From Bifidobacterium animalis subsp. animalis ATCC 25527 (GTDB taxonomy: Bacteria; Actinomycetota; Actinomycetes; Actinomycetales; Bifidobacteriaceae): DNA of 64,000 nt. The number at the start of each line of letters is the position of its first letter. Position 1 is the first letter of the stretch. The notes under the pieces are model-generated. The model worked only from the letters and a program-made list of their open reading frames with translations, had not been told where the DNA came from and searched no databases. The stretch spans positions 620,001 through 684,000 of the forward strand of contig NC_017834.1 in the NCBI RefSeq assembly GCF_000260715.1. The letters are read 5' to 3'. A program made the translations under genes and the position numbers. Positions 1-64,000 of the stretch are shown one piece after another.

Positions 1-555
1 GACGTCAAAGACACGACGGCCGTCAAGCAGCTCGATATTGAGATGGCCAGCGAATCCCCGGCGACGGTGAACTGCGACGTGAGCAGTGTGGAGGAATTCG
101 AGAACCGCATTGCCCAGGCGAAGGCATCCTCCCAATGGTACGACGAGCACACCGCTTCGCTGAGAAGCGCCATTCAGGCAGTCAATGAGTCAAGGCACGC
201 CAAGCAGGTGGAGGACGCCCATGCCTCACTCGAGGAGGTGCTCCGTAATGCCGACAACATTCTCGCCTCCGCACAGGGTCATGTGACGGACGAAGCAGTG
301 TGGAACGACCTCTCCAAGCTCATTGGCGAGGCGCGGAACCGCAGCGGGGAGACCGATATGGGCAGGATCGGCACGCTCATGGACGATCTCAACGCCAGAA
401 TGGATGCTGTGGAGCGTTCGAACCGAGAGAAGCTGCGACAGGAGGAGCAGGCGCGTGCGGAGGCCGAACGCAAGGCTCAGGAGGCCGAGCAGAAGCGCAA
501 GGAGTCCGAGGCCGAGGCGAAGGCGGAGGAGGAAAAGAACAAGGACAAGCACTGA
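1..555 (+). CDS. C-terminal part of a coiled-coil hypothetical protein
   Basis: The reading frame is open at the left window edge, so this is the C-terminal 184 residues of a longer protein; an internal ATG at 43 exists but no ribosome site decides it. The middle part (helical, rich in Asn, Ala and Ser, around DNA 140-330) resembles the FIVAR-type helical repeats of actinobacterial surface proteins. The last ~55 residues are a highly charged Glu/Lys/Ala/Arg coiled coil ending in a Lys/Glu-rich tail. No membrane anchor or sorting motif is seen at the C terminus. Function is unknown; a structural or envelope role is only inference. It is followed by a tRNA gene on the same strand. Confidence 0.7.
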   Translation, partial: DVKDTTAVKQLDIEMASESPATVNCDVSSVEEFENRIAQAKASSQWYDEHTASLRSAIQAVNESRHAKQVEDAHASLEEVLRNADNILASAQGHVTDEAVWNDLSKLIGEARNRSGETDMGRIGTLMDDLNARMDAVERSNREKLRQEEQARAEAERKAQEAEQKRKESEAEAKAEEEKNKDKH

Positions 556-641
556 ATGGGCCGTGCTGCATGTCGTTCTGCCACGGCGGTCTGGGGTGCT
601 TTGGTAGACTATTGGACTTGTGGTGGTTCCGCACCACACAT

Positions 642-715
642 GGGGCCTTAGCTCAGTCGGTTAGAGCATCGGACTCATAATCCGCCGGTCCAGGGTTCAA
701 GCCCCTGAGGCCCCA
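642..715 (+). tRNA. tRNA with CAT anticodon (Met, or Ile2)
   Basis: A complete cloverleaf can be drawn. The acceptor stem GGGGCCT (642-648) pairs with AGGCCCC (708-714), the D arm carries AGCTCAGTCGGTTAGAGC, the anticodon loop is CTCATAA, and the T arm has GGTTCAAG. The 3' CCA is not encoded (A-CA follows). A CAT anticodon in this loop fits either elongator tRNA-Met or the lysidine-modified tRNA-Ile2, and sequence alone does not separate them here. The acceptor stem GGGGCCT is rather Ile2-like. Confidence 0.93.
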
Positions 716-723
716 CATAGTAC

Positions 724-753
724 AAGGCCGTCTCCTTCGGGAGACGACCTTTT
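724..753 (+). terminator. Rho-independent terminator of the tRNA
   Basis: A ten-pair stem (726-735 with 740-749, one G-T pair) closed by a TTCG tetraloop is followed by TTTT. It lies 9 bases after the tRNA. Confidence 0.88.
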
Positions 754-792
754 GTGTGCATCCGTTGCTTGGTTCGGAGTTCGCGGCGTTGG

Positions 793-1698
793 TCAGGACT
801 CCTCGGCACCTGGTGTGCCATCCTCCGGCTCGTCGATGTCAGCCCAGATGTCCGAATCTGGTTGGAACGCATAGGGGCCCGTATTCCGCGGGTCGGCGTC
901 GTAGGCACGTTTGTCGCGCACGAAGGAGATGTGGCGCAATGCCATGAATTTCATGAGGCAATCCTCCATTTGGGAAAGATCGTCCTCCAAGCGGTCGAGT
1001 TCGTCGGGCGGCATGAGATTGATATTCGAATTGCTCCATGTCGTGCAGTTGCGCATCGAATACTTCACTTTGCGTACATGGTCCTGGTAGATTTCCTCCA
1101 CGATCGCGTGCGCTTCGAGCTCGGGCGTCGAGTCCGCGGAAGCCTGCGCTCGCATATGTGCGGTTTCGTCGAGCGACATGCCGAACAGTGCATTGCACCA
1201 ACCGCGTAGGGTCTGCAGATTCACGTCAAGCCGTGCCATTGCCTGCTCCTCGGTGCAGGTAGGTGGAAGGGGCGTCAGATTGTCGGCATCGCGCGAACGG
1301 CGTACCTCGTGCTCACGTTGTGCGCGATCCACGCTGCCGGGGCGCTCCGGCGAGCCATAGAACCATACGGGTCGTCCGCGCAGAATGCACTGAAGGGTGC
1401 GCGAAGGGATGGAGATGTCCGGTGTGATGCGAATGGAATCGGCTGGGTCGGTGAAATCGAGAATGTCGGCGAGCCTGAGTTTGGCGTCGCTGATCTGGTT
1501 CAGCACGCGCAATATGACGAGCGTGAGATGAATGCCTGCAGTCGCCTGGCCCTCTTCGATCACATTGAGCGTGCGATCGCCCCAATTCATGCCGTATGAG
1601 TGCGCGCATCTCAGGAATGAATTGGCGTCGATGCCATACAATTCGCGATATCGGTGAAGAAAATCCCCTAGCACTTCGCTAATCTGTCTATCAACCAT
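793..1698 (-). CDS. XRE-like helix-turn-helix protein, hypothetical
   Basis: 301 residues. The first ~80 residues have the helix pattern of a Cro/C1-type DNA-binding domain (YRELYGIDANSFLRCAHSYG, then a recognition-like segment ending in IEEGQ, then a Leu/Ile-rich helix). The remaining 220 residues are charged and lack a recognised domain; the last 25 are very acidic. The gene stands alone, between a tRNA gene and the AT-rich leader of rpmE, and is transcribed away from rpmE. A DNA-binding regulatory role is inferred from the N terminus only; what it controls is unknown. The upstream 120 bases are much more AT-rich than the surroundings, a possible sign of acquired DNA beside the tRNA. Confidence 0.7.
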   Translation of the reverse strand: MVDRQISEVLGDFLHRYRELYGIDANSFLRCAHSYGMNWGDRTLNVIEEGQATAGIHLTLVILRVLNQISDAKLRLADILDFTDPADSIRITPDISIPSRTLQCILRGRPVWFYGSPERPGSVDRAQREHEVRRSRDADNLTPLPPTCTEEQAMARLDVNLQTLRGWCNALFGMSLDETAHMRAQASADSTPELEAHAIVEEIYQDHVRKVKYSMRNCTTWSNSNINLMPPDELDRLEDDLSQMEDCLMKFMALRHISFVRDKRAYDADPRNTGPYAFQPDSDIWADIDEPEDGTPGAEES

Positions 1699-1901
1699 AC
1701 GGGGTACATTAGGCGACGCAGACGGCGTCCGTGGTCCATTTGGGGTTTTGTTCTCGGCGTGCAGACAGAATAAATGTAGATAAATATTTTACAATATACT
1801 CAAAGAAGTTGCTAATATTTCTTATTCCGGCTCCCACTTGCCTAAATTAATTCTATTGGATTGCCGGTGTGCGCCGATGAGTATGCCGGAAGGATAACCG
1901 A

Positions 1902-1960
1902 TTGGAATAAACCGTGGCGTGCTCGTATTGTGGGTCTTGGTGGGCGCAAGTCCACTTGCG
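1902..1960 (+). promoter_or_regulatory. Candidate rpmE copy-1 promoter and leader hairpin
   Basis: This lies in the 364-base gap between the XRE-like gene and rpmE, whose first half (1760-1850) is AT-rich without an ORF. TTGGAA (1902-1907) and TATTGT (1926-1931) are 18 bases apart. Downstream, CGCAAGT (1945-1951) and ACTTGCG (1954-1960) form a tight inverted repeat in the leader. The promoter assignment is by eye only. Confidence 0.35.
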
Positions 1961-2027
1961 GGCGCCATAGCGGCGCGCGCAAACATAGCCGGTTCACCGC
2001 TTGCGTATGCGTTTGCGTATGTGAGTG

Positions 2028-2266
2028 GACCCGGGTCCCCCGTATCTTTAGGAGACGATGTTATGCAGCAGGGTATTCATCCTGATTATCACAAGGTGAC
2101 CGTCACGTGTTCGTGCGGTAACACGTTCGAGACGCGTTCGACCGCCAAGGGTGACCATATGACGGTGGATGTGTGCTCGAAGTGCCATCCGTTCTACACC
2201 GGCAAGCAGAAGATTCTCGACACCGGCGGCCGTGTGGCCCGCTTCGAGAAGCGCTACGGCAAGAAG
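2028..2266. repeat. 239-bp direct repeat, copy 1 (spans rpmE)
   Basis: This stretch matches 20703-20941 at 238 of 239 positions (offset 18,675); the single difference is A2157 versus G20832. It starts 35 bases before the rpmE start codon and ends two codons before the stop, so both the translation signal and almost all of the gene are duplicated. The flanks beyond it do not match well. It marks the left edge of the xylo-oligosaccharide island. Confidence 0.95.
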
Positions 2267-2272
2267 GACTAG
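2063..2272 (+). CDS. rpmE: Ribosomal protein L31, copy 1
   Basis: 69 residues, the full length for bacterial L31 of the large ribosomal subunit. Cys residues in CSCG and CSKCHPF give the zinc-binding (C+) form, followed by the typical FYTGKQK and a basic C terminus. The start at 2063 is preceded by TTTAGGAG, a good ribosome site. The protein differs from copy 2 only at one position (His in GDHMTV here, Arg in copy 2) and at the end (KKD here, KKSA in copy 2). This copy keeps the ancestral upstream side of the locus but is separated from prfA by the island. A strong terminator follows, so it is monocistronic. Confidence 0.97.
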
Positions 2273-2291
2273 TCGGTCCCTGTGACAGAGA

Positions 2292-2318
2292 AGCGCCAGG
2301 CAACCCTGGCGCTTTTTT
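2292..2318 (+). terminator. Terminator of rpmE copy 1
   Basis: The perfect nine-pair stem AGCGCCAGG/CCTGGCGCT (2292-2300, 2305-2313) is followed by six T in a row. Confidence 0.93.
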
Positions 2319-2437
2319 GTTTGCCTGCGGACTGTTCGGGGCGTTGGTCTGTGTGTCGAGGAAATCGATCTGTATGGATATGTGACATAAGCGGGGGAGT
2401 GCTGGAATTTCAGGCGACACGCTAAAAGTCAATCCAT

Positions 2438-2468
2438 TTGACATATATAGTATTTTCGTTTTACTATA
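2438..2468 (+). promoter_or_regulatory. xylA promoter with overlapping inverted repeat operator
   Basis: A consensus -35 TTGACA (2438-2443) and a -10 TACTAT (2462-2467) are 18 bases apart. The inverted repeat TATAGTA (2446-2452) - 9 bases - TACTATA (2462-2468) lies between and over these elements, so a bound repressor would block RNA polymerase. The half-site TATAGTA recurs in the xylB/ROK divergent region (19286-19292), which suggests the ROK protein as the binder; this is inference. Confidence 0.6.
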
Positions 2469-2567
2469 ACACCATGAACGCGGAAGCGTTCTGGACAAAT
2501 CTGAAATGGCGTGGGATGCCCGGTGCGACTCGCGTCGAACAGTGAAAATGATTGCAAAGGAGTAGTC

Positions 2568-3920
2568 ATGGCAGGTCTGTGGGACATCGACAAGATCGAG
2601 TATGTCGGCCGCACCAAGGGTCTTCAGGAGGGACTCGGATTCCAGTATTACGATGCCGACAAGGTTGTCGCCGGCAAGAAGATGAAGGACTGGCTGCGCT
2701 TCGGTGTGGCATGGTGGCACACCTTCGACGCGCCGCTCACCGACCCCTTCGGCGATGGCACCGCCCAGCGCCCGTGGGACGGCAAGTACTCCGACCCGAT
2801 GGACAACGCGCTCGCCAAGGTGGACTACGCGTTCGAGTTCTTCACCAAGCTCGGCGCCGAGTACTTCTGCTTCCATGACCGCGACATCGCCCCGGAAGGC
2901 GATACGCTGCGTGAGACGAACGCCAACCTCGACCGCGTGGTCGACAAGATCGAAGAGAACATGCAGTCCACCGGCGTGAAGCTGCTGTGGAACACCTCGT
3001 CGCTCTTCACCAACCCGCGCTTCGTGGCAGGCGCCTCCACCTCGCCGTTCGCCGACGTCTACGCCTATGCCGCGGCGCAGCTCAAGCACTCCCTCGAGAT
3101 CGGCAAGCGCCTGGGCGCCGAGAACTACGTGTTCTGGGGCGGCCGCGAAGGCTACGAGAACCTGTGGGTCACCGACATGAAGCGTGAGCAGGAGCACATG
3201 GCGAAGTTCTTCCACATGTGCGCCGACTACGCCAAGCAGATCGGCATGGACGCCCAGTTCCTCATCGAGCCGAAGGCCAAGGAACCGACGACGCACCAGT
3301 ACGACTTCGACGCGGCTACGGCATGCAACTTCCTGCGCGCCTATGACCTGATCGACGTCTTCAAGCTCAACCTCGAAGGCAACCACGCCAACCTCGCAGG
3401 CCACACCTACCAGCACGAGATCCGCGTCGCCCGCGACAACGGCGTGCTCGGTTCGCTCGACGCCAACCAGGGCGACATGCTGCTCGGCTGGGACCTCGAT
3501 GAGTTCCCGACCAACCTGTACGAGACCACCTCCGTGATGTGGGAAGTGCTCGACGAAGGCCAGATCGGCCCTCACGGCGGCCTCAACTTCGACGCCAAGC
3601 CGCGCCGCACCTCGTTCAGCGCTGAAGACCTGTTCCGCGCGCACATCGCCGGCATGGACACGTTTGCCGCCGGCCTGCTCGTGGCGGACAAGATGCATCA
3701 GGACAAGTACATCGAGGACCTTGTGGCCAACCGTTATGGCTCCTACGATTCGGGCATCGGCAAGTCGATCGACGACGGCACCGCCACCCTCGAGTCGCTC
3801 AATGACTACGCCATCGACATGCCGCAGTCCGAGATCATCGCATCCACGCACCCCGATCACCTCGAGGACGTGAAGGCGACCATCAACAACTACATCATCG
3901 ACGCCCTGGCCAACGCCTGA
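2568..3920 (+). CDS. xylA: Xylose isomerase
   Basis: 450 residues, the usual length for class II (E. coli-type) xylose isomerase, which converts D-xylose to D-xylulose in the cytoplasm using two divalent metals. Visible family motifs: FCFHDRD near residues 100-106 (catalytic His/Asp), [10 protein letters not shown] near 188-197 (metal-binding Glu) and LDANQGD near 298-304. The ATG at 2568 is chosen because AAAGGAG precedes it and the family N terminus begins here; an upstream in-frame ATG at 2511 lacks a ribosome site. It is the first gene inside the island, driven by its own promoter with an operator-like palindrome. XylB, further along the island, takes the next step. A GC-rich stem-loop follows the stop codon. 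Confidence 0.97.
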
Positions 3921-3927
3921 CGCCGCA

Positions 3928-4018
3928 CGGTCCGGCCACCTGCCGCATGGGCGGCCGGACCGTCCATCCAACCTCTGCGGCGCGTGGCATATGCAGTGCA
4001 CGCTGTATGGCATATGCC
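3928..4018. other. Two stem-loops in the xylA-GH43 gap
   Basis: The 429-base gap (3921-4349) holds no ORF that looks coding. CGGTCCGGCC (3928-3937) pairs with GGCCGGACCG (3953-3962) over 10 bp without a T tail. GGCATATGC (3986-3994) then pairs with GCATATGCC (4010-4018). The remainder (4019-4330) has a pyrimidine-rich tract and no recognised signal except the ribosome site GGAGG just before the next start. Confidence 0.6.
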
Positions 4019-4349
4019 GCCAGTAACTCTTTCTTTCCTTCCTTCCAATGAATCGCCGCCTGTTCTTTCCTTTCCTCTGCAGGCGCGATGCAGGCCCAAG
4101 GGCCACCGGGCCCCACCGTGCACCCATACGCTCCGCGCGCATCCTTCCCATCAAACACACCGCGCGCGGGGAGCACGGCGGTTCCCGGAGGCCCATGGGC
4201 TTTTTCCATACGGGTGGGCACGACGGTGTGTTCGCCTATTGCTTGCGCAAGGCGCATGGCGCACCGCTGCACCGCCCTTATACCCTCCGGCCATGCTGCC
4301 GAACCGAATGTACTGATATGACCGACCACTACCGATATGGAGGACCACG

Positions 4350-6032
4350 ATGACCGCAACGACCGCGACCATAGACATCACCAATCCCGTACTGCGGGGC
4401 ATGTACCCCGACCCAAGCTGGATGTGGGACGAGCGCGGGGAGCGCGTGGCCCTGGTGAATTCCTCGTTCGAACTGGTGCCGGGACTGCCGATCCACGTTT
4501 CAGACGATATCGCGAACTGGGAGCTTGCGGGGAACGCCGTCGACGAGGCGATGGCGCAACGGCTGCTGATCCCCTTCGTGCTTGATTCTGGGGGATTGTA
4601 TGCGCCGACATTGCGCATGATCCGCGGGAAGTACGTGATCGCATGCACGGTCGCCCGCATCGATCTGGACGCGGCCGCCGCAGCTGGGGTCGACCCGGAG
4701 TCGATCGAGGCGGCCCGCGCAAGCCAGGGCAACTTCATCATCGAAGCCGATGCGCTTGAGGGGCCATGGCGCGGCCCGTACTGGATCGAGGGCGCCGAGG
4801 GCATCGATCCAGACATCTTCGAGGACCTTGACGGCTCTGTGTACTGGACGCAGACAAGGCCGGCCGTACGCCCGCGCTGGGAAGGGCAGACCGAGGTGTG
4901 GACCCAGCGGATCGACCCGGAGACGTGGCGGCTGTGCGCGTCGCATGACGCAGACGGCGACTATGGCAAGACGGTCCTCTGGACGGGATACGGCGTGGAG
5001 GCGGTGTGGGCCGAAGGACCGCACCTGTACCGCATCGGCGATTGGGTGTATCTGATGACCGCAGAAGGCGGCACAAGCTTCGACCACAGCGAGATGACCA
5101 TGCGCACGTGGGCACCCGACGGGCTCGGACCGGCGATCGAATCCCTGCAGGGCCAAGCGCACGCAGACGGGACCGAGCCGCGCGCGCCACGTGCCGACGA
5201 ACGGTCGGTTGTGGGGCGGTATGCGCGACTGTTCCATCCGTGCAAGAAGAATCCGTTCCTGACACACCGGCATCTTGGTTTGGAGGAGCGCGTGCAGTGT
5301 GTGGGCCACGCCGATCTGCTGCATCATCCGCGGCTTGGCTGGTGGGCCGCGTGCCTGGGCTCGCGCGAGACCCCCACCGCGGACCATGGGGCGCTCAGCT
5401 TCCTAGGCAGGGAGACCTTTGTGGCACCTGTCGACTGGCAGCACGATCCGGCACAATGGTCGCTGGAATCCAATGGGCCCGCGCAAAGGCGGACTGATGA
5501 CCCGGGCTGGCCGATACTCGCCGGGGGAGCGGGGCGTCTGGCGCAGACATTGCGCATCGATGCGGCGGACGGGACCCTGCTCGATATGTGCATTGGTCCG
5601 TGCGAATCGCAGGCTGTCGTCGATGCGCGCATGCCTTTTGCCGTCGGCGACGGCGAAGGCGCGGCCGTGCGCGCGGATGGCACGGTGTACCGGCGTATGC
5701 CGGAAGACAGGTGCGTGGTGCTGTGCCCGCCGCGTGGCACGGTGCGTATCCGGCAGGACGGCCGCCATACGTTGAGCGTGGCGACCGATAGTGCGTCGGT
5801 GCAGTGGGCGCTCGGCGAGGGTACGGAGCGCAGGGAAGGCATGGTGCCGATCCCCGAGGGGGAGCCGGGATCGGTTATGCTCGTCTTCGACAAAGGCATG
5901 GCGCGTGTGGTCGTGGCGCAGTCCGCGGAACAGGCATGGACGGCGCCGGCCGTCGAGGTGATCGACGTGGCGCCGCTGAGCACCGAATGGTCCGGCGGCT
6001 TCGTGGGGTGCCTCGTCGGTTGTGACGCGTAG
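4350..6032 (+). CDS. Glycoside hydrolase family 43 enzyme (beta-xylosidase or arabinofuranosidase)
   Basis: 560 residues. The five-bladed GH43 catalytic domain fills the first ~330 residues: the general base Asp is in YPDPSW (residue 21), the pKa-setting Asp in GIDPDIF (~153), and the proton donor Glu in WAEGPHLY (~222). The rest forms a C-terminal beta-sandwich-like domain, as in the longer GH43 enzymes. No signal peptide, so it acts in the cytoplasm on imported oligosaccharides, most likely removing xylose or arabinose units. The start follows GGAGGACCACG. Whether it prefers xylose or arabinose cannot be read from the sequence. It is the least typical of the three GH43 enzymes here, with several insertions in the N-terminal domain. 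Confidence 0.85.
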   Translation: MTATTATIDITNPVLRGMYPDPSWMWDERGERVALVNSSFELVPGLPIHVSDDIANWELAGNAVDEAMAQRLLIPFVLDSGGLYAPTLRMIRGKYVIACTVARIDLDAAAAAGVDPESIEAARASQGNFIIEADALEGPWRGPYWIEGAEGIDPDIFEDLDGSVYWTQTRPAVRPRWEGQTEVWTQRIDPETWRLCASHDADGDYGKTVLWTGYGVEAVWAEGPHLYRIGDWVYLMTAEGGTSFDHSEMTMRTWAPDGLGPAIESLQGQAHADGTEPRAPRADERSVVGRYARLFHPCKKNPFLTHRHLGLEERVQCVGHADLLHHPRLGWWAACLGSRETPTADHGALSFLGRETFVAPVDWQHDPAQWSLESNGPAQRRTDDPGWPILAGGAGRLAQTLRIDAADGTLLDMCIGPCESQAVVDARMPFAVGDGEGAAVRADGTVYRRMPEDRCVVLCPPRGTVRIRQDGRHTLSVATDSASVQWALGEGTERREGMVPIPEGEPGSVMLVFDKGMARVVVAQSAEQAWTAPAVEVIDVAPLSTEWSGGFVGCLVGCDA

Positions 6033-6196
6033 GCGGCGACCTAAGCGGGATGGTTGGGCCACTGTTGCGGTAGCCTTGGCCGGCTCGCCGTGCACCAGCC
6101 GCTGCCGTTTGCGCAGCAGCATCGCGAAATTGCGGAGCACCGGTATGAGCAGTCCTCCGCATACCATGCCGATGTCGGAGGCGCGCTGGTCCGCCA

Positions 6197-7213
6197 TCAG
6201 CGCGCCTCCGACGCCAAGCGGGCCGTGCTGCCGCGCACGACGAGCGTCGTCGGGAGGATCACATGGTGTTGCGTGGGGCGCCCCTCCGCCGTGTCGATGA
6301 GCATGCGCGTCGAGACCGCCGCCATGTCGTGCAATGGCTGGCGCACCGTGGTGAGCGCCGGACCTAGGAACGCGGAGGTCTGCACGTCGTCGAAACCGAC
6401 AACCGAAAGGTCTTCGGGGATGCGCAGCCGGTTCTGCCGGGCGGCCTCATAGACGCCCATCGCCTGCAGGTCGCTGCCAGCGAAGATCGCGGTGGGGCGG
6501 TTCGGGTTCTCCAGCAACGCCATCGCCTGCGCGTAGCCGCCTTCGGTCGTGAAATCGCCTTCGGTCACCAGCTCGGGATCCAGCGCGATGCCCTGTTCGG
6601 CGAGCGCCGACGTGTAGCCGTCGAGCCGCGCACGCGAGCACATCATCTCTTCGGGGCCGGTGATGATGCCGATGCGCGTGTGCCCCAGGGCGAGCAGATG
6701 CCGAGTCGCGAGCACGCCGCCGGCCCAGTTGTCCGCCTGCACGGAGAAATCATCGTTCGACGGCTCGCCCGAAGGGTCGAAGATGACATAGGGGATGCCG
6801 TTGGCCTGCAATTTGGTTTTTTCTTTTTCGGTGAGATTGGCGAAGATGAAGATGACGCCGAATGGCCTGCGCCTCAGCATGCCGGTGATCCAGTCGTCGT
6901 CGGGGTGTTGGCGGGTGCCACTTTCCGTCGTGATGACGCTGATGTCGGGCGAGTGCCTTGTCTCACGCAGCACGCCGCGCAGCACTTCGAGAGCCCAGAT
7001 TGTGTCGAGGTCCTGAAAGACCACTTCGATGTACCTTTGGCCGGCCGCTTTCTGGCCGCGGCGCTGGTAGCCCGAGGCCTTGAGTGCCTGATCGATGGCT
7101 GTGCGGGCCTCGTCGGAGATGTCGGACCTTCCGTTGAGTGCCTTGGAGACGGTTGCCAACGAGTAGCCGGTGTGCTTTGCGATGTCCGCCAATCTGACTT
7201 TGGATTCCGACAT
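6197..7213 (-). CDS. LacI-family transcriptional repressor
   Basis: 338 residues. The N-terminal LacI helix-turn-helix (VRLADIAKHTGYSLATVSKALNG) is followed by the periplasmic-binding-like ligand domain, ending near RSTARLASEAR. It sits divergently from the sugar ABC importer and most likely represses it and the adjacent GH43 genes until a xylo-oligosaccharide or related sugar binds. A ribosome site (AAAGGAGC) precedes the start at 7213. A small palindrome, CGAAA-G-TTTCG at 7266-7276, lies 50 bases upstream of its start and could be its own operator. The ligand is inferred from neighbours only. Confidence 0.92.
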   Translation of the reverse strand: MSESKVRLADIAKHTGYSLATVSKALNGRSDISDEARTAIDQALKASGYQRRGQKAAGQRYIEVVFQDLDTIWALEVLRGVLRETRHSPDISVITTESGTRQHPDDDWITGMLRRRPFGVIFIFANLTEKEKTKLQANGIPYVIFDPSGEPSNDDFSVQADNWAGGVLATRHLLALGHTRIGIITGPEEMMCSRARLDGYTSALAEQGIALDPELVTEGDFTTEGGYAQAMALLENPNRPTAIFAGSDLQAMGVYEAARQNRLRIPEDLSVVGFDDVQTSAFLGPALTTVRQPLHDMAAVSTRMLIDTAEGRPTQHHVILPTTLVVRGSTARLASEAR

Positions 7214-7265
7214 ATGGAGCTCCTTTGCCGCAAATGAATGGGGGTGATATCATCTGTCATAATAT

Positions 7266-8822
<1,557 letters not shown>

Positions 8823-8842
8823 TTGCGTCTGAGCAAGGTCCG

Positions 8843-8880
8843 GGATGGCTGGGCTATGCCTCATGGTCCAGCCATCCTTT
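8843..8880 (+). terminator. Intra-operon stem-loop after the binding protein
   Basis: The ten-pair stem GGATGGCTGG/CCAGCCATCC (8843-8852, 8868-8877) is followed by TTT. It probably stabilises the upstream message or terminates part of the transcripts, setting binding protein above permease. Confidence 0.65.
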
Positions 8881-8929
8881 CCCCTGGATGACGTATAACG
8901 AAACACCTTAGATACATGGGATTGATGAC

Positions 8930-9988
8930 ATGACTGAAATGAATGATGCCGTGGCAGTCGGGCGACCGGTTGCCGAAACGAAGAAGCGGGGCGGAGAACG
9001 CAAACCCTCTAACGGCAAGGGGCGCAGAAATCTCGAAATTTTCATCCTTTCCGCACCCGCGATTATCCTCTTCTGCTGCTTTGTGATTTTTCCGATCATT
9101 TTGGGCGCCTACTACGGCTTCTACCAGTGGAAGGGCTTTGGCACTCCGGCCGAGAACGGCAAGTTCGTCGGACTGCAGAACTACATCGTGGCGTTGAAGG
9201 ATCCGAACTTCCAACAGGCGATCCTGCACACCTTTGAAATCGTCATTGGGTCCCTCGTTATCCAGGGGCCGTTGGCCATCCTCTTCGCTCTCCTGCTCAA
9301 CCAGAAGTTCAAGGGACGTGGCCTGATCCGTACGCTCATCTTCGTGCCGTATGTCGTTTCGGAAGTCATCGTCGGCACCGGCTGGAGCCTGCTACTCCAG
9401 AAGAAGGGCGCGGTCAACCAGATCCTTGAATCACTCGGCATGCATGGTGTCGATTGGCTCGCTGATCCCAAGGTCGCGATCTGGACGCTGCTGTTGCTCA
9501 TCAGCTGGAAATACATCGGATTCGCCGTCATCCTCATGCTTGCAGGCATGCAGTCGATTCCTGAGGAACTGTACGAAGCGGCAAAGGTGGACGGTGCAGG
9601 GTTCTGGCAGATCCAGAAGAGCATCACACTGCCGTTGCTCGCCCCGACGCTGCGCATCTGGGTCTTCCTGTCGATGATCGGTTCGCTGCAGCTGTTCGAT
9701 TTGGTCTACATCATCTGGGGCCAGTACGTTTCCACGACGGCCGGCGTCTCCACAATGGCCACCTACATGGTCCGCGAGGGACGCGGTGCTGGCAACTACG
9801 GATATGGTTCCGCCGTCGCCCTCATCATTTTCGTCATCTCGCTGATTGTGGCGCTGACCTACCAGCACTTTGTGCTCAACCGTGATCTCGATGGCGCCTT
9901 GACCGAGAAGAAGGCGTCCAAGAAGCGCAGGAAGAGGCAGACCGCAGAAGATGAGGCCCTGGCGGTCGCCATGGAAGGAGTGAAGTGA
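8930..9988 (+). CDS. Sugar ABC transporter permease (MalF/MsmF type)
   Basis: 352 residues with six predicted membrane segments: one near residues 35-60, then five from about residue 110 to 310. A cytoplasmic EAA loop is visible as EELYEAAKVDGAGFWQIQK, the contact point for an ATPase. The N terminus is charged and cytoplasmic; the C terminus is a Lys/Arg-rich tail (KKASKKRRKRQ). The product pairs with the next gene's product to form the channel. The stop codon and the next start codon are one base apart, so the two are translationally coupled. No ATPase gene lies in the cluster; in bifidobacteria a shared MsmK-type ATPase encoded elsewhere normally serves such importers. Confidence 0.93.
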   Translation: MTEMNDAVAVGRPVAETKKRGGERKPSNGKGRRNLEIFILSAPAIILFCCFVIFPIILGAYYGFYQWKGFGTPAENGKFVGLQNYIVALKDPNFQQAILHTFEIVIGSLVIQGPLAILFALLLNQKFKGRGLIRTLIFVPYVVSEVIVGTGWSLLLQKKGAVNQILESLGMHGVDWLADPKVAIWTLLLLISWKYIGFAVILMLAGMQSIPEELYEAAKVDGAGFWQIQKSITLPLLAPTLRIWVFLSMIGSLQLFDLVYIIWGQYVSTTAGVSTMATYMVREGRGAGNYGYGSAVALIIFVISLIVALTYQHFVLNRDLDGALTEKKASKKRRKRQTAEDEALAVAMEGVK

Positions 9989-9989
9989 G

Positions 9990-10859
9990 ATGAGTGCTGC
10001 AACGGCATATTCCAAGAAAAACGGTTTCCACAAGTCCGCGAAGACCCCATGGGGCAACCCGATAGTCTATTTCTTCTCGCTTGTGCTCGTGGCGATTTGT
10101 ATCGTCCCGGTGCTTTACATCATCTTCGGCGGATTCCGTACCAACGCGCAGATCACCAACAACCCTGCCGGTCTGCCGAATCCCTGGGTGATCAGCAACT
10201 ACAAGGACGTCATCACCAGTGATATGTTCTGGACCGAGCTGGGCAACTCGCTGATCGCTGGCATCTGCACGATGGTCGGCGTCGTCGTCCTCGGCATCAT
10301 GGTCAGCTACGTCATCGCCCGCTACAAGTTCCGGTACTCGGCACTGATGTATGCGCTGTTCTCGGCGGGCCTCATGTTCCCGATGACCGTCGGTATCACT
10401 CCGCTGTACCTGATGATCAGGAATCTGGGTCTGTCGAACTCCCTTGCGGGCATTATCCTTCCGGGAATTGCTTTCGGTCTGCCGCAGACCATCATCATCC
10501 TGGTCCCCTTCCTGCAATCCATCCCGATGGAATTGGAGGAGGCGTGCCTGCTGGACGGTTGTTCTCGCCTCGGCTTCTTCTGGCGCATGGTCATCCCGCT
10601 GTCGATGCCCGGCGTCGCCACAACCGGCATCCTCACCTTCGTGGGAAGCTGGAACGGCTATATGCTTCCGCTCTTCGTCCTGAGCGATGAAAGCAAGTAC
10701 ACGCTTCCGCTTGGTGTGCAGATGTTCAGCTCCCAGCACTCGGTGGATACGGCCAGGGTCCTGGCGTTCACCTCGCTCGCCATGCTTCCGGCCCTCATCT
10801 GCTTCACGATCTTCCAGAAGAAGATCGTGGGTGGCCTGACCGGCGCGGTCAAGGGCTGA
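9990..10859 (+). CDS. Sugar ABC transporter permease (MalG/MsmG type)
   Basis: 289 residues, six predicted membrane segments, and the EAA loop MELEEACLLDGCSRLGFFWR that contacts the ATPase. It is the second channel subunit of the xylo-oligosaccharide importer. The start is one base after the stop of the upstream permease. The C-terminal IFQKKIVGGLTGAVKG is a hallmark of this permease family. Confidence 0.94.
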   Translation: MSAATAYSKKNGFHKSAKTPWGNPIVYFFSLVLVAICIVPVLYIIFGGFRTNAQITNNPAGLPNPWVISNYKDVITSDMFWTELGNSLIAGICTMVGVVVLGIMVSYVIARYKFRYSALMYALFSAGLMFPMTVGITPLYLMIRNLGLSNSLAGIILPGIAFGLPQTIIILVPFLQSIPMELEEACLLDGCSRLGFFWRMVIPLSMPGVATTGILTFVGSWNGYMLPLFVLSDESKYTLPLGVQMFSSQHSVDTARVLAFTSLAMLPALICFTIFQKKIVGGLTGAVKG

Positions 10860-10890
10860 TCTGACCCGCCGCCTGCAATGCACGAAGCGC

Positions 10891-10916
10891 GGCGGCCCGG
10901 TCACAACCGGGCCGCC
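10891..10916 (+). terminator. GC-rich stem-loop between permease and GH43
   Basis: The perfect ten-pair stem GGCGGCCCGG/CCGGGCCGCC with a 6-base loop is followed by GTTTCCTT. It ends 20 bases before the next start, so it may act as an attenuator or an mRNA end, and it overlaps the leader of the next gene. Confidence 0.7.
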
Positions 10917-10936
10917 GTTTCCTTAAGGAGATCGTT

Positions 10937-12562
10937 ATGAAGATCGAAAACCCGGTACTGCCCGGATTCAACGCCGATCCGTCGATGATCAGGGTCGGAG
11001 ACACCTACTACATCGCGAATTCCACGTTCGAATGGTGGCCTGGCGTGCGTCTGCACGAGTCGAAGGACATGGTGCATTGGCGCCTGTTGCCGAGCCCGCT
11101 GAACCGTCGTTCGCAGATCGACATGCGCGGCAACCCGTCCTCCGGTGGCGTGTGGGCTCCCGACCTGTCCTATGCGGACGGCAAGTTCTGGCTCGTGTAC
11201 TCCGATGTTAAAATCGTCAACGGCGCGTTCAAGGACTGCACGAACTACCTCGTGACCGCCGAGGACATCCGTGGCCCGTGGAGCGAACCGATCCGGATCA
11301 ACGGCGTTGGCTTCGATGCAAGCCTGTTCCATGACGATGACGGGCGCAAGTACCTCGTCCAGCAGACTTGGGATTTCCGTGAATACAACCATCCCTTCGA
11401 TGGCATCACGCTTACCGAGTTCGACGTCGAGACCATGCGCCTGCGCCCTGAGACCGAACGCACGATTTGGCGCGGCACCGATGTCAAACTCGTCGAAGGC
11501 CCACACCTGTACAAAATCAACGGCATGTACTACCTGTTCTGTGCCGAGGGCGGCACCGTCTGGACGCATCAGGAGGTCGTCGCGCGTTCCGCGACGCTCG
11601 ATGCGATGTCGTTCGAGGGGAGCCCGTACAACCCGTTCATCAGCAACTTCGACACCCCACGCAGCTACCTGCAGAAGCAGGGGCATGGCGCACTCGTGGA
11701 TACGCCATCCGGCGAATGGTACTACGCGTCGCTGTGTGGCCGGCCCTGGCACCATGAGAACGAATCGGTGACCGATCCGCGTGGATGGTGCACCCTGGGC
11801 CGCGAGACGTCCATCCAGAAAGTCGAATGGACCGATGACGGCTGGCCTGTCGTCGTCGGCGGTCATGGCGGACAACGCGTCGTCGAGGCGCCGCAAGACG
11901 CCATCGAGACCGAGGCACCGGCCGATCACAGCCAGCATGACGATTTCGAGGTGCCGCAGCTCGCCCTGGATTGGAACACGCTGCGTGTTCCCTTCGACGA
12001 ATCGATGGGTTCCGTCGGAGGCGGCACGCTGACCTTGCGTGGGCAGGGATCGCTGTGCAACCTCTTCGACCTGTCCCTCGTCGCCCGCCGTTGGCAGGCG
12101 TTCGATTTCGACGCGTCTGTCGGTGTGCGATTCGACCCCACCAACTACCGGCAGATGGCCGGTCTGACGAACTACTACAACGACCTGTGCTGGTCGTGGG
12201 CTTTCGTCACTTGGGATGAGAAGCGGCAGTGCCGTGTGATCGAAGTCGCCCAGAACGATTTCAACACCTACACCTCGTTCCTGCGGGACCGGGCGGTACC
12301 GGTTCCCGATGATGTGGAGACCGTATGGCTGCGCACGCGTGTGCGCACGCAGACCTATGGTTACGACTATTCGTTCGACGGTGAGCAGTGGCATGACCTC
12401 GGTGTCGAACTGGACGCGAAGATCCTGTCGGACGACTATGTGAATCAACGGTATGGCGGGTTCTTCACCGGAGCGTTCGTTGGGCTCGCGGCAGTGGACC
12501 TGTCGGGGTATGACGCAACGGCGGAGTTCGTGGACTTCGATTACCGCGAATTGAGTGAATGA
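10937..12562 (+). CDS. Glycoside hydrolase family 43 beta-xylosidase
   Basis: 541 residues, the usual length of GH43 subfamily 11-type beta-1,4-xylosidases (catalytic propeller plus C-terminal beta-sandwich). The base Asp14 is in GFNADPSMI, the pKa modulator Asp near 126 in FDASLF, and the acid Glu near 187 in VEGPHLYK. The C-terminal domain includes the run GLTNYYNDLCWSW typical of these two-domain xylosidases. No signal peptide, so cytoplasmic; the likely reaction is release of xylose from the non-reducing end of imported xylo-oligosaccharides. The start follows TTAAGGAG. Of the three GH43 proteins this is the closest to a classical XynB. Confidence 0.92.
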   Translation: MKIENPVLPGFNADPSMIRVGDTYYIANSTFEWWPGVRLHESKDMVHWRLLPSPLNRRSQIDMRGNPSSGGVWAPDLSYADGKFWLVYSDVKIVNGAFKDCTNYLVTAEDIRGPWSEPIRINGVGFDASLFHDDDGRKYLVQQTWDFREYNHPFDGITLTEFDVETMRLRPETERTIWRGTDVKLVEGPHLYKINGMYYLFCAEGGTVWTHQEVVARSATLDAMSFEGSPYNPFISNFDTPRSYLQKQGHGALVDTPSGEWYYASLCGRPWHHENESVTDPRGWCTLGRETSIQKVEWTDDGWPVVVGGHGGQRVVEAPQDAIETEAPADHSQHDDFEVPQLALDWNTLRVPFDESMGSVGGGTLTLRGQGSLCNLFDLSLVARRWQAFDFDASVGVRFDPTNYRQMAGLTNYYNDLCWSWAFVTWDEKRQCRVIEVAQNDFNTYTSFLRDRAVPVPDDVETVWLRTRVRTQTYGYDYSFDGEQWHDLGVELDAKILSDDYVNQRYGGFFTGAFVGLAAVDLSGYDATAEFVDFDYRELSE

Positions 12563-12567
12563 CCATG

Positions 12568-12616
12568 GATGCACGCTGGGCGGGCCGTCTCCGAGACGGG
12601 CCGCCCAGCGTGCATC
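12568..12616. terminator. Very long hairpin between GH43 and esterase
   Basis: Sixteen perfect outer pairs (12568-12583 with 12601-12616) and six further inner pairs (CCGTCT/AGACGG) with a 3-base loop. It begins 6 bases after the GH43 stop. There is no T run, so it may protect the 3' end of the upstream message as much as terminate it. Confidence 0.75.
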
Positions 12617-12669
12617 TCCATATCTGCGGTGCAGATGACATGACCGCATGGAAGGCGCAAGGGACGCAT

Positions 12670-14595
12670 ATGACATTGACAATGCCAAAGCTGCTGGATG
12701 ATGGATGTGTGCTGCAATCCGGCAGACCCGTGAACATCTGGGGATGGTGCACACCGGGGGAGCGTGTCTCCGTACGTATCGGCGAATGTGCAGGGGAAAC
12801 CATAAGCGCCGCGGACGGCGGCTGGCAGGTGCGGTTGGATGCGTTGGATCCTGGCGGCCCGTATGCCTTCGAAGTGATTGGCGATGGCGCGACAGTACGG
12901 CGCTCATGCTATGCGGGTGAGGTGTTCCTGTGTTCGGGGCAATCCAATATGGAGCTTTCCATGCAATGGGTACATCCATACTATCCCAACGAGTTTCGGC
13001 GGCAGGATGACCCCTTGCTGCGCCAGTTCAAGGTCGTGGACCGATACGATTTCTCCGGCCCGGTGCGTGACCATGAGGAGGCCTCATGGCTGGAGTGTGC
13101 ACCCGAGACGCTGGGCCAATTCTCCGCAGTCGCGTATTTCTTTGGGCGAATGGTGCGCCAGTGGTTGCAGGTCCCCGTCGGACTGCTCAATGTATCGTTG
13201 GGCGGTTCCCCCATCGAAGCATGGATGGACGCCGCTTCACTCGATGATTGTCCTGAAGCGTTGGAGGAGCTGGATCCCTATCTGGGTGATGGCGTGGCCG
13301 AGGCGCGGAGCGAAGAGAGTCTGTCCGCGGTCGCTGGATGGATGGAAGAGCTGCAAGCGCGGCGGATTCCTGCCGACAAGCTGCATTGGCGCCATGTCGA
13401 CCTGCCGGCCCGTTTTGAGGATTGCGGGTTGCCGGGATTCCAGGGAATGATCGAATTGCGGCGGACAGTGGTGCTGCCGCCCTATTGCGAGGGTGCTGAA
13501 GGCACGCTGCGGTTGGGGGCATGGGCTGACATCGATGAGACCTACATCAATGGAATCAACATAGGGGGCCGCCCCAACCAATATGAGCCCCGTGACTACC
13601 GGATTCCTGCCGGTATGCTGCGCGCGGGGGCCAACGAGATTGTTGTGCGCCTTGTCTGCAACGCGGGATCCGGCCGGGTGACCGAAGGCAAGGCGATGAC
13701 CTTGCAGGTCGGCGATGAGGTCCATGATGTGAGCGGCATCTGGAGGCTTGCCGTCGTGGCGAGCATGGACAGGCCATGTCCGAGTGAGGATTTTGTGCGT
13801 TGGCGCCCCACCGGGTTGTATAACGCCATGCTCGCGCCTTGCTTCCGTTTCCCGGTACGCGCTGCGCTGTGGTACCAAGGGGAATCGAACACCGGGACCA
13901 GGGCGGCGCAATACGGCAAACTGCTCGCCACGATGATCGATCTGTGGCGGGAGCGTTGGCATGATCCGCATATGCCCTTCCTCATCGTGCAATTGCCCGG
14001 CATCAGCATCGATTGCATCGAGGACGGCGGTTGGCCGCTCGTACGCGCCGGGCAGTGGGCCGTTGGGAAGCAAGTACCCGACGTGAAGACGGTCGTGACG
14101 CTGGATGCCGGTGAACCCAACGACTTGCATCCGCATGACAAGAAGCTCGTCGCGTCACGTCTGTTCGACGCGGCATGTGCGCTGCTCTATGGAGGCGACA
14201 ATGTGCAGCCGATGGTGAAGAGGATCGAGGAACGCGATGGGATGCTGTGCGTCTCCTATGCCACTGTTGCCCGCCAAGGGGCCAATCCGGTCCCTTGCAC
14301 GCCGTTGACGCTCGATGGCGGCGATCTGGGTGAATTCGAGTTCGTCTGGCGCGATGCCATGTGCGCGGTGCCTGCACCTGCGACGGTTGAGGGGGCAGAA
14401 GTGTGCATTCCGCTGCCTGAGCGGCGTCCCGACATACTGCGGTATGCATGGCGGAACAACCCGTCACGTGGTCTGCTTGTGGATGGCCGGGGCACTCCGA
14501 TGCCTCCATTTGCCTATGATTTGAAGCGTGGTGCCATGATCGAGCCATCGGTGCGCGCTGGCGGAGACGTCGATGCCGGGACGGGACGTGCGTGA
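12670..14595 (+). CDS. Sialate O-acetylesterase-like esterase (probable acetylxylan esterase)
   Basis: 641 residues from the ATG at 12670, chosen because AAGGGA precedes it and the upstream ATG at 12559 would have to be translated through the large hairpin. The SGNH/SASA fold is shown by VFLCSGQSNMELSM with nucleophile Ser92, a mid-protein AALWYQGESN block, and the C-terminal NDLHPHDK that carries the Asp-x-x-His pair. A jelly-roll insert occupies roughly residues 250-360. No signal peptide. Family members remove O-acetyl groups from sialic acid or from xylan; in this setting deacetylation of imported xylo-oligosaccharides is the more likely job. The stop overlaps the next start. Confidence 0.85.
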   Translation: MTLTMPKLLDDGCVLQSGRPVNIWGWCTPGERVSVRIGECAGETISAADGGWQVRLDALDPGGPYAFEVIGDGATVRRSCYAGEVFLCSGQSNMELSMQWVHPYYPNEFRRQDDPLLRQFKVVDRYDFSGPVRDHEEASWLECAPETLGQFSAVAYFFGRMVRQWLQVPVGLLNVSLGGSPIEAWMDAASLDDCPEALEELDPYLGDGVAEARSEESLSAVAGWMEELQARRIPADKLHWRHVDLPARFEDCGLPGFQGMIELRRTVVLPPYCEGAEGTLRLGAWADIDETYINGINIGGRPNQYEPRDYRIPAGMLRAGANEIVVRLVCNAGSGRVTEGKAMTLQVGDEVHDVSGIWRLAVVASMDRPCPSEDFVRWRPTGLYNAMLAPCFRFPVRAALWYQGESNTGTRAAQYGKLLATMIDLWRERWHDPHMPFLIVQLPGISIDCIEDGGWPLVRAGQWAVGKQVPDVKTVVTLDAGEPNDLHPHDKKLVASRLFDAACALLYGGDNVQPMVKRIEERDGMLCVSYATVARQGANPVPCTPLTLDGGDLGEFEFVWRDAMCAVPAPATVEGAEVCIPLPERRPDILRYAWRNNPSRGLLVDGRGTPMPPFAYDLKRGAMIEPSVRAGGDVDAGTGRA

Positions 14596-15995
14596 TGCGC
14601 AGGCAAGTCACATGTGAGCAGGGAACACTCGAGGGATTGGCGGTGGGTGATCCCTCCATCACAGCTTTTCGTGGAGTGCCGTTCGCCGCTCCACCAGTGG
14701 GGCCGCTGCGTTGGCGACCACCCCAGTCGCCGGCGCCTTGGCAAGGTGTACGGTGTGCGTTCGACGATGCCCCGGCCTGCCTGCAACCCATTCCGGGAGC
14801 GTCAAACCCGTTCTATGACAAGGAATGGGGCATGGATCCCGCCATCCCGCTCGATGAGGATTGCCTGTATCTGAACATTTGGACGCCGGCATTGCGGGGG
14901 AGCGGCGTCGATGCGCACCTCACCGGCGAACCCCTGCCGGTCATGGTGTGGATCCATGGAGGCGCCTACCAGTGCGGGTGCGCGATGGAGAAGGAGTTCG
15001 ACGGCACCGCGCTCGCGCGTCAGGGCGTTGTGGTTGTGTCGGTGGCGTATCGGCTGAACGTGTTCGGATTTTTCTCACACCGCTGGCTGCAGGAGGAAGC
15101 GGAGGAAGGCGCCCCGTATGCGAATTTCGGATGGTTGGACCAACAGGCCGCCCTTCGGTGGGTGCGCCGCAACATCACCGTTTTCGGTGGCGACCCCACA
15201 CGCATATGCATCTTCGGGCAGTCCGCGGGTGCGGCTTCGGTATTGGCGCAATGCTGCGCGCCGGGTAATGCCGGACTGTTCTCCCGGGCGATCATGCAAT
15301 CAGGTGCGGGCCTTGGCTACTTCAATGCAACGCTGTGCTCATTGGAATCCGCACAGTCGACGGGCGCAAGGTTGATGCGGCGTCTGGGGGTGGAGAACCT
15401 CGATGAGGCACGGGCTGTCGATGCGCAGACCCTGTTCGAGGGAGCATCTAGGCTTGAGGCGCCTGAAGGTGTGGATCATGCCGCATGGCCGATGATGGTC
15501 AATTGGGTGCCATGTGTCGATGGCGTCTTCATGCCACGGCAGGAGCGCGATCTGATACTTGACGGCCAAACCAAGAACATCGATCTGGTGGTGGGTGATA
15601 CGCAAGACGAATTCATGGTGTCCGACGGGCAAGGCCATCAGGTGCGGGCTGGCCGCGAAGGCAACCGCCGGCTGATCGCAGCATGGCAGCATGGTGGCGG
15701 CCGCGCACCGTATTATTACCATTTCGATGTGCCGATGCCCGGCGATGACGCGGGCTCCTTCCATTCTTCCGACCTCTGGTTCGTGTTCGGGACCTTGGGC
15801 TCATGCTGGCGACCCATGCGTGGATGCCATGTTGAGCTCTCCCAATGCATGTCACGGTATTGGACGCGTTTTGCGGCGATAGGCGATCCCAGTGGACCGG
15901 GTCTTGTGCACTGGGACCGCACCGACATGCATGGCGACCGCTTCCTGCATCTGGGTTTCCCTGTGGAAATGCGCAGTGGGCATCGCGGCGCATGA
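14595..15995 (+). CDS. Type-B carboxylesterase, possible hemicellulose esterase
   Basis: 466 residues from ATG 14595 (TGATG overlap with the stop of the esterase upstream; a GTG at 14592 is also possible). Alpha/beta-hydrolase of the carboxylesterase family: FRGVPFAAPPVGPLRW near the N terminus, the oxyanion segment HGGAYQCG around residue 121, and the nucleophile elbow FGQSAGAASV with Ser210. The sequence between them follows the family (EDCLYLNIW, FGGDPTRICIFG). No signal peptide. The substrate is unknown; cleavage of feruloyl or acetyl esters from imported arabinoxylan fragments is suggested by the cluster only. Confidence 0.85.
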   Translation: MRRQVTCEQGTLEGLAVGDPSITAFRGVPFAAPPVGPLRWRPPQSPAPWQGVRCAFDDAPACLQPIPGASNPFYDKEWGMDPAIPLDEDCLYLNIWTPALRGSGVDAHLTGEPLPVMVWIHGGAYQCGCAMEKEFDGTALARQGVVVVSVAYRLNVFGFFSHRWLQEEAEEGAPYANFGWLDQQAALRWVRRNITVFGGDPTRICIFGQSAGAASVLAQCCAPGNAGLFSRAIMQSGAGLGYFNATLCSLESAQSTGARLMRRLGVENLDEARAVDAQTLFEGASRLEAPEGVDHAAWPMMVNWVPCVDGVFMPRQERDLILDGQTKNIDLVVGDTQDEFMVSDGQGHQVRAGREGNRRLIAAWQHGGGRAPYYYHFDVPMPGDDAGSFHSSDLWFVFGTLGSCWRPMRGCHVELSQCMSRYWTRFAAIGDPSGPGLVHWDRTDMHGDRFLHLGFPVEMRSGHRGA

Positions 15996-16007
15996 CTACA
16001 CCTTGGG

Positions 16008-17567
16008 TCAAGCTCCCATATCTGTGGCATCGTGATAACGGAAGCGCATGAAGTCGGCATGTCCTCCAACATGCTGGGTCGCTTGGGTGAACAGTGCGAA
16101 CCGGCATCCTGTGAAATGATCCAGTTTGAACCACAGGCGGTGGGGATGTCCGATCGGTATCCACCCGGCGTCTGTCCGCACAAGGAAACGCGCGGTATCG
16201 CGCATGTCGGTGTAGTCGATCTCCAAACGGAACGTGACCTGCGGTGACGGCAATGGCAGGGACTCCACTTCAACCGGGACCTCGTCGTAATGGCGCTCGG
16301 CGGTGTTGTCCGGATGCAGCGCATTGCGTTCCGCCATGATCGCATGCCAAGATCCCTGCCTGCGTGTTATGGCGGCGTATGCGTAGCAGCCTTGGAATGC
16401 GCAGAGCCCGGCGATGTCGCCTTCCATGAGTCCGCTGGCGTCGATGGTCACTTCCGCGGCGCACCGTGGGCCGGTCGTGCGTTGCGTAAGCGTATTGGTC
16501 GCCCGCAGCATGGTGGCCGATACGCGGCTTGTGGTGATGCGGAATGCACCGGGGCGCGCGGTCACCGACCATGTCTCGTCATGTGGTGTGTGGTTGAACT
16601 GCCAATAGGGGGCCAGATGGATGGTTCCCCTGCTATCGGGCGTGTAGCGGAAATCGTCATCGCCGTTGAGCGGCGCATAATGATGGTGCGGTTCGGCGGA
16701 AGGCGCGCTTTCGACGTATGCCGGAACTCGCCCATTCACGCCCAATACGGGCATGCCGTCCGTATCGAAATGCATCGGCATGAGCACGGGTGTCCTGCCC
16801 AATGCCCCGCGGTCCTGGAACATGAACGCGTACCATTGGCCATCGGGCGTGTCCACCATGCCACCTTGCGCCACACCTTGGTCATGGTATCCCAAGTCGT
16901 CGTCCAGAATGCAGCGGCCCCGGAACTCACCGTCAAGCGAATCCGCGATGAAACAATCCTCGGTTTTGCGGTGGCCACGGGCGAAATGACAGGTGAACAG
17001 GTAATACCGCCCATCATGCCGTTGCAGATGGGATCCCTCGTATCCCAGATCCTGATTCGGCAAATCCTGCACGAGCACACGGTCGAGTCCACCGGCCTTC
17101 GGTCCGGACAGATCCGCCTCCATCTCGGTCAGCCGCAGTGCAGTGTTGCCGTGAACGATGAACACACGCCCATCGTCAAAGAGCAGCGAAGGATCGTGGT
17201 AGAAGCCCTGGACGATATGATGACGCCATGGACCGCGGGCGTCCTCAGCGGTGAACAGATGGGTCGTATGGGTGTCATTCGCGGAGAACAACACATGGAA
17301 TCTGCCATTGTGCCATCGCAGGGACGGCGCCCACATTCCCTGCCCATACAGGTCCTGATCGTCGTCTAGCATATAGGTGCCCGTGTGCCCAAGTGTGTGG
17401 TAGACATGGCCATACGGTTCCCAATGTGTCAGGTCGAACGACCTCAATATGTCGCATCCGGGCATGAAATGCATCGTGGTGCTCGCCATGTAATAGGTAT
17501 GGCCGACCCTGATGATGTCGGGATCGGGAAAGTCCGAGTTGAGTATTGGATTCTGGACGACGTTCAT
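16008..17567 (-). CDS. Glycoside hydrolase family 43 enzyme (third in the cluster)
   Basis: 519 residues from the ATG at 17567, which follows CCAAGGAGTTTC; a longer frame to 17636 lacks a ribosome site. The base Asp15 is in DFPDPDII, the modulator Asp125 in FYHDPSLL, and the acid Glu177 in GYEGSHLQ, so all three GH43 catalytic residues are present. The C-terminal half is a beta-sandwich domain. No signal peptide, so cytoplasmic. It converges with the esterase genes (12 bases apart) and lies downstream of xylB on the same strand, separated by a hairpin. Beta-xylosidase is likely, but exo-xylanase-like or arabinofuranosidase activity cannot be excluded. Confidence 0.88.
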   Translation of the reverse strand: MNVVQNPILNSDFPDPDIIRVGHTYYMASTTMHFMPGCDILRSFDLTHWEPYGHVYHTLGHTGTYMLDDDQDLYGQGMWAPSLRWHNGRFHVLFSANDTHTTHLFTAEDARGPWRHHIVQGFYHDPSLLFDDGRVFIVHGNTALRLTEMEADLSGPKAGGLDRVLVQDLPNQDLGYEGSHLQRHDGRYYLFTCHFARGHRKTEDCFIADSLDGEFRGRCILDDDLGYHDQGVAQGGMVDTPDGQWYAFMFQDRGALGRTPVLMPMHFDTDGMPVLGVNGRVPAYVESAPSAEPHHHYAPLNGDDDFRYTPDSRGTIHLAPYWQFNHTPHDETWSVTARPGAFRITTSRVSATMLRATNTLTQRTTGPRCAAEVTIDASGLMEGDIAGLCAFQGCYAYAAITRRQGSWHAIMAERNALHPDNTAERHYDEVPVEVESLPLPSPQVTFRLEIDYTDMRDTARFLVRTDAGWIPIGHPHRLWFKLDHFTGCRFALFTQATQHVGGHADFMRFRYHDATDMGA

Positions 17568-17602
17568 GAAACTCCTTGGAATCGGAATCGACAATATGGA
17601 AT

Positions 17603-17646
17603 GCCGGGTGGTGGGCACAATGTGCGCATGGTGCACACCACCCGGC
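17603..17646 (-). terminator. Stem-loop between xylB and the third GH43
   Basis: GCCGGGTGGTG (17603-17613) pairs perfectly over 11 bp with CACCACCCGGC (17636-17646). It lies just after the xylB stop on the minus strand, and the GH43 start is 36 bases further on. There is no T run. Confidence 0.65.
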
Positions 17647-17656
17647 CTGGGTGGAA

Positions 17657-19186
17657 TCAGCCGCGGGCCTGCACGTAGGCCTCGTAGATCTGCGGGGTGG
17701 GGGTACCGGTCTGCACCGCGTCGATCGAAATTGGCCAGTCGGGCGCGTCATCTACGCCGCTGAGCACCCAAGCCGCCTGTCGTGCGGCTCCGATGGCCAC
17801 GTATTCGTCGGTGGCGGGGCAAGTGATTTCCATGCCGAGCACAGTTGGGGCCAACGTGCGCACCGCACGCGATTTCGCTCCGCCGCCGATGAGTAGGATG
17901 CGCTCAATCGCGGCGCCGAGCGAGCGGATGAGCTCCAGACAGTCTCGTTGTGAGCACAGCAACCCCTCGACGAATGCGCGGGCGAAGTTCGCGCGATTGG
18001 TGTTGCGTAGCGTCATCCCGCTGAGGGTGGCAGTGGCGTCCGGTCGGTTCGGTGTGCGTTCGCCGTCGAAATACGGCACCAATGTGATGCCGCCGGCACC
18101 GGGGCGCGCGGCTAGGGCGAGGTCGGTGAGCTCCTCGTAGTCCACGTCGAGCACCGCACGTCCTGCGTCGAGAATGCGGGAGGCGTTGATGGTACAGGCC
18201 AGGGGCAGGAAATGCCCGGTGCAATCCGCGAATCCGGAAACAGAGCCGTTCAGATCGTATACAGGGCGCTCGCTCACAGCCGCAGCGACACCCGATGTGC
18301 CAAGGGACACTGACACATCTCCGACGGCCATTCCCAAGCCCAGGGCTGCCATTGCATTGTCGCCTCCGCCGGGGGCGATGATGCAGCCCCCGTCTACGGC
18401 GCCTCCGGCAATCGATGGGGAGGCTTTCACCTTGGCGGCCTCGTGGGGGCCCAGCACGGCGGGCAGCACGATGCGTGCGGCGGCCTGGAGGCATTCGGGG
18501 GCCGGTTCGTCCGCTGCGGCCGATTGCAAGCCTCGGGCGAGCAGATCGCGCCGGTAGGTGTTGGACGCCGCATCGAAATACAAGGTGCCGGAGGCGTCGG
18601 AACGGTCGGTGAACAGTGCGTCCAAATGGGCATCCTCGCCAGGCTCCACCGGTCCGAAACCGGCTATGCGCCAGCTCAGCCAGTCGTGGGGCAGGCAGAC
18701 GGCGGCTATGCGCTCTGCATGCTTCGGCTCGTGCTCGCTCACCCACCGCAGCTTCGTCAACGTGTATGAGGCGACGGGGGAGGAGCCCACCGCACGAACC
18801 CAGCGGGAGATGCCGCGGGCGTGGCGATCCTCCGGTTCACCGTCGGCCGCCGGTGCCGCGCCGAGTTCATCGATGAGTTCAACGGCCTGAGGGGCCGACG
18901 AGATGTCGTTCCACAGCATCGCATCGCGGATCACGCGCCCTTGCTCGTCGAGGATCACCATGCCATGTTGTTGGCCGCCGACGGCAATTGCCGAGACGTC
19001 GTCCAATCCGCCGGCCTGCTCACTGGCTTCGAGGAACGCCTCCCACCAGGCCTGGGGATTCACTGTCGATCCGTCCGGGTGCTTTGCCTGGCCGAAGCGT
19101 ACGAGCTTACCTGTCCGGGCATCGGTGACGCGCACCTTGCATGATTGGGTCGAAGTGTCGACGCCCGCAACCAACATCGGTTCCAT
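17657..19186 (-). CDS. xylB: Xylulokinase
   Basis: 509 residues, normal for FGGY-family xylulokinase, which phosphorylates D-xylulose with ATP in the cytoplasm. Visible motifs: VAGVDTSTQSCK (N-terminal phosphate-binding loop), VGGQQHGMVILD (substrate loop), LPHDWLSWRI, the second ATP-binding segment VSLGTSGVAAAV, and VPYFDGERTPNRPDA and IGGGAKS near the C terminus. The start follows CAAGGAGACAAT. It is divergent from the ROK regulator across a 187-base AT-rich control region. The product xylulose 5-phosphate feeds the phosphoketolase pathway. Confidence 0.96.
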   Translation of the reverse strand: MEPMLVAGVDTSTQSCKVRVTDARTGKLVRFGQAKHPDGSTVNPQAWWEAFLEASEQAGGLDDVSAIAVGGQQHGMVILDEQGRVIRDAMLWNDISSAPQAVELIDELGAAPAADGEPEDRHARGISRWVRAVGSSPVASYTLTKLRWVSEHEPKHAERIAAVCLPHDWLSWRIAGFGPVEPGEDAHLDALFTDRSDASGTLYFDAASNTYRRDLLARGLQSAAADEPAPECLQAAARIVLPAVLGPHEAAKVKASPSIAGGAVDGGCIIAPGGGDNAMAALGLGMAVGDVSVSLGTSGVAAAVSERPVYDLNGSVSGFADCTGHFLPLACTINASRILDAGRAVLDVDYEELTDLALAARPGAGGITLVPYFDGERTPNRPDATATLSGMTLRNTNRANFARAFVEGLLCSQRDCLELIRSLGAAIERILLIGGGAKSRAVRTLAPTVLGMEITCPATDEYVAIGAARQAAWVLSGVDDAPDWPISIDAVQTGTPTPQIYEAYVQARG

Positions 19187-19285
19187 ATTGTCTCCTTGCT
19201 CTGGCTCCCACAGACGTTCCGTGGTCGCGTGTGTTCCGGTTTTCTACGCGGACCGCAGACGACGGCCATGCCGTATGCGATCCAA

Positions 19286-19320
19286 TATAGTATGTTCATT
19301 AAACTAATAAATCTAGTATA
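19286..19320. promoter_or_regulatory. Candidate ROK (XylR-like) operator in the divergent xylB/ROK region
   Basis: TATAGTA (19286-19292), identical to the half-site at xylA, is followed by the imperfect inverted repeat TTCATTA-AAC-TAATAAA (19295-19311) and then TAGTATA (19314-19320). On the minus strand this reads TTAGTTTAA, similar to the TTAGTTT half-site of Bacillus XylR (family knowledge). A minus-strand -10 TACTAT (19292-19287) for xylB overlaps it. Autoregulation and xylB repression are inferred. Confidence 0.45.
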
Positions 19321-19373
19321 GCATGGCTTGTTAGGCAAGTGGGTTAACTATTGGCTCGAAGATAGGGGTCGAC

Positions 19374-20609
19374 ATGACGACGCTGAAACGAATCAATCAA
19401 GATGATCTACGCAACCACAATCTCTCGGTGGTTCTGAATCAGGTGCTGCGCTCGCCGCAACCGCTCAGCCGGGCCGATCTGGCAAAGGCGACGGGATTGA
19501 CCAAGGCGACGATGTCTCTGTTAGTCTCGCTCCTCATTGAGCATGGTGTGCTTAGGGAAGGAGTGCCGCTTGTGCAGGCGGTGTATGGCAGGCCGAGCAC
19601 GCCCCTGATCATTGCCGGAGGCCGGGTATGTGGCATCGGCATACAGATCAACACCGACGGTTACGGCTATACGGTGCTCGATCTTGACGGCTCGACGGTG
19701 GCGGAACGGTGGGTGGATCGCAATCTGCACGAGGCGGATGCGGACGAGATATTCGCCGATCTCGACGCCATGCTGCTCGATCAGGAAAAGACCTTGCGCG
19801 AGCAGGGCTACATTCTTACCGGAACCGGAATCGCGCTACCCGGATTGGTCACCGAAGATGCGCACCTGATCGTCGCGCGCAATCTCGGCTGGGAGAACAT
19901 AGACCTCATGCAGTACGACGTGATCAAGCGGCTCGACGTGGTCGCCGGAAACGAGTCGAACATGGCGGCGACCGCCCATTTGCCCGGCTATGCCACGCAG
20001 GTCCATGACGAGGGTATGGTGGGGCCGGACGGCTCGTTCATCTACGTTTCCACCGACATCGGCATCGGCGGCGCCATTGTGCGCGACGGCAAGGTGGTGG
20101 ACGGCGAGCATGGATTCGCCGGTGAGGTCGGGCATCTTCCCGTGCAGCTGGATGGCCCGCAGTGCCGCTGCGGACGGCATGGATGCCTCGAGGCCTTCGC
20201 AGGCCGCCGCTCGATGGTGGAGCGCGCCGGACTTGCCAGCGGCGATGCCGCCGCAAGCCAACAGGCCATAGATATGTTCACGCAGGCTGTTTTCGACGGT
20301 GCGGAACCCATGCACAACGTCTATTTGAAAGCCTTCGACGCAATGGTCTCGGCAATCGTCTCGACCATCAATCTGTCGGATGTGGATACGGTGATCATCG
20401 GAGGCTGCTGGGCGCAGCTCCCCGCCGAAGAGCGCGAACGCATGCAGGCCGAGGTGCAGCGCCAGATCCTCGCGCGCGACAAGGTCGAGGCGCATATCCT
20501 GCTCACGCGCGACATGCTCAGGCCGGCGCTCATTGGCGCCGCGCAGATCGGCCTTCGCAAGTTCGTGGACAATCCGCTGGCGTATCTCACGGCGGATTCC
20601 GTGGCATAG
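19374..20609 (+). CDS. ROK-family transcriptional repressor (XylR-like)
   Basis: 411 residues, the normal size of NagC/XylR-type ROK repressors. The N-terminal winged helix ([27 protein letters not shown]) is followed by a sugar-kinase-like domain with the ATP/sugar fold [20 protein letters not shown], and the zinc-binding cluster is visible as [14 protein letters not shown] with its three Cys. The gene is divergent from xylB and precedes the right-hand rpmE repeat. Xylose or a related pentose as inducer is inferred from the neighbours. The ribosome site AGGGG precedes the ATG. Confidence 0.9.
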
Positions 20610-20702
20610 TGACCCACGCGGGATGCGTCGCGCGCCGTCGTACGTCGAGCGGGTGGGCTACGCTTTTGCTGTCCGGTTCACGCTTCGCCAGCGGGGTGGG
20701 GC

Positions 20703-20941
20703 GACCCGGGTCCCCCGTATCTTTAGGAGACGATGTTATGCAGCAGGGTATTCATCCTGATTATCACAAGGTGACCGTCACGTGTTCGTGCGGTAACACG
20801 TTCGAGACGCGTTCGACCGCCAAGGGTGACCGTATGACGGTGGATGTGTGCTCGAAGTGCCATCCGTTCTACACCGGCAAGCAGAAGATTCTCGACACCG
20901 GCGGCCGTGTGGCCCGCTTCGAGAAGCGCTACGGCAAGAAG
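20703..20941. repeat. 239-bp direct repeat, copy 2 (spans rpmE)
   Basis: Second copy of 2028-2266, one mismatch (G20832). It marks the right edge of the island. Outside the repeat the sequences part at once on both sides, with only a weak resemblance upstream (CCGGTTCAC in both). Confidence 0.95.
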
Positions 20942-20950
20942 AGCGCCTGA
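20738..20950 (+). CDS. rpmE: Ribosomal protein L31, copy 2
   Basis: 70 residues, zinc-binding C+ L31, with the same ribosome site (TTTAGGAG) as copy 1 inside the repeat. It ends KKSA instead of KKD. It is followed by its own terminator and then by prfA, the ancestral downstream neighbour in Actinobacteria (rpmE-prfA-prmC-tsaC-wecA). Its upstream 90 bases are island DNA and offer at best a weak promoter (TACGCT near 20659). Confidence 0.97.
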
Positions 20951-20959
20951 TACGCTTCG

Positions 20960-20987
20960 ACGCCAGCCCTGTTGGGCTGGCGTTTTT
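20960..20987 (+). terminator. Terminator of rpmE copy 2
   Basis: The ten-pair stem ACGCCAGCCC/GGGCTGGCGT with a TGTT loop is followed by a T run (TTTTTGTTT). Confidence 0.93.
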
Positions 20988-21158
20988 GTTTGGCATGCGC
21001 CCGTGCAGCCGGGCATACCGTTTCGTCCGTACGCCACGTGTGTGGAATCTGTGAACAATGCCCACTATGTATAGGCGGCCCACGAGCGGACCACCCAACT
21101 GAGTACACTTCAATCTGTTCGAAGCATTTGTGTAGGCAAGAGTCAAGTAAGGCGAAGA

Positions 21159-22256
21159 TTGGCAAGCGAAGAGTTTCCCGCGGCGAAGACCGCGTTGGAG
21201 GAATACGAGAACATCGAACGCCAGATGGGCGAGCAGGAGGTCTGGTCGAACCCCGACAAGATGCGCAAGCTCGGTCGCAGGCAGGCGCAGCTCGGCACCA
21301 TAGTCAACGCATACCGCACATGGCTCAACATCAGGAACGACCTCGACGCGGCCCAGGAGATGGCCGGAGAGGATCCGGATTTCGCCCAGGAAGCCAAGCG
21401 ACTGGAGTCCGAGCTGCCTGAGGTGGAGGAGAAGTTGCGTACGGCGCTCATTCCTCGTGACCCGGATGACGCGCGCGATGTGATCATGGAGATCAAGGCC
21501 GGCGCGGGCGGCGAGGAGGCGGCGTTGTTCGCCGGTGATTTGCTGCGCATGTACATGCGGTACGCAGAGAAGCGAGGTTGGAGCGTGACCATCCAAAGCG
21601 AGAACTCCACCGAGCTCGGCGGAGTGAAAGACGTGCAGATGGCCATTCGTGCCAAGGGAAACCCGTCGCCGGAAGAAGGGGTATGGGCATCGCTCAAATA
21701 CGAAGGCGGTGTGCATCGCGTGCAGCGCATTCCGGTCACCGAGTCACAGGGACGCATCCAGACTTCCGCCGCGGGCGTCATCGTGTTCCCGGAGGCCGAC
21801 GAAGACGACGATGAGATCGAGATCGACCCGAAAGATCTGAAGATCGATATTTTCATGAGCTCCGGTCCGGGCGGCCAGTCCGTCAACACGACGTATTCGG
21901 CAGTGCGCATGACACACATTCCCACCGGCATCGTCGTGAGCATGCAGGACGAGAAATCGCAGATCCAGAACCGCGCTTCCGCACTGCGCGTGCTCAAGAG
22001 CCGTCTGCTCGCGATGAAGCACGAACAGGAGGCCGCCGAAGCCGCCGACATGCGCCACTCGCAGGTGCGTTCGCTCGATCGTTCGGAAAGGATCCGCACC
22101 TACAACTTCCCGGAGAATCGCATTGTGGATCACCGCACGAACTACAAGGCGTATAATCTTGACGCCGTGCTTGACGGCGATCTGCAGGCGGTGATCGACA
22201 GCGATATCCAGGCTGACGAGGAGCAGCGGCTCGCAAGTCAGCAGCAACAGCAATAG
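21159..22256 (+). CDS. prfA: Peptide chain release factor 1
   Basis: 365 residues. It recognises UAG and UAA and triggers peptide release. The codon-recognition tripeptide region [10 protein letters not shown] carries the RF1-type PxT, and the universal catalytic GGQ is at 238-240. The start is a TTG at 21159, preceded by the weak site AAGTAAGG; this gives the usual family N terminus and no ATG or GTG fits better. PrmC, the next gene, methylates the GGQ glutamine. The C terminus ends in a run of six Gln. Confidence 0.96.
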
Positions 22257-22316
22257 GCATTCCTGCCGCCCTTGGCACGTATCCCAACTGCATTCACACG
22301 TTACGGAAAAGCCCAG

Positions 22317-23234
22317 ATGACCACAGACCAACTCATTCACCGTTGCGCCGAATACCTGCGCGAAGCCGGAGTCGACACTCCCGAGCACGACGTCAAGCTG
22401 ATTATGGCGGATGTGCTCGGATGCTCGCTCTCCGACGTCGAAGCGGCCGCAATCATGCGCACCGACGTGCGTGCGCTGTGTGCGAAGTACGGCAAGGACG
22501 ACGACGACGTGGAGCTTGTGCACACGTTCAAGCACATGGTGTGCCGGCGTCATGCACGCGAACCGTTGCAGTACATCGTGGGCCATGCACCGTTCCGCTA
22601 TCTCGATCTCGAGGTGGGGCCCGGGGTGTTCATTCCGCGGCAGGAGACCGAACTGCTCGCACAGGACGCCATTGACTGGGTGACACGGCATGGAATCTAT
22701 TCGCCGCGAATCGTGGACTTGTGTGCGGGCAGCGGCGCGCTGGGACTGGCATTGGCCACAGAGATCCCGGGGGCTCAGGTGTGGGGTGTAGAACTGAGCC
22801 CGCAGGCCGCAGTGTGGACGCGCCGCAACATCGCGCGGATCTCACGCACATACCCCGACATCACCGCGAACTACCACTTGGAGATCGCCGATGCCACCTG
22901 CCCGATCACGCTCGCGCATCTCGACGGAACGGTTGATGTTGTGGTGAGCAACCCGCCGTATGTGCCGCAGGCACAGGTGCCACAGCAGCCGGAAGTGCGT
23001 GATTTCGACCCGTCGCTCGCATTGTATGGGGGATCGTCTGATGGCATGCTCATTCCCGAGCAGATCATTCGGCGTGCCTATGCGCTGCTTCGCCCGGGTG
23101 GCCTGTTCCTCATGGAGCACGACATCTCGCAGCCCGACCGCACAGTGGCCTTCGCGCGCGCCAGCGGATTCAGCGACGCCCGCACGGGGGTCGACCTGAC
23201 CTACCGACCGCGCTATCTGGTGGCGACCAAGTAG
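22317..23234 (+). CDS. prmC: Release-factor glutamine N5-methyltransferase
   Basis: 305 residues from ATG 22317 (GGAAAA upstream; a TTG at 22272 would add 15 residues). Class I SAM methyltransferase: VDLCAGSGALGLALA is the SAM-binding motif, and the catalytic NPPY is at 212-215 in SNPPYVPQ. It methylates the Gln of GGQ in RF1 and RF2; prfA lies immediately upstream and prfB at 41552 is the other substrate. The N-terminal helical domain holds an insertion of charged residues (YGKDDDDVELVHT), longer than in E. coli PrmC. Confidence 0.94.
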   Translation: MTTDQLIHRCAEYLREAGVDTPEHDVKLIMADVLGCSLSDVEAAAIMRTDVRALCAKYGKDDDDVELVHTFKHMVCRRHAREPLQYIVGHAPFRYLDLEVGPGVFIPRQETELLAQDAIDWVTRHGIYSPRIVDLCAGSGALGLALATEIPGAQVWGVELSPQAAVWTRRNIARISRTYPDITANYHLEIADATCPITLAHLDGTVDVVVSNPPYVPQAQVPQQPEVRDFDPSLALYGGSSDGMLIPEQIIRRAYALLRPGGLFLMEHDISQPDRTVAFARASGFSDARTGVDLTYRPRYLVATK

Positions 23235-23363
23235 GAGCCAACTTTTCCCGTAGAACCATGAACATAACGGCATCGCAGTGAATACACAGCTCCATCGCGT
23301 ACAATACGGCAGGTCGGAGCGGACACAGCTGGCAACATGCCAGACAGGTAGGAGGCAAGGCAC

Positions 23364-24032
23364 ATGGCAGACGTGCGCAGTGCAGACGAGCAGACGCTGG
23401 CCGACGCAAGACGAATCATAGCCGATGGCGGCTTGGTGGTCATTCCCACAGACACCGTATACGGCATCGTCTGCGACCCATGCAACGCCGCGGCCATAGC
23501 GCGCATCTACGTCGCCAAGCATCGGCCGGCTGACAAGGCGTTGCAAGTCATTATGCCGGATCTCTTGGTGCTGCCCAAGCTCGGTCTTACGCTTCCCACG
23601 CCGCTCGATGTGTTGGCGCACCGATTCCTGCCCGGTGCCTTCTCTCCGATTGCCGTGGCTGCCGCTGATTCGGCGTTGCTCACCGTGCGCGTCGACGATT
23701 CCGGTGCGCGCACCCAGGCCATTCGCGTTCCCGATTCCGAGGTGAGCCTGCGCGTGCTGCGTGCGATCGGCCCGGTTGCGGCATCGAGCGCGAACCGCTC
23801 CGGCAACGAAAGCGCTCAGACCGTCGATGAGGCTGTTGCGGCGTTGGGTGATTCGGTTGACCTGTACATCGATGGCGGGCCGACCGTGAGCCATACGGCG
23901 AGCACCGTGGTGGCCGCCGATCCCGATGCTCCGGATGGGATTGTGATCCTTCGCGAGGGACGATTGGAAGCCGACGCAGTCAGACGGGCGGTGCGTGAGG
24001 AAGCGCGGCATGGGGGTACGGCCGGTCAATGA
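23364..24032 (+). CDS. tsaC: Threonylcarbamoyl-AMP synthase (Sua5/YrdC/YciO family)
   Basis: 222 residues; single YrdC domain. It makes threonylcarbamoyl-AMP from threonine, bicarbonate and ATP for the t6A37 modification of ANN-reading tRNAs. Family segments: GGLVVIPTDTVYGIVCD, the KHRPADKALQVIMPD lysine-rich loop, and VAASSANRSGNES near the end of the domain. The ribosome site TAGGAGGCAAGGCAC precedes the ATG. The stop overlaps the start of the next gene (ATGA). Confidence 0.93.
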   Translation: MADVRSADEQTLADARRIIADGGLVVIPTDTVYGIVCDPCNAAAIARIYVAKHRPADKALQVIMPDLLVLPKLGLTLPTPLDVLAHRFLPGAFSPIAVAAADSALLTVRVDDSGARTQAIRVPDSEVSLRVLRAIGPVAASSANRSGNESAQTVDEAVAALGDSVDLYIDGGPTVSHTASTVVAADPDAPDGIVILREGRLEADAVRRAVREEARHGGTAGQ

Positions 24033-25189
24033 GGGTCTACGTATTCATTGCCATGGTGGCCATGGTGGCCACGTACCTGTACACGCCGCTCATCCGTCAC
24101 CTCGCCATTCAGCTCGGCGCGGTGGGCGAGGTGCGTGCCCGTGACGTGCACACCGTGCCAACGCCGCGCATGGGCGGCGTGGCCATGCTGCTTGGTTTCA
24201 TCACCGCCATGTTCTTCGCCTCCAGGCTCAACTTCCTGCAAGGCGAATTCCGCCAGAACCACCAAGCCTGGGTGGTGATGGCAGGCGCCGCTATGATCTG
24301 CCTGCTCGGCGTGGCCGACGATGTGTGGGATCTCGATTGGATGCTCAAACTCGCCGGCCAGCTGCTCATCTCGGTATTCGTGGCATGGGGAGGTCTGCAG
24401 ATCATCTCGCTGCCGATCGGCGGCCTGCTCACCGCGTCTCCGATGATCTCCATAGCGATTACGGCCTTGCTGATTGTGGTCTCGATCAATGCGGTGAACT
24501 TCGTGGACGGACTCGATGGCTTGGCCGCAGGCATCGTGGCGATCGGCGGCATCGCATTCGGCATATACTCCTATGTGCTGTCACGCCAGCAGGTTTCGTA
24601 TGCATCAATGGCGACGCTCGTCGACGTGGCGATGGTGGGCATCTGCCTTGGCTTCCTGCTGCACAACTGGCACCCGGCGAAACTGTTCATGGGGGACTCC
24701 GGTTCGATGCTGCTCGGCTACCTCATCACCTGCGCGTCGATCATCATCACCGGGCGTCTCGATCCGGCGACGATCAACACCTCGGCCTACGTGCCGGCAT
24801 TCATGCCGATACTGCTGCCCGTGCTCGTGCTGTTCCTGCCGGTGCTCGACATGCTCATGGCAATCGCACGACGCCTGCGCAAGGGGCAGTCACCCATGCA
24901 TCCCGATCGCATGCATCTGCATCACCGCATGCTCCGCATAGGCCATACTGTGCAGGGGGCCGTGCTTATTCTGTGGGGCTGGGCCGCGTTGATCGCGTTC
25001 TCTTCGATGTTCCTGCTGTTCTTCAGATTCGTGGATGTGCTCATCGGGTTCGTCGTGCTGGCGGTGCTACTCACCATCGCCACGCTGTACCCGTATTTCA
25101 AGCGCATGGGTCCCGGTGCTCACAGCAATGACGGTGTACTGCCGAAAAGCAATGCACCCAAGCACGTCCAGGAGTCCGGACGGGCATAA
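24029..25189 (+). CDS. wecA: Undecaprenyl-phosphate GlcNAc-1-phosphate transferase (WecA/TagO type)
   Basis: 386 residues, about eleven predicted membrane segments. PNPT family: GVADDVWDLDWMLK carries the metal-binding DD, NFVDGLDGLAAG the catalytic loop, and HNWHPAKLFMGDSGS the conserved cytoplasmic Asp/His segment. It transfers a GlcNAc-phosphate to undecaprenyl phosphate, the first step of a cell-wall polysaccharide or teichoic-acid-like polymer. It overlaps tsaC by four bases, the same neighbour pair as in mycobacteria (rfe). The exact sugar is inferred from family. Confidence 0.9.
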   Translation: MRVYVFIAMVAMVATYLYTPLIRHLAIQLGAVGEVRARDVHTVPTPRMGGVAMLLGFITAMFFASRLNFLQGEFRQNHQAWVVMAGAAMICLLGVADDVWDLDWMLKLAGQLLISVFVAWGGLQIISLPIGGLLTASPMISIAITALLIVVSINAVNFVDGLDGLAAGIVAIGGIAFGIYSYVLSRQQVSYASMATLVDVAMVGICLGFLLHNWHPAKLFMGDSGSMLLGYLITCASIIITGRLDPATINTSAYVPAFMPILLPVLVLFLPVLDMLMAIARRLRKGQSPMHPDRMHLHHRMLRIGHTVQGAVLILWGWAALIAFSSMFLLFFRFVDVLIGFVVLAVLLTIATLYPYFKRMGPGAHSNDGVLPKSNAPKHVQESGRA

Positions 25190-25284
25190 CCGCCAGCTTC
25201 GATCTTCGTGCAAATCCCCCGCAATTTCTCTTCCCCCATCTTTCATCTTTGCCTCCCCGCTCGCTGCTTCCCCTGCGCTTCCCC

Positions 25285-25351
25285 TGCGTAATTTGGGTCA
25301 TCTGGATGCCCAATTCTGTCTCTATTCTGTCTCTTTTTACGCAGATTGGCA
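25285..25351. repeat. Intergenic hairpin element, family member A
   Basis: In the 299-base gap between wecA and guaB. TGCGTAATTTGGG (25285-25297) is followed 40 bases later by TTTTTACGCAGATTGGCA (25334-25351), giving TGCGTAA/TTACGCA arms. The same layout occurs at 47616-47670, and related arms at 46793-46841 and 47482-47526. A further imperfect arm CGGCGTAAAAGAGA lies at 25412-25425. Confidence 0.65.
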
Positions 25352-25419
25352 GATTGGCTGTGTAATAGGGGACAGGTGGAGGGCGCGCTCCGGCTCTTTG
25401 TAGGCGGAAATCGGCGTAA

Positions 25420-27024
<1,605 letters not shown>

Positions 27025-27068
27025 GCACATATCCAACACGGTGGCTCTTAGGAGCCGCATATAGCCAT

Positions 27069-27109
27069 AAGCGCCGTGACGCAGATACAATCTGTGTCAC
27101 GGCGCTTTT
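27069..27109 (+). terminator. guaB terminator
   Basis: An 18-base arm pair, 27069-27086 with 27090-27107 (one G-T pair), has a three-base loop and is followed by a TTTT end. Confidence 0.93.
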
Positions 27110-27218
27110 CCCTGCCGGGCACCTGCGACGGCTACGCTATGAGAAACACCGCATATGGGTGAGGCGTCTACAATATGAGCACGAATGGTCCATGAAGGAA
27201 CCTGCAGAAAAGAGGAAC

Positions 27219-27872
27219 ATGGTAGACGCAAACGACGCGCTGACGTATTCGCCTGAGACATCGCGCATGATCTGGATCGACTGCGAGATGACCGGACTCG
27301 ACATCTTCCACGATGAATTGTGCGAGGTCTCCGTGGTGCCCACGGATTTCGAGCTCAATGTGCTCGACAAAGGAATCGATTTGGTGATCAAGCCGTCGGA
27401 CACCGCTGTCGCCCATATGGACGATTTCGTGCGTGCGATGCACACCCGTTCCGGCCTCATCGACGAGTGGGAGAACGGCTTGTCGGTGCAGGAAGCCGAG
27501 CGTCAGGTGATCGACTATGTGCAACAATTCATTCCGAAGGGCGTCAAACCATTGCTCGCCGGTAATTCGGTCGGTTCCGACAAGAAGTTCCTCGACCGCT
27601 TCATGCCGAATCTCATGGAGCACCTGCATTACCGCGTGATCGACGTGAGCACGATCAAGGAACTCGCACGCCGCTGGTACCCGGCGGTCTACGAGAACCG
27701 GCCGCCGAAGAACGGCGGCCACCGCGCATGGGCCGACATCGTCGAGTCGCTTGACGAGCTGCGTTACTACCGCGCGGCCATCATGGCGCCCGAACCCGGT
27801 CCCGACACCGCGCAGTCCAAGCGCATCGCCGAGCAGATCGTCGCAACGAGCGTGATGAACGAGGCCGAATAA
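27219..27872 (+). CDS. orn: Oligoribonuclease
   Basis: 217 residues from ATG 27219, chosen for AGAGGAAC just upstream. DEDDh 3'-5' exonuclease that degrades short RNA oligomers (2-5 nt, including pGpG): [10 protein letters not shown] is motif I with the first Asp and Glu, [19 protein letters not shown] carries motif II, and [16 protein letters not shown] motif III with the His. Actinobacterial Orn is essential in many species (family knowledge). It stands alone between the guaB terminator and a HAD-phosphatase gene. Confidence 0.95.
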
Positions 27873-27944
27873 TCATCTGCAACCATCGCGGAGCCGGTCA
27901 TGCACCGGTATACGGCAACGCCGCGCAATAACAAAGGAGCGCAT

Positions 27945-28793
27945 ATGGCAGAAGTTGAATGGACGGAAATCAAGGAACCACAGAACATCAAGCTCGTCGT
28001 GGCAGACATGGACGCGACGCTGCTGGACGCCGACGGGCAGATCCCCGCGGGGTTCTGGCCGATGCTCGACAGGCTCAACCAGAAGGGCGTCACCTTCGTG
28101 CCGGCGAGCGGTCGGCAGTACCAGACGCTGCAGCAGATGTTCTCGCGCAGTGTCAGGCCGATGTCGTTCATCGCCGAGAACGGCAACATCGTCTCGCTGG
28201 ACGGCAATGTGATCGAAACGCATACGGTGAGCCGTGATCTGGTCAAGCAGGTCATCGACATTTGCGACAAGGCCGCCGGGACGGGCGAATACAACATCGG
28301 GCTCGTGGTGTGCGGTCTCAATGCCGCGTATATTCAGCGCACCGACGAGGAGTTCATCGCCGAGGTGAGCAAATACTACACGAAGGTCGAGCAGGTGAAC
28401 AATCTTCGTGAAGTGCTCGACTACGTCGACGAGAAATTCCTCAAGCTCGCCATCTTCGATTTCGAACCGGCCGAGCCGATGGCCAAGGATCTGCTCGCCG
28501 GCATCGAGCAGCCTTACGAATACGTGCTTTCGGGCAAGCATTGGGCGGACATCATGGATTCGCGCGTCTCCAAGGGAGACGGCGTGGTCGTATTGCAGAA
28601 GGCGCTTGGCGTGGGTGTCGACGAGACCGCCGTGTTCGGCGACTATCTCAACGACGTGCCGATGTTCGAACACGCGCGCTATTCGTTCGCCGTGGCCAAC
28701 GCCCACCCGCAGGTGCGCGCGGCCGCCGCCTACATCGCGCCGGCGAACACTGAGGAGGGCGTGATCCGCGTCGTCGACCGCATCGTCAGATGA
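27945..28793 (+). CDS. Cof-type HAD-superfamily phosphatase
   Basis: 282 residues from ATG 27945 (CAAAGGAGCGCAT upstream). HAD motif I DMDATLLD (nucleophile and acid Asp, residues ~21-23), motif II PASGRQYQ, motif III Lys in SKGDGVVVLQKAL and motif IV FGDYLNDVPMF; the C2-type cap lies between motifs II and III. The Cof family dephosphorylates sugar phosphates, flavin mononucleotide or thiamine intermediates, and the substrate cannot be told from sequence. The common GDxxND motif IV is GDYLND here, as expected. Confidence 0.88.
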   Translation: MAEVEWTEIKEPQNIKLVVADMDATLLDADGQIPAGFWPMLDRLNQKGVTFVPASGRQYQTLQQMFSRSVRPMSFIAENGNIVSLDGNVIETHTVSRDLVKQVIDICDKAAGTGEYNIGLVVCGLNAAYIQRTDEEFIAEVSKYYTKVEQVNNLREVLDYVDEKFLKLAIFDFEPAEPMAKDLLAGIEQPYEYVLSGKHWADIMDSRVSKGDGVVVLQKALGVGVDETAVFGDYLNDVPMFEHARYSFAVANAHPQVRAAAAYIAPANTEEGVIRVVDRIVR

Positions 28794-28833
28794 CGGCTGT
28801 ACAGCGTAGCGTCACGGCCCTATTGTAGAGAGC

Positions 28834-30303
28834 ATGAAGCAGAGCGAAGCCCTTGAGATTATGCTTGCCGGAGCCAGCGTGTTCCTCACCGGAGCGCCCG
28901 GAGCCGGCAAGACGTATGTGCTCAACCGGTTTGTGCAGGCCAAACGCGAACAGGGCGCCACGGTCGCGGTGACGGCCACGACCGGCATTGCCGCGACGCA
29001 TGTGGACGGCCAGACGATTCACGCATGGAGCGGCATAGGGGTGGCCGATTCGCTCACCGACTCGCTCATCAAGACGATCCGCACACGCCGACGCAAGCAG
29101 ATCAAATCGACTGACGTGCTCGTGATCGACGAGATCTCGATGATGCACGCGTGGCTGTTCGACATGGTCGACGAGGTCTGCCGCATCATACGCAAGGATT
29201 CGCGCCCCTTCGGCGGCCTGCAGGTGGTGCTCTCCGGCGATTTCTTCCAGTTGCCGCCAGTGGGTGCCTCGCGGCGCAACACGGCCATGACGCCCACGCC
29301 CGAGTATGTGTCGATGCGTGAGCGGTATGCGCAGGCGGGAAAGAACCCGGAGGGATTCGTCACTGAATCCTTTGCTTGGGACGCGCTCGACCCGGTGATC
29401 TGCTATCTCGATGAGCAGCATCGTCAGGACGACGGGCAGCTGCTGCGTGTGCTCACCGATATTCGTGGCGATATGGTCTCGCAGATCGACAAAGACATTC
29501 TCATCACCCGCTACCAGGTGCCACTTGAAGAGGGGAAGCAGGCCGTGTCGCTGTTCCCGCAGAACCGGCAGGCCGATCTTGTGAACGAACGCCAGCTTGC
29601 GCAGATCGACGGCGACGAGCATGAGTTCTTCGCCGAGGCGCGAGGGCAGGCGAATCTGATCGAACGGCTCAAGAGGAACATGCTCGCTCCCGAGCACCTC
29701 GTGCTCAAGAAGAACGCCGTCGTGATGGCAGTGCGCAACGATGCCGAAGGCCGCTATGTGAACGGCTCGTTGGGCATGGTGATCGGATTCCTCAAGGATG
29801 CGCGCGGCGGCTGGCCCATCGTTGAATTCGAAAACGGCAACGTGGTGACCATGAAGCGCGCCGATTGGGAGATGATGGATGGCGACGACGTGCTCGCGTC
29901 GGTGTCGCAGGTGCCGCTGCGGTGTGCCTGGGCGATTACGATTCACAAATCGCAGGGCATGACGCTCGATTCGGCGATCATGGATCTGTCGCGCACTTTC
30001 GCGCCAGGCATGGGCTATGTGGCGCTCTCTCGTGTGGAGAAGCTCGATGGGCTGTACTTGAACGGCGTGCATAACCGCATGTTCAATGTGAGCGCCGACG
30101 CCGTGCTGCTTGACGATGCGTTGCGTGCTGGATCTGCCCGTGCGGCCGAGCAGCTCGTGGAGCAGGGGGCAGATTCGTTCTCACATCGTTCCCCAGACCA
30201 TGCCGTACTTGGCACGACGGGTGAATCCGGCGCAGCGGAATCCGCGCAGACTTTGTTCGACGCGCTCGACGAATTCGGTGGCACGGACGAACCGGCGTTC
30301 TGA
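28834..30303 (+). CDS. PIF1-like ATP-dependent DNA helicase
   Basis: 489 residues. Superfamily 1B motor: Walker A TGAPGAGKT (19-27), motif Ia TATTGIAA, Walker B VLVIDEISMMHA, the PIF1/RecD-type motif III LSGDFFQLPPV, and the C-terminal AITIHKSQGMTLD and VALSRV motifs of UvrD/RecD-like helicases. Family members unwind 5'-3' and act in recombination or G-quadruplex removal. The C-terminal ~85 residues are acidic and low in complexity. No partner nuclease gene is adjacent. The start codon follows the weak site GTAGAGAGC. Confidence 0.9.
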   Translation: MKQSEALEIMLAGASVFLTGAPGAGKTYVLNRFVQAKREQGATVAVTATTGIAATHVDGQTIHAWSGIGVADSLTDSLIKTIRTRRRKQIKSTDVLVIDEISMMHAWLFDMVDEVCRIIRKDSRPFGGLQVVLSGDFFQLPPVGASRRNTAMTPTPEYVSMRERYAQAGKNPEGFVTESFAWDALDPVICYLDEQHRQDDGQLLRVLTDIRGDMVSQIDKDILITRYQVPLEEGKQAVSLFPQNRQADLVNERQLAQIDGDEHEFFAEARGQANLIERLKRNMLAPEHLVLKKNAVVMAVRNDAEGRYVNGSLGMVIGFLKDARGGWPIVEFENGNVVTMKRADWEMMDGDDVLASVSQVPLRCAWAITIHKSQGMTLDSAIMDLSRTFAPGMGYVALSRVEKLDGLYLNGVHNRMFNVSADAVLLDDALRAGSARAAEQLVEQGADSFSHRSPDHAVLGTTGESGAAESAQTLFDALDEFGGTDEPAF

Positions 30304-30403
30304 ATTGCCGCACAGATACCGTCGGCGCGCTTCCGTCACACACGATGAGCCGCACGATTAGAATGGAACAGTATTTCGTACTGACAGAGGAAAGAGGAAA
30401 TCC

Positions 30404-30835
30404 ATGAAACGCTCGGCAATGTACATCATCTCGGGAATCGGCGCGCTCGTGTTGTTCGTGGCGTTCCTGTTCTACACCTCCGCACCGGTGAATCTGGTGG
30501 GCTGGTTCAAACTCTCCGATCTGCTCACGATTATTGGCGGACTCATGTTCATCATTCCGTTCTACATCGTTTCCGTGCGCCGCAAGACGCGCGACAACGC
30601 GCCGAATCCGTGGGCGTGGCAGTATCTGCCGGTGATCGGCATGGTGCTCATGGTGATCGGCTTGATCTTCCCGAATGGCAAGCTCACCGTCGGTGTGATC
30701 GATCTGTGCGACGTGCTGTACCTGTTCGGCTGCGTGTTCATGCTGATGATCTTCGTCTACCCGTTCGGCTCGGTGAACGAGGAGATTCTCGAAAGCGACG
30801 TGGACGAGCGCATCGACGACGGCGCTCGTCAATAG
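30404..30835 (+). CDS. Small integral membrane protein, hypothetical
   Basis: 143 residues, four predicted membrane helices (about 7-25, 38-58, 75-95, 102-122), charged loop SVRRKTRDN between helices 2 and 3, and an acidic C-terminal tail (NEEILESDVDERIDDGARQ). The ribosome site AGAGGAAATCC precedes the ATG. No family recognised. It lies between the helicase and proS without overlap; a GC-rich hairpin follows. Confidence 0.8.
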   Translation: MKRSAMYIISGIGALVLFVAFLFYTSAPVNLVGWFKLSDLLTIIGGLMFIIPFYIVSVRRKTRDNAPNPWAWQYLPVIGMVLMVIGLIFPNGKLTVGVIDLCDVLYLFGCVFMLMIFVYPFGSVNEEILESDVDERIDDGARQ

Positions 30836-30857
30836 GCTCGTAGACCGTTCCGATATC

Positions 30858-30893
30858 CGGGCGCACCGCTGGCATTCGCTGGCGGGGCGCCCG
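30858..30893 (+). terminator. GC-rich hairpin before proS
   Basis: CGGGCGC (30858-30864) pairs with GCGCCCG (30887-30893), with further inner CCGC/GCGG pairing. It is followed by CTTGCATAC, without a real T run. Confidence 0.6.
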
Positions 30894-30939
30894 CTTGCAT
30901 ACACCGGCGATGTCGTGGAATACGCATAATTTGAAGGGT

Positions 30940-32757
30940 ATGACCAAAGCTCTTCGAATGTCCACATTGTTCCTGCGCACGCTGCGTGAAGACCCCGCAG
31001 ACGCAGACGTCGATTCCGCAAAGTTGCTCCAGCGAGCAGGCTATATTCGCAAGGCCGCCCCAGGCATCTGGACGTGGCTGCCGCTCGGCCTCGCCGTTCT
31101 CAACAAGATCGAAGATATCATTCGCGAGGAGATCAACGGCATTGGCGCACAGGAAGTGCACTTCCCGGCTCTGCTGCCGCGCGAGCCGTACGAAGCGACG
31201 CACCGTTGGGAGGAGTACGGCGACAACATCTTCCGCCTGAAGGACCGCCATGAGGCGGATTACCTGCTTGCACCGACGCATGAGGAGATGTTCACGCTGC
31301 TCGTCAAGGACATGTACTCGTCGTACAAGGACCTGCCGGTGACGCTCTACCAGATCCAGACGAAGTACCGCGACGAGTTCCGCCCCCGCGCGGGTCTGAT
31401 TCGCGGCCGTGAGTTCATTATGAAGGATGCCTACTCGTTCACGGTGGACGAGGAGGGCATGCGCCAGGCGTACATGGATGAGCGCGGTGCATATGAGCGC
31501 ATCTTCCAGCGTCTCGACTTGAAGTATGTGCCGGTGTTCGCGATGTCGGGCCCAATGGGAGGCTCCGCTTCCGAGGAGTTCCTGGCGCCGATGCCGATTG
31601 GTGAGGATACGTTCGCGCTGGCCCCCTCCGGCAAGGCTTGGAACGTGGAGGCCCTGCACACGCCGGCTGTCGAGGCCGTGGATTGTTCGCAGACCCCGGA
31701 TGCAACCAAGCGGGCCACGCCGAACGCGCGCACGATCGACGAGATGATCGCGTTCGCGAATGCCGAATACCCGCGCGAGGATGGCCGTGACTGGCAGGGC
31801 TCAGACATTCTCAAGAACGTCGTCATCGCCGTCAAGCATGCCGAGGACGACGAGCATGACGAACCGTGGCGCGAACTGGTGGTTGTGGGCATTCCAGGAG
31901 ACCGTACGATCGACATGAAGCGCTTGGAGGCGCAGTTCGCCCCAGCCGAGCTCGAGGAGGCCACTGAAGACGACCTCAAGGCGCATCCGGAGTTGGTACG
32001 TGGCTATATCGGACCGATGGGCTTCGGCCCGCAGGCGCGGGGAGACGACGAGATGGCCGAGACATTGCGGTACCTGATCGATGCGCACGTGGCTGAAGGC
32101 TCTGCATGGTTCACCGGTGCCGACGAGGAGGGCGTGGATTACTACGACCTCGTGTATGGCCGCGATTTCAAGGCCGATGGCGTGGTGGAGGCCGTTCAGG
32201 TGCGAGACGGCGACATGAGCCCGGATGGCTCAGGCCCGCTCAGCTTCGAGCGTGGTGTGGAGATTGGCCAGGTGTTCCAGCTCGGTCTCAAGTATTCCGA
32301 GGCACTCGACCTCAAGGTGCTCAACCAGAACGGCAAGACAGTGCCAGTGTGGATGGGCTGCTACGGCATCGGCGTGAGCCGTGTGCTTGCCTGCATCGCC
32401 GAGACGCACCATGACGACAAGGGTCTGGCATGGCCGATGAACATCGCCCCTGCCCAGGTGCATGTGATGGCCACCGGCAAGGATGAAGCGGCATTCGAAG
32501 CCGCCGAGAGGCTGGTCGATGAGCTTTCGGCGAATGGTATCGAGGTGCTCTACGACGACCGCAGGAAGGTCTCGCCGGGTGTCAAGTTCAAGGACGCCGA
32601 GCTCATCGGTGTGCCGATCGTCGCCGTCGCAGGACGCGATACGGTGAACAACGGCACGATTGAGGTTCGTGATCGTGACGGTTCCAACAGTGAGAACATC
32701 AGCATCGATTCGGTGGCGCAGGTGATCGTCGACCGCGTGCATGAGGCATTGAAGTAG
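30940..32757 (+). CDS. proS: Prolyl-tRNA synthetase (bacterial type)
   Basis: 605 residues. Class II synthetase of the long bacterial type: motif 1 near ATHRWEEYGD, motif 2 KYRDEFRPRAGLIRGREFIMKDAYSF, an inserted YbaK-like editing domain (about residues 225-400), motif 3 GCYGIGVSRVLACI, and the C-terminal anticodon-binding domain ending ALK. It charges tRNA-Pro and edits misacylated alanine. Start: ATG 30940 after TTGAAGGGT; ATG 30958 (MSTLFL) is the alternative. A -10-like CATAAT at 30925-30930 puts the start of transcription very close to the ATG. Confidence 0.96.
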   Translation: MTKALRMSTLFLRTLREDPADADVDSAKLLQRAGYIRKAAPGIWTWLPLGLAVLNKIEDIIREEINGIGAQEVHFPALLPREPYEATHRWEEYGDNIFRLKDRHEADYLLAPTHEEMFTLLVKDMYSSYKDLPVTLYQIQTKYRDEFRPRAGLIRGREFIMKDAYSFTVDEEGMRQAYMDERGAYERIFQRLDLKYVPVFAMSGPMGGSASEEFLAPMPIGEDTFALAPSGKAWNVEALHTPAVEAVDCSQTPDATKRATPNARTIDEMIAFANAEYPREDGRDWQGSDILKNVVIAVKHAEDDEHDEPWRELVVVGIPGDRTIDMKRLEAQFAPAELEEATEDDLKAHPELVRGYIGPMGFGPQARGDDEMAETLRYLIDAHVAEGSAWFTGADEEGVDYYDLVYGRDFKADGVVEAVQVRDGDMSPDGSGPLSFERGVEIGQVFQLGLKYSEALDLKVLNQNGKTVPVWMGCYGIGVSRVLACIAETHHDDKGLAWPMNIAPAQVHVMATGKDEAAFEAAERLVDELSANGIEVLYDDRRKVSPGVKFKDAELIGVPIVAVAGRDTVNNGTIEVRDRDGSNSENISIDSVAQVIVDRVHEALK

Positions 32758-32781
32758 GTCAAGGCGAAATATGTGGCAAAT

Positions 32782-32803
32782 GGGCTCCGGGAAACCGGGG
32801 CCC
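32782..32803 (+). terminator. proS terminator hairpin
   Basis: GGGCTCCGG/CCGGGGCCC (nine pairs with one G-T, GAAA loop) lies 25 bases after the stop; the outer GCGAA (32764-32768) also pairs with TTCGC (32804-32808), followed by TTT. Confidence 0.75.
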
Positions 32804-32851
32804 TTCGCTTTGCAGGCTTTCGTTCAGGGTAGATGACCAAAGTTCGGTGGA

Positions 32852-32946
32852 GTATGGTCGTTTTGCTATGCGCGTGTGAGGTGCTCGACCATACTTGCCG
32901 TGACTATGGTCGGTTTGTTATGCGCGTGTGCAGTCACCGACCATAG
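32852..32946. repeat. Two tandem hairpins with conserved loop
   Basis: Unit 1: GTATGGTCG (32852-32860) pairs with CGACCATAC (32886-32894). Unit 2: CTATGGTCGG (32904-32913) pairs with CCGACCATAG (32937-32946). Both loops hold TTTGYTATGCGCGTGTG, so stems and loop are conserved while the 9-base linker is not. They lie in the 372-base gap between proS and the ssb-like gene, which has no coding ORF. Confidence 0.75.
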
Positions 32947-32972
32947 CCAGATGCAGTATCGTCGTATATCAG

Positions 32973-33021
32973 TTATCCACTGGGGCAGCGAGCGGTGTGG
33001 ATAATGGGTCCGTTATCCACC
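32973..33021. promoter_or_regulatory. Cluster of three DnaA boxes
   Basis: TTATCCACT (32973-32981), TGTGGATAA (32996-33004, minus-strand perfect TTATCCACA) and TTATCCACC (33013-33021) lie within 49 bases. The second and third face each other and can form GTGGATAA/TTATCCAC pairing. DnaA-controlled expression of the downstream ssb-like gene is a reasonable inference. Confidence 0.65.
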
Positions 33022-33036
33022 GCTGTACCGACACGC

Positions 33037-33057
33037 CGTCCTCCGACCACAATGCCC
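33037..33057 (+). repeat. 21-nt element shared with 53483-53503
   Basis: A perfect 21-base match to the minus strand of 53483-53503 (core CCTCCGACCACAATGCC). Here it lies 72 bases before the ssb-like start codon; at the other site it lies 66 bases before the start of the hypothetical gene, in the same orientation to the gene. Both neighbourhoods carry DnaA boxes. Confidence 0.85.
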
Positions 33058-33129
33058 TGTTTGGCTTGGCACGCCGGGGCCTTTGACTGAAGATGGAACC
33101 AAGAACACATCGCACGGAAAGAGGCTTAC

Positions 33130-33849
33130 ATGGCATTACAACAAGGAGCGGTCACGATCACCGGGTATCTCGGCGCGGATCCCCAACAGTACGGCAGGAA
33201 TCCGAGTCGCCCTGCATGCACGTTCCGACTGGGGTCTACACGCAGGTATCAGGATCGCAATGGCGTATGGCAGCAACTGCCGACTACATGGCTCACCGTC
33301 AAAGCCTTTCGTGGCCTAGCGGCCAACATCATGCAATCGCTGCATAAAGGCGACCCGGCCATAGTCACCGGATTGCTCAACACCGAGCAATGGCGCGACG
33401 AGCAGGGTGTGGATCATTCACGTCTGGTGCTCGAGGCGAGCAACGTCGGTTTGGACCTGAACTACGTGGTCACGATGTCGATGCGCACGCCGCGAGAAGG
33501 GTACACGGGACAGCAGGCGCCCTCACAGATGGCATCTGACGAGCAGGGTGCCCCCATGCGTCCACAGACCCAGCAGTCTGCGGCAGCTCCTCAATCAACC
33601 CTGTCACACTCCTCCATGGCACCGGGCGATGACGGAGGCAATTCCGCGGATCCCTTCAACCAGATGCCGCCGGATTGCATGCCTCCCGATGCCGCTGCGA
33701 GCATGCCACAGCAAGGGGATCAACGGGATGCAGCCGTGGAGCCATCGGCAGGCAACGGGATGCCGCCCCCGGATTTGGAACACGGTTGCGCAACCGACAC
33801 GACGAACCCGCGAAAGGGGGTGAGGCCTGAGGATCAAGACGAATTCTAA
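33130..33849 (+). CDS. Single-stranded DNA-binding protein (second-type SSB paralogue)
   Basis: 239 residues. The OB-fold SSB domain is in the first ~115 residues (TITGYLGADPQQYGR, ACTFRLGSTRRYQDRNGVW, WLTVKAFRGLAANIMQSLHKGDPAIVTGLL, then LVLEASNVGLDLNY). The rest is a long Gln/Pro/Met/Asp-rich tail of low complexity, ending EDQDEF, an acidic tip resembling but not identical to the usual DDDIPF-type end. The ribosome site GAAAGAGGCTTAC precedes the ATG. It stands alone, not beside rpsF-rpsR, so it is unlikely to be the main replicative SSB; a role in repair or DNA uptake is inference. The leader carries DnaA boxes. Confidence 0.85.
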   Translation: MALQQGAVTITGYLGADPQQYGRNPSRPACTFRLGSTRRYQDRNGVWQQLPTTWLTVKAFRGLAANIMQSLHKGDPAIVTGLLNTEQWRDEQGVDHSRLVLEASNVGLDLNYVVTMSMRTPREGYTGQQAPSQMASDEQGAPMRPQTQQSAAAPQSTLSHSSMAPGDDGGNSADPFNQMPPDCMPPDAAASMPQQGDQRDAAVEPSAGNGMPPPDLEHGCATDTTNPRKGVRPEDQDEF

Positions 33850-33865
33850 TCGCTGCACCTGTTTT

Positions 33866-33905
33866 CATATGGTTGTGGGGCCCGTACGGGCCCCACAACC
33901 ATATG
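33866..33905. terminator. 40-bp perfect palindrome, bidirectional terminator
   Basis: A perfect palindrome with 20-base arms (CATATGGTTGTGGGGCCC and its complement) sits between the convergent ssb-like and pepO genes. Preceding TTTT on one side and short T content on the other fit a two-way transcription stop. Confidence 0.85.
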
Positions 33906-33937
33906 TGGCCAATGCTCATTGGCAAGCCTGCCAGAGA

Positions 33938-36019
33938 CTACCAGATGCGCACGCGTTCCTCCGGCTTGAGCCACATGCGGTCGTTGTCGGTAACGCCGAA
34001 CGCCTTGTAGAACAGGTTCACGTTGCGCGCGATGCCATTCGTACGGTCCTCGGCGGGGGAGTGCGGGTCGATCTGCAGGTACTGCTCTGCGAGCTCATCG
34101 CGCATCTTCGTTCGCCAGATCTGTGCGTACCCGAGGAAGAAGCGCTGCAATCCGCTGAAGCCGTCGATCTCGGGGGACATCTCCAATGCTCCTTCGATGC
34201 CGGACGGCGAGGCATCGACAGGCAGCCCGTGCTGCTCGTCCAGCGCGAAGGCATAGGCCTTCAATGCGATGTTGACGCCACTGAGATCGCCTATGTTCTC
34301 GCCAATCGTAAGTGCGCCGTTGACATGCGGCATCTTGTCGGGGTCGTCGGCGTACTTCTCGCGCAGCTGCACCGGCACGAACTCGTCGTACTGGTCGATA
34401 AGCGCTTGCGTGAGCTGCTTGAAATGCTTGCGGTCCTCGTCGGTCCACCAATCCTCGAGTTTGCCACTGCCGTTGAACTGGGAGCCCTGGTCGTCGAAGC
34501 CGTGGCCGATCTCATGGCCGATCACGGTGCCGATGCCGCCGTAGTTCACGGCATCCTCGGCCTGCGGATTGAAGAACGGGGGTTGCAGAATGGCGGCTGG
34601 GAACACGATGATATTACGGGTGGGCTCGTAGTACGCGTTCACCGTCTGCGGGTTCATGAGCCATTCGCCCTTGTTCACAGGCTTGCCGCTCTTCGAAACC
34701 TGATAGCCGAATTCATAGACGGCCGCTGCCCTCATGTTGTCCATGAGCGGGGCATCGGCATGCACGTCGAGCGCTGTGTAGTCGCGCCAATCGTCGGGGT
34801 AGCCGATGTACGGCTCGAAGGAGTTGAGCTTGTCGAGTGCCTTGCGCTTGGTCTCCTCGCCCAGCCAGTCGCTGTTCACAATCGAGATGTGGTAGGCCTG
34901 AATGAGGTTGCTCACCAGTTCCTGCATGCGCTTCTTCGACGATTCCGGGAAATGCAGCTTCACATAGACCTTGCCGACGTCTTCGCCACATATGCCGTTG
35001 ACGAGCGAGACGCCACGCTTCCACCGATCGCGCTGCTGCTTCGTGCCGGAAAGAACCTGCCCGTAGAACGAGAAGTTCGTCTTGTCGAACGCGGAGCTCA
35101 GCATGCTCGCGTTATCGATGATCACATGCACGCGCGCCCACAGCTTCAGGTCGTCGAGGCTCGCTGCAGCCCAGAATCCGTCAAGGCCGGTGACGAAGCT
35201 CGGCTCGTCCACAATGATGTCCGCGAAGGCCCCGAGCGTGTCAACCGGCATCGTGCGGGCGGCATGCGAGGTGTCATAACTCTTCTGCACGGCCTTGATC
35301 CAACGCTCGATGTCGAAATGGCTGAACATGGCCTTGAGCTCGTCGAAAGTGGTGGGATTGTTCGTCGCCTGCGGGTCCCTCGTCTTCACATTGTCCCAAT
35401 GGTGCGAGGCGATGCGCGTCTCGACGTCGAGGAACCGCTCGGCCAGCTCCTGGGCCTTCTCCTCGTCATCGGCGTAGCCGGCGTTGCGCAGCTGCTTCGC
35501 GACCATCGACACATACTCCTGCCGGATCTGCGCATGATGATCCTCGCGGTAGTATGCTTCGTCGGGCAGTCCGATGCCGCCCTGACCGAGGTAGAGCACA
35601 TTCGTCTCAGGGTGGTTCATGTCGCCGAATACGCTGAAGCCGAAGAGATCCGGGCCGCCGAACGGACTCAGCCGTCCGAGCACGTCGATGAGCCCCTCTT
35701 TCGTTTGGGCTTCGTCAATGGCGATGAGATCGGCGCGAATCGGCTCGATTCCAGCCGCTTCAATCGCGTCGGTGTCGAGGAACGAATGGTACAGCGCCTT
35801 CGATTTCGACGCCTCCTCGGAATCCGTTTCGAGAATGTCGCGAATCTGCTCCTCGGCGTTTTCCGACAGTCGATTGAAGGAACCGTAGCTGGAGCGGTCA
35901 TCGGGAAGACGGTACGTGTCGATCCACGGACCGTTCACATAGCGGAAGAGATCGTCCTTGGGTGAGATCACGGCGGAGAACGAGGCCGGATCGATGCCTG
36001 ATTGCAAAGTGGTATCCAT
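33938..36019 (-). CDS. pepO: M13-family metallopeptidase (PepO/neprilysin type)
   Basis: 693 residues, zinc endopeptidase of the M13 family. The zinc motif HEIGH is at 502-506 (GHEIGHGFDDQG), the third ligand region is ENIGDLSG near 563, and NAYY (461-464) upstream of it is the substrate-binding Asn/Ala/Tyr segment. No signal peptide or membrane anchor, so cytoplasmic, as in other actinobacterial and lactic PepO; it likely degrades imported peptides. The ends are typical (VRIW at the C terminus, equivalent to the family VW). A -10-like TATAGT (36033-36028) lies 8 bases before the ATG and no clear ribosome site is present, suggesting a leaderless transcript. Confidence 0.93.
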   Translation of the reverse strand: MDTTLQSGIDPASFSAVISPKDDLFRYVNGPWIDTYRLPDDRSSYGSFNRLSENAEEQIRDILETDSEEASKSKALYHSFLDTDAIEAAGIEPIRADLIAIDEAQTKEGLIDVLGRLSPFGGPDLFGFSVFGDMNHPETNVLYLGQGGIGLPDEAYYREDHHAQIRQEYVSMVAKQLRNAGYADDEEKAQELAERFLDVETRIASHHWDNVKTRDPQATNNPTTFDELKAMFSHFDIERWIKAVQKSYDTSHAARTMPVDTLGAFADIIVDEPSFVTGLDGFWAAASLDDLKLWARVHVIIDNASMLSSAFDKTNFSFYGQVLSGTKQQRDRWKRGVSLVNGICGEDVGKVYVKLHFPESSKKRMQELVSNLIQAYHISIVNSDWLGEETKRKALDKLNSFEPYIGYPDDWRDYTALDVHADAPLMDNMRAAAVYEFGYQVSKSGKPVNKGEWLMNPQTVNAYYEPTRNIIVFPAAILQPPFFNPQAEDAVNYGGIGTVIGHEIGHGFDDQGSQFNGSGKLEDWWTDEDRKHFKQLTQALIDQYDEFVPVQLREKYADDPDKMPHVNGALTIGENIGDLSGVNIALKAYAFALDEQHGLPVDASPSGIEGALEMSPEIDGFSGLQRFFLGYAQIWRTKMRDELAEQYLQIDPHSPAEDRTNGIARNVNLFYKAFGVTDNDRMWLKPEERVRIW

Positions 36020-36268
36020 AACTTCACACTATAGATGTTTCCCGACAGCGCGGTATTGGGTCACGGCGGCGAATCTGCCGCTCGCGCAAGCCAAATGGGA
36101 CATATTTCTCGTCCGAAGTCAACTACGCTCGTTGGAGAATACACGCGCGAAACTGTGCAAACAAGCCGCAGATAGACAACACTGTAAGTAAACATATCCG
36201 CGAATGCAGTCGCCATGCCGGAAAGCATCCGGAGCGCCAGTGCGTTCAGAGAATCTGAAGGAGGAGAT

Positions 36269-36889
36269 ATGTCGGAACCAAATCCGCAATATCAAGACCA
36301 GCAATACAACCAAAGCCCATTCCGCCTGTTTGAGGGAATGCTGCCGACCGGCGCGAAGAACCTCGTGCGCGGCGCATACGGCGTCATCGGCGTCGCCGCG
36401 CTCGCATTGGGCATCTGCCTGCTCGTGTGGCCGGGCGTCACGCTCAAGGTGGCCGCCATCGTGCTCGGCATCTACTTCCTCATCTCGGGCGTCGTGCGCA
36501 TCGTCAGCTCGCTCGTTGAAATGGGACTGCCCGCCGGCTGGAGGATCCTCGGCGTGCTCATCGGCATCATCCTCGTGATCGGCGGCATCGTCATCTTCAA
36601 GAACGTCACGATGTCCACCGCCATGCTGGCCATCATGTTCACGCTCATCGTGGGTATCTGCTGGATCATGGAGGGCGTGATGGCACTCGCCGAATCGTGG
36701 AGCGTGCCAAGCTCGGGCTGGGCGATCGCCTACGCGATCATCTCGATCATCGCCGGCTTCGTGCTGCTGTGCATGCCGATGGCGTCCACGCTGTGGCTGA
36801 TCATCTTCGGCGGCTGCGCAATGGTGGTCATGGGCATCTGCGCGATTGTGCGTGCCTTCACCTTCGGCCGCGTGAAGAAGAACAACTGA
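36269..36889 (+). CDS. HdeD-like (DUF308) membrane protein
   Basis: 206 residues from ATG 36269 (GAAGGAGGAGAT upstream). A hydrophilic N-terminal ~28 residues rich in Gln/Asn (NPQYQDQQYNQ) is followed by six predicted membrane helices in three pairs with the repeated GI..L..G pattern of DUF308/HdeD proteins. The C terminus is short and basic (FGRVKKNN). HdeD of E. coli is linked to acid resistance; whether that holds here is unknown. It stands alone, with a strong terminator after it. Confidence 0.85.
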   Translation: MSEPNPQYQDQQYNQSPFRLFEGMLPTGAKNLVRGAYGVIGVAALALGICLLVWPGVTLKVAAIVLGIYFLISGVVRIVSSLVEMGLPAGWRILGVLIGIILVIGGIVIFKNVTMSTAMLAIMFTLIVGICWIMEGVMALAESWSVPSSGWAIAYAIISIIAGFVLLCMPMASTLWLIIFGGCAMVVMGICAIVRAFTFGRVKKNN

Positions 36890-36903
36890 AACTCCTCACG
36901 AAT

Positions 36904-36944
36904 ATATGCGAAACCCGGTGCCATATGCGCCGGGTTTCGCATAT
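36904..36944. terminator. Terminator between HdeD-like gene and map
   Basis: A 15-pair perfect stem (ATATGCGAAACCCGG with its complement) and an 11-base loop. Confidence 0.85.
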
Positions 36945-37039
36945 CTGCGCGAATATACGCAGCGTCTCCCATTACAATGTAAGGCGTGCAGATTAGTCTG
37001 AAAACGGTTTGGCAAAAGCTTGCTGGAAAAGAGAACACG

Positions 37040-37843
37040 ATGATCGAATTGAAGACACCCCAGGAGATCGAGGAAATGAAGCCGGCCGGCCATTTCGTCG
37101 GCAGCATTCTCAACGAGCTGCGTGAGAAGACCAAGGTGGGCACGAACCTGCTGGAGATCGATGAGATCGTGCACAAGCGCATTGCCGACAGGAAGGGCGC
37201 GCAATCCTGCTACGTCGACTACGCGCCGGACTTCGGCACGGGACCGTTCGCCCATTACATCTGCATTTCGGTCAACGATGCGGTGCTGCACGGTGTGCCG
37301 TATGACTACACGCTCAAAGACGGCGATCTGGTCAGCCTCGACCTCGCCATCAGTGTCGACGGCTGGGTGGGCGACTCGGCCATCAGCTTCGTGGTTGGCA
37401 AAGACAAGGATCCAAGCGACCTGCGTCTCATCAAGTCCACCGAAGAGGCGCTCGCCGCGGGCATCGCCGAAGCCATTCCCGGCAACCGTCTGGGTGATAT
37501 CTCCCACGCGATCGGCGAAGTGGCGACCGAATACGGCTACCCGGTGAACCTCGAATTCGGCGGCCATGGCGTCGGCCACATCATGCACGGCGACCCGCAT
37601 GTGCCCAACGACGGCAAGGCACACCACGGCTACAAGCTGCGTCCGGGTCTCGTCATCGCCATTGAGCCATGGTTCATGAAGACCACCGACGAGATCTTCC
37701 AGGACCAGCGAGACGGATGGACGCTGCGTTCGGTGGACGGCTCGCGTGGTGCCCATAGCGAGCACACGATCGCCATCACCGAGAACGGACCGATTGTGCT
37801 CACTGCACGCGAGGGTGATCCGCTGTCGAAGCTCTACAACTGA
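37040..37843 (+). CDS. map: Methionine aminopeptidase, type I
   Basis: 267 residues from ATG 37040, where the family N terminus begins (MIELKTPQEIEEMKPAG) after the site GGAAAAGAGAACAC. It removes the initiator Met from new proteins. The metal ligands are in the usual order: VSLDLAISVDGWVGDSA (two Asp), FGGHGVGHIMHGDPHVPN (His), IEPWF (Glu) and the C-terminal SEHTIAIT followed by Glu. A plain terminator follows. No secretory-operon partners (adk, infA, secY) are adjacent, so this may be a second map copy. Confidence 0.95.
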   Translation: MIELKTPQEIEEMKPAGHFVGSILNELREKTKVGTNLLEIDEIVHKRIADRKGAQSCYVDYAPDFGTGPFAHYICISVNDAVLHGVPYDYTLKDGDLVSLDLAISVDGWVGDSAISFVVGKDKDPSDLRLIKSTEEALAAGIAEAIPGNRLGDISHAIGEVATEYGYPVNLEFGGHGVGHIMHGDPHVPNDGKAHHGYKLRPGLVIAIEPWFMKTTDEIFQDQRDGWTLRSVDGSRGAHSEHTIAITENGPIVLTAREGDPLSKLYN

Positions 37844-37863
37844 TCGCCACACACCTCAGACCC

Positions 37864-37889
37864 AAGCCCGCAGATCATGCGGGCTTTTT
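37864..37889 (+). terminator. map terminator
   Basis: AAGCCCGC/GCGGGCTT stem with a 7-base loop and a T run. Confidence 0.93.
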
Positions 37890-38011
37890 GCATATTCAGG
37901 CCCCGAGTACCAAGAACGCCCACTGGAATTCTGCATATACATGCATGAGATGGTATATTAAGTGCAAACTTGCGATATGAGATGGAAACGCCGCGGGCAA
38001 TGTGCGTGCCC

Positions 38012-38035
38012 TATAGTATTCGGCAAACCGAATAC
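38012..38035 (+). promoter_or_regulatory. gltA -10 with overlapping perfect inverted repeat
   Basis: The -10-like TATAGT (38012-38017) runs into GTATTCGG-CAAA-CCGAATAC (38016-38035), an eight-pair inverted repeat at the expected transcription start, 32 bases before the gltA ATG. An operator for an unknown regulator is a fair inference; no good -35 is seen. Confidence 0.45.
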
Positions 38036-38067
38036 GGCGAATGCCGACGGGCGAGTAGAGGAGAGCC

Positions 38068-39360
38068 ATGGGAGAAGCGCATCTGCATGTGGAGGCCGAC
38101 GAATTCAAGCTGCCGGTGGTCAAGGCGACCGCCGGCCCCGATGGCATCGTCATGTCGTCGCTGCGCAACAACAACTGGGTCTCCCTCGACCCGGGCTTCC
38201 TCACCACGGCACAATGCGAATCCAAGATCACGTACATCGACGGCGAGCATTCGATTCTGCGATACCGGGGCTACCCGATTGAGCAGCTGTGTGAGCAGTC
38301 GGACTTCCTTGAGGTCTCATGGCTGCTGCGCAATGGTGAGCTGCCCACACAAGCCGAGTACAACCGATTCGTGGAAGACATCAACCACCACACGATGGTG
38401 GGTGAGGATTTCCGCACGTTCATGGGCTCGTTCCCACGCGAGGCGCAGCCGATGAGTGTCATGGCCTCCGCAATCAACGCGCTCGCCACCTTCAACCCCG
38501 ACACCACCGACATCAACGATCCGGAACAGCTTGATGAGGCCGCCACGATCATTATGGCCAAGGCACGCACGGTGGTCAGCTATATTCTGCGCCGGCGTCG
38601 TGATGAGCCGATGCTCTACCCCGACTATGCGCGCGGCTACGTCGACGACTTTATTCGCATGTGCTTCGCCGTGCCATACGAACGTTTCGAATCTGATCCG
38701 CTGTATGTGCATGCGCTCGGCCGCCTGCTCATCATCCACGCTGACCATGAGCAGAACTGCTCGACGTCAGTGGTGCGCATCGCCGGCTCCGCGCACGCGA
38801 ATCTGTATTCGGCCGTCGCCGCTGGCATCAACGCGCTCTCGGGCCCACGGCATGGCGGCGCGAACGAGGCAGTGCTGCGTCAGCTCATGGCAATCCGCGA
38901 CTCCGGCATGAGCGTCAAGCAGTTCGTGGAGAAGGCGAAGGCGGAAGGCAGCCGCATCTCCGGTCTCGGCCACCGCGTGTACAAGTCGTACGATCCGCGT
39001 GCGGCCATTGCCAAGCATTATCTCGAGAAGATCATGGAGAACAAGGCGACGCTCAAACTGCTGCCAGGCGACGAACAGCTCTTTGACGTGGCGTTGCAGC
39101 TTGAAGACATCGCGCTCAACGACGACTATTTCGTCTCGCGCAACCTGTACCCGAACGTCGATTTCTACACCGGTCTCATCTACCGCGCGATCGGCTTCGG
39201 CCCCTCCATGTTCACGCCGCTGTTCGCACTCGGCCGCATCCCCGGCTGGATCGCCCAGTACCGCGAGATGCTCGCCGACCCGATGACGAAGATCGGCCGC
39301 CCGCGCCAGGTGTACACCGGTGCCGTGCTGCGTGACTACGTGCCGATGGACGAGCGGTAG
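38068..39360 (+). CDS. gltA: Citrate synthase
   Basis: 430 residues, the size of hexameric type II citrate synthases. It condenses oxaloacetate and acetyl-CoA. Catalytic segments: DHEQNCSTSVVRI with the first His, GPRHGGANEAVL with the second, and SGLGHRVYKSYDPR followed by YFVSRNLYPNVDFYTGL (Asp). Bifidobacteria lack a full TCA cycle, so the role is supply of 2-oxoglutarate for glutamate synthesis (family and genus knowledge). The ribosome site AGAGGAGAGCC precedes the ATG. It converges with rlmH. Confidence 0.96.
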   Translation: MGEAHLHVEADEFKLPVVKATAGPDGIVMSSLRNNNWVSLDPGFLTTAQCESKITYIDGEHSILRYRGYPIEQLCEQSDFLEVSWLLRNGELPTQAEYNRFVEDINHHTMVGEDFRTFMGSFPREAQPMSVMASAINALATFNPDTTDINDPEQLDEAATIIMAKARTVVSYILRRRRDEPMLYPDYARGYVDDFIRMCFAVPYERFESDPLYVHALGRLLIIHADHEQNCSTSVVRIAGSAHANLYSAVAAGINALSGPRHGGANEAVLRQLMAIRDSGMSVKQFVEKAKAEGSRISGLGHRVYKSYDPRAAIAKHYLEKIMENKATLKLLPGDEQLFDVALQLEDIALNDDYFVSRNLYPNVDFYTGLIYRAIGFGPSMFTPLFALGRIPGWIAQYREMLADPMTKIGRPRQVYTGAVLRDYVPMDER

Positions 39361-39381
39361 TCAACGCCGTTCTATTTGTGT

Positions 39382-39861
39382 CTACTTGTGATAAGGCTCG
39401 TGCGCGTTGATCTTGAACGCGCGGTAGATCTGCTCGAGCAGGATCACGCGCATGAGCTGGTGCGGGAACGTCATCTTCGAGAAACTCAGCAGCATGTTCG
39501 CGCGCCTCAGCACACGCGGGTCGAGGCCGAGTGAGCCGCCGATCACGAACTGCAGGTGGCTGACGCCGTGCAATCCCCACTGCGCGATGCGCGCCGCGAG
39601 CTGCTCGCTCGTCAGCTGGTCGCCTTCGATTGCGAGCGCAACGACGAAGGCACCGTCGCGCAGATGCTTGAGGATGCGCTCGCCCTCCTTCTCCTTAATC
39701 TGCGCGTTGAGCGTGTCGGAGGCGTGTTCCGGAGTCTTCTCGTCGGCCACCTCAATGACGTCGACCTTCGCGAAGCGCGACAGGCGTTTGCGGTATTCGT
39801 CGATCGCGTCGCGCAGATAGCGTTCCTTGACCTTGCCGACGCAGACGATGTCGATGTTCAT
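39382..39861 (-). CDS. rlmH: 23S rRNA pseudouridine-1915 N3-methyltransferase
   Basis: 159 residues. SPOUT-fold methyltransferase: the N terminus MNIDIVCVGKVKERYL, the SAM-knot segment FVIGGSLGLDP, and the C-terminal LLEQIYRAFKINAHEPYHK which is nearly invariant in RlmH. It modifies pseudouridine 1915 in helix 69 of 23S rRNA. The start follows AAGGAGTGAC. It lies downstream of dapD on the same strand, with a terminator between them. Confidence 0.95.
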   Translation of the reverse strand: MNIDIVCVGKVKERYLRDAIDEYRKRLSRFAKVDVIEVADEKTPEHASDTLNAQIKEKEGERILKHLRDGAFVVALAIEGDQLTSEQLAARIAQWGLHGVSHLQFVIGGSLGLDPRVLRRANMLLSFSKMTFPHQLMRVILLEQIYRAFKINAHEPYHK

Positions 39862-39877
39862 GTCACTCCTTGTATGA

Positions 39878-39965
39878 AAAAGCCCCTCCTCAGCCGGGAT
39901 GGATTCGCAATGTCCGTGGAATTCCGCCGTTTCGCGAAACCCGTTTCGGTTGAGAAGGGGCTTTT
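39878..39965 (-). terminator. dapD terminator
   Basis: AAAAGCCCC (39878-39886) pairs with GGGGCTTTT (39957-39965); the loop is long (about 70 bases) and holds further pairs (CTCAGCCG with CGGTTGAG). On the minus strand the element ends in a T run just before the rlmH ribosome site. Confidence 0.6.
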
Positions 39966-39969
39966 GCCG

Positions 39970-40953
39970 TCAGTTCTTGTGAAGTGCGTCGTTGAGCGCG
40001 ATGCCGGTCTTGCGCGGACGTGCCTGGATGGCGCCGGTGAGCGAGTTGCGAATGAACAGGATGTTGTTCTTTCCGCTCAGGTCGGCGCCCTTGACCACGT
40101 CGAGCGCGACCCCTGCGGCCGCCTTCTCCTTGTTCCACACCTCGATCTTCGTGCCGGCGGTCACATAGAGACCGGCCTCCACGACGCAGTTATCTCCGAG
40201 CGAGATGCCGATGCCCGCATTGGCACCGAGCAGCGAATGCTCGCCGATCGAGTTGCGCAGCTTACCTCCACCCGACAGCGTGCCCATGATCGAGGCGCCA
40301 CCGCCGACGTCGGAACCGTCGCCGACCACGACGCCCTGCGAGACGCGGCCTTCGATCATGCAGGTGCCGAGCGTGCCGGCGTTGAAGTTGACGAAGCCAG
40401 CGTGCATGACCGTCGTGCCTTCGCTCAGGTAGGCGCCCAGACGCACACGGTCGCCGTCGCCGATGCGCACACCGGTGGGCACCACGTAGTCGAGCATGCG
40501 CGGGAACTTGTCGATGGCGAGCACGTTGACCTCGGCGCGCATGCCCGGCATCCCCGCGCCCGCATTGCCCTGCATGACGGCCAGGCGACGCTGTGCGAAG
40601 TCGTCGACGGCGAACGGGCCGTAGTTCGTCCACACGACGTTGTTGAGCGCTCCGAAGATGCCGTCGAGGTTGAGCGTGTTCGGCTTGGCCAGACGCATGC
40701 TGAGCAGGTGAAGGCGCAAGTAGGCGTCGGGCGCGTCGACCACCGGGTCGTCGAGGCGCGAGACGGTGAAGACCGGCATACGACGCACGCCGCGCAAATC
40801 CTCGCCCTCATGAACCAGATTGCCGAACCCATGGTTCGGCTTGGCTGCCGGCGCCTCTCCCAATGTCAGTTTCGGATACCAAACGTCAAGCACGTTGCCG
40901 GCTGCATCAATGCTCGCCAGACCCCAGCCCCATGCACTGCGCGACTGTGTCAT
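39970..40953 (-). CDS. dapD: Tetrahydrodipicolinate N-succinyltransferase (actinobacterial type)
   Basis: 327 residues from ATG 40953, which sits at the right distance from AAGGAG; a GTG at 40959 overlaps that site. It transfers succinyl from succinyl-CoA to tetrahydrodipicolinate in the lysine/meso-diaminopimelate pathway. The left-handed beta-helix is visible as hexapeptide repeats ([49 protein letters not shown]). The N-terminal domain is of the actinobacterial type rather than the E. coli type. It stands in front of rlmH. Confidence 0.94.
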
Positions 40954-41266
40954 CGCCACTCCTTGTCTATTGGATTGTCATATGCCACTGTATACCGCGC
41001 ACCTGCCGTGGCGCGCCCCGTGTCCGTTCGCGGCACGTCTGCCCATCCTGTGCTGCGCTGCCCTGTCTCATGGCAAACGACAGATCATGGTCGATTACCG
41101 CACGCGCGCACAACACAACGACCATGGCCGTCGAGCTTTCGTCATCTGCCAGCAAAGAGATGGGCGAGTGGAATAACGGGGCGGGGTATCCGGTTGGCTG
41201 AAACAGAAAGCCACCTGCTACACTTGCATATCGCCTGTATGTGAGTGACAAACAAGATAGGGAACC
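40954..41266. other. 313-base gap without recognised signals
   Basis: Between dapD (leftward) and the 43-residue peptide gene (rightward). Several open frames cross it, but none has a ribosome site with a plausible protein. It must hold two divergent promoters; TTGTCTATTGG near the dapD side and a TACACTTGCATAT stretch near 41218 are the only AT-richer spots. Confidence 0.5.
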
Positions 41267-41398
41267 GTGAAAAAGCAAGACAACACCGAGAGACGCCAGA
41301 CCCGGCGCAGCTACAATGCCACGCGCATTGTGGCCATTGTTGTTGTGTGCGCAATGCTGGTCGGCTTTGCCATGCCATTGATCTTTGCCGGACTTTGA
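41267..41398 (+). CDS. 43-residue single-span membrane peptide
   Basis: GTG start at 41267, with AGGGA 4 bases upstream; stop at 41396-41398. The product has a basic N terminus (MKKQDNTERRQTRRSYNATR) and one membrane span (IVAIVVVCAMLVGFAMPLIF) ending AGL. The layout of a short cytoplasmic positive segment and one helix fits the small membrane proteins common in Actinobacteria. It lies between dapD and prfB and is too short for usual gene calling. Function is unknown. Confidence 0.6.
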   Translation: MKKQDNTERRQTRRSYNATRIVAIVVVCAMLVGFAMPLIFAGL

Positions 41399-41551
41399 CG
41401 CTCGCGCTGTTCGCCACGCAGCCATACTCCGGTGGCGTCCGCTTTCCCGCCAAGGCAACGTTTGCCTGTGACGGTATCTTATATTTCAGTTGAGCAATGT
41501 GAACAGATTCCACCGCAACGGTGTTTGCAGTGGACGAGCAAGTGAGAGATT

Positions 41552-42685
41552 ATGGCAGAATTCGATTATTCGCAGGCGATTTCCGACGCCCGCGCCAAGT
41601 ACGAGTCCATCGCCCTCGCGTTGGACACCGATCGTCTGAAGTCTCAGGAGGCCGAGCTTGAGCAGCAGGCCTCCGCTCCTGGACTGTGGGATGACTCCGA
41701 GCACGCGCAGAAGGTGATGAGCCAGCTGAGCGCATGCCAGTCCCAGCTGAAGCATCTGTCGAGCGCCGCGAGCCGTCTCGACGATGTGGCCACGCTCGTC
41801 GAACTCGGCCAGGAGGAGAACGACGCCGACACGCTCCACGAGGCGCAGACCGAGATCGAAAGCATTCAGAAGGATCTCGACCAGATGGAGATCGAGACGC
41901 TGATGGATGGCGAATACGATTCCCGTTCCGCCGTCGTGACCATTCGATCCGGCGCCGGCGGTGTCGATGCCGCGGACTTCGCCCAGATGCTGCTGCGCAT
42001 GTACCTGCGCTGGGCTGAGCGCAACGGATACAAGGCCAAGGTGATGGACACCTCGTATGCCGAGGAGGCGGGCATCAAGTCCGCCACATTCCAGATCGAC
42101 GCCCCGTACGCCTATGGCCGCATGTCGGTCGAAGGCGGCACGCATCGTCTGGTGCGCATCTCGCCGTTCGACAACCAGGGGCGTCGCCAGACCAGCTTCG
42201 CCGCCGTCGAAGTGGTGCCGCTCGTCGAGGCCACCGATCACATCGAAGTGCCCGACAGCGAGATTCGCGTGGACACCTACTGCGCTTCGGGCCCTGGCGG
42301 CCAGGGCGTGAACACCACGTACTCCGCCGTGCGCATCACCCACCTTCCAACTGGCATCGTGGTGACCATGCAGGACGAGCGTTCGCAGATTCAGAACCGC
42401 GCCGCCGCCATGGCCGTGCTCCAGTCCAGGCTGCTCGTGCTCCGCCATGAGGAGGAGGCCAAGAAGAAAAAGGAGCTCGCCGGCGACATCAAGGCCAGCT
42501 GGGGCGACCAGATGCGCTCCTATGTGCTGCACCCGTACCAGATGGTGAAGGATCTGCGCACTGGTTGCGAGACCTCGCAGACCCAGGCGGTGTTCGATGG
42601 CGACATCGATGAGTTCATTCAGGCCGGCATCCGCTGGCGCCACGAGCAGCGGCTCAAAGCCGCGGCCGAGGAAGCCAACGAGTAA
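41552..42685 (+). CDS. prfB: Peptide chain release factor 2
   Basis: 377 residues. The RF2 codon-recognition tripeptide SPF is at 204-206 (RISPFDNQG), reading UGA and UAA; the catalytic GGQ is at 249-251. The frame is continuous from ATG 41552: there is no internal stop and slippery CTT-TGA site near codon 25, so the programmed frameshift of E. coli prfB is absent, as usual in high-GC Actinobacteria. PrmC (22317) would methylate its GGQ. It is followed 45 bases later by ftsE. Confidence 0.96.
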
Positions 42686-42730
42686 ATCGCGGCCCGGCGG
42701 CAAGCGATGCGAGCAGGGAGGAAGTAGCCC

Positions 42731-44059
42731 ATGGCACTCATCTCAATGGAACATGTGAGCAAGATCTATCCGAATGCCAAGAGACCGGCGTTGCAAGACA
42801 TCGATCTTGAGATCAGCCGTGGCGAGTTCGTGTTTCTCGTGGGCGCCTCCGGTTCGGGCAAGACCTCGTTGCTGCGCCTGCTGCTGCGCGAGGAGGAGGC
42901 GACCAGCGGGGAGATCCGCGTGGGCGGCTACGACCTGCGCCGCCTCCCGAACCGTCAGGTGCCGCAGTACCGGCGTTCCATAGGCATGGTGTTCCAGGAC
43001 TACAAGCTGCTCAACAACAAGACCGTGTGGGAGAACGTGGCGTTCGCCCTCGAGGTGATCGGCACCTCACGTTCCACGATCAAGTCGCTGGTGCCCAAGG
43101 TGCTTAAGACGGTGGGTCTCACGGGCAAGGAGAACAACTACCCGCGCGAGCTCTCCGGCGGTGAGCAGCAGCGCGTCACGATTGCGCGCGCCTATGTGAA
43201 CCACCCTCAGCTGCTGCTTGCCGACGAGCCCACCGGCAATCTGGACCCGACCACGTCGCTGGGAATCATGGAGGTGCTCGATGCGATCTCCCGCACTGGC
43301 ACCACCATTGTGATGGCCACACACAACGAGGAGATCGTCAACTCGATGCGCAAACGCGTGGTCGAGCTCAACAAGGGCAGCATTGTCCGTGACGAGAAGA
43401 ACGGCTCGTATGATTCCGCCATGTACTTCCCGGATGAGCAGGTGGCCGCGATGTCGCATGCGGCCATCAAGGCCGAGGCTGAGGCGGAATCGGTGACCGT
43501 CAGCGAGACCAGTGCCGTGATCGAGCCCGCGGCGGATCTGCCGAAGTCACGCAGCGGCAAGCATGAGCGTGATGAGCGTGCGACCACCATGGTCGACTCG
43601 GTCAACGAGATTCTGCAGTCCGAGCACAGCAACGAGGGCATAGCCCGTCTCGCCCAGAGCGTGCATGCCGGCAAGACCGGACGTTACGGGGAGGCGTTCG
43701 CGGACGTGGAGCAGACGCTCACCTGGGGTGGAGGCCTCTCTCTCGAGGAGCTCGCCGAACAGGAGGGCATCGACACCAGCAAGACGCGAGAGGTATCGAC
43801 CGCCGCAAAGGCGGACGCCTCCACGGAGCAGGATTCCGGGAAGGTATGGGGAACCGTGACCCTCGAGGAGCCGCGGGGCGAAGCCGACTCCACCGGCAAT
43901 GCCTCCGCGGGGAAGACGACGCCCGTCGAACAGACGCAGGCGATGGCCCCCGTGACGAAGGAGGTCGAACCATCCGCGCCGCCTATGCCACCGAGTCCGC
44001 CGAAGGGGCGGCATTCGCGACCGAGAACCCCGGATGAGCCGAACAAGGACGAGGAGTAG
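42731..44059 (+). CDS. ftsE: Cell-division ABC ATPase FtsE with long C-terminal extension
   Basis: 442 residues, about twice the usual ~225 of FtsE. The ABC domain is complete in the first 230: Walker A GASGSGKT (38-45), signature LSGGEQQR (141-148), Walker B LLLADEP (161-167), and the H-loop ATHNEE. The additional ~210 residues are acidic, Ser/Glu/Pro-rich and probably disordered, ending in a Pro-rich stretch. FtsE drives the membrane partner FtsX (3 bases downstream), coupling ATP hydrolysis to septal peptidoglycan hydrolase activation. The ribosome site GGAGGAAGTAGCCC precedes the ATG. Confidence 0.93.
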   Translation: MALISMEHVSKIYPNAKRPALQDIDLEISRGEFVFLVGASGSGKTSLLRLLLREEEATSGEIRVGGYDLRRLPNRQVPQYRRSIGMVFQDYKLLNNKTVWENVAFALEVIGTSRSTIKSLVPKVLKTVGLTGKENNYPRELSGGEQQRVTIARAYVNHPQLLLADEPTGNLDPTTSLGIMEVLDAISRTGTTIVMATHNEEIVNSMRKRVVELNKGSIVRDEKNGSYDSAMYFPDEQVAAMSHAAIKAEAEAESVTVSETSAVIEPAADLPKSRSGKHERDERATTMVDSVNEILQSEHSNEGIARLAQSVHAGKTGRYGEAFADVEQTLTWGGGLSLEELAEQEGIDTSKTREVSTAAKADASTEQDSGKVWGTVTLEEPRGEADSTGNASAGKTTPVEQTQAMAPVTKEVEPSAPPMPPSPPKGRHSRPRTPDEPNKDEE

Positions 44060-44062
44060 AGC

Positions 44063-44986
44063 ATGCGATTCCGTTTCATTCTTTCGGAGACATGGACGAG
44101 CCTTAGGCGCAATGTGCCCATGCTGCTTTCGGTGATGCTCGTCACGTTCATCTCGTTCCTGTTCATCGGGGCATCGTTGCTCACTCAGGCGCAGATCACG
44201 AAGGCCAAGGGCGATTGGTACGACAAGGTCGAAGTCGTGGTGTGGCTGTGCCCGGACGGCAATAGTCAGTCCGCGAACTGCTCCACAGGCAAGGCTGCCA
44301 CCACCGCGCAGATCAATGAGCTGCAGAAGGTGATCCAGCAGGAATTGCCGAACGACGTCTCGCAGGTCACGTTCATGAGCCGTGAGGACTTCTATAACAA
44401 CTCCTTCGTCAAGCAGTACCCGAAGGGCGAATACCAAGGGCGCACGCTTACTGCGGCCGACATGCAGGATTCGCTGTGGCTCAAGCTCAAGAACCCTGAG
44501 AACTATCGCGTGGTCTCCGAGGTGCTTTCGAATCGTGATGGGGTTGAGGAGGTGGTTGACCAGCGGCAGATCTTCGAACCGGTGTTCGCCATACTCAACC
44601 GCGCCACCGTGGCCACCGGCGGTTTGGCCGTCATCATGGTGATTGTGGCGATCATGCTCACTGGTACGACGATTCGTATGTCGGCTGCGTCGCGAAGCGA
44701 GGAGACCGAGATCATGCGCTTGGTCGGCGCCTCCAACTGGACCATCCGTCTGCCGTTCATTCTCGAAGGCGTCATTGCCTCGCTGGCGGGCTCCCTGCTT
44801 TCGTGCGGCGCATTGGCATTGTTCGTCAAGGTGTTCGTGACCGACTGGCTGGCGAAGTCGGTGACATGGATTCCATATGTGGACCAGACCACGGTGTGGC
44901 TTGTCTCGCCGATTCTCATTGTGGGTGCCGTGGTGCTTTCGGTGCTTGCCTCGTCTATCGCCCTGCGCAGATATCTCAAGGCGTAA
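44063..44986 (+). CDS. ftsX: Cell-division protein FtsX
   Basis: 307 residues with four membrane spans: one near 20-45, and three near 190-215, 235-260 and 275-300. Between spans 1 and 2 lies the extracellular loop (about 45-185), which in FtsX binds the hydrolase partner; it contains two Cys (WLCPDGNSQSANCS) that could form a disulfide. The segment RMSAASRSEETEIMRLVGAS follows span 2 and is family-specific. It is translated right after ftsE. Confidence 0.94.
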   Translation: MRFRFILSETWTSLRRNVPMLLSVMLVTFISFLFIGASLLTQAQITKAKGDWYDKVEVVVWLCPDGNSQSANCSTGKAATTAQINELQKVIQQELPNDVSQVTFMSREDFYNNSFVKQYPKGEYQGRTLTAADMQDSLWLKLKNPENYRVVSEVLSNRDGVEEVVDQRQIFEPVFAILNRATVATGGLAVIMVIVAIMLTGTTIRMSAASRSEETEIMRLVGASNWTIRLPFILEGVIASLAGSLLSCGALALFVKVFVTDWLAKSVTWIPYVDQTTVWLVSPILIVGAVVLSVLASSIALRRYLKA

Positions 44987-45130
44987 CGGCTCGTGTTTTC
45001 CGTGATTCCATTGGCATTGTTGCTTTGTGAATTGTGCAGATTCTGTGAATGAGTCGAATATGGCATGGCGTCCGCCCATTTTCAAGAATGTGATGATACG
45101 CTGGTGAGCAGCGTATTAGAAAGGGACTCG

Positions 45131-46573
45131 ATGACGAACAGGAAACGGACCGTACCTGTAGTGGCATCCTCGCTGGCCTCTGCCCTATGCATAGGCGCAT
45201 TGGCGGTGCCGATGTCGACGTACACGCCTCAGGCATACGCAGACACCTACAGTGACTTGGTGAACGCCCAGAACAGCCATGCCCAGAGCAAGCAACGCGA
45301 GGCGGCGCTACGTGAACAGCTCGCCGGCGTGAACAGCGATCTGGCCGACAAGATCGTGGAACTCGACGACCTCAACAACAACAAGATCCCCGCCGCACAG
45401 GCCAAGGTGCAGCAGGCGAACTCCGATGCCGCAGCAGCCAAGTCCGAAGCCGATGCCGCGGCGGAGCGCCTCAAGGCCGCCGAGAAAGACAAGGCCGATC
45501 TCGAGGCCAAGATCAAGCAGACCGGCGAGGATTACGACGACGCACATGCCGCCGTGGCGCAAAGTGCTCGTGAGTCGATGCATGGATCAGACACCTCCGA
45601 CGTCATGAGCGTCATGACCGGCTCGAAGGACACCAAGGACTTCATCAAGTCGATGCAATCGCGTGACGCTCTCGCCCGTAACGAGGCGAATGCGGCATCC
45701 GATGCCGCCGTCGACCTCAACACTTCGATGAACCGCGCCGACAGGCTCAAGGCAATCGAGAAGCGAGTCGAGCAGTGCAAGAACGACGCCGACCAGAAGT
45801 CCGCCGCCGCACATTCCGCCGCAACGCAGGCCCAGCAGGAGAAATCCAGCCTCGACAAACTGCGTGCAGCCGGTGAGAGCACACGAGCCGATCTGGAAAA
45901 CCAGAAGAGCAGCCTCACCACGCAAGCCGCCCAGCAGGCCGCGCAGACCGTGATGCTGCAGTCTGAGATCGATGCAAAGAACCAGCAGTGGGCCGCCGAA
46001 CAGGCTGCCGCTGCGGCGCAGGTGCAGGAACCTGAGCCACAGGGTACCGTCGAGGCACCTGCTGCTGCGGCACCCCAGCCGTCCGTTCCCCAGCAGACGC
46101 AAACGCCGTCTCAGCCGGCGCAGACTCAGCGTCCGTCCACACCATCACAGCCGTCCACACCATCACAGCCGTCCACGCCCTCGACTCCGGTCGTCACCCG
46201 TCCTTCTACGGGCGGCCAGGGCACATCGAACGGCGATTACGGGAATGCATACGCAGCAGGCCAGTGCACTTGGTGGGCCTATGAGCGTCGCAAGCAGATG
46301 GGCATCGGCACGCCATCGTATCTCGGGAACGGCGGCCAGTGGTGGAGCACGGCCCCATCATATGGGTTGCGCGTCGACCATAGCCCTCAGGTCGGGGCCG
46401 CTCTGTCGTTCCTGCCGGGGCAGGAGGGCGCCTCGAGCCCATGGGGTCATGTCGCGGTGGTCGAGCAGGTCAACGGCAACAGCATTCTCATCTCGGAGTC
46501 GAACGTGGCTGGTCTGTACACCATCACATACCGTACGCTGTATAATCCGGGACGGTTCTGGTACGTCCACTGA
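45131..46573 (+). CDS. Secreted peptidoglycan hydrolase with coiled coil and CHAP domain (PcsB-like)
   Basis: 480 residues from ATG 45131 (AGAAAGGGACTCG upstream). Signal peptide of about 36 residues, cut near AYADTYS. Residues ~40-300 are a long coiled coil rich in Ala/Gln/Lys/Glu; ~300-365 is a Pro/Gln/Thr linker with PSQPST repeats; ~370-480 is a CHAP domain with catalytic Cys379 (GQCTWWAYERR) and His440 (WGHVAVVEQV). This layout equals S. pneumoniae PcsB, which FtsEX controls. Position right after ftsX supports the same job in septum splitting. The repeat-rich linker DNA is a likely site of length change. Confidence 0.92.
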   Translation: MTNRKRTVPVVASSLASALCIGALAVPMSTYTPQAYADTYSDLVNAQNSHAQSKQREAALREQLAGVNSDLADKIVELDDLNNNKIPAAQAKVQQANSDAAAAKSEADAAAERLKAAEKDKADLEAKIKQTGEDYDDAHAAVAQSARESMHGSDTSDVMSVMTGSKDTKDFIKSMQSRDALARNEANAASDAAVDLNTSMNRADRLKAIEKRVEQCKNDADQKSAAAHSAATQAQQEKSSLDKLRAAGESTRADLENQKSSLTTQAAQQAAQTVMLQSEIDAKNQQWAAEQAAAAAQVQEPEPQGTVEAPAAAAPQPSVPQQTQTPSQPAQTQRPSTPSQPSTPSQPSTPSTPVVTRPSTGGQGTSNGDYGNAYAAGQCTWWAYERRKQMGIGTPSYLGNGGQWWSTAPSYGLRVDHSPQVGAALSFLPGQEGASSPWGHVAVVEQVNGNSILISESNVAGLYTITYRTLYNPGRFWYVH

Positions 46574-46598
46574 CAGCTGCCAATAACCAAGCATCCAT

Positions 46599-46630
46599 TC
46601 GGGGTCCGATATCACAGTATCGGGCCCCGA
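46599..46630 (+). terminator. Hairpin after the CHAP hydrolase gene
   Basis: TCGGGGTCCGATA pairs with TATCGGGCCCCGA (one G-T pair) around a 6-base loop, 26 bases after the stop. No T run. The gap 46574-46970 also holds a string of imperfect CTGCGT-containing 15-18-mers (46683-46800), in which CCTCGTCTGCGTAA occurs twice in tandem. Confidence 0.7.
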
Positions 46631-46792
46631 ACTCATATGCGCACCTTCCGTTAGGCAATCCTCGGCTGCAAACTCTCATCTTCTTATCTGCGTGGTCCCC
46701 AGATGAGTAGTCGTCATGTGCGTGGTTCTCAGATGGGCGGCCCTCATCAGTGAGGCCTTCATCTGAAGAGTCCTCGTCTGCGTAATCCTCGT

Positions 46793-46841
46793 CTGCGTAA
46801 AAAGAGACGAATCCAGTCCCTAGATGTCTCTTCTTACGCAG
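46793..46841. repeat. Intergenic hairpin element, family member D
   Basis: CTGCGTAAAAAGAGAC (46793-46808) pairs with GTCTCTTCTTACGCAG (46826-46841), one mismatch, with a 17-base loop. It belongs to the TGCGTAA/TTACGCA family and lies 130 bases before smpB. Confidence 0.7.
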
Positions 46842-46970
46842 AGAGTGGAAGAGTGTGGAAGAAGGTGAAGAGGAAACAAGGGCCGGCGGCATGGGAAAGC
46901 GGGACAGTCTGCAGAAGAACGGGGGACTGGTAGGTAGACTGGTTCCCAGAACAATCGAATAGGAGCAACT

Positions 46971-47462
46971 GTGGCGAAGAAAGAGCAGAGCAACGAGAAG
47001 ATGATCGCGCAGAACAGGCGCGCGCGGCACGACTACGAGATCGAAGACACCTATGAGGCGGGCCTTGCGCTGACAGGCACCGAGGTGAAGTCGCTGCGCG
47101 AGGGTCGGGCCTCGCTGGCGGAGTCGTTCATCTCGATTGACAAGCGGGGTGAGGTGTGGCTCGAAGGTGCGAACATTCCCGAATACCTCAACGGCACATG
47201 GAACAACCATGCGCCCAAGCGCAAGCGCAAGCTGCTGCTGCACGGCGCGCAGATAGACAAGCTGCGCCGGCAGATTCAGGCGAAGGGTTACACCATTGTG
47301 CCGCTGCAGCTGTATTTCAATGAAGACGGCCGCGCGAAGCTCAAGATTGCACTCGCCCGTGGCAAGAAGGAGTACGACAAGCGGCAGGCGTTGCGTGAAG
47401 AGCAAGACAAGCGCGAGGCGTTGCGCGTGATGCGCTACAAGAACATGCACGCCCGCGGCTGA
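46971..47462 (+). CDS. smpB: tmRNA-binding protein SmpB
   Basis: 163 residues, GTG start after AGGAGCAAC. It binds tmRNA and is needed for rescue of stalled ribosomes. Hallmarks: [27 protein letters not shown], and the C-terminal basic tail [19 protein letters not shown] that reaches into the empty mRNA channel. No tmRNA gene is seen in the window. It closes the ftsE-ftsX-hydrolase-smpB run found in other actinobacteria. Confidence 0.97.
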
Positions 47463-47481
47463 CTCCTGAATCTGTGAATCT

Positions 47482-47526
47482 GCGTAAAAAGGGACAAATA
47501 TAGCCAGTATTTGTCCCTTTTTACGC
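47482..47526. terminator. smpB terminator, hairpin family member C
   Basis: A perfect 19-pair stem (GCGTAAAAAGGGACAAATA with its complement) and a 7-base loop begins 19 bases after the smpB stop. The arms belong to the TGCGTAA/TTACGCA family also found at 25285, 46793 and 47616. The T-rich second arm gives it terminator character. Confidence 0.8.
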
Positions 47527-47615
47527 GGGGAAGTGTACGCATGCGGGGGAGGCGTACGCAGGGGAAGTGTACGCAGGGGAAGTGTGTGGCACGCAAGAGA
47601 TGACGCATGGGTTCG

Positions 47616-47670
47616 TGCGTAATTTGGGTTAATCTTTGCGCATAGTTGTCCCTTTTTACGCAGATTGGCA
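47616..47670. repeat. Intergenic hairpin element, family member B
   Basis: TGCGTAATTTGGG (47616-47628) and CCCTTTTTACGCA (47650-47662) pair at TGCGTAA/TTACGCA and GGG/CCC, and the right side reads on as GATTGGCA exactly as in member A (25285-25351). It lies in the 347-base gap before the amino-acid binding protein, 140 bases upstream of its start. Confidence 0.65.
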
Positions 47671-47809
47671 ACGTGAGCTGTGTGTGGGGGTGACGCCACA
47701 TTCGGGAGATTACTTCCAGATTACGAGATTCCTCGGGTGCCGAAACGCGCTGATAACATGTGATTTCTACTCTGACTCGTGTTTGAAGCCAAACACGGAG
47801 GAGAGAGCC

Positions 47810-48739
47810 ATGAAGAACACTTGGAAAGCCACGGCGGCATTTGCTGCCATCGTGTTGTGCGCGGGCATGTCGGCCTGCGGCACCAGTGATGCAAGCGACA
47901 GCGGCAAGTCCAGCGGCACCAGCAGCAGCTCGGCGGCCGCGTCGTTCGACCCGAGCACTGTGGAGACCGACGAGACGATCGCCGCACTCGTGCCGGACTA
48001 TGTGAAGAAGGACGGCAAGCTCACCGTGGGCACCGACACCACGTATGCGCCGGCGGAATTCATTGGGGAGGACGGCAAGACCGCCGTCGGCTATGATGTG
48101 GACCTCACGAAGGCGATCGCCAAGGTGATGGGACTCGAACCGGAGACCGCGGTGTCGGAATTCGACATGATCATCCCGTCCATCGGCAGCAAGTACGACA
48201 TCGGCATCTCGTCGTTCACCGTGACCCCCGAACGTCAGGAGGCCGTCGACTTCGTCACTTACTACAAGGCCGGCTCCACGTGGGTGACCCAGAAGGGCAA
48301 TCCCGACAAGGTCGACACGAAGGACCTGTGTGGCGTCAAGGTCGCAGTGCAGACCGGCACCACTCAGGAGGAGGAGCTCAACAAGATGAACGAGCAGTGC
48401 AAGGCCGACGGCAAGAAGGCAATTGAACTGCAGACCTTCGCCAAGCAGACCGATGTGACCACCGCCGTCGTCAATGGCAAGGCCGCCGTGTTCTATGCGG
48501 ATTCGCCGGTCGCCGGCTATGCGATCGAGCAGACCGATGGCGCGCTCGCACCGCTGGGTGCCGACGAAGGCGTGACCGAAGAAGGCATCATCGTCAAGAA
48601 GGGCGACAAGCAGATGGATGAGGCCGTCCAGAAGGCCGTGCAGAAGCTCATGGACGACGGCACCTATCAGCAGATCCTCGAGAACTGGGGCGTGAGCTCC
48701 GGCGCGATCGACAAGGCCGAGATCAACCCGACCAAGTGA
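47810..48739 (+). CDS. Amino-acid ABC transporter binding lipoprotein, paralogue 1
   Basis: 309 residues from ATG 47810 (CGGAGGAGAGAGCC upstream). Lipoprotein signal with the lipobox AGMSAC and a Ser/Gly-rich linker. Family 3 solute-binding protein: LTVGTDTTYAPAEF, GYDVDLTKAIAKVMG, YYKAGSTWV, VQTGTT and FYADSPVAGYA. This pattern, with Glu/Asp-rich specificity loops, fits a polar or acidic amino acid (glutamine or glutamate type), though the ligand cannot be named. It is 60-70% similar by eye to the next gene, so the pair is a tandem duplication. One permease and one ATPase follow further on. Confidence 0.92.
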   Translation: MKNTWKATAAFAAIVLCAGMSACGTSDASDSGKSSGTSSSSAAASFDPSTVETDETIAALVPDYVKKDGKLTVGTDTTYAPAEFIGEDGKTAVGYDVDLTKAIAKVMGLEPETAVSEFDMIIPSIGSKYDIGISSFTVTPERQEAVDFVTYYKAGSTWVTQKGNPDKVDTKDLCGVKVAVQTGTTQEEELNKMNEQCKADGKKAIELQTFAKQTDVTTAVVNGKAAVFYADSPVAGYAIEQTDGALAPLGADEGVTEEGIIVKKGDKQMDEAVQKAVQKLMDDGTYQQILENWGVSSGAIDKAEINPTK

Positions 48740-48954
48740 GCGCACGAATCCGCACGCTGAACGCAATTTGACATATATTCGCCGTTGGCAAACATAAGCA
48801 TTGCATAATATGCATATCTAGGCATATGTATACAGTGTAAGTGTTTGAAAACGGCGACTATTATTTGGCATGGTTGCCTGAGAATATTGAATATATGCAA
48901 CACTACGCCATGTGGAGCACATGGCAGGCACATGAGGAAAAGGAGCGCTGACAC

Positions 48955-49890
48955 ATGTTTGGCAATGCACACTCCACGGTGAAGAAGGTTGCGGCATTCG
49001 CACTGGGTGCCGCAGTCATGATTGGTTCTGCGGCATGCGGTACGACTGACGAAACACAGACCGCGGCAAAGGATTCACAGAACGCGACTTCGATTGTCGA
49101 CTCGGTGAAGAAGGACGACAAGATCGCGGCCATGCTGCCGCAGAAAATCGCCGAGTCCGGCAAACTCACCGTCGGTATGGAGATGACCTATGCACCGGCG
49201 GAATTCGTGGCGGAGGACGGCAAGACCCCGGAAGGGTATGATGTGGATCTCGCCAAGGCGCTTGCCAAGACCCTGGGTGTGAAAGCGGACTTCATCTCGT
49301 CGAGCTTCGATTCGATCGTGCCGAGCGTGGGCAGCAAGTACGACCTCGGCATCACCGCGATGACGATCACCGAGGAACGTGAGGATTCCGTCGATTTCGT
49401 GAGTTACTACAAGGCCGGCTCGATGTGGGTGGTGAAGAAGGGCAATCCCGACAAGGTGGACGCCAAGAACCTGTGCGGCACGAAGATCGCAGTGCAGGTG
49501 GGCACCACGCAGGAAGAGGATGCCAACAAGATCAAGGAACAGTGCGCCGCCGATGGCAAGGCAGCGGTCGAGGTCATGCCGAGCAAGCAGCAGACCGATG
49601 CCGCGACCAACGTCGTGACCGGCAAGGCGGACGTGTTCTATGCGGACTCGCCGGTGGCAGGTTACGCAATCTCGCAGACCGACGGACAACTCGAGGAACT
49701 CGGTGAGGTCGAAGGAACAATCAAGCAGGGCATCGCCATCAAGAAGGGCGACACCCAGCTCGCCGAGGCGGTGCAGGCGGCCATGCAGCATCTGATGGAC
49801 GACGGCACCTACATGAAGATCCTCAAGGCGTGGGGCGCGGAGTCCGGTGCGCTCGACAAGGCCGAGATCAATCCGAAGGATTTGAGCTGA
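48955..49890 (+). CDS. Amino-acid ABC transporter binding lipoprotein, paralogue 2
   Basis: 311 residues; AAAGGAGCGCTGACAC precedes the ATG. Lipobox IGSAAC, then a Thr/Asp-rich linker. Same family 3 fold as the upstream gene: LTVGMEMTYAPAEF, GYDVDLAKALAKTLG, YYKAGSMWV, VQVGTT and FYADSPVAGYA are shared almost residue for residue, while the linker and the C-terminal lobe surface differ. The 215-base gap before it is AT-rich and carries TTGACA (48768-48773), so it probably has its own promoter. Two receptors with one translocator suggest a wider ligand range. Confidence 0.92.
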   Translation: MFGNAHSTVKKVAAFALGAAVMIGSAACGTTDETQTAAKDSQNATSIVDSVKKDDKIAAMLPQKIAESGKLTVGMEMTYAPAEFVAEDGKTPEGYDVDLAKALAKTLGVKADFISSSFDSIVPSVGSKYDLGITAMTITEEREDSVDFVSYYKAGSMWVVKKGNPDKVDAKNLCGTKIAVQVGTTQEEDANKIKEQCAADGKAAVEVMPSKQQTDAATNVVTGKADVFYADSPVAGYAISQTDGQLEELGEVEGTIKQGIAIKKGDTQLAEAVQAAMQHLMDDGTYMKILKAWGAESGALDKAEINPKDLS

Positions 49891-49905
49891 AGAATCAGAA
49901 CGCGT

Positions 49906-49992
49906 GCCGGCCGGCCGCATATGGAATGTGCGAATCAGACGTGAGCCATATGCGGTCGGTCGGCGCCGTTGCGTAACGGGGTACGTTACAAT
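49906..49992 (+). promoter_or_regulatory. Hairpin, palindrome and -10 before the amino-acid permease
   Basis: GCCGGCCGGCCGCATATGG (49906-49924) can pair with CCATATGCGGTCGGTCGGC (49946-49964), with two G-T pairs. It ends the binding-protein message or attenuates read-through. Next, GTAACG-GGGTA-CGTTAC (49973-49989) is a perfect six-pair palindrome that overlaps the -10-like TACAAT (49987-49992), so the permease gene may have its own regulated promoter. Confidence 0.5.
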
Positions 49993-50085
49993 ACTCACAT
50001 ATCGTCGGTAGACGCCTGGAAGCGCAACGGCGCAAGCCGGGCGCGCATGCCGGATGCCACGGAACGCAGAGAAGAAGGAAGATCG

Positions 50086-51072
50086 ATGCCACATCACGTT
50101 GAACACGACAGCGAAGGTCTGCCGATCCCCAATCGCATCAAGGCCAAGCCAGTCAAGCGCCCGGGCCAGATCATCGCCGCGATCATCGTGGTCATCTTCG
50201 CCGCCATGATCGTCAAGGGACTCATCACCAACCCGCGCTTCGAATGGAACGTGGTGTGGAAGTACCTGTTCAATGAGCGTGTGCTCGAAGGCGTGGGCTA
50301 CACATTGCTGCTCACGGTGATCTCCATGGTCGTGGCCATCGTGCTCGCCGTGGTGCTGGCCGTCATGCGCAAGTCGGTGAATCCGGTGCTCCGCGGTGTC
50401 AGCTGGTTCTACATCTGGTTCTTCCGCGGCACCCCTGTATACACGCAGTTGGTGTTCTGGGGTCTGTTCGCCGTGCTCATCCCACGTCTGTCGCTGGGCA
50501 TACCGCTCACGTCGGTGGAGTTCTGGAGCATCGATTCGCAGGCGATCATCACCGCGTTCAATGCGGCATGGATCGGTCTGGCGTTGAACGAGGCCGCATA
50601 CCTGGCCGAGATCGTGCGCGCGGGCCTCGACGCCGTCGATCCCGGGCAGGAGGAAGCCGCCAAGGCGCTGGGCATGAAGCGTTCGATGATCATGCGCCGC
50701 GTGATTCTGCCGCAGGCCATGCGCATCATCATCCCGCCGACCGGCAATGAGACGATCGGCATGCTCAAGACGACCTCATTGGTGCTCGCCGTGCCGTTCA
50801 CCCTCGATTTGCAGTACGCGACGAACGCGATCGCCAACCGCATCTACAAGCCGATTCCATTGCTGCTCGTGGCCTCGATCTGGTACCTGTTCATCACCTC
50901 CATTCTCATGGTGATCCAGTCAATGCTCGAGAAACACTTCGGCAGGGGATTCCAAGCGCGCCCGGTGGGGCCCAAGGGCAAGCAGCCGCCGCTGCCGGGA
51001 AAGACGGACGGCGAGCCGAAAGACGACGTGAATAAGACGAACCAGGCCGAATTCATGGGGTACACCGCCTAG
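50086..51072 (+). CDS. Amino-acid ABC transporter permease
   Basis: 328 residues from ATG 50086 (AAGGAAGATCG upstream). HisM/GlnP-type permease: a hydrophilic N-terminal ~28 residues, then about five membrane spans, with the EAA loop DPGQEEAAKALGMKRSMIMRRVILPQA. The C-terminal 50 residues are a charged Pro/Lys tail not usual in the family (RPVGPKGKQPPLPGKTDG). Only one permease gene is present, so the channel is likely a homodimer. The ATPase follows 27 bases after the stop. Confidence 0.93.
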   Translation: MPHHVEHDSEGLPIPNRIKAKPVKRPGQIIAAIIVVIFAAMIVKGLITNPRFEWNVVWKYLFNERVLEGVGYTLLLTVISMVVAIVLAVVLAVMRKSVNPVLRGVSWFYIWFFRGTPVYTQLVFWGLFAVLIPRLSLGIPLTSVEFWSIDSQAIITAFNAAWIGLALNEAAYLAEIVRAGLDAVDPGQEEAAKALGMKRSMIMRRVILPQAMRIIIPPTGNETIGMLKTTSLVLAVPFTLDLQYATNAIANRIYKPIPLLLVASIWYLFITSILMVIQSMLEKHFGRGFQARPVGPKGKQPPLPGKTDGEPKDDVNKTNQAEFMGYTA

Positions 51073-51099
51073 CGGTGCCGTGGGCATAAGGAGAGACAC

Positions 51100-51954
51100 A
51101 TGAGCGAAGCGATGAGAAAAACCAAGTCGAACAGCGACGAATCCACTGCAATACAAACCCCGAAAGCCAGCGTGACCACCGACATCGCCGCCGCGATTCC
51201 GGCCGTGGAGGCCAAGCAGGTGCACAAGGCATTTGGCGACCTGCACGTGCTCAAGGGCATCGATCTGACCGTCGAACCGGGCACCGTCACCGTGATCCTC
51301 GGGCCGTCCGGTTCAGGCAAATCCACATTTCTGCGTCTCATCAACCAGCTGGAGACGATCACCGGCGGCGAGATCGACGTCGATGGCGAGATGATCGGGT
51401 ACAAGAGACTGCCGAACGGCGAATTGCAGACGCTGAACGACAAGGAGATCGCCCGCCAGCGCGCCAAGCTGGGCATGGTGTTCCAGAAGTTCAATCTGTT
51501 CCCGCATATGACCGCGCTCGAAAACGTGATGGAGGCGCCGGTGCACGTGCTGCATATGCCGAAGGCGGAGGCGCGCAAGCTCGCCATCAAGGAACTTGAG
51601 CGCGTTGGACTCGGCGAACGTCTCGACTACTACCCGGCCCAGCTTTCCGGCGGCCAGCAGCAGCGTGTGGCGATTGCGCGCGCGCTCGCCATGAAGCCGG
51701 AGATCATGCTGTTCGACGAGCCCACGTCGGCACTCGACCCCGAGCTCGTCGGTGAGGTGCTCAATGTGATGCGCTCGCTCGCGAACGACGGCATGACGAT
51801 GATCGTGGTCACGCATGAGATCGGCTTCGCCAAGGAGGTCGCCGACCAGATTGTGTTCATGGACGGGGGAGTCGTGGTGGAACGCGGCACGCCGGACATC
51901 ATCGATCATCCCAAGGAGGAGCGTTTTCAGGACTTCCTGCAGCACGTGCTGTGA
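51100..51954 (+). CDS. Amino-acid ABC transporter ATPase (GlnQ/HisP type)
   Basis: 284 residues. A ~30-residue Lys/Ser/Thr-rich leader precedes the ABC domain; Walker A GPSGSGKS, signature LSGGQQQR, Walker B IMLFDEP, and the H-loop [10 protein letters not shown]. It powers the importer made by the upstream permease and the two binding lipoproteins. AGGAGAGACAC precedes the ATG. No clear terminator follows; the 52-bp repeat array begins 45 bases after the stop. Confidence 0.95.
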
Positions 51955-51998
51955 TCCGTGCGTTGCTCGCATTCGGACACTCCGTGTGAGGGTCGGCC

Positions 51999-52426
51999 TG
52001 CAAAGTTGATTATCCAGATGTTAGTGTGTGCGCTTTGCTGAGTGCGGAGTTGCAAAGGTGACTGTCGGAATCCTGCTGCGCGTGTCCAGCTGGGAGCGGA
52101 GTTGCAAAGGTGGCCATCAGAGAGGCGATTCATTTGCCGGTGCGGAATCCGCACTGCAAGCGAGGCCATCGTGGAAGCTGTTCGGTGGTCGTGTTTGCAG
52201 ATTCGCTCTCGCTCGCGCAAAAGTAGATCCCGCATGGTGGTTCGTGTGGGAGTCGGCATGCAAAAGCGGCAATCTGCAGACTCGTCCGTTTGCTGGAGCG
52301 CGGCCCAGTGTGCAAGAGTGGCAACCTGGGGACTGATTCATATGTCGCGGGAAGATTCAGTTTGCAAAGGCGACCGTTAAGAAATAATCTGCATGTCTCT
52401 GTGAGAACGGAATTGCACAAGCGACA
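51999..52426. repeat. Left array of a degenerate motif at 52-bp spacing
   Basis: A ~13-base motif near TGCAARRGYGRCH recurs at 51999, 52051, 52103, 52155, 52259, 52311, 52363 and 52414, i.e. at steps of 52, 52, 52, 104, 52, 52 and 51. The missing step (52207) is filled by a variant unit with TGCAGATTCGC (52196) and CGCAAAAGTAG (52216). Bases before the motif (often GCGGAGT) are partly kept; the other ~30 bases vary widely. It fills the 526-base gap after the amino-acid ATPase gene. 52 is not a multiple of 3 and no frame runs through, so it is not coding. It equals five turns of B-DNA. Confidence 0.88.
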
Positions 52427-52480
52427 ATATGAGCGCATGGAACAGCGGCCCGCGCAAGACATATAGAGCTCGGCGCACGG

Positions 52481-53416
52481 CTAGGAGACATAGGGTACTC
52501 CTGCTTGCTCGAGTTTGCGGCGAAGCTGATCGGGGTGCACCACGTCGTTGTATGAGAAATGCACGATCTGCGAAACGCCGCAGCGACGAAGCGCCTCATC
52601 TCGTTCACGTTCTGCCAGCACGCGCTGCTCAATGGTTTTTGATCCTACCATCTGCGGATTCACGTATTTCTCCATGCCATCGAACTCCCCAACGATGACT
52701 CTGCCGTCGGCCAATCGCCACAGGTAATCCGTGCGATATGTCTTTCTTGTCACGGGGTCGAAAAAACTGATCTGCAATTCCGGAACCACGAAACCCAGCA
52801 CAATAATCACGGCACGCGCCTTCGATTCGCCGCCGCTCTCACTGCGAGGATCTGCGAAATGCAACAGTCGTAAGACGGGACTCACATCACGCGACATGGT
52901 TCCCATGACTTCCATGATCTGTTTGAAGTGCGTGATGGACGCGGAATCGAACATCGGCAGCGTTTCTTCGAAAGGCAGCAACAAAGCACAATCTACCAAT
53001 GTGTGTGCCGGATTCGTGACCAGCAATCCCTGCATGCTGATTGCCGAGTCCATATCCGTGTAAATATGCTGAGTCCGTTCGGAAGTCCAGTTTCGTCGTG
53101 CGGCACAGACGATCGTGCCGTCGTGCAATGCGTGGCTCAATGGGAAGCCAAGCAGGGTGGCGGCGGTCTTGCCGGCAAATACCACGCCGGGATTGTACCG
53201 ATTCACCGTGCGGCAGATATGCCATGTTCGCTCGGCCGGGCGCAGGGAATCCCAGTAATCTGGCCGCACATAACAATTCCTGAACACTTGGTTGAGCTCG
53301 CCGGATCTCGCTCTGCGTGCTAGCGCGACTCGCTCGTTGCGATTGCATGCATATGCGCAACGATGTCCATGCTGGGCGGAGTCAAGCAGTTGCTCGACCA
53401 CTCTGTTTCTGCGCAT
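52481..53416 (-). CDS. Hypothetical protein of AbiEi/DUF559-like architecture
   Basis: 311 residues from ATG 53416, preceded by the strong site AAAGGAGGCGAGG; a longer frame to 53506 would run over the shared 21-nt element. The N-terminal half resembles the AbiEi-type antitoxin/winged-helix family of Actinobacteria (ALARRARSGELNQVFRNCYVRPDYW, then VFAGKTAATLLGFPL and NPAHTLVDCALLLPFEE); the C-terminal half looks like a DUF559/VSR-type nuclease-like fold (YLWRLADGRVIVGEFDGMEKY, then RERDEALRRCGVSQIVHFSYNDV). No partner toxin gene is adjacent. It is alone between two repeat arrays. Assignment is by visual similarity only; function is unknown. Confidence 0.7.
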   Translation of the reverse strand: MRRNRVVEQLLDSAQHGHRCAYACNRNERVALARRARSGELNQVFRNCYVRPDYWDSLRPAERTWHICRTVNRYNPGVVFAGKTAATLLGFPLSHALHDGTIVCAARRNWTSERTQHIYTDMDSAISMQGLLVTNPAHTLVDCALLLPFEETLPMFDSASITHFKQIMEVMGTMSRDVSPVLRLLHFADPRSESGGESKARAVIIVLGFVVPELQISFFDPVTRKTYRTDYLWRLADGRVIVGEFDGMEKYVNPQMVGSKTIEQRVLAERERDEALRRCGVSQIVHFSYNDVVHPDQLRRKLEQAGVPYVS

Positions 53417-53482
53417 CCTCGCCTCCTTTCGTGTGGCATGTAGCCATCTAAGCAGCGTGGGGCGGTGGTGTACAGCGGAATC

Positions 53483-53540
53483 GGGCATTGTGGTCGGAGG
53501 ACGCATTATTCACAACGGCGGTCGTTGCAATTGTGGACAG
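53483..53540. promoter_or_regulatory. Shared 21-nt element and DnaA-box-like sites upstream of the hypothetical gene
   Basis: 53483-53503 (minus strand) equals 33037-33057 over 21 bases. Next to it TTATTCACA (53506-53514) fits the DnaA box TTATNCACA exactly, and TGTGGACAG (53532-53540, minus strand CTGTCCACA) is one base off TTGTCCACA. The element and boxes are arranged as at the ssb-like gene, which suggests common control of the two genes. Confidence 0.55.
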
Positions 53541-53633
53541 TCACGTGCGCGCCTTGCAAAAGCGCTGGCAAGAAGACGAGCGTTGATGAAGTCTGTCGCG
53601 ATGGATTGCGGGATGTCTTGTAGTGGTTTCAGA

Positions 53634-54474
53634 TGCAAAGATGAATATCGAGATTGTTTTCACGTGCTATATCGGAGTTCGTTTTGCAAAGGAGACTCTT
53701 TCTGAACCTCTTCGTGTGTCGTGGTAGGACCTGATTTGCAATAGCGGTTAGATAGCGGTTGTTCACATTGCCGGTAGAGCAAATGAAATGCAAGGAAGGC
53801 AATATGAGCACTGATTCGCATGCCGCGGTGAGGCTCATTCGCAAAGGTGACTATCGTGATTCTGCTGTACGTGCGCAGTTGGTAGCGGAGTTGCAAAGCC
53901 GGCTATCGGGATCTTGTTGCGTGTACGCAGTTGAGGGTGAGTCTGCAAGGATGGCTATTGGGATTTTGCTGCAGGTGTCCAGCTGGGAGCAGAGTTGCAA
54001 ACGCGACTGGCGGAATCCTGCTGCAGATGTTCAACTGAGTGCGGATTTGCAAAGGTGACTGTGGAAATCCTGTTGTGCTGGTCCAGCTGGGAGCGGAGTT
54101 GCAAGTGTGGTCATGCAAGAGAGTTTCGTTTGCTGTGACGAGATTGCGATTGCAAAAGAATCAATCTGATGAGTTACCAGAGGGTCATGTTTGCAGATTC
54201 GCTCTCGCTCGCGCAAAAGTAGGGCCCGCATGGTGGTTCGTGTGGGGCTCGGTGTGCAAGAGTGGCAGTCTGGAGACTGATTCACGTGCCGTGGGAAGAT
54301 TCAGTTTGCGAAAGAGACTGCTGAGGAATTCTTTCTATGCCCTTATGAGAGGGGATCTGCAAAAGAGGTAATCCTCCTTATATGCTTATATGCCGTGGTG
54401 AGACTCGGAGTGCGAGAGCGACACTCTAAGGAGCGTCGCGATGCTGTAATGCGGTTCAGTTTGCAAAAATGGCA
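53634..54474. repeat. Right array of the 52-bp-spaced motif
   Basis: The motif occurs at 53634, 53685, 53737, 53789, 53840, 53892, 53944, 53996, 54048, 54100, 54151, 54255, 54307, 54358, 54411 and 54462; steps are 51, 52 or 53 except one double step (104) that again holds the TGCAGATTCGC (54192) variant unit. Weaker matches at 53526, 53555 and 53607 extend it leftwards. Units 53840-54048 share a longer body (GGAATYCTGCTG, GTCCAGCTGGGAG) with the left unit 52051, so they form a younger subfamily. No coding frame with a ribosome site crosses it. Confidence 0.88.
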
Positions 54475-54526
54475 CTCTGGAATCGTCTCACAGTGTTGTA
54501 CGTGCCCTTATGCTGTATGCGTCTCC

Positions 54527-54586
54527 GACTGCATGCCGAGTGGCTGCATACCGATCGGCCGCATATCGATTGGCTGCGTAACAGGG
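54527..54586. repeat. Four short tandem repeats of 15 bp
   Basis: GACTGCATGCCGAGT, GGCTGCATACCGATC, GGCCGCATATCGATT and GGCTGCGTAACAGGG follow each other directly after the right array. The first three are near copies with the core GCATRYCGA; the fourth is more diverged. A weak open frame crosses them, but without a credible start. Confidence 0.6.
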
Positions 54587-54724
54587 AAGAGAGAGCCGCG
54601 AGTGCACAGTCGCCGCACTGCATTTCATCAGCACTGCGAATCATCACAGCATGGTGTCTCATCACAGTGTGTACAGTATGTTCAGTCCGCCCATTTCCAC
54701 GATGTCATCAAAGGAAAGTGCCGC

Positions 54725-54863
54725 GGCATCCGTGCCCCTTCGCACGGATGCCCGCATTGCCCTAGAATCTCGCCCACGGGGGAGATGCCCTTCTCTCTCG
54801 CCAGTTTTCATTGTAAAAGAGCGGCATTATAAAAACCATTGATTGTAGTCCCACAGACTACAA
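54725..54863 (-). terminator. Two hairpins downstream of the response regulator
   Basis: TTGTAGTC/GACTACAA (54843-54850, 54856-54863) lies 23 bases after the response-regulator stop on the minus strand and is followed there by TCAATGGTTTTT, a likely terminator. Further on, GGCATCCGTG/CACGGATGCC (54725-54734, 54743-54752) is a ten-pair stem without T run. The remaining stretch 54590-54840 shows nothing else recognisable. Confidence 0.65.
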
Positions 54864-54885
54864 AACTGCTCGGCGTGTCGAAAAA

Positions 54886-55572
54886 TCACAGTTTCGTTTT
54901 GCGGGACCATGACGCCACCGCCTCAGCCCGTGATTTCGCGCGGAGTTTGCGCATGGCGCGGCTGATGTAGGTTTTCACCGTGGATTCACTGTCGCCGGTC
55001 TCTTCGGCAATGGTGCGCGTGGAAAGTCCCTCCGAGCACAGCTCCATCACGGCCTGCTCGTTTGGTGACATGCTCATGATTGCAGGTTTGCCTTGCATGA
55101 GCAATCTTTCGTGTGCCTGCTGCGGGGTCTCGTATGGCATGCCGTTCGACTTGAGCAACGGTTGGCCGCTCAACAATGTACGCATTCCGTCGGCCAGTTG
55201 AGCGAGTCCGTTTTTGAGCAGCAGGCCCTGCATGCCATTGTTCACCGCGTCGCGCTCGTACGGCTCGATCATGTAGGAACTGCATCCGAGAATGGGCGTA
55301 TGGTCGTCCTCGAATCGGATTGTGGCGCATAGTTCGAACCCCGACATGCCGTGCATAGACAGGTCGGTGACAATCAAATCCGGCACACAGTTCGTGCAGG
55401 CGATGCTGTGGTGGTATGCTTCCACAGCATCCCTTCCGCTTTGCATGGACCAGCAGATGTTGAACTCGGGCAGCCCTCCCAAATAGGTTTCCAAGTAGCT
55501 GCGCACCAGCGCGTCGTTGTCCACCAGGGCAATGTTCCACGGTTCAGAATCGGGGTTCATATTGGTATGCAT
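54886..55572 (-). CDS. LuxR/NarL-type response regulator (orphan)
   Basis: 228 residues. Receiver domain with acidic pair D18/D20 (LVDND), phosphoacceptor Asp70 (LIVTDLSMHGMSG) and Lys120 (GLLLKNG), then a linker and a C-terminal LuxR helix-turn-helix (MSPNEQAVMELCSEGLSTRTIAEETGDSESTVKTYISRAMRKL). No sensor kinase gene is near, so the partner is encoded elsewhere or the receiver is used without one. It is divergent from glmS across a 269-base gap. The receiver is larger than average by about 10 residues. Targets are unknown; amino-sugar or cell-wall control is only a guess from glmS being next door. Confidence 0.9.
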   Translation of the reverse strand: MHTNMNPDSEPWNIALVDNDALVRSYLETYLGGLPEFNICWSMQSGRDAVEAYHHSIACTNCVPDLIVTDLSMHGMSGFELCATIRFEDDHTPILGCSSYMIEPYERDAVNNGMQGLLLKNGLAQLADGMRTLLSGQPLLKSNGMPYETPQQAHERLLMQGKPAIMSMSPNEQAVMELCSEGLSTRTIAEETGDSESTVKTYISRAMRKLRAKSRAEAVASWSRKTKL

Positions 55573-55841
55573 AACGTGTAACTCTCTTCGCGGCAGGCGA
55601 ATTCGTAGCGAAGCGGGCGCTTCGCCGCGTCACCTATTCGGCTCCTGCCCATTACAGTGTACTTGAGCAGCATGTGATTTGCGCGGGTTGATTGCCATAT
55701 GAGCCATGCCATACCGTGTTTCAGATGAGTATTGAGATATTCAACGGTATTCGATGTGCCTAATTTGCAGATTTTCGTAAGACTTGTCGTTTTGCCCTGA
55801 TGGTATGGGCTTTTGCAGCATCTTCTGTTATGCTGTTCGGC

Positions 55842-57734
55842 ATGTGTGGAATTGTGGGTTATGCAGGTAATGTTCTTTGTCCTTCGGATAAGCCGCTTGA
55901 GGTGTGTTTGCAGGGCTTGGAGCGGCTTGAGTATCGCGGGTACGATTCGGCCGGCGTGGCGTTGGTGGCGCCGGGCATGGATCGGGTGCAGGTGAGGAAG
56001 AAGGCCGGGCGGCTGAGCAATCTGGTGGCGGATATCGAGGCGGATCCGTTGCCGGAGGCGACGGTGGCGATCGGGCATACACGTTGGGCGACGAACGGTG
56101 TGCCCAATGATGTGAACGCGCATCCGCATTCGAGCATGGATGGCAAGGTTGCGATCATCCATAACGGGATCATCGAGAACGCCTCGCAGCTGCGTTTGGA
56201 TCTGCAGGCTGAGGGGTACCGGTTCGTGTCGGGCACCGACACGGAGGTGGCGGCCAAGCTGCTGGGCAAGATCGTGGACGCGGTGATCGCGGAGACGGGC
56301 GAGCCGGACCTGTTCGAGGCGGTGCGCCGTCTGGGCCGCATGCTCGAGGGTGCGTTCACGATCCTGGCGATCGACTGCCGCCAGCCGGGTGTCGTGGTCG
56401 GTGCGCGTCATGATTCGCCGCTCGTCGTCGGCCTTGGGGAGGGTGAGAACTACCTGGGTTCGGATGTGGCGGCGTTCGTCGCGTATACGAGGACGGCGAT
56501 GGAGATCGATCAGGACCAGGCGGTGATGATCAGCGCCGGGGGTGTGACGGTCACCGATTTCGATGGCAACGTGGTGGAGGATCCCACCGTGTTCGAGGTG
56601 GATTGGGATGCGTCGGCCGCGGAGAAGGGCGGCTGGGATTCGTTCATGGACAAGGAGATCCATGAGGAGCCGGCCGCGGTCCAGCGCACGTTGATCGGAC
56701 GTTTGGACGATGCCGGCAGCATCAACCTGGATGAGGTGCGCATCGATGAGCATGATTTCAAGATGATCGACAAGATCATCGTGATCGGCTGCGGCACGGC
56801 GTCGTATGCGGGCCTGGTGGCCAAGTACGCGATCGAGCATTGGGTGCGCATCCCGGTGGAGGTGGAGCTGGCGCATGAGTTCCGCTACCGTGACCCGATC
56901 CTGACGCCGCGCACGCTGGTGGTGGCGATCTCGCAGTCGGGTGAGACGATGGACACGTTGATGGCGTTGCGTCATGCGCGTGAGCAGGGGTCGAAGGTGC
57001 TGGCGATCTGCAACACGCAGGGCGCGTCGATCCCGCGTGAGGCGGATGCGGTGCTGTACACGCATGCGGGCCCGGAGGTGGCGGTCGCCTCGACGAAGGC
57101 GTTCGTCGCGCAGATCACGGCGACCTACGTGCTGGGCCTGTACCTGGCGCAACTGAAGGGCACGGTGTTCCGCGACGAGATACGCCAGACCCTCGACTCA
57201 CTCAAGGCCATGCCCGCCAAGATCCAATGGGTGCTCGACACGCAGCCGGACCGCGTGCAGCGTGCCGCCGAGCAACTGCAGGATGCGCAGTCCTTCCTGT
57301 TCCTTGGCCGTCACGTGGGCTACCCGGTGGCGTTGGAGGGCGCGTTGAAGCTCAAGGAGATCGCGTACACGTTCACCGAGGGCTTCGCCGCCGGCGAGCT
57401 CAAGCACGGCCCGATCGCGCTGGTGGACGAGGGAGAGCCGGTGGTGTTCATCGTGCCTCCCGCGCGCGGCCGCAACACGCTGCATGCGAAGGTGATCTCG
57501 GGCATCGAGGAGGTCAAGGCGCGCGGCGCGTACATCATCGCCGTGGCCGAGGAGAACGACAAGGACGTGGAACGCTACGCCGACATGATCTTCTGGCGCC
57601 CCGAATGCCCCACGCTCATGAGCCCGCTCATCGACATCGTCCCCCTGCAGCTGTTCGCCATGGACATGGCCAAGCAGAAGGGCTACGACGTCGACAAGCC
57701 ACGCAACCTCGCCAAATCCGTCACCGTCGAGTGA
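55842..57734 (+). CDS. glmS: Glutamine-fructose-6-phosphate aminotransferase
   Basis: 630 residues from ATG 55842; the mature enzyme must begin with Cys (MCGIVGYAG), which fixes the start. It makes glucosamine 6-phosphate for peptidoglycan. N-terminal class II glutaminase (HTRWATNGVPNDVNAHPH, GTDTEVAAKLL), then two SIS isomerase domains (CGTASYAGLVAKY, SQSGETMDTLMALR, then GRHVGYPVALEGALKLKEIAYTFTEGFAAGELKHGP) and the terminal KSVTVE. No ribosome site is visible, and TATGCT (55829-55834) lies 7 bases upstream, so the mRNA may be leaderless. The stop overlaps the GTG start of the next gene. The first two thirds and the last third differ in codon habit (many NNG codons before ~57180, more NNC after). 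Confidence 0.95.
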   Translation: MCGIVGYAGNVLCPSDKPLEVCLQGLERLEYRGYDSAGVALVAPGMDRVQVRKKAGRLSNLVADIEADPLPEATVAIGHTRWATNGVPNDVNAHPHSSMDGKVAIIHNGIIENASQLRLDLQAEGYRFVSGTDTEVAAKLLGKIVDAVIAETGEPDLFEAVRRLGRMLEGAFTILAIDCRQPGVVVGARHDSPLVVGLGEGENYLGSDVAAFVAYTRTAMEIDQDQAVMISAGGVTVTDFDGNVVEDPTVFEVDWDASAAEKGGWDSFMDKEIHEEPAAVQRTLIGRLDDAGSINLDEVRIDEHDFKMIDKIIVIGCGTASYAGLVAKYAIEHWVRIPVEVELAHEFRYRDPILTPRTLVVAISQSGETMDTLMALRHAREQGSKVLAICNTQGASIPREADAVLYTHAGPEVAVASTKAFVAQITATYVLGLYLAQLKGTVFRDEIRQTLDSLKAMPAKIQWVLDTQPDRVQRAAEQLQDAQSFLFLGRHVGYPVALEGALKLKEIAYTFTEGFAAGELKHGPIALVDEGEPVVFIVPPARGRNTLHAKVISGIEEVKARGAYIIAVAEENDKDVERYADMIFWRPECPTLMSPLIDIVPLQLFAMDMAKQKGYDVDKPRNLAKSVTVE

Positions 57735-58480
57735 ACGGCGCTCATCGCTGGGTGATCGAGGAACCGCACATCCCGTTCGATCTCACGGTGGTCTATGAGA
57801 ACGAGCGCATCATTGTCGTGGACAAGCCGCATTTTCTGGCAACCACGCCTCGCGGCATGTGGTATCGCGAAACGGCATTGATGCGCTTGCGCGAACGGTA
57901 TCGGGAGCCGAATATCACCCCCGCGCACAGACTCGACCGTCCCACCGCCGGCATTGTGGTATTCGTGCGGGATCCCGCTGTCCGTGGCGCCTATCAGATG
58001 CTGTTTCAGGAGCATCGCACCAGGAAGTGCTATGAATGTCTGGCGCCGATTCGTCCGCTTGCCACGCCCCGCACCGGCACCGTCGTGCACGGGTCACCTC
58101 CGCGAATCTGGCCATTGGTGCGCCGCTCGTGTATCCGAAAGACGAGGGGCGTGCTGTGCGCGCAGGAAATACCGGGGCAGGTGAATGCGGAGACGGCGAT
58201 CGAGCTCGAAGCATTGCATGCCCGCATGAGTGCGCGAATGGGCATGCCGATCGGCGTATACCGGCTTCTTCCCCGTACCGGCAAGACCCACCAGCTTCGC
58301 GTGCACATGAATTCGCTGGGGCTGCCCATTGTTGGCGATGATTTCTACCCGCGCATAGAGGAACGAGCCTACGACGATTTCTCCCAGCCGCTCCAGCTCG
58401 TTGCCCGTTCGTTGGCCTTCACCGACCCGTTCACTGGCGACCCGCTCGAATTCAGCTCAAAGATTGAGCTGGGGATCTAG
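57731..58480 (+). CDS. RluA-family pseudouridine synthase
   Basis: 249 residues starting at GTG 57731, which overlaps the glmS stop (GTGA), so it is translationally coupled; a longer frame upstream lies inside glmS and is not real. RluA/RsuA-type: VYENERIIVVDKPHFL, the catalytic HRLDRPTAGIVVF with Asp69, and the TGKTHQLRVHMNSLGLPIVGDDFYP block of the RluA subfamily. The N-terminal S4 domain is missing, as in TruC/RluA-like short members. Substrate RNA unknown. Its position behind glmS is not functionally informative. Confidence 0.88.
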   Translation: MNGAHRWVIEEPHIPFDLTVVYENERIIVVDKPHFLATTPRGMWYRETALMRLRERYREPNITPAHRLDRPTAGIVVFVRDPAVRGAYQMLFQEHRTRKCYECLAPIRPLATPRTGTVVHGSPPRIWPLVRRSCIRKTRGVLCAQEIPGQVNAETAIELEALHARMSARMGMPIGVYRLLPRTGKTHQLRVHMNSLGLPIVGDDFYPRIEERAYDDFSQPLQLVARSLAFTDPFTGDPLEFSSKIELGI

Positions 58481-58517
58481 ATTCTATACTGTTGTCGAAT
58501 TCGAAGGACGGGGAGAC

Positions 58518-58923
58518 ATGAACGCGCAGATTTGGTATGTGGTTTTGCTCAGCGTAATCGTGATCGCCGCGCTGATCGGCACCTCCATTGTGCTCGGGCA
58601 ATCGAAGAACGGGCTGGGGGGGGGAGGATCATTACACCGATCTGGATCCGCAGATGCAGGGCGAGCTCTACGCCACGCCCGTCATCGTGGGAGACGACGG
58701 CGTGACACGGCAGAAGGGCATTGTGCATGACATCAAGCAGATGCCAGACGACACGGCGATTGTCGACGTGCTCTACGCCGGTTCGAAGAAAGGCAGCAAC
58801 GGCGATACGAAGGCCGAGCACATGACGATGAAGGAAGTGGATGTTCGCCGTCTCGGCCTCAAACCCGGCACCACCGTCACCCTGCATGTTGTGGATGGGG
58901 CGATCACGCTCATCGAGCAGTGA
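58518..58923 (+). pseudogene. Small membrane-anchored protein gene interrupted at a run of nine G
   Basis: ATG 58518 (GGGGAGAC upstream) opens a frame with a membrane span (WYVVLLSVIVIAALIGTSIV) that goes out of phase at nine G (58616-58624). The continuing frame (GEDHYTDLDPQMQGELY to the stop at 58923) begins at the same tract. With one G fewer the two parts give a single 134-residue protein: an N-terminal anchor and a ~95-residue soluble domain ending ITLIEQ. As given, translation would end early in an Arg-rich tail. Either a phase-variable gene, a recent inactivation, or a base-calling error in a homopolymer; no function is recognised. Confidence 0.75.
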
Positions 58924-58929
58924 CGGAGG

Positions 58930-59688
58930 TCACACATTCTTCGCGTAGATCGAGGCCATGCCTTTGAAGATGAGCGTCGGGTCGACGACATCGATGAGCG
59001 GGCAGTCGAAGATGCGCGACATGCCACCGGTGGCGACCACCTTGAAATCGGTGTCGAGCTCCTCGCGGAACTGTGTAATCGTGCGTTCGATGCCACCGAG
59101 GCAGTCGTAGTAGAGTCCGGCCTGCATGGCATCTTTCGTGTTGGCGGCGAGAATCGATCTGGGCCGTGTGATCTGCACTTCGGGCAGCTGGGCGGTGTTC
59201 GAGGCGAGCGCTGCAGCCGCGGTGCCGATGCCGGTGGTGATGAGCCCTGCGAGAATGGCGCCCTTCTCGTCGACGTAGTTGTAGGTGGTGGCGGTGCCCA
59301 TGTCTATGACCAGCACCGGGCCGCCATAGGTGGTGTAGGCACCTGCACAGTCGGCGAGCAGGTCGGCGCCGAGAGAGCGTGGGTCGTCCATGCGAATGTT
59401 CATGCCGGTTTTGATGCCCGGACCGATGATCATCGGGTCGATGCCCAGGAATTTGATCATCGAGGAGATGAACGAATGCATCACTTTCGGCACAACGGAG
59501 GAGATGATCGCGTCCTGCACATCGTCGGGCGAGAAATTGCTCAGTTGCAGGAATTGGAGGATCATGAGGCCGTATTCGTCGGACGTGTGGTTCGACCGTG
59601 TGGTGATGCGGTAGGTGTCAACGGTCTCGGTGCCCTCCATGAGACCGATCACAATGTTCGTGTTGCCGATGTCGACTGCCAGAATCAT
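58930..59688 (-). CDS. coaX: Type III pantothenate kinase
   Basis: 252 residues from ATG 59688 (CAAGGAGCAGGC upstream). It phosphorylates pantothenate in the first step of coenzyme A synthesis. ASKHA fold: AVDIGNTNIVIG (phosphate 1 motif), SLGADLLADCAGAY, VLVIDMGTATTYNYVD, ITTGIGTAAAAL, and ATGGMSR near the C terminus. A long upstream frame on the same strand is not part of it. It converges with the frameshifted membrane gene, 6 bases apart. Confidence 0.95.
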   Translation of the reverse strand: MILAVDIGNTNIVIGLMEGTETVDTYRITTRSNHTSDEYGLMILQFLQLSNFSPDDVQDAIISSVVPKVMHSFISSMIKFLGIDPMIIGPGIKTGMNIRMDDPRSLGADLLADCAGAYTTYGGPVLVIDMGTATTYNYVDEKGAILAGLITTGIGTAAAALASNTAQLPEVQITRPRSILAANTKDAMQAGLYYDCLGGIERTITQFREELDTDFKVVATGGMSRIFDCPLIDVVDPTLIFKGMASIYAKNV

Positions 59689-59857
59689 GCCTGCTCCTTG
59701 TGCTCGATGCCTCCAACTTAGCAGACGACCCGACGTCCGGGCGGCCGGATGCGATACAATGATCGCGGTGACCGACCCGCCGAGGCGGTCAACCGACAGA
59801 ACCATGCAGCATACGGGCCCAGTGCGCCCTATGCCGCATATGAACATTAGAGGTACC

Positions 59858-61609
59858 ATGACAGAACCGAAGAACGGCTTGCAGAACAACAATGAGCCGA
59901 AGCCGCAGAACGCCGACAATGCGTCTGCGAGCGAGAACAAGGCTGGCAACGCAAGCGCAGCCAGCACCGATGCGTCATTGCAGGCGCACGAGAAAAGCGG
60001 GAACACGCATTCGGGTTGGAAAGGCTGGGTGCTTGGCGCCATAGCCGTAATCATCGTGGCGGCAATCGTGTTCGCCGTGATGAACCATACGCGCGCAGGC
60101 AAGGAATCTGCAATCCAGACGGGAACGCCGGCGCAGACGGTCACGATCGGGCTCAAGCTGGCGCCGACGAATCTGGACATTCGAAACACCGCGGGCTCGT
60201 CGCTCGATCAGGTGCTCATCGGCAACGTGTACGAAGGACTGGTGAGCCGCAACGAGGAGAACAAGGTGGTCCCAGCCCTTGCCAAAAGCTGGGAGGTGAG
60301 TGACGACGGTCTCACCTACACGTTCCACCTCAATAAGGGCATGCACTTCTCGAATGGCGACGAACTCAATGCGGACGATGTGGTGTGGTCGATCCAGCAG
60401 CTGAAGGAGAAGCAGTACCACGATGCGGACGCGTTGCGCAACTTCAAGTCGATCAGCGCCCCGAACGCAGACACCGTGGTGATCACACTGACCAAGCCAT
60501 ACTCGCAGCTCCTGTGGGCATTGAGCGGACGCGCGGGTCTTGTGTTCGACAAGGACGCCAAGTATGTGGCGAAGACACAGGCAGTGGGTTCCGGCCCATA
60601 CAAGGTGGCCAAGTTCACGCCGAACAACTCGATCGAGCTCGTGGCCGACGAGAACTACTGGGGATCGAACAAACCGAAGACGAAGAATATTGTGATCCGT
60701 TACTTCGCCGACGACAATGCAGCCGTGAACGCGCTCAAATCCGGCGATGTGCAGGTGCTTGCGCCAATCACCTACGCGCTTGCCGAATCCGCGCTCGGCC
60801 CCCGGATCGAAACCAAATCGTCGGATTCCAACGGCACCGAGCACTCCAAGGAGTCGGGCGACCCCACCTCGCGATTCGTGGTGAAAGTGGGCGACGGCAC
60901 CGACAAATACGTGCTCGCCATGAACAACGCCAAAGGCAAAGCGACTGCTGACAAGAAAGTGCGCAAGGCCATTCGGTACGCCATAGACCATGACCAGCTC
61001 ATCGCCTCGCGCGGGAGCGTGGATGCCAAACTCGGCGGCCCGATTCCCTCGCTCGACCCGGGCTACCGGGATCTGAGCTCGAAGTACCCGCACGACATCG
61101 AGAAAGCACGCGAACTCATGAAGCAGGCCGGCTATTCCGCCGACCACCCGCTCAAACTCACGTTGACCTACCCGAACACCTACGGCACCGAGCTCGGCGA
61201 ACAGCTGCGCTCGCAGTTGAAGGAGGCATACATCGAGCTCAAGGTGAACGTGGTCGAGTTCTCCACGTGGCTGCAGGACGTCTACACCGACAAAGACTAC
61301 GACCTGTCGATGGTGGACCACAACGAGAGCCACGATTTCTCGCAGTGGACGCGGCCGGACTACTATTACGGCTACGACAACCGGAAGGTGCAGCAGTTGT
61401 ACGAGGAGGCGATGGGTGCCACAAACGACGACGAGCGTGATGCCAAGCTCGCCGAGGCCGCGCAGACCGTGAGTGAGGATGCCGCGGCTGACTGGCTGTT
61501 CAACTACCGCGTCGCCACGGCGATGGACAAGGGCGTGGAGGGCTTCCCGCTCAACATGAATCAGACGTTCATGCCGTTGGCGCAGCTCACCTACACGCCA
61601 GCCAAGTAG
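59858..61609 (+). CDS. Oligopeptide/nickel-type ABC transporter substrate-binding protein, membrane-anchored
   Basis: 583 residues from ATG 59858 (TTAGAGGTACC upstream; ATG 59840 would add six). Family 5 (OppA/DppA) solute-binding protein: VYEGLVSRNEENKVVPALAKSWE, TYTFHLNKGMHFSNGDELNADDVVWS and LTYPNTYG are recognised. Instead of a lipoprotein signal it has ~50 hydrophilic Asn/Ala/Ser/Lys residues and then one membrane span (GWVLGAIAVIIVAAIVFAVM), so it is probably anchored as a type II membrane protein. Permeases and ATPase follow. Ligand probably peptides, not provable from sequence. Confidence 0.9.
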   Translation: MTEPKNGLQNNNEPKPQNADNASASENKAGNASAASTDASLQAHEKSGNTHSGWKGWVLGAIAVIIVAAIVFAVMNHTRAGKESAIQTGTPAQTVTIGLKLAPTNLDIRNTAGSSLDQVLIGNVYEGLVSRNEENKVVPALAKSWEVSDDGLTYTFHLNKGMHFSNGDELNADDVVWSIQQLKEKQYHDADALRNFKSISAPNADTVVITLTKPYSQLLWALSGRAGLVFDKDAKYVAKTQAVGSGPYKVAKFTPNNSIELVADENYWGSNKPKTKNIVIRYFADDNAAVNALKSGDVQVLAPITYALAESALGPRIETKSSDSNGTEHSKESGDPTSRFVVKVGDGTDKYVLAMNNAKGKATADKKVRKAIRYAIDHDQLIASRGSVDAKLGGPIPSLDPGYRDLSSKYPHDIEKARELMKQAGYSADHPLKLTLTYPNTYGTELGEQLRSQLKEAYIELKVNVVEFSTWLQDVYTDKDYDLSMVDHNESHDFSQWTRPDYYYGYDNRKVQQLYEEAMGATNDDERDAKLAEAAQTVSEDAAADWLFNYRVATAMDKGVEGFPLNMNQTFMPLAQLTYTPAK

Positions 61610-61648
61610 CAAACGGCCTCATAACGGTCTCAAAGGACGCGTGTCTTC

Positions 61649-62611
61649 ATGAAATATGTGTTGCGACGCATCGCCATGTTCCTGGTGGCGCTGTTGGCGA
61701 TCTCGCTCATCGTGTTCCTCATGCTGCGCGTGCTGCCGGGAGACATCGCCGCCGTGATGGCGGGCACGAACTCGCCGCCCGAGCGTGTGGCCCAGTTGAG
61801 GGCCCAGATGGGACTCGACAAGCCGCTTCCACAGCAATACTTCGAGTGGGTCGGCGGACTGTTGCGCGGTGACTTCGGCACGACCATGCTCACCGGCCAG
61901 CCCGTGGCTTCCGTGGTCGCCTCGCGTGCCGCCATCACGTTCCCGCTCATTGTGTTGGGCATGCTGGTGGCACTGCTGTTCGGAATCCCGCTTGGCTACC
62001 TCGCCGTGCGCACGACGAACCGTGCGGCCAAGGCACTGTTCCAGACCATCGCGATCATTGGAGGCGCCATTCCGGCCCTATGGGGCGGTCTGCTGCTCAT
62101 TCTGCTGTTCGCGCGCGGACTGGGCGTGTTCGAAGTGTTCCCGGCGCAGGGATTCCCGAGTCGTGGGTGGGCCGATCCGTCCCGCGCATCGCTCAGTCTG
62201 GTGTTGCCGGCACTCACCGTGGGCCTGATCGTCGGCGCCACAATCATGCGTTATACGCGTTCCTCGTTGCAGACCATCGCCTCCTCCGGCTACGTTGAGA
62301 TGGCGATGGCATGCGGCATGACGCGCAGACAGGCGTTGTGGCATGTGGGCATGCGACTGGCGATGCCGCAGCTCGTCTCGGTGATCGGCCTCACCTTCGC
62401 CGAGATGGTCACCGGGGTCATGGTGATTGAGAACCTGTTCGCATTGCCGGGCATAGGCACCGGCTTGGTGAATGATCTCGGCCATCGCGACCTCATTGCC
62501 GTGCAGAGCGAGCTGTTCATGTTGGCGGCGTTCTTCCTGGTGATCGGCCTGCTCGTCGACCTGACGCACCGGGCACTCGACCCGCGATTGGGGGAGGGGA
62601 GCAATGAATAG
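61649..62611 (+). CDS. Oligopeptide ABC transporter permease (DppB/OppB type)
   Basis: 320 residues, six predicted membrane spans. Family features: N-terminal MKYVLRRIAMFLVALLAISLIVF, then MGLDKPLPQQYFEWVGGLLRGDFG, and the ATPase-contact loop AMACGMTRRQALWHVGMRLA. First channel subunit of the importer. It ends 8 bases inside the next gene's start, so it is coupled to it. Confidence 0.94.
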   Translation: MKYVLRRIAMFLVALLAISLIVFLMLRVLPGDIAAVMAGTNSPPERVAQLRAQMGLDKPLPQQYFEWVGGLLRGDFGTTMLTGQPVASVVASRAAITFPLIVLGMLVALLFGIPLGYLAVRTTNRAAKALFQTIAIIGGAIPALWGGLLLILLFARGLGVFEVFPAQGFPSRGWADPSRASLSLVLPALTVGLIVGATIMRYTRSSLQTIASSGYVEMAMACGMTRRQALWHVGMRLAMPQLVSVIGLTFAEMVTGVMVIENLFALPGIGTGLVNDLGHRDLIAVQSELFMLAAFFLVIGLLVDLTHRALDPRLGEGSNE

Positions 62612-63488
62612 GCAATCTGTACGCACGCACTTTCGCCGCGTGGGCATCGTCGTCTCGACGATGTGGTCGCGCGGCACCGGCAGGTTCTCGTTGATCGTGC
62701 TCGGCCTGTGGGTGCTGGTCTCGCTCGTCTCGCTGTTCTGGACCCCGCGGCCATTGTGGCAAACCGATGGCTACAACGTATGGGCGAAACCGTCACGCGG
62801 GCACTGGCTCGGCACCGATGGCACCGGTGCCGATGTGCTCAGCTGGCTCATGGCCGGATCGCGCACGAATCTGGCCATCGTGGTGCTCACCGTCTGTTTC
62901 GCCCTCGCCTTCGGTCTGCTGCTCGTGTCGCTGATGGTCTCGCGCAGCACATTGCTGGCGAACGGCACCGTGGTGGCGATCGACGCGCTCATCTCGATTC
63001 CCACCGTGCTCATCGCGCTCATGCTCGCCGTGCCGCTTGGCGCTTCGATTCTGGGCATTGTGCTCGCCTGTGGTTTCGGGTATGGGCTCAATCTCGCCCG
63101 CGTCGCCCGCCCGCAGGCCATGCTTTCTGCCAGAAGCCTGTATGTGGAGTCGGCGCTGTCGAACGGCGCGTCTGCGGCACGGGTGTTCTTCACGCATGTG
63201 CTGACGAACATTCGGCCGGTGGTCACGGTGCAGTGTTCGCTCGCCGCTGGAACCGCAGTGTTGGCGGAGACGGGGCTCACCTACCTCGGTGTGGGTGTGC
63301 CGTCCGGTGTGCCGAGTTGGGGGTATTCGCTCGCCTCGTCGGTCAAGTTCATCACGATCTACCCGCTCACGGTCGTGTGGCCCGGCCTGATCGTCACCGT
63401 GGTCGTCGTGGCGCTCAATCTGTTCGGAGACGCGTTGCACGATGCCGCCGACCCGCTGAGCAACCCGAGGTTGAGGAGGGTCTCATGA
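62604..63488 (+). CDS. Oligopeptide ABC transporter permease (DppC/OppC type)
   Basis: 294 residues; ATG 62604 overlaps the upstream stop region, and GGGGAGGGGAGC is the ribosome site inside it. Six predicted spans; family segments WLGTDGTGADVLSWLMAGSRTNL and the contact loop ESALSNGASAARVFFTHVL. Second channel subunit. The stop and the next start overlap (ATGA). Confidence 0.93.
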   Translation: MNRQSVRTHFRRVGIVVSTMWSRGTGRFSLIVLGLWVLVSLVSLFWTPRPLWQTDGYNVWAKPSRGHWLGTDGTGADVLSWLMAGSRTNLAIVVLTVCFALAFGLLLVSLMVSRSTLLANGTVVAIDALISIPTVLIALMLAVPLGASILGIVLACGFGYGLNLARVARPQAMLSARSLYVESALSNGASAARVFFTHVLTNIRPVVTVQCSLAAGTAVLAETGLTYLGVGVPSGVPSWGYSLASSVKFITIYPLTVVWPGLIVTVVVVALNLFGDALHDAADPLSNPRLRRVS

Positions 63489-64000
63489 GTGTGGATCTGC
63501 AATCTGTGAATGTGTCAATTGCGGGCAGGCAGATTGTTCGCGATGTCTGCCTGCAGATTCGCGACGGCCAGCGTGTGGGACTGATCGGCTCCTCAGGCTC
63601 CGGCAAATCGATGATTGCACGGGCGATCATGGGACTGCTGCCGCAAGACGCCCAGCTGAGCGGTTCGATCAATGTGAACGGTACGCAGACGGTTGGTATG
63701 AACGACGTGCAACTCGCCAGGCTGCGCGGTGCGGCGATGGGCATGGTGTTCCAGAATCCGGCGGCTTCGCTCAACCCGTTGTTGCGCGTGCGTGAACAGA
63801 TTGAGCTTCCGCTCAAGTTGCACTACGATCTGCCCGCGCAGGCCCGTGTCGAACGTGTGGCGAACATGGCTGCGAAAGTGGGTCTGCCGGCCGATGTGCT
63901 CGACAGATTCCCCCACCAGCTTTCCGGCGGCCAACAGCAGCGTGTGAGCATCGCGACGGCGCTGATCACGTCGCCACGCCTGATCATTGCCGACGAGCCG
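63485..64000 (+). CDS. Oligopeptide ABC transporter ATPase, cut by the window end
   Basis: The first 172 residues are visible: ATG 63485 overlapping the upstream stop, GGAGGG upstream as ribosome site. Walker A GSSGSGKS, the Q-loop region [12 protein letters not shown], signature LSGGQQQR and the start of Walker B LIIADEP at the edge. OppD/DppD type; full members are 260-330 residues, or ~550 if both ATPases are fused as in many actinobacteria, which cannot be decided here. Confidence 0.9.

Follow-up and report, generated by a model that had tools for sequence, protein, structure and literature searches.

Plasmid iterons and centromere arrays consist of direct, helically phased repeats that are cooperatively bound. 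Palindromic intergenic repeats of the REP/BIME type with their RAYT are found both around one gene and dispersed. For the AbiEi antitoxin, the operator geometry given in a published study leads, by our arithmetic, to pitches of 52 and 63 bp (PMC7319586). The nucleoid occlusion protein Noc has, according to another study, about 70 sites, none of which is in the terminus region (PMC4331003). AbiEi operators, PD-(D/E)XK nucleases, and DnaA boxes are known; it is the arrangement reported below, a gene plus its arrays, of which no description was found in the searched part of the open-licence literature.

The window, i.e., the whole analyzed stretch of 64,000 nucleotides of the genome of Bifidobacterium animalis subsp. 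animalis ATCC 25527, contains two arrays of a degenerate motif. The 52-base period proposed for them in a first-pass annotation was checked by autocorrelation against 200 first-order Markov simulations per region and was confirmed. In the region 51955–52480, z was 7.8 at lag 52, 4.4 at lag 104, and 3.7 at lag 156; in the region 53507–54500 it was 8.7 at lag 104, 8.2 at lag 52, and 6.2 at lag 156, and no lag exceeded z 2.8 in the intervening gene. The left array (51978–52464, plus strand, downstream of the gene) comprised eight forward units and one inverted unit, with forward motif starts at 51998, 52050, 52102, 52154, 52258, 52310, 52362, and 52413. The right array (53612–54495, plus strand, upstream of the gene) comprised 16 forward units and one inverted, with forward starts at 53633, 53684, 53736, 53788, 53839, 53891, 53943, 53995, 54047, 54099, 54150, 54254, 54306, 54357, 54410, and 54461. 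Starts were placed by hand from the autocorrelation and unit listings, and one right unit was entered as 53632 (1 base before 53633) in the scoring of dyads, arm pairing, unit identity, and inverted copies. The 22 within-array steps were 52 (13 cases), 51 (six), 53 (one), and 104 bp (two), which reproduced the counts of 8 and 16 motifs, the steps of 51–53, and the exact double steps of 104 given earlier. Some copies were weak, e.g., the one at 52154 fell below the cut of 11 matches of 14. Each double step enclosed a minus-strand copy of the motif: CTGCAAACACGACC at 52187–52200 in the left array (motif score 12.3) and CTGCAAACATGACC at 54183–54196 in the right one (12.8), the 99.9th percentile for plus-strand positions of 1–50000 being 4.6. 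The units holding these inverted copies, at 52206 and 54202, were 92% identical. The left array aligned collinearly with the latter half of the right array, with a mean unit identity of 0.71 at offset 7 vs. 0.60–0.66 at the remaining offsets. Tandem Repeats Finder reported 52-bp rows only at 53851–54104. Dyad symmetry was absent from the window units (p 0.34 and 0.72 for the two arrays). The window motif had four matches in the source genome, all at this locus, and no dispersal of it was found. The same motif, which the first-pass annotation had suggested seeking in other bifidobacterial genomes, was not found there at the sensitivity used, at which the window arrays were private to this genome.

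The 1.2-kb gap between the arrays holds an unannotated protein-coding gene on the minus strand (52481–53416; 311 aa, ATG at 53416, open frame to 53506), with a Shine-Dalgarno-like AAAGGAGG ahead of the ATG (53422–53429, minus strand). This gene, the inverted units, and the genus-wide pairing of gene and arrays described below were absent from the first-pass annotation. Residues of the protein are numbered in a 310-residue piece without the first Met. The predicted model had a pLDDT of 93.1, and structural matches to it showed an AbiEi-antitoxin-like predicted fold for residues 1–188 and a Vsr-like PD-(D/E)XK nuclease predicted fold for residues 191–308; the latter part presumably resembles DUF559. 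E196, D229, E243, D245, and K249, residues of catalytic type, were invariant. On the strength of the model, the N-terminal part is assigned to the AbiEi type and the C-terminal part, having both the Vsr-like fold and the catalytic-type residues, is a predicted nuclease. Foldseek alone gave no PDB match at E ≤ 0.001, a sequence search of PDB with the protein gave no usable match, and neither Pfam nor NCBIfam assigned a family to it. The window neighbors of the gene encode an ABC-transporter ATPase, a LuxR-type response regulator, and a SIS/glutamine-amidotransferase protein; no gene of an AbiEii-type (DUF1814) toxin was detected among them. At a second locus in the source genome, the neighbors looked metabolic, judged by reading only.

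Upstream of the gene, an element GGGCATTGTGGTCGGAGGACGCATTATTCACA (53483–53514, plus strand) ends in TTATTCACA (53506–53514), a one-letter variant of TTATCCACA, and a near copy is located next to secretion-ATPase genes, at about 251 kb. TTATCCACA itself was present upstream of 53 of the 82 genes in Bifidobacterium loci and nowhere else in 625 kb of the same loci. It is the oriC box sequence, with seven boxes clustered at 2077–2298 of the source genome, near dnaA; it occurred nine times in 146 kb of other source-genome stretches and hence is not exclusive to the gene family. Promoter boxes were common to the gene family, an ssb gene, and secretion/pilus genes. The 17-letter upstream element AATGTGGTCGGAGGACG was rejected as a general feature, the distribution of its best mismatches upstream being equal to the control. 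By eye, it was near-complete solely at L050, at the window gene, and at the 251-kb genes.

The 82 Bifidobacterium loci comprised 77 genome places, mostly from the best-ranked matches of a longer list, together with the window, two paralogs from the source genome, and two named records possibly repeating a species; L036 was omitted since it has no gene. Arrays adjacent to the gene were found at 43 of these loci, on both sides at 17, and were absent at the threshold used from the other 39, among them L034, which at 55% identity is the closest relative. Strong periods of the adjacent arrays (z ≥ 7.3, a cut picked after the list was seen) were 51–53, 61–63, and 73–74 bp or doubles of these, i.e., five, six, and seven helical turns. 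Array fitting was confined to periods of 50–54, 60.5–64, and 72–75, and the quantization of periods rests on the scans of lags 25–130. Dyads were present in 50 of the 64 adjacent arrays, the two window arrays not being among them. Motifs were compared for adjacent arrays with a fit score above 215, from which L044U0, L085U0, and L065D0 were manually excluded because they were coding or fitted poorly. Upstream and downstream arrays of one gene had a common motif, and the divergence of motifs tracked the gene clade, with an r of 0.74 with protein identity in a simple, two-matrix Mantel test; such a correlation could come from joint inheritance without binding. For three pairs of gene loci in the same genome, motif similarity was 0.42, 0.37, and 0.30, the mean between loci being 0.30. 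A 38-bp period on both gene sides of the Pseudonocardia relative L147 proved to be a 19-bp tandem repeat and was not counted. No adjacent arrays were found at four further loci from outside Bifidobacterium.

Four other motifs were dispersed over genomes, mostly in origin-proximal positions where tested. In the four genomes with mapped dnaA, seven of 41 clusters were in the terminus-proximal half, with one beyond 0.6; the position of clusters along the chromosome gave a pooled KS p of 8e-6 (0.61 for G027 alone). The source genome had 20 clusters of one non-window motif, reduced to 17 places by joining neighboring clusters and omitting a lone one-mismatch match at 359,574; one place holds the gene. 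Among units of this set, which had been preselected for positions no more than 2 off a multiple of 52, 89 of the 97 short spacings were exactly 52. By eye, dispersed units had the dyad in common, and the linkers were not shared. Arrays occupied equal places in related species. In all three orthologous array sets, 0–3% of cells were changed in the dyad columns 3–5 from the center vs. 17–26% elsewhere, although locating the units via the core in one genome per pair may make the rate in the core appear too low, by a factor of at most about two. Three genomes (G018, G040, and G060) had a dispersed motif and no gene detectable by sequence or profile search. Among them, changes affected three of 115 cells in the innermost dyad columns vs. 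151 of 576. Because these gene-less genomes keep conserved dyad columns, another binder or a recent loss of the gene must be assumed. One locus in the three genomes had collinear gene-less flanks with 1–2 units left and differing junctions; the flank alignments of G018 overlapped by 9 bases.

According to the first-pass annotation, the arrays could also be a structured non-coding RNA built of repeating modules, here taken as hairpins; this reading found no support in the window and is extremely improbable. The window arrays had no excess fold stability (z −0.5/−0.8 and −0.1/0.4) and no Rfam match at gathering thresholds. In favor of RNA, arrays of L039, L042, L044, L050, and L058 formed stable folds with z between −4.9 and −10.1 for one or both strands (of 48 control pieces, one got as far as −4.1), and the consensus-fold energy of several arrays differed between strands. 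Hairpin modules had been suspected from nested-stem consensus folds of relatives and from hand pairing of some window units and were rejected on the basis of energies and arm permutation. Arm complementarity did not exceed that of permuted arms in 118 source-genome units (z −2.4; five of 123 units scoring below 10 were dropped beforehand) or over 30 arrays (Stouffer −1.3), and duplex energies gave +2.3, i.e., the wrong direction. Both L042 arrays were positive in the permutation (z 2.1). The window flanks yielded p ≥ 0.10 in eight arm-pairing tests, and counts of G.U vs. A.C cells were mixed in direction, many arrays being pairless in that ungapped test. Since arm pairing showed no covariation, the arrays of this gene family look like double-stranded DNA sites and not like RNA hairpins. 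Judged from the repeats, which are degenerate with similarity running through whole units, the arrays are not a normal CRISPR, in agreement with the first-pass annotation. They are probably non-coding, 52 not being divisible by 3, as the annotation also states.

We lean towards the explanation that the arrays are helically phased rows of AbiEi-type operators, candidate double-stranded DNA sites for the adjacent protein. A pitch of five turns would place every candidate site on one helix side, and the protein whose gene lies amid the arrays would bind them through its AbiEi-like part, cooperatively along this face, repressing its own promoter and building a large local nucleoprotein complex that holds the Vsr-like nuclease. 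Because TTATCCACA boxes precede most relatives, expression may follow DnaA or, alternatively, a regulator common to ssb and secretion/pilus genes. Where a genome has a dispersed motif, such complexes would assemble at numerous positions, chiefly on the origin side. Since the window motif had no match elsewhere in the source genome, the likeliest role of the window arrays is local, namely autoregulation and titration of the protein. Periodicity, the genus-wide pairing, matching motifs on two sides, co-divergence of motif and protein, whole-turn pitches, dyads free of arm covariation in most relatives, and the predicted AbiEi-plus-Vsr fold point in this direction. Counting against it are the window units, which unlike the AbiEi operator are not dyads, the 39 of 82 loci devoid of arrays, and the gene-less genomes with the motif. 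The platform for a cooperative DNA-binding protein proposed in the first-pass annotation is upheld in part: pitches of five, six, and seven turns, the conserved innermost dyad columns, and dyads without arm covariation in relatives agree with it, and the lack of dyads in the window does not, binding itself being our inference.

Among the rivals, the one we take most seriously, though still as unlikely, is a selfish gene-array module, in which the Vsr-like nuclease drives homing-like spread and arrays elsewhere are targets or footprints. It would account for several gene relatives per genome, whose motifs were dissimilar in each of three same-genome pairs, for long direct repeats made by two-side arrays, for invariant nuclease-type residues, and for the gene-less collinear flanks with differing junctions, read as repeated loss. 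Dispersed units that, by eye, share the dyad and not the linkers speak against it, and equal array places in related species with innermost columns kept even without the gene look like a host function. That a different host protein, e.g., a nucleoid protein, binds the arrays and the gene is a passenger tending to sit there seems quite unlikely. The persistence of arrays in gene-less genomes, the gene at only one of 17 merged places of one source-genome motif, and the cluster excess near the origin, suggestive of a chromosome-wide role, agree with such a binder. But motifs differ between same-genome gene loci and follow the gene clade, and this diversity opposes it because one conserved host protein is expected to give one motif. 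A neutral, decaying minisatellite without function is very improbable. The window arrays are indeed degenerate, show collinear block duplication, and are private to the genome at the sensitivity used, but the nearly unchanged dyad columns of relatives, the exact 52-bp spacings of the pre-filtered dispersed set, and the pairing of arrays with one gene family speak against neutrality.

A wider and rather unlikely scenario is that fast-diverging AbiEi-Vsr proteins with DnaA-box promoters, acting on origin-proximal phased dyad arrays, form a replication-timed system marking or organizing the chromosome, either resembling nucleoid occlusion or serving self-marking in DNA uptake, with the window locus as a young or private member that is still undispersed. 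The uptake variant is proposed because promoter boxes are common to the ssb gene and the secretion/pilus genes. To our knowledge, no nucleoid-occlusion protein has been named for the phylum of bifidobacteria. If the pairing of gene and arrays holds, these gut bacteria, although well studied, possess a class of chromosomal elements that extends over the genus, in which a solitary AbiEi-nuclease fusion is accompanied by long phased rows of its own sites and the motif has several dialects per genus. AbiEi specificity could then be read from natural protein/DNA-motif pairs, and the pairing would be a testable candidate for chromosome organization or cell-cycle control.

Compared with known systems, the locus resembles the type IV AbiE antitoxin and its operator (AbiEi; Rv2827c) in the predicted fold of residues 1–188 and in the inverted-repeat candidate sites of most relatives. 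It differs from AbiE in the fused nuclease, in window neighbors without an AbiEii-type partner, in window units that are not dyads, and in the number of sites, an AbiEi operator having two or four sites at a promoter and the arrays here 8–16 candidate sites flanking the gene on either side, with dispersed arrays in some genomes. With Vsr and DUF559-like PD-(D/E)XK endonucleases it shares the predicted fold of residues 191–308 and the catalytic-type residues; here this part, instead of standing alone as a mismatch endonuclease, is fused to an AbiEi-like DNA-binding part amid arrays. The window arrays lack the nearly identical repeats and unrelated spacers of a CRISPR array. Unlike iterons and centromere arrays, the arrays are chromosomal, lie beside a nuclease-like gene, consist of dyad units in most relatives, and, in the window, have neither a replication gene nor a ParA gene next to them. 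REP/BIME-RAYT elements differ by their tyrosine transposase, here replaced by an AbiEi/Vsr fold, and the present arrays have a regular 52/63-bp pitch. As with Noc and SlmA sites, dispersed palindromes seem sparse near the terminus in the pooled data of the four genomes, which concerns motifs other than that of the window; the present system is distinguished from both by fixed-pitch tandem arrays, a clade-specific motif, another protein fold, and a window motif that was not found dispersed.

Both arrays flanking the predicted AbiEi-Vsr gene of the window (52481–53416, minus strand) were periodic: autocorrelation gave peaks at 52, 104, and 156 in the left (51978–52464) and the right array (53612–54495) and none of these in the gene between them. 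The first-pass annotation had counted 8 motif copies on the left and 16 on the right, at steps of 51–53 bp with double steps of 104. The period and the numbers of forward copies were reproduced, and the 22 within-array steps comprised 13 of 52, six of 51, one of 53, and two of 104. One unit within each 104-bp step carries the motif inverted, and these two units share 92% identity. Overall, the left array is ~71% identical to the collinear portion of the right array. The best-conserved columns comprised TGCAA, two positions of GYGRC (its last G and its C), and, 18 bases ahead of the motif, a G. No dyad was found in the two array profiles (p 0.34 and 0.72). A short 15-bp tandem repeat (3.3 copies) was observed just past the right array, at 54529–54577.

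Among 112 genomes of the genus, identified as Bifidobacterium through named matches, at least 95 carry relatives of the gene. The array survey covered 82 Bifidobacterium gene loci, mostly the top-ranked among the matches listed, and 5 others. An adjacent array was detected in 43 of the 82 (upstream in 34, on both sides in 17); the other 39 had none at the threshold. Enrichment was counted only for lags that span whole helical turns and are not divisible by 3, because coding sequence does not mimic them: 50 such arrays fell in the 194 kb adjoining the gene vs. 3 in 478 kb elsewhere in the examined loci. With lags of 25–130 scanned, every one of the 54 adjacent segments reaching z ≥ 7.3 had a lag of 51–53, 61–63, 73–74, or twice these, and seven of the 16 weaker ones (z 6.5–7.3) had other lags (36, 48 twice, 72, 81, 84, and 95). 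Since the 35 loci with well-fitted arrays represent 19 protein families at 60% identity, the period, dominantly 52 in these arrays, is not a single inherited value. Around one gene relative in genome G063 (locus L079, 5591–18071), five arrays with a 63-bp pitch lie within 20 kb. In Pseudonocardia endophytica (L147), 19-bp tandem repeats lie on both sides of the gene relative (8565–9286 and 10634–11136), which suggests that the gene-plus-array pairing may reach beyond the genus, with another pitch. Two more relatives in the ATCC 25527 genome (1,450,967–1,451,897 and 1,697,081–1,697,959) are apparently broken, each with one internal stop and one of them split in two pieces.

A dyad unit profile was obtained at p < 0.01 in 50 of 64 adjacent arrays, among which the non-dyadic window arrays stand apart in form. 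In ATCC 25527, arrays of a dyad whose half-site is RYGGYMNRTYTTACGGAAG flank a second copy of the gene at 1,879 kb, and 118 units of this dyad form 20 clusters across the chromosome. Their short spacings were exactly 52 in 89 of 97 cases and 51 in six, units being admitted only at multiples of 52 (±2). A structured RNA, which the first-pass annotation had proposed beside a protein-binding platform, would form hairpins, and hairpins predict a better arm match within a unit than between arms of different units. No such excess was found in the own-genome dyad units (z −2.4, with central columns influenced by unit selection), in 30 pooled arrays (Stouffer −1.3), or in the window flanks (p ≥ 0.10 in 8 of 8 tests); two arrays of locus L042 were opposite in direction (z 2.1 each). 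The hairpin prediction thus fails, and with arms matching no better within units than between them, the dyad units look like sites that would be read in double-stranded DNA.

Motif similarity averaged 0.74 within a locus (15 pairs) vs. 0.30 between loci (sd 0.10). It tracked protein identity over the 35 loci (Mantel r 0.74), a correlation that joint inheritance would yield as well; three locus pairs from the same genome had similarities of 0.42, 0.37, and 0.30, near the between-loci mean. The half-dyad GCGGGGCAAAACCTCG (≤1 mismatch, 112 genomes searched) matched 11 times in G014, 12 in G023, 4 in G031, 22 in G067, and 2 in G073 (weak, as its control gives 1), and once in each of five other genomes; the reversed control gave 6 in total. 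These named genomes are five of the six in which the motif was recognized by eye at the gene locus, and the sixth, G020, had no match. Motif TCCTCCAGTNACTGGA was dispersed in G037 (36 matches), G060 (36), G019 (27), G027 (14), G040 (11), and G018 (9); the 3 matches in G029 are at the control level (up to 4 in single genomes). Genome G045 showed a fourth dyad in dispersed form. At ≤2 mismatches, which a degenerate array could escape, the window motif had four matches in its own genome, all at the window locus, and one in each of six others.

In ATCC 25527, G014, G019, and G027, dnaA stands at the sequence start. These four genomes together contain 41 array clusters, belonging to three motifs; seven lie in the terminus-proximal half and one beyond 0.6 of the way. 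The bias was significant when pooled (KS p 8e-6; 0.0004 in ATCC 25527, 0.037 in G014 and in G019, 0.61 in G027), although clusters are non-independent across related species and conservation of origin-proximal genes could contribute. The window array lies at 0.70, and a chromosome-wide role is supported for the other motifs only.

Sequence and profile searches detected no gene in G018, G040, and G060, all with dispersed TCCTCCAGTNACTGGA. The flanks of the gene-and-array locus of G019 and G037 are collinear there, one or two units remain, and the junctions differ, from which the missing gene is read as probable separate losses. In orthologous arrays, dyad columns 3–5 from the centre had 0/59 changed cells at gene loci vs. 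73/296 in outer, low-information columns, 3/131 vs. 107/613 between gene-bearing and gene-less genomes, and 3/115 vs. 151/576 among gene-less genomes; the three sets share sequences and are not independent. Unit finding explains at most a twofold drop, which this exceeds. Columns 10, 11, and 17, unused in unit finding, were lower in two of the sets (6/60, p 0.011; 14/118, p 0.0005) and not reduced between gene-bearing and gene-less genomes (21/126, p 0.90). Arrays away from the gene thus probably outlast it, or have another use as well.

The box TTATCCACA, which makes up a cluster of seven near dnaA in ATCC 25527 (2077–2298), lies 61–191 bp ahead of the gene match in 53 of the 82 loci (62 sites), with none in their other 625 kb, gene bodies left out. 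The window gene has TTATTCACA at 53506–53514. At 36 of the 82 loci, ACACGCC is found in the 300 bp upstream (~0.03 expected per locus), often directly following the box. The box is not exclusive to AbiEi-Vsr genes: nine more, in two places, were found across 16 other own-genome stretches (146 kb), and the 64-kb window has one at 32996–33004. This distribution may point to a DnaA-timed or shared regulon. At 32973–33037, TTATCCAC-type boxes and GACACGCC cluster upstream of an SSB-family gene (33130–33849), elements that also precede many AbiEi-Vsr genes. Inverted TTATCCACA pairs occur beside T2SSE- and T2SSF-family genes (L036, 5020–5054 and 8811–8862; ~251.0 and ~254.8 kb of ATCC 25527), taken for a tad pilus locus; the first pair adjoins a near copy of the 32-bp element that precedes the window gene. 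Four TTATCCACA within 250 bp (L131, 4613–4861; ~89.6–89.9 kb of ATCC 25527), some hundreds of bases away from one of the dispersed 52-bp arrays, are possibly a DnaA-titrating or replication-control site.

According to the operator descriptions in PMC7319586, AbiEi recognizes a pair of 23-bp inverted repeats with 3 bp between them, and Rv2827c binds two pairs whose gaps are 13 bp (internal) and 4 bp (external). By our arithmetic, tandem copies of such operators would repeat every 52 or 63 bp, the two main array pitches here, and on this ground the arrays are taken as putative amplified AbiEi-type operators. The helical turn of B-DNA is 10.4–10.5 bp, and putative sites on one helix face would allow side-by-side contacts. 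Candidate steps are protein binding to the arrays, cooperativity, autorepression, and some use of the predicted nuclease. The persistence of arrays without the gene is the main difficulty for the operator explanation. For the window locus, with its non-dyadic, apparently private motif, local autoregulation would be the modest reading. The open-licence papers searched yielded no description of the AbiEi-Vsr gene-array arrangement. AbiEi operators, PD-(D/E)XK nucleases, DnaA boxes, and dispersed palindromes are each already known; the arrangement of these parts as a genus-wide gene-array pairing appears to be new.
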